Notes under the pieces: generated by a model
Database searches by the model: none
Seen by the model: only the letters and a program-made list of their open reading frames with translations
What the model was told of the DNA's origin: nothing
Program-made: the position numbers and the translations under genes
Shown: positions 1 through 13,166 of the stretch, in pieces
Position numbering within the stretch: the first letter of the stretch is position 1
Layout: each line of letters begins with the position of its first letter
Origin: Verrucomicrobiia bacterium
GTDB taxonomy: Bacteria; Verrucomicrobiota; Verrucomicrobiia; Opitutales; Opitutaceae
DNA length: 13,166 bases
Reading direction: 5' to 3'
Assembly (NCBI GenBank): GCA_030424825.1
Contig: JAUHWE010000053.1
Location: forward strand, 1-13,166

Positions 1-156
1 CGAGGCGCCATCGTCATGCGGCTGCTCGAACGCAGCGTCCACTTCCTTTTTGTTGTCTGGCGACCAGAACGAAAAGGGTGGGTAGTTAGAAATAAAGTAG
101 TTGCCCGCTTCTGTGGGCTTTTTTTTCGGCTCAACGGCCTCTGCGCTAGAACTCAT
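1..156 (-). CDS. N-terminal 52 residues of a probable HemW/HemN-like radical SAM protein (partial, runs off window)
   Basis: An ATG at 156 opens a frame that stays open to base 1, giving exactly 52 codons. The peptide starts MSSSAEAVEPKKKPTEAG and continues with NYFISNYPPFSFW at residues 20-32. From memory, a motif like this sits just before the radical SAM core in proteins labelled 'coproporphyrinogen III oxidase family' in Verrucomicrobiota. The CxxxCxxC cluster motif would lie beyond the window edge, so the function is inferred, not seen. There is no signal peptide, so the protein is probably cytoplasmic. The start lies 10 nt after the stop of the broken propeller lipoprotein gene, so it is probably the next gene of the same operon. 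The frame is well supported; the family name is tentative. Confidence 0.55.
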   Translation of the reverse strand, partial: MSSSAEAVEPKKKPTEAGNYFISNYPPFSFWSPDNKKEVDAAFEQPHDDGAS

Positions 157-166
157 ACTATTTGCA

Positions 167-565
167 CTATATTTTGGTATCGCCGGATTCCAATGAGAAA
201 AGCGTACCACCTTGACTTCCAATAATCAGCCTCCCGTTAGCAAAGACTGGCGAGGCGATCAACGACGCCCCTAGTTCGATTTTCCAAAGTTCTGCCCCGT
301 CCGCTTGGTTGACGGCATAAAGCCAGCCGTCGGTCGAGCCGACCACCACCGCATCGCTGAAGGCTAAAGGAGAGCTGTCCACCCTGCCTGATGTCTGGTA
401 CGTCCATGCGGCCACTCCCGTTTCCCGATTGATCGCGTGAAGCCGCTTGTCGCGCGAACCAATGAACACGTGGGTCTCATTGACTGCGGGCGAGCTAAAG
501 AAAGGAAACTGACGGTCTGAATAAGTCCAGAGCTGACCTCGGTCGCCCGGATCGAAAGCCAGCAC
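167..565 (-). pseudogene. C-terminal part of the frameshifted PQQ-like beta-propeller lipoprotein gene
   Basis: This frame continues the propeller begun at 1322, but is shifted by one base relative to it. It can be read from the GTG at 565 (VLAFDPGDRGQLWTYSD...) and gives 132 residues with clear PQQ-like repeats: AINRETGVAAWTYQ, YAVNQADGAELWKIEL and a terminal SLESGD. It has no signal peptide and no start context of its own, so it would not make a normal exported protein by itself. The two frames abut at bases 565-569. In the first frame the sequence reads ...DGIGY, and in the second it resumes at VLAFD, so little of the fold is lost. It is best read as the 3' half of one disrupted gene covering 167-1322. 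The stop lies 10 nt before the downstream radical-SAM-like gene. Confidence 0.75.
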
Positions 566-1322
566 TGTATCCTATGCCGTCGTACACCGCTACGGAGCAA
601 GGAATGTACGCATTCGTTTCATACTGCTCAATCGATTCCCCATTCTCGAGATTAACAATGTGAAGAAACGCGTCACAGCCCCCAAAAATGATTCGGCGAT
701 CATCTAGCATCGCAGGCGACCCATTTATGAGGTTGTCTGTTTGGTAGGTCCAGACATCGCTACCATCCGCTGCCTTGAGGCACCGAAGCATTCCATCGTT
801 ACCCGCTACGAGAACCCATGGCTCCCCATCGATCGGGCTTCGCGCCAAATTCGCTCCCGCAGAGACTTTGTCATCAAACTGGCGACGCCACTGCTCTTCT
901 CCGGTCTTGCGATCCAAGGCATAAAATTGTCCATCGTTGGCACCAAAAAATACCCGCTCTGAGGTAATCGCGGGTTCCGACTCGATGACATCCCCCGTTT
1001 CAAAACGCCAGGTTTCCTCCCCTGTCTCGAAATCAACCGCGAAAAAGACCCCGTCATCCGTTCCAAAATAGACCTGATTCTCAAAGACGCCGGCATCCCC
1101 GGATATCGGAGCACCGGCATCGAAACTCCAAGCGATTCGGGGAGAAGTAATTACCTTGTCGGGAATCGAGCCGCTCATGAACGAGCTTCCGCGAGGCAAC
1201 GCCCAAGACTTTGTTTGAAATCCTAGTTCCTCAACTTCCGCTGCATTCTTATCCTCGGAATCCTGCGACTTGCAGGATGCCAGAATCAAAGTCAGCAAAA
1301 GCAAACTGGATGCTTTCATCAT
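495..1322 (-). CDS. PQQ-like beta-propeller lipoprotein, N-terminal part, truncated by a frameshift
   Basis: The protein begins MMKASSLLLLTLILASCKS, a lipoprotein signal with lipobox LASC, so Cys17 would be lipidated and the protein anchored in the cell envelope. From about residue 65 it has repeated PQQ-like (PF13360-type) blades, each a strand followed by a D.(E/K)TGEE.W turn: AVDFETGEETWRFE, ALDRKTGEEQWRRQ, CLKAADGSDVWTYQ. These repeats do not by themselves show that PQQ is bound; BamB-like scaffolds share them. After GIGY (Tyr252, codon 567-569) the frame leaves the propeller and ends in an unrelated tail (SAGFRSGRPRS...) at 495. The rest of the propeller lies in another frame at 167-565. 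The ATG overlaps the stop of the alcohol dehydrogenase gene as ATGA, suggesting translational coupling. It is either a real pseudogene or a sequencing or assembly error. Confidence 0.8.
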   Translation of the reverse strand: MMKASSLLLLTLILASCKSQDSEDKNAAEVEELGFQTKSWALPRGSSFMSGSIPDKVITSPRIAWSFDAGAPISGDAGVFENQVYFGTDDGVFFAVDFETGEETWRFETGDVIESEPAITSERVFFGANDGQFYALDRKTGEEQWRRQFDDKVSAGANLARSPIDGEPWVLVAGNDGMLRCLKAADGSDVWTYQTDNLINGSPAMLDDRRIIFGGCDAFLHIVNLENGESIEQYETNAYIPCSVAVYDGIGYSAGFRSGRPRSALDLFRPSVSFL

Positions 1323-2473
1323 ACGCGTTCAACGACGTCAGATAGGGCACTCGAGTAGAGGGCCTCAAAATCAGCCTGGCCGACAGGGCGGGGATTGAAT
1401 CGACCGGTCCATTGCTGGGATGCGCCCGCAGCCAACTTGCCGACGTCCGGAGATTCCACCCCTAATGCTGACAGGCTTCTCAAACCAGCACTCGCTACCA
1501 ATGTATTTACCCATTCAGCCATATCCACCTTCTTCGCTCCGTTGCTCGGAATAAACGATTCATAAGCGTGATAGATTTCATTCACCTCAGGATCTTCTCG
1601 ATTAAATCGAATGACGTGAGGGAGCATCAACGAGACCGCATGCCCATGGGTCACACCAAAAAACGCAGTCAGCGGATTCGCGCACGCGTGGGCGGCCCCA
1701 AGCATGCTATTCTCGATCGCCAAACCCGCTAGAGCGGCTCCGAGCAGCATGTTGCTTCGATCCTCCGGAAGGGATGTCCCGGTAATTACGGTGTGAATCG
1801 ACCGAGCGAGCAGTCGGAAGGCTTCCAACGAGTGAATCTTGGAAATAGGGTTTCGCGGAATGCATACCGCGGTTTCCAATGCGTGTGCCAACGCGTCCAG
1901 TCCGGTCAAGCTCGCCACTCGCTTGGGTTGTGATGCGGTCAAATCAGGATCCAGCAACGCTACGCGAGCCAGCGCTTTAGAATCTCCGCACGCCATCTTA
2001 ACGTGTGTCTCGTCATCGCTCACGAGCGCGTAAGATTGGCATTCGCTCCCCGTACCCGAGGTTGTGGGGATCGCGATGAAAGGCAGCATGGGTCGGGTGG
2101 CTTTTCCGTATCCATGATAGTCCTTCATCTCACCTCCATTGGTTAAAAGAAAATTGCAGCCTTTGGCAGTGTCCATACTGCTGCCGCCTCCCAATCCAAT
2201 CAGGACGTCTATTTTTGCTTCCTGAGCAAAGTCCCTGCAATTCGATATACAATGATTCGTCGGGTTTTCCTGAACACCATCGAAGAGCACTGCCTCGCAA
2301 CCGGCTTTCTCAAGGACCGAAAGGGCTCTGTCCGCGTGCCCAGCGGCACGAATTCCTTTGTCCGTGACAATAAGCGCTTTTGAGCCATCGATTTCTTTGA
2401 TGAACTCCGGCAGCTTCTCAAGCATCCCGGGACCGAAGGCGATCCGCGGACTGGGTCTCGTAACGAAATCCAC
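1319..2473 (-). CDS. Iron-containing alcohol dehydrogenase (group III, FucO-like fold)
   Basis: Likely interconverts an aldehyde and a primary alcohol with NAD(P)H and a divalent metal, in the cytoplasm. Numbered from the chosen GTG start, the protein has 384 residues, the usual family length. The dinucleotide-binding motif GGGSSMDTAK lies at 95-104, followed by IPTTSGTGSE. All four expected metal ligands are present: Asp193 and His197 (GLDALAHALE), His262 (AAHACANPL) and His276 (VTHGHA), with the same spacing as in FucO. The open frame extends to an ATG at 2560, but that would overlap the upstream gene by 85 nt, so I chose the GTG at 2473, 2 nt after that gene's stop. No clear Shine-Dalgarno sequence precedes it. 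The 3' end overlaps the propeller lipoprotein gene by 4 nt. Its place next to an ALDH-like gene suggests it takes the aldehyde on to the alcohol. The family is certain; the substrate is unknown. Confidence 0.93.
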   Translation of the reverse strand: MDFVTRPSPRIAFGPGMLEKLPEFIKEIDGSKALIVTDKGIRAAGHADRALSVLEKAGCEAVLFDGVQENPTNHCISNCRDFAQEAKIDVLIGLGGGSSMDTAKGCNFLLTNGGEMKDYHGYGKATRPMLPFIAIPTTSGTGSECQSYALVSDDETHVKMACGDSKALARVALLDPDLTASQPKRVASLTGLDALAHALETAVCIPRNPISKIHSLEAFRLLARSIHTVITGTSLPEDRSNMLLGAALAGLAIENSMLGAAHACANPLTAFFGVTHGHAVSLMLPHVIRFNREDPEVNEIYHAYESFIPSNGAKKVDMAEWVNTLVASAGLRSLSALGVESPDVGKLAAGASQQWTGRFNPRPVGQADFEALYSSALSDVVERV

Positions 2474-2475
2474 TA

Positions 2476-3927
2476 TTACGCGATTTTTAATGCCTTCGAT
2501 TGTATCGCCCGTCGGCGATAGAGAAACTCGAATAAGTTTCCTTCGTGTGGCTGCTCCCACTGCACCCAGTTTGTGGGCACTGACCCTAAATTCAGTCGAT
2601 CAATATCGGGACTGGCCATAAGATCCCTCATCCACGCTTCGTTCTCAGTCACAGCGGATACAACCAGAGTAGATCCAATGGCATCGAGCATTTCCGCTTG
2701 AGGGCGTTCCACGACACTCACAAACGGGAACATGTATTCTGTGTTGGCCAGCGGGTGATTCGGGTCGGAACAGGCGATTAGCGTGGGGCAGAGAAACGTT
2801 TGTCCGTGCTTCTCTACCAGGCGAGGACCTTTACGGTACTTGGCGGTGAGATCCACTGCTCCCGGTGTCTTGAGAGCTTCGTCAATGGCTTCATCCATCG
2901 CTTTGGCGAAATCGGCATTGGCAAAGCCGCAAAGCAGAGCGTCTTTGTCGTCACGCGCCCTTGGCTCAACGGTTGCCAGCTTTTTGGCCATGGCATTGGA
3001 AATCTCCTCGAAATGGGATGGCACCATTACCGAAGAAGCGTTTATGCAGCTTCGTCCCCCATTGGCGGATACCGATTCAACCATTATATCCAAATGCTTT
3101 TCCCATTCGTTCGCCATGTCCTCGCCAATCAGCACCTTGCTCCTTCCAGAACCGTGGACCTGAATATTGCTGTACTTAGCGTATTTTTTTACAGTCGCGT
3201 CGCTTCCAAAAACAATACCGCGTCCACAAGAGAGAAGAATCGCATCACCACCCTCATGCGTTGTCGGGTAGAAGCCAAACGCTTCTTTGGGAAAGCCCGC
3301 TTTAATCATCGCCTGGATAATCCGATAGGGAGTCAGCGGGTCTTCGCGTCCTGGCTTTAGAAATACAGGTGTCTTCATCACCAGAGCCGGCAGCCACAAA
3401 GAATTAACCCCAGGGGAATTACTCGGCAAGGTAACGCCTAGGCTATCCGCTGTCGGGAAAAAATTCATATCGATGTCTCCCAGGCGAGCGCAGCCGTTGT
3501 CAAAAAGCTCAGGTGGCAAACCACGAGTCAGTCCCGCCAGTACCGCACGAATGTTTTTCAAAGCTGCCGCCACCTTGAACATGTTCGATCGACAAAGGGA
3601 GTGCGGCAAACCCGTCAGCTCTGAAAGCGCCGTTACGTAATCCGATATCCCTTGCACTTCCCCATCGATGCCAAACGGAAGTTCTCCATCCAGATAAATG
3701 TCAGCCGCTTTCTCGGCGTAGCTAAGCAGGGTGTCCGCTGGAATGGCCCTGAGGGCAGCTCGACCCTTCTCGATTGAGAGTTTATCGCGGCGTATGATTC
3801 CGGCGTTTGCCACGCTGACCTCCAGGCGCGCCCCAGATTTCAACACCTTCCCCAGGTCATTGGTGTCCAAACTTTTGTACACCTCGCCGAACCGGAGAAC
3901 TGGTAAATGTGATACTTTCTCTTCCAT
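2476..3927 (-). CDS. Aldehyde-dehydrogenase-superfamily protein, probable acyl reductase (LuxC-like role)
   Basis: 483 residues from the ATG at 3927. An in-frame TTG at 3951 would add 8 residues and is less likely. ALDH-fold landmarks are present in order: LPSNSPG (about 167-173, the position of the catalytic asparagine loop), FLKPGREDP (189-197, NAD(P)-binding lysine) and the nucleophile Cys294 in GGRSCINAS. Where oxidative ALDHs have the general-base glutamate (ELGGK), this protein has VHGSGRSK (257-264), with no Glu. Loss of this Glu is known in CoA-acylating ALDHs and fits a thioester or acyl-adenylate reductase better than an aldehyde oxidiser. It lies 69 nt after an adenylate-forming enzyme gene and 2 nt before the iron ADH gene, so I infer it reduces an activated acid to the aldehyde. 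The superfamily is sure. The direction and acyl carrier (CoA, AMP or enzyme thioester) are inference. Confidence 0.88.
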   Translation of the reverse strand: MEEKVSHLPVLRFGEVYKSLDTNDLGKVLKSGARLEVSVANAGIIRRDKLSIEKGRAALRAIPADTLLSYAEKAADIYLDGELPFGIDGEVQGISDYVTALSELTGLPHSLCRSNMFKVAAALKNIRAVLAGLTRGLPPELFDNGCARLGDIDMNFFPTADSLGVTLPSNSPGVNSLWLPALVMKTPVFLKPGREDPLTPYRIIQAMIKAGFPKEAFGFYPTTHEGGDAILLSCGRGIVFGSDATVKKYAKYSNIQVHGSGRSKVLIGEDMANEWEKHLDIMVESVSANGGRSCINASSVMVPSHFEEISNAMAKKLATVEPRARDDKDALLCGFANADFAKAMDEAIDEALKTPGAVDLTAKYRKGPRLVEKHGQTFLCPTLIACSDPNHPLANTEYMFPFVSVVERPQAEMLDAIGSTLVVSAVTENEAWMRDLMASPDIDRLNLGSVPTNWVQWEQPHEGNLFEFLYRRRAIQSKALKIA

Positions 3928-3996
3928 CTTATTTGCTTGAAGCTTCTTCAAGGTAGCAATCGCTCAGAGAGCGACCGGCTGTCTCAAATCAAAATC

Positions 3997-5082
3997 CTAA
4001 TAAACGCCTTCTATCACTTTTTTCTTCGTCGATTCGAAGGGGCGTACATCCCCTACTCCATCCCATGGAAATAAATCACATGGTCTACGCCGGATGGCCT
4101 CATCCCGTTCCAGAAATCTTGGCATGAAGAACTCCTTGGTCATCGTGGTCAGTTCCACTCGCCCGTAGGCATCATAGTCAACGCCCTGGGTGGAATCCTT
4201 CGGATCGACGATCCTCAATACGGCTCTCGGCTGGGGAGCATAATATGTCAGGCTGTAGTTGTCTTCCGCTGACAAAGGTCGACTGATCGCCAAACCCATC
4301 AGCGTGTTTCCATAAGTTGGGGCAAAATTAACTTTTCCTTCCAAAACCTCTTCTGTAAGGAATCTTACATATTGAGGAGTCATCGTGGTGCCTCCAACAA
4401 AAACGCCCTTGATTCCCGCTTGAGGAATCGAAATCCGTTCTGCCAAAGCTTCCAGAATCGTCGGAGTCGTGAACATGCAACCGATATTACGCCCTTTAAG
4501 AATCGTGATCGCCTGCTCCACAACATGCTCTTTGTACTTCCGAGCCATATCGTACTCGCCATCGCGAATCAGTCGTTTCACCCAGCGAGGATCCAAATCG
4601 ATAAAGTAGCAGGCGCCACCGCGTACATTCGCTAAGTGCTCAATCGCTAGACGCAATCGGCGCGGACCCGTAGGGCCGACCATCAGCCAGTTGGCTCCTT
4701 TCGGGAAAAAATCGTCCGAGTAGAAATCGCTAAACTCGGAGTAATCCACTTTGTAGTCTTCCCACCCGATACGCTGCTTCGGCATCCCTGTGGTACCGCC
4801 GGTTTCGAATACATTGTAAGGTCGGTCTTTGAACGCCGCTGGAATAAATCGTGCTGGATCCGTGTCTCGCAAAACCTCGTCATCGAAATTCTCGAAGCGC
4901 ATCATGTCTTCGAAACTCGTGACTTCCGCGAGCGGATTCCAATCCGCTTCCTTTGCCCAGTCGAGCCAGTACGGGCAACCGGTTTCAGGCGAAAAATGCC
5001 ACTGGACCATATCGCGTGTATACTGGTCCAAATTCTCTTTGGCGGCATCCACCGCATTCGTAATGTCCATTGTTTGAGTCAT
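3997..5082 (-). CDS. ANL-superfamily adenylate-forming enzyme, EhpF/LuxE/PaaK-like
   Basis: Predicted to activate a carboxylic acid with ATP as an acyl-adenylate. The 361-residue protein carries the ATP P-loop signature ETGGTTGMPK (93-102), then FTTPT (204-208), VGGTTMTP (229-236), TYGNT at 256-260 in place of the usual YG.TE, YGRVELT (306-312) and GVGDVRPF (342-349, A8-like hinge). It ends 12 residues after that. Phenylacetate-CoA ligases run to about 430 residues, so the C-terminal lid with the catalytic lysine is missing or very reduced. Short ANL enzymes of this kind include LuxE (acyl-protein synthetase) and EhpF of griseoluteic acid biosynthesis, both working with a reductase; here the next gene encodes an ALDH-type reductase. 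A second ATG lies at 5070. No Shine-Dalgarno sequence was seen. The family is well supported; the substrate is unknown. Confidence 0.85.
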   Translation of the reverse strand: MTQTMDITNAVDAAKENLDQYTRDMVQWHFSPETGCPYWLDWAKEADWNPLAEVTSFEDMMRFENFDDEVLRDTDPARFIPAAFKDRPYNVFETGGTTGMPKQRIGWEDYKVDYSEFSDFYSDDFFPKGANWLMVGPTGPRRLRLAIEHLANVRGGACYFIDLDPRWVKRLIRDGEYDMARKYKEHVVEQAITILKGRNIGCMFTTPTILEALAERISIPQAGIKGVFVGGTTMTPQYVRFLTEEVLEGKVNFAPTYGNTLMGLAISRPLSAEDNYSLTYYAPQPRAVLRIVDPKDSTQGVDYDAYGRVELTTMTKEFFMPRFLERDEAIRRRPCDLFPWDGVGDVRPFESTKKKVIEGVY

Positions 5083-5180
5083 TTATAAATTAAGCTTTTA
5101 CCTCAACGAACACCCAGCACGATTGAAAGAACAAGCGGATAATAATTGGATGGAATTTCCTCAATGAGTTTTGGTGATAG

Positions 5181-6695
5181 CTAGGCTTTCTTTCTAAAGA
5201 ACTTGTCCAGAGTCTCCTGGGACGGTGCTTGAGTAAAAAGAGAAACGACGACCATGCAAACTGCGCAGGTTGCAAATATCACCGCAACCGGCATCACACC
5301 GCCTATCAGGTACTCTCCATTTTTTCCGAAATCGGACGCCGCAAACAGCAGCAACCAGGAAACCGCGCTTCCGATGACCGCAGCATAGGCTCCCGCTTTG
5401 GTCGCTTTTCTCCAGTAAATCGCCGCAAATACGAGAGGAAACAATCCCGCAAAACCGCTGAAGCACCAGATACCCAGCGAGAATACAGATCTCGGTTCCG
5501 CCAAAGTGAATAGGTACGTAACGAACACGATGGTACAGATAAAACCGCGCGCCATGACCACTTTTTGCGTCTCCGAGAAGCGGTTCTTCCCGAATGAGTG
5601 CACAACAATATCTTTGGTGAACATCGTCCCGACCGCCACGAACTGGGAATCGAGTGACGACATAATCGCCGCCATGATCCCCGCTGTTACGAGGCCTCCA
5701 ATGATCGGAGTAGTCAGTTTTCCAACCATCATTCCCAAAACCGCGTTAGGACTGGTCCCTGCCGGTATGACCGGGGTCACCCCGTCAGGCATCACCGCCC
5801 CTGTTGCCCAAAGACCGATAAGTATGCAAGGTATCCACGTCAGCATGATCGCGATGGGATGGGCCACAAGCGTGAGCCGAAACGACTTCGCCGATTTGGC
5901 CGTCAGGCAATTCTGAAACAAATGCGGAAACATTCCCACTGAGAGCGGGATAAAACAATAGGACAGGAACTGCATCTCCGTCACGTTCCCCGCCCGGACC
6001 GCCTTACTGGGATCCGCCATCGCTGATGCCGCCTGCATGCCACCTAGCTTGGAAGAAATGGTGACGAATGCGATAAATCCCATTACGATGAATACACACG
6101 TTTGAAACGTATTCGCCCACGCTGCGCTTCTAACCCCGCCAGCAAAGATATAGTACAAGACCACACAAGAGATCACCAACATCGTGAGCCACCGTGGGAC
6201 CGCTCCGCCTGTTTCAGAAAACAGCTCGGGGAATGCCCCTCGAGTTACCCCTTGCATGACGCTTCCAGCTCCCATCAGGCCAACCAGAAGGTAGGGGATT
6301 ATCAATCCCACTAGAATCGGAAATAAGAGATACCCCAACTTGCTGCTTTCAAAACGCTCCCGGAAAAACTCGATTTGCGTATGGAACCCGTTGCGCTTTC
6401 CGAGCGCCCAAAGAGGCAACCCGACGAGGAAAAAACACGCAGAGTGAATGAGAGCCGATGAAGACGCCACTTTCCCATAAGTGGCGATTCCTACTCGATA
6501 AGACTCCCCCGTACTACCCACCATCGCAAATGCCGTCATGGTGGTTCCAAAGATTGACATGAACAGCACGAGCGGCCCGATCGACTGACTCGCGACAAAA
6601 TAGTCGTTAGAGTTTCCCCGGAAAAGGCGGCTGCTTAGATACCCCAGAACGAGGAGGAGTACTAAATAGATAACTACAATTAACGTCTGGGTCAT
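5181..6695 (-). CDS. Sodium:solute symporter family (SSS) transporter
   Basis: 504 residues with about 13 hydrophobic segments, the normal size for an SSS member. It imports a small solute with Na+ across the inner membrane. Family marks are an N-terminal helix followed by NDYFVASQSIGP (30-41), FAGGVRSAAWANTFQ (184-198, the conserved SSS motif after TM5) and AGIMAAIMSSLDSQF (338-352), which matches the Na2-site helix with its paired serines. The gene overlaps the upstream DUF3311 gene as ATGA, and a G-rich Shine-Dalgarno-like stretch (GAGGGG) precedes the ATG. DUF3311 plus SSS is a familiar pairing. The following gene encodes an acid-activating enzyme, so a carboxylate is a reasonable guess for the substrate, but family membership alone does not tell. 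Confidence 0.93.
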   Translation of the reverse strand: MTQTLIVVIYLVLLLVLGYLSSRLFRGNSNDYFVASQSIGPLVLFMSIFGTTMTAFAMVGSTGESYRVGIATYGKVASSSALIHSACFFLVGLPLWALGKRNGFHTQIEFFRERFESSKLGYLLFPILVGLIIPYLLVGLMGAGSVMQGVTRGAFPELFSETGGAVPRWLTMLVISCVVLYYIFAGGVRSAAWANTFQTCVFIVMGFIAFVTISSKLGGMQAASAMADPSKAVRAGNVTEMQFLSYCFIPLSVGMFPHLFQNCLTAKSAKSFRLTLVAHPIAIMLTWIPCILIGLWATGAVMPDGVTPVIPAGTSPNAVLGMMVGKLTTPIIGGLVTAGIMAAIMSSLDSQFVAVGTMFTKDIVVHSFGKNRFSETQKVVMARGFICTIVFVTYLFTLAEPRSVFSLGIWCFSGFAGLFPLVFAAIYWRKATKAGAYAAVIGSAVSWLLLFAASDFGKNGEYLIGGVMPVAVIFATCAVCMVVVSLFTQAPSQETLDKFFRKKA

Positions 6696-6913
6696 TCTTC
6701 TGTCCCCTCGTTTTCCTCTTCTACTAAGTATTTCGGCCAGGCAAACCTAACAATCACGAGCCAAGCAAACGCTGCCACTGCCGTGAACGCCATGTGGTAT
6801 GCCAAACCTATCGGAACAATACCCAAAACCAATGTAGCGTTGTCTTTGAGCCAGAAATCCTGGTGAAGCACAAACAGGACCAGCATGAACGCAATTACGA
6901 CACCCTTGCTCAT
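6692..6913 (-). CDS. DUF3311 small membrane protein, partner of SSS transporter
   Basis: A 73-residue hydrophobic protein with two likely membrane segments (about 4-17 and 28-56), separated by the conserved-looking HQDFW motif (17-21), and an acidic C-terminal tail (EEENEG). The string LHQDFW...ATLVLG.VPIGLAYH is typical of DUF3311 as I recall it. Members are usually encoded directly before an SSS transporter, as here, and are thought to be small accessory subunits; no biochemical role is known to me. The stop overlaps the symporter ATG as ATGA, and its own ATG overlaps the stop of the preceding propeller gene in the same way. A purine-rich stretch with GGGCGG lies shortly before the start. 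The three genes are probably translationally coupled. Confidence 0.88.
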   Translation of the reverse strand: MSKGVVIAFMLVLFVLHQDFWLKDNATLVLGIVPIGLAYHMAFTAVAAFAWLVIVRFAWPKYLVEEENEGTEE

Positions 6914-8466
6914 TTTCCGCCCTTCTTCATGGCGTACAAGTGCGTCTGAGTCGCTACGTAAAGCACATCGTTAGCCACTACCGGGCTGCTGTATATGGGG
7001 GTAAAAAACTCTATGGTAGCGAGCTCCTTCTTTTCTTTAGTCGCCGCAAGCACTACTAGCTGGCCGTCCTCGTTTGGCAAATACACTTTCCCATCAGCCA
7101 CAAGCGTAGATCCCCAAATTCGACTGTCGGTAGCGTGCACCCAGTTCACTTTACCTGTATCAACATCCAAACAATGAATATCTCCATCGTACTCGGCGAC
7201 GAAAATCATGCCGTTGTATATACTGGGAGTAGACACCGTTCTGCCAATGTCCTTGTAGGTCCAAATCGCTTTACCTGTGATATCGCCTTCCATCGATGCG
7301 TCGATAGCGCTCAGCATGCCTACACCATCACCGTGCTCGGGGTCCTGTCCGATCAACGCAAATGCTTTGTTGTCATAAATCACCACAGTACTGATGACCT
7401 CGCTAGGTCCCGGATAAGTCGCGTACTTGATCGGTTTTCCCTCTTTCATTCGGTACTCAGGCGGATTGCAATCGTAGCGAAACACTTCTTTTAAAATTTC
7501 AAACCCTTCAGAGCCCACAACCGGTTTCGGTTCAAAGCCGTAGCAGAATCCATCACCTCCGCCCCAAATAATGCGTGGAACTCCGTTGATTTCACCGTAA
7601 GCCGGTGAGCTCCAACTTGCGTGTAATACTCGCTCGGATACCTGAGACGCTTCTTCGCCTAACAATTTTCCGGTATTCTTGTCAATGGCAACCAACGCGG
7701 GAGAGAAAGGGGCCGGGATATTATTGTGTGACCAGTCCACCCCATTTGAAGTAGACACATACAGAATATCATCGACCACGAGCGGAGAGCAACTGCTGAC
7801 ATTATGCGGGAATACGCCCAATTCCTCTCGCATGTCGTAGATCCACAAAACATCGGCATGGCCATCTGTCAGCTCTACGGGATTCCCGTCGGCAGACATG
7901 TAGTTCGCTTCGTCTTTGAAAGGCCCATCGTTTCCGTTGGCCATTCCGTTTATGTCGAGACAGACTGCTTCACCACGATTTGTCACAATGTAGACTTTGT
8001 CACCATCAACTGCCGGTGAAGAGCAGAGACCGACATATTCCCAGTCACTCACCTTGCCCGCACCGAGTTTTGGTATCAGGAGCTGCCAGGCAAACTCTCC
8101 GGTCTTTTCGTCAAAGGCCATCAGCACACCTCGGTCACCGAGTTGATTCGGATCGCGTGGGGACTCGTTATTGGTTCCGGCGAAGACCTTACCTCCCGCC
8201 ACGGTCACATTTCCGTACGCTTGAGATCCCAGCTTAGCAACCCAGAGTACATTTTCTGTAGTTGAAAGGTCAATATTATCACTCCCAGACACATAATCCC
8301 CCGGCTCAACATTGACCGGCAAGTTCTTCGCTTCACCGACCATATTCCGGTCAAGGGTTCCTCCCCACATCGGCCAATCGGAACCATGGCTCTTGTGGTG
8401 GTTGGCGAACGATGCACCTCCCAGTGCCATTGCGGCTAAACCTATACTTACTTTATAAATACTCAT
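6910..8466 (-). CDS. Exported PQQ-like beta-propeller repeat protein
   Basis: 518 residues beginning with a Sec signal peptide (MSIYKVSIGLAAMALGGASFA), so the mature protein probably starts NHHKSHGSDWPMWGG and lies in the periplasm or envelope. PQQ-like blades run through the chain, with W/Y turn motifs such as AFDEKTGEFAWQLL (117-130), CLDVDTGKVNWVH (432-444) and LYVATQTHLYAMKK at the end, which closes the propeller. A large insert at about 175-260 breaks the repeat spacing. I see no adjacent Cys pair or other clear quinoprotein dehydrogenase signature, so it may be a scaffold or binding protein and not a PQQ enzyme. It starts 5 nt after the first propeller gene and overlaps DUF3311 by 4 nt, tying an envelope protein to the transporter. 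The ligand is unknown. Confidence 0.88.
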   Translation of the reverse strand: MSIYKVSIGLAAMALGGASFANHHKSHGSDWPMWGGTLDRNMVGEAKNLPVNVEPGDYVSGSDNIDLSTTENVLWVAKLGSQAYGNVTVAGGKVFAGTNNESPRDPNQLGDRGVLMAFDEKTGEFAWQLLIPKLGAGKVSDWEYVGLCSSPAVDGDKVYIVTNRGEAVCLDINGMANGNDGPFKDEANYMSADGNPVELTDGHADVLWIYDMREELGVFPHNVSSCSPLVVDDILYVSTSNGVDWSHNNIPAPFSPALVAIDKNTGKLLGEEASQVSERVLHASWSSPAYGEINGVPRIIWGGGDGFCYGFEPKPVVGSEGFEILKEVFRYDCNPPEYRMKEGKPIKYATYPGPSEVISTVVIYDNKAFALIGQDPEHGDGVGMLSAIDASMEGDITGKAIWTYKDIGRTVSTPSIYNGMIFVAEYDGDIHCLDVDTGKVNWVHATDSRIWGSTLVADGKVYLPNEDGQLVVLAATKEKKELATIEFFTPIYSSPVVANDVLYVATQTHLYAMKKGGK

Positions 8467-8471
8467 GCTGC

Positions 8472-10757
8472 TTAGTTGTTGGGCGTGATTTCAAGATTGT
8501 CTAAATAAACCCGCTTCTGGGCTTGTGGTGAAAGTGCGTAGATCGCCGGTGCCCCTTTCTCGTGAAGCCTGTCCACCGGTACTTCTATTGTCCATGCATC
8601 GGGCTCTGCCTGATCTCTTTCCCAGGCTTTCGCTTGAACGACTCCGGTACCGTCCCCGTTGTCTTTAATTGAGGTCTTTAAACGGTACCACGTATTTGCT
8701 TTAACATTGAAAGGGACGGATTCCTTGAGTCGGTCGTGATTACTGGAAACTTCTAGTATTCGCCAGTTACCGACAAGGGCGATCAAGTATCTCTGATTGA
8801 CCAGCCCAATGGAAGACATGATTCGGCGATTGCCGTCTGTGAGCACATCTGCGGAAAACGTGTAGTTGGATAGGTCGTGATGACCGACAAAATTCATCGT
8901 CCGCTGCTTGATTACGGAATCGAGAACATTGGTTACCACTTTTTCTCCTTCGCGCTCGATCACACTCCATTTGACGCGGGCTCCGAGCCAGGTTGATGGC
9001 GGAAACGAAACCGATTCACCCAGATGGTTCTTGGCGGTGAGATCGAAACTCTCAAAATCTTCCCGATAAGAGGGTCCTGCCACAATACGTCCCCGGGTGG
9101 TGCTTGTGATACCATTCGCGGTCACCTTAACAACGCCCGCTGCATAGTCAGCGTCTTTACGAACCGTCATCTTGTCTCCGGAAAAGCTGACTCCAAGCGG
9201 GCCTGCATCCCATTTTGCGCCATCCAGTTTCTTGATACGCTGCCCGATTTCGTTAAGGCCCCAAACGGAAAAGTCGACCGACTGGCCTTGCATCAGAGCA
9301 AATTCTGCCGGAACAATCTGGAGCGCTACGATTGTCTTGTCTTTAATCTTTTCCTGCGAGGCTTTGACGCCCACAAATTTCCCTTTGTTGTTTCCGAAGC
9401 AATGCAATGCCTCTTTCGTCTGAACAAAAACCTTGCCGGCATAAGCGGATGGAGCCGCCAAGCAAACTGCCCCCATATCGGCCTCGTTCAAAATTTCCCC
9501 GTGGTCGTCGTGTATTTTGACTACATAGGCTTTTCCGTCGGCCATCGGCACGTAAAGCTTGCCGTCCGCGTAGAGAGGGGAGGCATGGAGTTGGTCAGGC
9601 GCGAGTTTGAGTGACCAGATCGTCTCTCCTGTTTTCGCATCCACACAGAGAAGACTTCCGGTAGCGATCGTGCTGTAGACGCGTCCATCGTGGAGAACCG
9701 GAGAGCTGCTGAACGAGACATGTTCGTCGTTTCGCCAGACTTCATCCTTCTCCGTTAAAATAACCGGTTTATCACCCGACGGGTATTTTGACGGAACCCG
9801 ATAGCACACCAGCCGCCCTTTCGCAGTCGAGTCGATGTTCTCTTTACCATGAATGGCAATGAACTTGTCATCCCCGTAAGGCAAAACCGACGCATTAACT
9901 CCGCCCGTGGAAATCGTGACGCGCCACACGGGCTCACCGGTTCGAGCGTTGGAGCAAATAATACTGCCCGACCCCGTTCCCGCAATAAAGACGCGCCGCC
10001 CTTCAAGGTCAGTAAAGGTCGGCGAAGAATTTGAGCTGTCGACCGGCTTGATATCGGGAGCGGATGACCAAGCAAGCTCGCCGGTAAGCTTGTCAAAACC
10101 GTAGAATCGGTCCCCCGGAGGACCGCTTGGACCCCAATTCGCGGTGATGCCGCGAAAGATGACAAAGTCTCCATCGATGACAGGACCGCCCGTCCTGCCA
10201 TTCGGAAAGGTCAAGCGCCAGAACTCCTCGAGCATCGAGTGCTCCCAGAGCTTGTTTCCGTCCCGGTCAAACGCGAGGGCCAGTCCCGAAGTGGGCATGA
10301 AATAGACATTGCCCGTATCCGGATCGACACAGGGCGAACCGATGCCGTAGCGATTATACACATTGTCGCTTAGAAAGTCGCGAGAGCGATACTCCCAAAG
10401 CTTCTTTCCGGTATCCGCATCAAGGCAGAGCAAGGTTTCTTCGACGAGTTTCCCCTCGTTCTCTTCGTAGTAGCCAAAAACATAAACTCTCCCATCAGCT
10501 ATGACCGGAGCTCCGCCACCATTCACCGGATAGCTCCAAAGGTGGCTATCCCCATCCAGATCCAACGAATCCGGAAGATTCTTTTCTAGTGAGACTCCCG
10601 TCTGGAGGGGGCCTCGCCAAGAAAGCCAGCCATCGACGCTCTTAGCCGTCAGGGTCGGAGCCAGCGTGACACCCATCAACAAAAGCGACAGAATCGCGCG
10701 TTTTGATATCGAGAGAATGTTGTTTATCGGCGAAACGCCTTCGGTTTTCCCATGCAT
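8472..10757 (-). CDS. Large exported multidomain PQQ-like beta-propeller protein, first gene of the operon
   Basis: 761 residues. A 20-residue polar lead precedes a hydrophobic signal segment (AILSLLLMGVTLAPTLTA, 21-38), so export is likely. The mature part begins DGWLSWRGP (42-50), a common opening of exported quinoprotein-like proteins. Residues about 70-455 form the propeller, with blades ending in motifs such as CLDADTGKKLWEY (111-123), GFDKLTGELAWS (220-231) and CVDAKTGETIWS (371-382). Residues about 475-560 look like an Ig-like domain (VALQIVPAEFALMQGQSVDFSV...). Residues about 565-760 resemble a concanavalin/laminin-G-like sandwich (YREDFESF ... VYLDNLEI), often a sugar- or surface-binding module. 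No ATG other than 10757 precedes the signal, so that start is kept although no Shine-Dalgarno sequence is visible. It is the first gene of the minus-strand operon. The domain ends are approximate. Confidence 0.88.
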   Translation of the reverse strand: MHGKTEGVSPINNILSISKRAILSLLLMGVTLAPTLTAKSVDGWLSWRGPLQTGVSLEKNLPDSLDLDGDSHLWSYPVNGGGAPVIADGRVYVFGYYEENEGKLVEETLLCLDADTGKKLWEYRSRDFLSDNVYNRYGIGSPCVDPDTGNVYFMPTSGLALAFDRDGNKLWEHSMLEEFWRLTFPNGRTGGPVIDGDFVIFRGITANWGPSGPPGDRFYGFDKLTGELAWSSAPDIKPVDSSNSSPTFTDLEGRRVFIAGTGSGSIICSNARTGEPVWRVTISTGGVNASVLPYGDDKFIAIHGKENIDSTAKGRLVCYRVPSKYPSGDKPVILTEKDEVWRNDEHVSFSSSPVLHDGRVYSTIATGSLLCVDAKTGETIWSLKLAPDQLHASPLYADGKLYVPMADGKAYVVKIHDDHGEILNEADMGAVCLAAPSAYAGKVFVQTKEALHCFGNNKGKFVGVKASQEKIKDKTIVALQIVPAEFALMQGQSVDFSVWGLNEIGQRIKKLDGAKWDAGPLGVSFSGDKMTVRKDADYAAGVVKVTANGITSTTRGRIVAGPSYREDFESFDLTAKNHLGESVSFPPSTWLGARVKWSVIEREGEKVVTNVLDSVIKQRTMNFVGHHDLSNYTFSADVLTDGNRRIMSSIGLVNQRYLIALVGNWRILEVSSNHDRLKESVPFNVKANTWYRLKTSIKDNGDGTGVVQAKAWERDQAEPDAWTIEVPVDRLHEKGAPAIYALSPQAQKRVYLDNLEITPNN

Positions 10758-10811
10758 AACGATTAAATGTCGTAAGTTCAGACGATTGGATCCCTTTTGC
10801 GGTTTCCGCTC

Positions 10812-10842
10812 TTTATAAATGAATGTAAGAAGAAATTATTAA
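10812..10842 (-). promoter_or_regulatory. Candidate promoter of the minus-strand operon
   Basis: On the minus strand TATAAA (10817 down to 10812) resembles a -10 box, 54 nt before the ATG at 10757. The AT-rich TTAATA (10842 down to 10837) is a weak -35 at 19 nt spacing. Just downstream, around the expected start point, lies the inverted repeat GCGGAAACCGC (10799-10809), which could be an operator. A further short repeat GTCTC-CTGA-GAGAC lies at 10853-10866. The match to sigma-70 consensus is modest, so this is a suggestion based mainly on position before the first gene of the operon. Confidence 0.25.
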
Positions 10843-11564
10843 CTGGGATTCGGTCTCCTGAGAGACGGTTTGTGTGTCGCATTTTTTGGGTAAGAGAATC
10901 TAAGCGATGAAATTCGGCTCATCTAAAGACAAAAAGAAAGCTTCTGACAACCTGGATCCGCTAATTTTCCCAGGATTATCCGGCACTTTCAGTATTATGC
11001 AGCTGGAATTTCCATATTCGCTACCAATTTTTACTTTTCAGCCGCATTATTGGACAGGAAAACGCGAACACCCTACATCTAGATCAGAGATCGATCTTCA
11101 TTTGATTTTCTAAATTTCAGAATCAATACAAACCTCAAATGCCAAGGACAACCTCTTCGATTGGATCGATTGAGTGGGCAACGCCAATCATCGGGACCGA
11201 CAGCCGCCCTACCTTACACGACAGGGCCCGCCTCCCCCTCAAACCGCACGAAGAGAGGAACCGTATCCAGCCCTGATCCACTCCTCACCCGGAAGGGCAT
11301 TCCCAATGCTTATCGGAAACTTTAAAGATAGCGAACTTGTGATTTACAATCTTGGCCCTGATCCGACGGACTCGCTCGGCCCAACCAGAACTCGCGAAAC
11401 GGCTTCTAAGCGCAAGCAACCGCTGGGCAGTAGTCTTATACCCCCAGATGGAGTCTCCAAACCTCAACTACGATCCAAATGATACTTGGCGTCGACACAG
11501 GGGACGCATTTTCTCAGCAATCCTTCGTTGTAAAAGCAAGAAGAGTATCGCGACAAAAGCGAGA

Positions 11565-11584
11565 GACCCGTCCTAGGACGGGTC
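11565..11584. terminator. Perfect 20-bp palindrome, possible terminator of the dinB-like gene
   Basis: The 20 bases are an exact inverted repeat. As RNA they form an 8-bp GC-rich stem (GACCCGTC / GACGGGTC) with a CTAG loop. It lies 54 nt after the stop of the minus-strand dinB-like gene. On plus, eight T's (11595-11602) follow 10 nt after the stem; on minus only a weak T-rich tail (CTCGCTTTT) follows. It is therefore not a textbook terminator for either strand, but its position at a gene end and its strong stem make termination or mRNA 3'-end protection likely. Confidence 0.45.
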
Positions 11585-11638
11585 CAACACAGAATTTTTT
11601 TTGACTCACTTTGCCTTACCAACCGGTTCCTTCCGGCT

Positions 11639-12187
11639 CTACTGGCTCCAAGGAGGCACTACACCTGATGAACGAGCGTAAGCAATTAGTTGCCCTAAGT
11701 GCTCGTAGGCGTGTCCGCCTAGCACCAGTACCGCACCCATCTTATTTGATTCGTTACCAAACAGGTTTATTGATTCCGCAAGGCTGGCTTCGTCAAGACC
11801 TCCGACCGCTTCCTTAACAAACTGGATTGAATCTTTGAGAACCTTGATCGTGTCTTCTTTGCTTTTAATCGTCTTGTCGAACTGACGCGGATTAATTCCC
11901 GCAGGCATCTCCTTACCAAGAAAGCGCGCCCCGAGTCCGTAGTTTGCTCCTGCTACGTGCAGTATCGCTTCACGAACAGAACGAATCCCTTCAGCGGGAC
12001 GCCATTCCATTCCTTCCTCGGAAAAGGCTTCTGCGAGGCTGACCATCTTGTCGGTTTCACTTCCGTAGGTCCCTAGAAAAGTCTGCTGAAAAAGTGAATG
12101 GCCGCCTTTTTTATGATGATTAGCAATCGCTGATCCTAAAAGCCCCCACGTCAGGAGAGCCGCTAATAATAGTTTTGAAGTTTTCAT
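11639..12187 (-). CDS. Secreted DinB-family (DinB/YfiT-fold) protein
   Basis: 182 residues with a Sec signal peptide (hydrophobic 5-20, cleavage probably after SAIA), leaving a mature start NHHKKGGHS. The rest is a DinB-like four-helix bundle. The family's three metal-binding histidines fit His77 (AILHVAGANY), His159 and His163 (GGHAYEHLGQLIAYAR), and the end VVPPWS is typical. Cytoplasmic members include thiol-dependent S-transferases and DNA-damage-induced proteins. Exported versions are common in Verrucomicrobiota and Acidobacteriota as I recall, with unknown function. It is probably a single-gene unit on minus, with a promoter-like sequence ahead (12229-12257) and a palindrome behind. No Shine-Dalgarno sequence is visible before the ATG. 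The family is sure; no reaction can be assigned. Confidence 0.9.
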   Translation of the reverse strand: MKTSKLLLAALLTWGLLGSAIANHHKKGGHSLFQQTFLGTYGSETDKMVSLAEAFSEEGMEWRPAEGIRSVREAILHVAGANYGLGARFLGKEMPAGINPRQFDKTIKSKEDTIKVLKDSIQFVKEAVGGLDEASLAESINLFGNESNKMGAVLVLGGHAYEHLGQLIAYARSSGVVPPWSQ

Positions 12188-12226
12188 AATGAGTGATTTT
12201 GAGAGTGACTAAATAACGGGTCACCC

Positions 12227-12235
12227 TGATAGAAT
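12227..12235 (+). promoter_or_regulatory. Candidate extended -10 promoter of the FG-GAP/VCBS gene
   Basis: TGATAGAAT is an extended -10 element (TG-N-TAGAAT, five of six bases matching TATAAT). It would start transcription about 50 nt before the ATG at 12294. No good -35 is seen at 16-18 nt; TTGAGA at 12199-12204 is too far (25 nt). It is supported by position and the -10 match only. Confidence 0.35.
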
Positions 12236-12257
12236 GCGGAACCCTATTCGCTGTCAA
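12229..12257 (-). promoter_or_regulatory. Candidate sigma-70-type promoter of the dinB-like gene
   Basis: On the minus strand an exact TTGACA (12257 down to 12252) is followed after 17 nt by TTCTAT (12234 down to 12229), a weak -10. Transcription would start about 35 nt before the ATG at 12187. The perfect -35 and the ideal spacing favour it; the poor -10 lowers confidence. Its -10 overlaps that of the plus-strand candidate. Confidence 0.4.
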
Positions 12258-12293
12258 CAATGCCCCGACAAAACCCCGCGACAATTCTGTCCC

Positions 12294-13166
12294 ATGTTCC
12301 GCCCTTTGATTGCCACACTTGCCCTTCCCGCACTTCTCAGCCTTGCCGCACCCACCAGTCTCCCAAGCGACTCCTCTTGGAAACGCCACACTATCGACAA
12401 CAGCTCCAGAGGAGCCGATGGAGTCAAATTAGGACACTTGAACAACGACGGCCTGATCGACCTCACGGTGGGATGGGAGGAAGGCGGCATTACACGGATT
12501 TATCTTCATCCGGGCAAAGAGGCCGTCACCCGAGAATGGCCTGCAACCACGGTCGGCGAAACTCCCTCCGCTGAGGATGCGGCTTTCATCGACCTTAATC
12601 GGGACCACATTCTGGATGTCGTTTCAAGCTGCGAAGGAAAGGAGCAGACACTCTATCTGCAATTCGCCCCATCGGAGAGCGACCTTCTTGATGGGAAGAA
12701 ATGGCGCCAGTTAGCCCTGCCGGGATCCGTAGGAATGACCCGCTGGATGTTTGCCACTCCAGCAGAAATCTCCTTTGGCGAACACGCAGAGAAGGTCCTA
12801 ATCACCGGGAGCAAAGATCCAAACGGAACTATCGGTTTCTGGGAAATTCCAGCTAATCCTGAAGATCCCTCTAGCAACTGGAACTGGCACCCCCTGTCCA
12901 ACGCGGGATGGATCATGTCCATCATCCCTCGGGACATGGATGGCGACGGCAATACCGATATCTTTTTCACCGACAGAAAAGGAGAAAACCGAGGCGCCTA
13001 TTGGCTAGAGAATCCGGGGTCAATGGAGGACCACTGGGTCAAGCACCTGATCGGCGGCAACCAGGAAGAATTGCTGTTTTCCCATTTGCGCGATCTCGAT
13101 CTGGATGGCCTCGAAGACCTCGTTGCCACCGCAAAAGACAACCGTCTCCTTTGGTGGCGCCGACTC
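12294..13166 (+). CDS. Exported FG-GAP/VCBS repeat protein (partial, runs off window)
   Basis: An ATG at 12294 opens a frame of 291 codons with no stop to the window end, so the C-terminus is missing. The start MFRPLIATLALPALLSLAAP is a signal peptide, so the protein is exported. Repeats follow with the calcium-binding loop pattern of FG-GAP/VCBS proteins: GHLNNDGLIDLTV (47-59), FIDLNRDHILDVV, RDMDGDGNTDIFF (canonical D.D.DG..D at 214-222) and RDLDLDGLEDLV (DLD from 267). Between them are strands like YWLENPGS, also usual in this family. Such propellers bind Ca2+ and serve as cell-surface or adhesive modules, or are linked to enzyme domains further along, which cannot be seen here. An ATG at 12260 is in another frame and gives a different, motif-free peptide. 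It is divergent from the dinB-like gene, with 106 nt between the start codons. Confidence 0.88.
   Translation, partial: MFRPLIATLALPALLSLAAPTSLPSDSSWKRHTIDNSSRGADGVKLGHLNNDGLIDLTVGWEEGGITRIYLHPGKEAVTREWPATTVGETPSAEDAAFIDLNRDHILDVVSSCEGKEQTLYLQFAPSESDLLDGKKWRQLALPGSVGMTRWMFATPAEISFGEHAEKVLITGSKDPNGTIGFWEIPANPEDPSSNWNWHPLSNAGWIMSIIPRDMDGDGNTDIFFTDRKGENRGAYWLENPGSMEDHWVKHLIGGNQEELLFSHLRDLDLDGLEDLVATAKDNRLLWWRRL

Follow-up and report, generated by a model that had tools for sequence, protein, structure and literature searches.

A putative two-component aryl-carboxylate reductase with an iron alcohol dehydrogenase in a conserved operon of Verrucomicrobiota

Single-chain carboxylic acid reductases (CAR) convert acids to aldehydes with ATP and NADPH. 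In grixazone biosynthesis an aryl acid is taken to the aldehyde by the GriC/GriD pair, an AMP-binding protein and a separate reductase (Suzuki 2007, as cited in an excerpt of PMC10179220). Another pair, EhpF/EhpG, belongs to the Pantoea cluster for the phenazine D-alanylgriseoluteic acid. The name EhpG is in print for a Proteus pair (excerpt of PMC11278526), and is given here to the Pantoea ALDH by its gene position. The original prediction for the locus analysed here drew on the EhpF/EhpG analogy, and the sequences support it by a match of the adenylase to EhpF and of the ALDH to the Pantoea neighbour. In both systems the ANL protein is homologous over nearly its full length and lacks a C-terminal domain, and the ALDH gene directly downstream encodes a protein in which the Cys is kept and the Glu is missing; identities are about 30% for ANL and 22-26% for ALDH. 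Unlike the EhpF/EhpG cluster, the operon has no phenazine genes, an iron alcohol dehydrogenase (Fe-ADH) follows the ALDH, and the partners are a transporter, propellers, a radical SAM protein and a chorismate-lyase-like protein (CL). The likeness to GriC/GriD is one of described function. Membership among the single-chain CAR was rejected, as the locus has two separate genes for two proteins, the reductase is ALDH-fold and Pfam finds no carrier domain. The split carboxylic acid reductase that had been proposed is not new, because the two-gene GriC/GriD is already in print (PMC10179220, same excerpt). The context is new: the partner set was not found described as one pathway, and a keyword search of open-access literature returned no title or abstract on the operon.

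The whole stretch of DNA analysed, 13,166 nucleotides and hereafter the window, contains the first half of a bacterial operon that is conserved in relatives, and its contig stops within a radical SAM gene (Table 1). The ORF list of the window confirms that the ANL, ALDH and Fe-ADH genes adjoin in this order on one strand, as had been claimed. The start of Fe-ADH is probably the GTG at 2473, immediately past the ALDH stop, rather than 2560. The further genes named in the original prediction, for an SSS importer (Pfam SSF), a DUF3311 protein, propellers and the start of a radical SAM protein, are present as well; the list itself was incomplete, since there are further partners, CL-like and halogenase-like genes among them. 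The DUF3311 gene shares 4 bases with the beginning of the SSS gene, and its Pfam match (33 bits) was scored on the close relative in locus L017. The PropC reading frame is broken near 555-571: by tblastn the window matches in two pieces the 391-aa copy of L017, which is a single frame. Another contig of the same genome, C609, opens with the 3′ part of a HemN-like radical SAM gene, followed by CL, FDH, GT, TE, Eam, PaaK and ABC genes; from the gene order in relatives we infer that it continues the window.

Table 1. Features of the window, listed by descending position
Feature	Positions	Strand	Basis
PropA, beta-propeller (PQQ_2), 761 aa, extra C-terminal region, probably exported	8472..10757	-	PQQ_2 111 bits
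PropB, beta-propeller, 518 aa, conserved polar residues, probably exported	6910..8466	-	PQQ_2 83 bits; alignment A5
DUF3311 small membrane protein, 73 aa	6692..6913	-	window translation; Pfam on L017 relative
SSS sodium:solute symporter, presumed acid importer	5181..6695	-	Pfam SSF 115 bits
EhpF-type ANL adenylase, 361 aa	3997..5082	-	EhpF (3l2k, 3hgu) match; alignment A3
ALDH-fold reductase, EhpG kind	2476..3951	-	Pfam Aldedh; Pantoea ALDH match; start TTG 3951 or ATG ~3927
Iron alcohol dehydrogenase, ~384 aa	1319..2473	-	Pfam Fe-ADH; metal ligands
PropC, lipoprotein-type beta-propeller	167..1322	-	two ORFs; tblastn vs L017 copy
HemN-like radical SAM gene, start only, cut by contig end	1..156	-	relatives

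The comparison of ANL with EhpF covers residues 8-361 of 361 (E 7.5e-49), and in alignment A3, where identity to the EhpF-type rows is only 30-36%, the C-terminal subdomain is missing and a terminal G-V-Y is invariant (18/18). The Pfam AMP-binding match falls marginally below the cut-off (29.2 vs 29.9 bits), and acyl-adenylate formation is the best reading of the predicted function of this protein. A quick tree of 76 loci and five plasmid rows, from which five loci with ANL pieces shorter than 300 aa were left out, places the 76 loci together on a long starred branch, separate from the plasmid rows, whose branches are also long. The ALDH-fold protein matches Pfam Aldedh with 60 bits and the Pantoea ALDH encoded beside the EhpF relative with E 7e-33, the match spanning 77% of the query. 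The catalytic Cys302 is kept in all 16 aligned sequences, and the column of the general-base Glu, located via an alignment with KauB, holds H (11), Q (2), Y, L and R (1 each) and never Glu, bearing out the predicted loss of the oxidative Glu. This combination of a Cys with no such Glu, taken here as a mark of a reductase of the GriC/GriD kind, is seen in 16/16 ALDH-fold rows, GriD itself not being among them. Fe-ADH is recognised by Pfam with 169 bits, and D222, H226, H291 and H305, which by analogy with FucO we take to be the metal ligands, are conserved in 10/10 aligned sequences, in agreement with the metal-complete enzyme that had been foreseen.

The conserved neighbourhood in relatives, on which the original prediction depended, was found, and more often than chance would give. 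ANL is present in 16 of 57 near genomes, the source genome included, and one genome-contig scan yielded 83 ANL relatives, of which 80 were kept; neighbourhood counts omit L001-L016 because these repeat genomes and hold only ~4 kb. A same-strand ALDH lies within 3 kb of ANL in 52 of the 69 loci with at least 2.5 kb downstream and is lacking in 17. Near the ALDH of five loci (L080, L081, L084, L090 and L092) no Fe-ADH is found, and in L125 no Fe-ADH stands beside the ANL-ALDH pair. Upstream of ANL, PropA or PropB is encoded on the same strand in 47 of the 56 loci with 6 kb upstream.

Co-occurrence was searched genome-wide for ANL, ALDH, radical SAM and CL in 387 Verrucomicrobiota genomes, which are not independent samples. 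ANL was found in 20 of these (one weak and adenylase-like), ALDH in 19 and the HemN-like radical SAM protein in 19; strong ANL, ALDH and radical SAM occupy the identical 19 genomes. The CL-like protein occurs in 17/387, every one within these 19, and the pattern holds also where the genes are scattered. This strict association links the reductase with both a radical SAM protein and a CL-like family that lacks a clear assignment. The cluster motif CX3CX2C, present in 14/14 aligned sequences, places the former in the radical SAM superfamily, and its scores stay under the curated cut-offs of HemN (193/325 bits), HutW (189/400) and HemW (170/205). The CL protein may, on weak grounds, be a chorismate lyase: hhalign against UbiC gave E 2.3e-4 with a probability of 45%, and the UbiA comparison gave 0.064 and 0.9%. 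Its matches to the Rv2949c-like Pfam family (E 0.03, in 1/19 sequences only) and to 2nwi (E 0.077) are weak, and the NCBIfam scan returned none.

In many relatives the operon is longer and includes a halogenase-like flavoenzyme, a glycosyltransferase, a thioesterase, a PaaK-like protein and an ABC exporter. The FAD protein (FDH) resembles the flavin-dependent halogenases CndH (3e1t), PltA, ChlB4 and CmlS by profile, with matches of up to 247 bits, and differs from them by the fusion of the CL and FDH parts seen in two relatives, L138 and L058. W.W.IP and F..P..S.G, which we take to be halogenase motifs, occur in 11/11 aligned FDH sequences; against the CmlS model the protein scored below the cut-off (202 of 900 bits), and halogenation itself is only predicted. 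An aryl polyene cluster was considered and set aside, as no ketosynthase or carrier protein gene occurs among the operon proteins scanned. Verrucomicrobia are mentioned in a study of the tryptophan halogenases of Aplysina sponges (PMC6644159).

On the observed homology, active-site residues, linkage and co-occurrence, we assign a probability of about 0.6 to the reading that ANL and ALDH together form an aryl-carboxylate reductase in two components, akin to EhpF/EhpG and GriC/GriD, working with the iron ADH, an acid supply and a radical SAM step. The previously proposed order of acid, acyl-AMP, aldehyde and alcohol remains the best supported, with an aromatic acid as the proposed substrate. ANL would convert a presumably aromatic acid to the adenylate, the ALDH-fold protein would accept the acyl group on its Cys and, using NAD(P)H, reduce it to the aldehyde, from which the iron ADH would form the alcohol. 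The acid could be imported by SSS/DUF3311 or an AAHS-like MFS protein, and/or be drawn from chorismate via the CL-like partner, and the HemN-like protein may carry out one further step of the same pathway. The long form of the operon probably adds halogenation or hydroxylation of the aryl unit, its glycosylation and its export. The flow between these steps and the end product are predictions of the same kind. The symporter match of the MFS proteins, the MarR genes divergent to PropA and the SSS-ANL-ALDH order in Halalkalicoccus, detailed below, count in favour of this main reading as well. Points against it are the low identity to the EhpF-type rows, the weak CL assignment, the low MFS scores, and the loci and records in which ALDH or Fe-ADH is missing. 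More tentatively, and with what we judge a little less than an even chance, one may propose a pathway not yet described, of which the full set occurs in Verrucomicrobiota and in some Planctomycetota bins and a part in Acidobacteriota and Armatimonadota. In it the CL-like protein and the EhpF/EhpG-type reductase with iron ADH, together with a new subfamily of HemN-like radical SAM proteins, would produce a small aromatic metabolite, in many cases halogenated and glycosylated; this would act as ligand or cofactor of the extracytoplasmic PropA/PropB or be exported as a signal or metallophore. Few natural products have been characterised in these phyla, in which a little-studied two-component aryl acid reductase would thus be placed, and the role of one PQQ-like propeller family there could find an explanation. 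Two strains known by name carry the locus, Haloferula rosea KCTC 22201 (L078) and Luteolibacter marinus NBU1238 (L039), and the pathway could be tested in them.

The transporters allow another reading, unlikely but deserving consideration, in which cells take up an aromatic acid from the environment and reduce it to the alcohol, whether to detoxify it or as a sink for electrons, and the CL-like and halogenase-like genes are unrelated. At many loci ANL is accompanied by MarR genes and by transporters of the SSS or AAHS-like kind, the MarR gene being divergent to PropA in 15/81; the archaeon Halalkalicoccus has an SSS gene followed by ANL-ALDH; and SSS stays beside ANL in G005, where CL was unmatched, and in G010, where CL has two stops. 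SSS is not constant: an MFS protein takes its place in ten loci, and neither was found within upstream reach of ANL in 22/56. The best NCBIfam match of the two MFS proteins scanned was an aromatic acid/H+ symporter model, at 75-79 bits against a curated cut-off of 419. Against uptake and disposal, however, CL and radical SAM are confined to ANL+ALDH genomes at the thresholds used, even when unlinked, and glycosylation and export genes lie within the long operons.

The propellers could also take part in an extracytoplasmic redox cycle, oxidising the aryl alcohol outside while the acid is imported and re-reduced inside. This would accord with the transporter gene lying between propellers and ANL at many loci, and with the many conserved polar residues of PropB, which at a threshold of 1e-90 is present in each of the 19 genomes with ANL and ALDH. 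PropB-like proteins are nevertheless found at the same threshold in 15 others without the pathway, the PDB matches of the propellers are better to designed and kinase-type propellers and BamB than to quinoprotein dehydrogenases, and no PqqE above cut-off was found in the source genome (~89% complete; one genome searched, with controls), so that we hold such a cycle to be very unlikely. That the ALDH acts oxidatively or yields a thioester in place of an aldehyde is highly improbable: ALDH folds are capable of either, but the Glu is missing in 16/16 and the co-occurrence with the adenylase is strict.

A LuxE/LuxC-like reduction of fatty acids, which shares the two-part logic and to which the pair had been likened, is barely credible, as no LuxE or LuxC Pfam model matched at E up to 0.01, AMP-binding and Aldedh being the only matches, and relatives from other phyla occur in clusters of the phenazine type and of other antibiotic types. 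Some of these relatives in Streptomyces carry the label 'arylcarboxylate reductase'. The ANL and ALDH genes adjoin in Pantoea, E. coli, Burkholderia and Streptomyces goshikiensis, which favours the two-component aryl-carboxylate reductase. In two Streptomyces records, against it, a polyketide synthase, not an ALDH, follows the ANL relative. On plasmids, ANL relatives occur in 28 records and ALDH relatives in 18. Of these 18 accessions, 13 recur among the 20 ANL matches listed, and the other five agree with the ANL matches by organism only.

The putative acid-reduction operon occupies a single run of genes on one strand, read from right to left, that extends from the beta-propeller gene PropA to the start of a HemN-like radical SAM gene, as judged from the open reading frames of the window and their Pfam families. 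The nearest named relatives in the genome-contig scan are Opitutaceae/Opitutales bins of the Verrucomicrobiota. The genome itself is ~89% complete with 5.5% contamination, and another of its contigs, C609, carries the second half of the operon, starting within the radical SAM gene.

Genes of the operon in the window, listed in reading order
Gene	Position	Strand	Remark
PropA propeller	10757-8472	-	
PropB propeller	8466-6910	-	
DUF3311	6913-6692	-	
SSS (sodium:solute) symporter	6695-5181	-	
ANL (EhpF-type adenylating enzyme)	5082-3997	-	
ALDH (ALDH-fold reductase)	3951-2476	-	
Iron ADH (Fe-ADH)	GTG at 2473 to 1319	-	
PropC propeller	1322-167	-	frame split near 555-571
Radical SAM gene, first 52 codons	156-1	-	window end cuts gene

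The frame of PropC is broken at 495-571, and one frame of 391 aa is found in the close relative L017; the split may be either an assembly error or a real frameshift. A DinB-like gene adjoins the operon (12187-11639), and the same family is found in seven loci including the window. The gap between PropA and this gene (10760-11640, ~880 bases) holds no MarR match among ORFs of at least 60 aa; in close relatives a divergent MarR gene is present at that position.

The ANL/ALDH core is a new member of an already known type of enzyme pair. The match to EhpF covers ANL residues 8-361, and in the alignment ANL stops, as EhpF likewise does, at the point beyond which ANL enzymes usually carry their mobile C-terminal domain. 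Cys302 of ALDH is conserved in all 16 aligned sequences and Glu is found at the general-base position in none of them (0/16); a PDB search found no close relative of ALDH. According to PMC10179220, GriC forms an acyl-AMP, whose reduction to 3-amino-4-hydroxybenzaldehyde is mediated by GriD; PMC3175449 lists EhpF to EhpO, except EhpJ, as the enzymes converting phenazine-1,6-dicarboxylic acid into the antibiotic, and cites the structure of EhpF, described as an atypical member of the ANL proteins. Precedent for ANL/ALDH chemistry thus exists.

Of 72,556 plasmid records searched, 28 contain a relative of ANL and 18 a relative of ALDH. Thirteen of the 18 ALDH accessions are also among the best 20 of the 28 ANL rows, and for the remaining five (two Streptantibioticus, three Pantoea) the ANL list agrees by organism only. 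The two genes lie side by side in Pantoea, E. coli, Burkholderia and S. goshikiensis. Adjacency is not universal: a polyketide synthase follows ANL in two Streptomyces records, and in NBC_00998 ALDH lies ~2 kb from ANL on the opposite strand. On a haloarchaeal plasmid of Halalkalicoccus (L111:10559-14617) an SSS gene precedes ANL and ALDH, the gene order being that of the window.

The wider neighbourhood was counted at 80 loci from one genome-contig scan together with the window. With profiles built from these same 81 loci, many of them cut by contig ends, and with some matches weak, ALDH was found at 56/81, Fe-ADH at 48, radical SAM at 34, PropA at 54, PropB at 53, PropC at 39, SSS at 37, DUF3311 at 28 and an aromatic-acid-symporter-like transporter (MFS) at 10. 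On the same basis a chorismate-lyase-like protein (CL) was found at 23/81, a halogenase-like FAD protein (FDH) at 21, a glycosyltransferase (GT) at 22, MarR and a TonB receptor at 17 each, a thioesterase at 15, Eam at 12 and a PaaK-like protein at 10. Where flanks were sufficient, ALDH lay at most 3 kb from ANL at 52 of 69 loci, ALDH and Fe-ADH were both present at 42 of 61, and SSS or MFS (34/56) and PropA/B (47/56) lay upstream. Fe-ADH is absent beside the pair at L080, L081, L084, L090, L092 and L125. Past the point corresponding to the window end, close relatives continue with radical SAM, CL, FDH, GT, thioesterase, a small membrane protein, a PaaK-like protein, and an ABC ATPase and permease. 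Keyword searches of an open-access library, by title and abstract, found no description of this conserved gene set around ANL/ALDH.

Co-occurrence was assessed in one draw of 387 Verrucomicrobiota genomes with E thresholds fixed ahead of each search (ANL 1e-40, ALDH 1e-60, radical SAM 1e-80, CL 1e-8, PropB 1e-90). ANL was found in 20 genomes, one weakly (G322, 1.8e-43), where ALDH was not matched at 1e-60 and the other operon families are absent beside the ANL match. ALDH and radical SAM occupy an identical set of 19 genomes, the ANL genomes other than G322, which includes all 17 with CL (G005 and G388 were unmatched at 1e-8) and is itself included in the 34 with PropB. The containment of CL (17/17 inside 19/387) gives p = 9e-28 on the assumption of independent genomes, which these are not; by genus (n=197: ANL 14, ALDH 13, radical SAM 13, CL 12, PropB 24) 12/12 inside 13/197 gives p = 3e-18. 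In G232, G235, G244 and G278 ALDH is distant from ANL or on a different contig, forming with Fe-ADH a group separate from radical SAM-CL in the first three and standing by itself, apart from radical SAM-CL, in G278. Since the genes are scattered in these four genomes and yet co-occur, the linkage is not due to operon inheritance alone. Radical SAM and CL are on a different contig from ANL in G119, G262, G279 and G113.

Among outlying loci, the Acidobacteria bins L080 and L084 retain ANL-ALDH-GT and, farther along, an ABC-ATPase-like gene together with one of 1071 aa that resembles the permease gene, with no radical SAM or CL match within the stretch examined; three propeller genes on the opposite strand match PropA weakly (107-131 bits in L084). 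The Armatimonadota bins L059 and L060 have near-identical ANL and share the order PropA-PropB-SSS-ANL, with no ALDH in the stretch, which in L060 stops ~280 bases past ANL. NCBIfam gave no match at 1e-5 either for a protein encoded between ANL and ALDH (L083:1242-2585) or for the G322 protein with weak likeness to ANL (L126:6499-7503).

The substrate clues point to no single named acid, and the steps from aryl acid through acyl-AMP and aldehyde to alcohol are putative. Relatives beyond these phyla lie in phenazine-type clusters or close to chorismate-pathway or aromatic-metabolism genes. The MFS genes of the ten loci belong to one family and mostly stand immediately ahead of ANL; where MFS replaces SSS, the best model for the two proteins scanned is an aromatic acid/H+ symporter, with a score far under its cut-off. 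A MarR gene divergent to PropA is found at 15/81 loci, the window not among them. From its sequence, FDH is a predicted member of the halogenase group, and it also matches related monooxygenase/maturase models, e.g. QhpG and LodB, under their cut-offs. CL appears to resemble chorismate lyase by a weak hhalign likeness to UbiC (E 2.3e-4, 45% probability, versus 0.064 and 0.9% for the control UbiA), further comparisons with NCBIfam, PDB and Pfam giving weak matches or none. CL and FDH form a single open frame at L138:7810-9603 and L058:7696-9525. In G010 CL carries two stops, in G005 it is unmatched, and SSS adjoins ANL in both, a pattern that would be compatible with import as another source of the acid.
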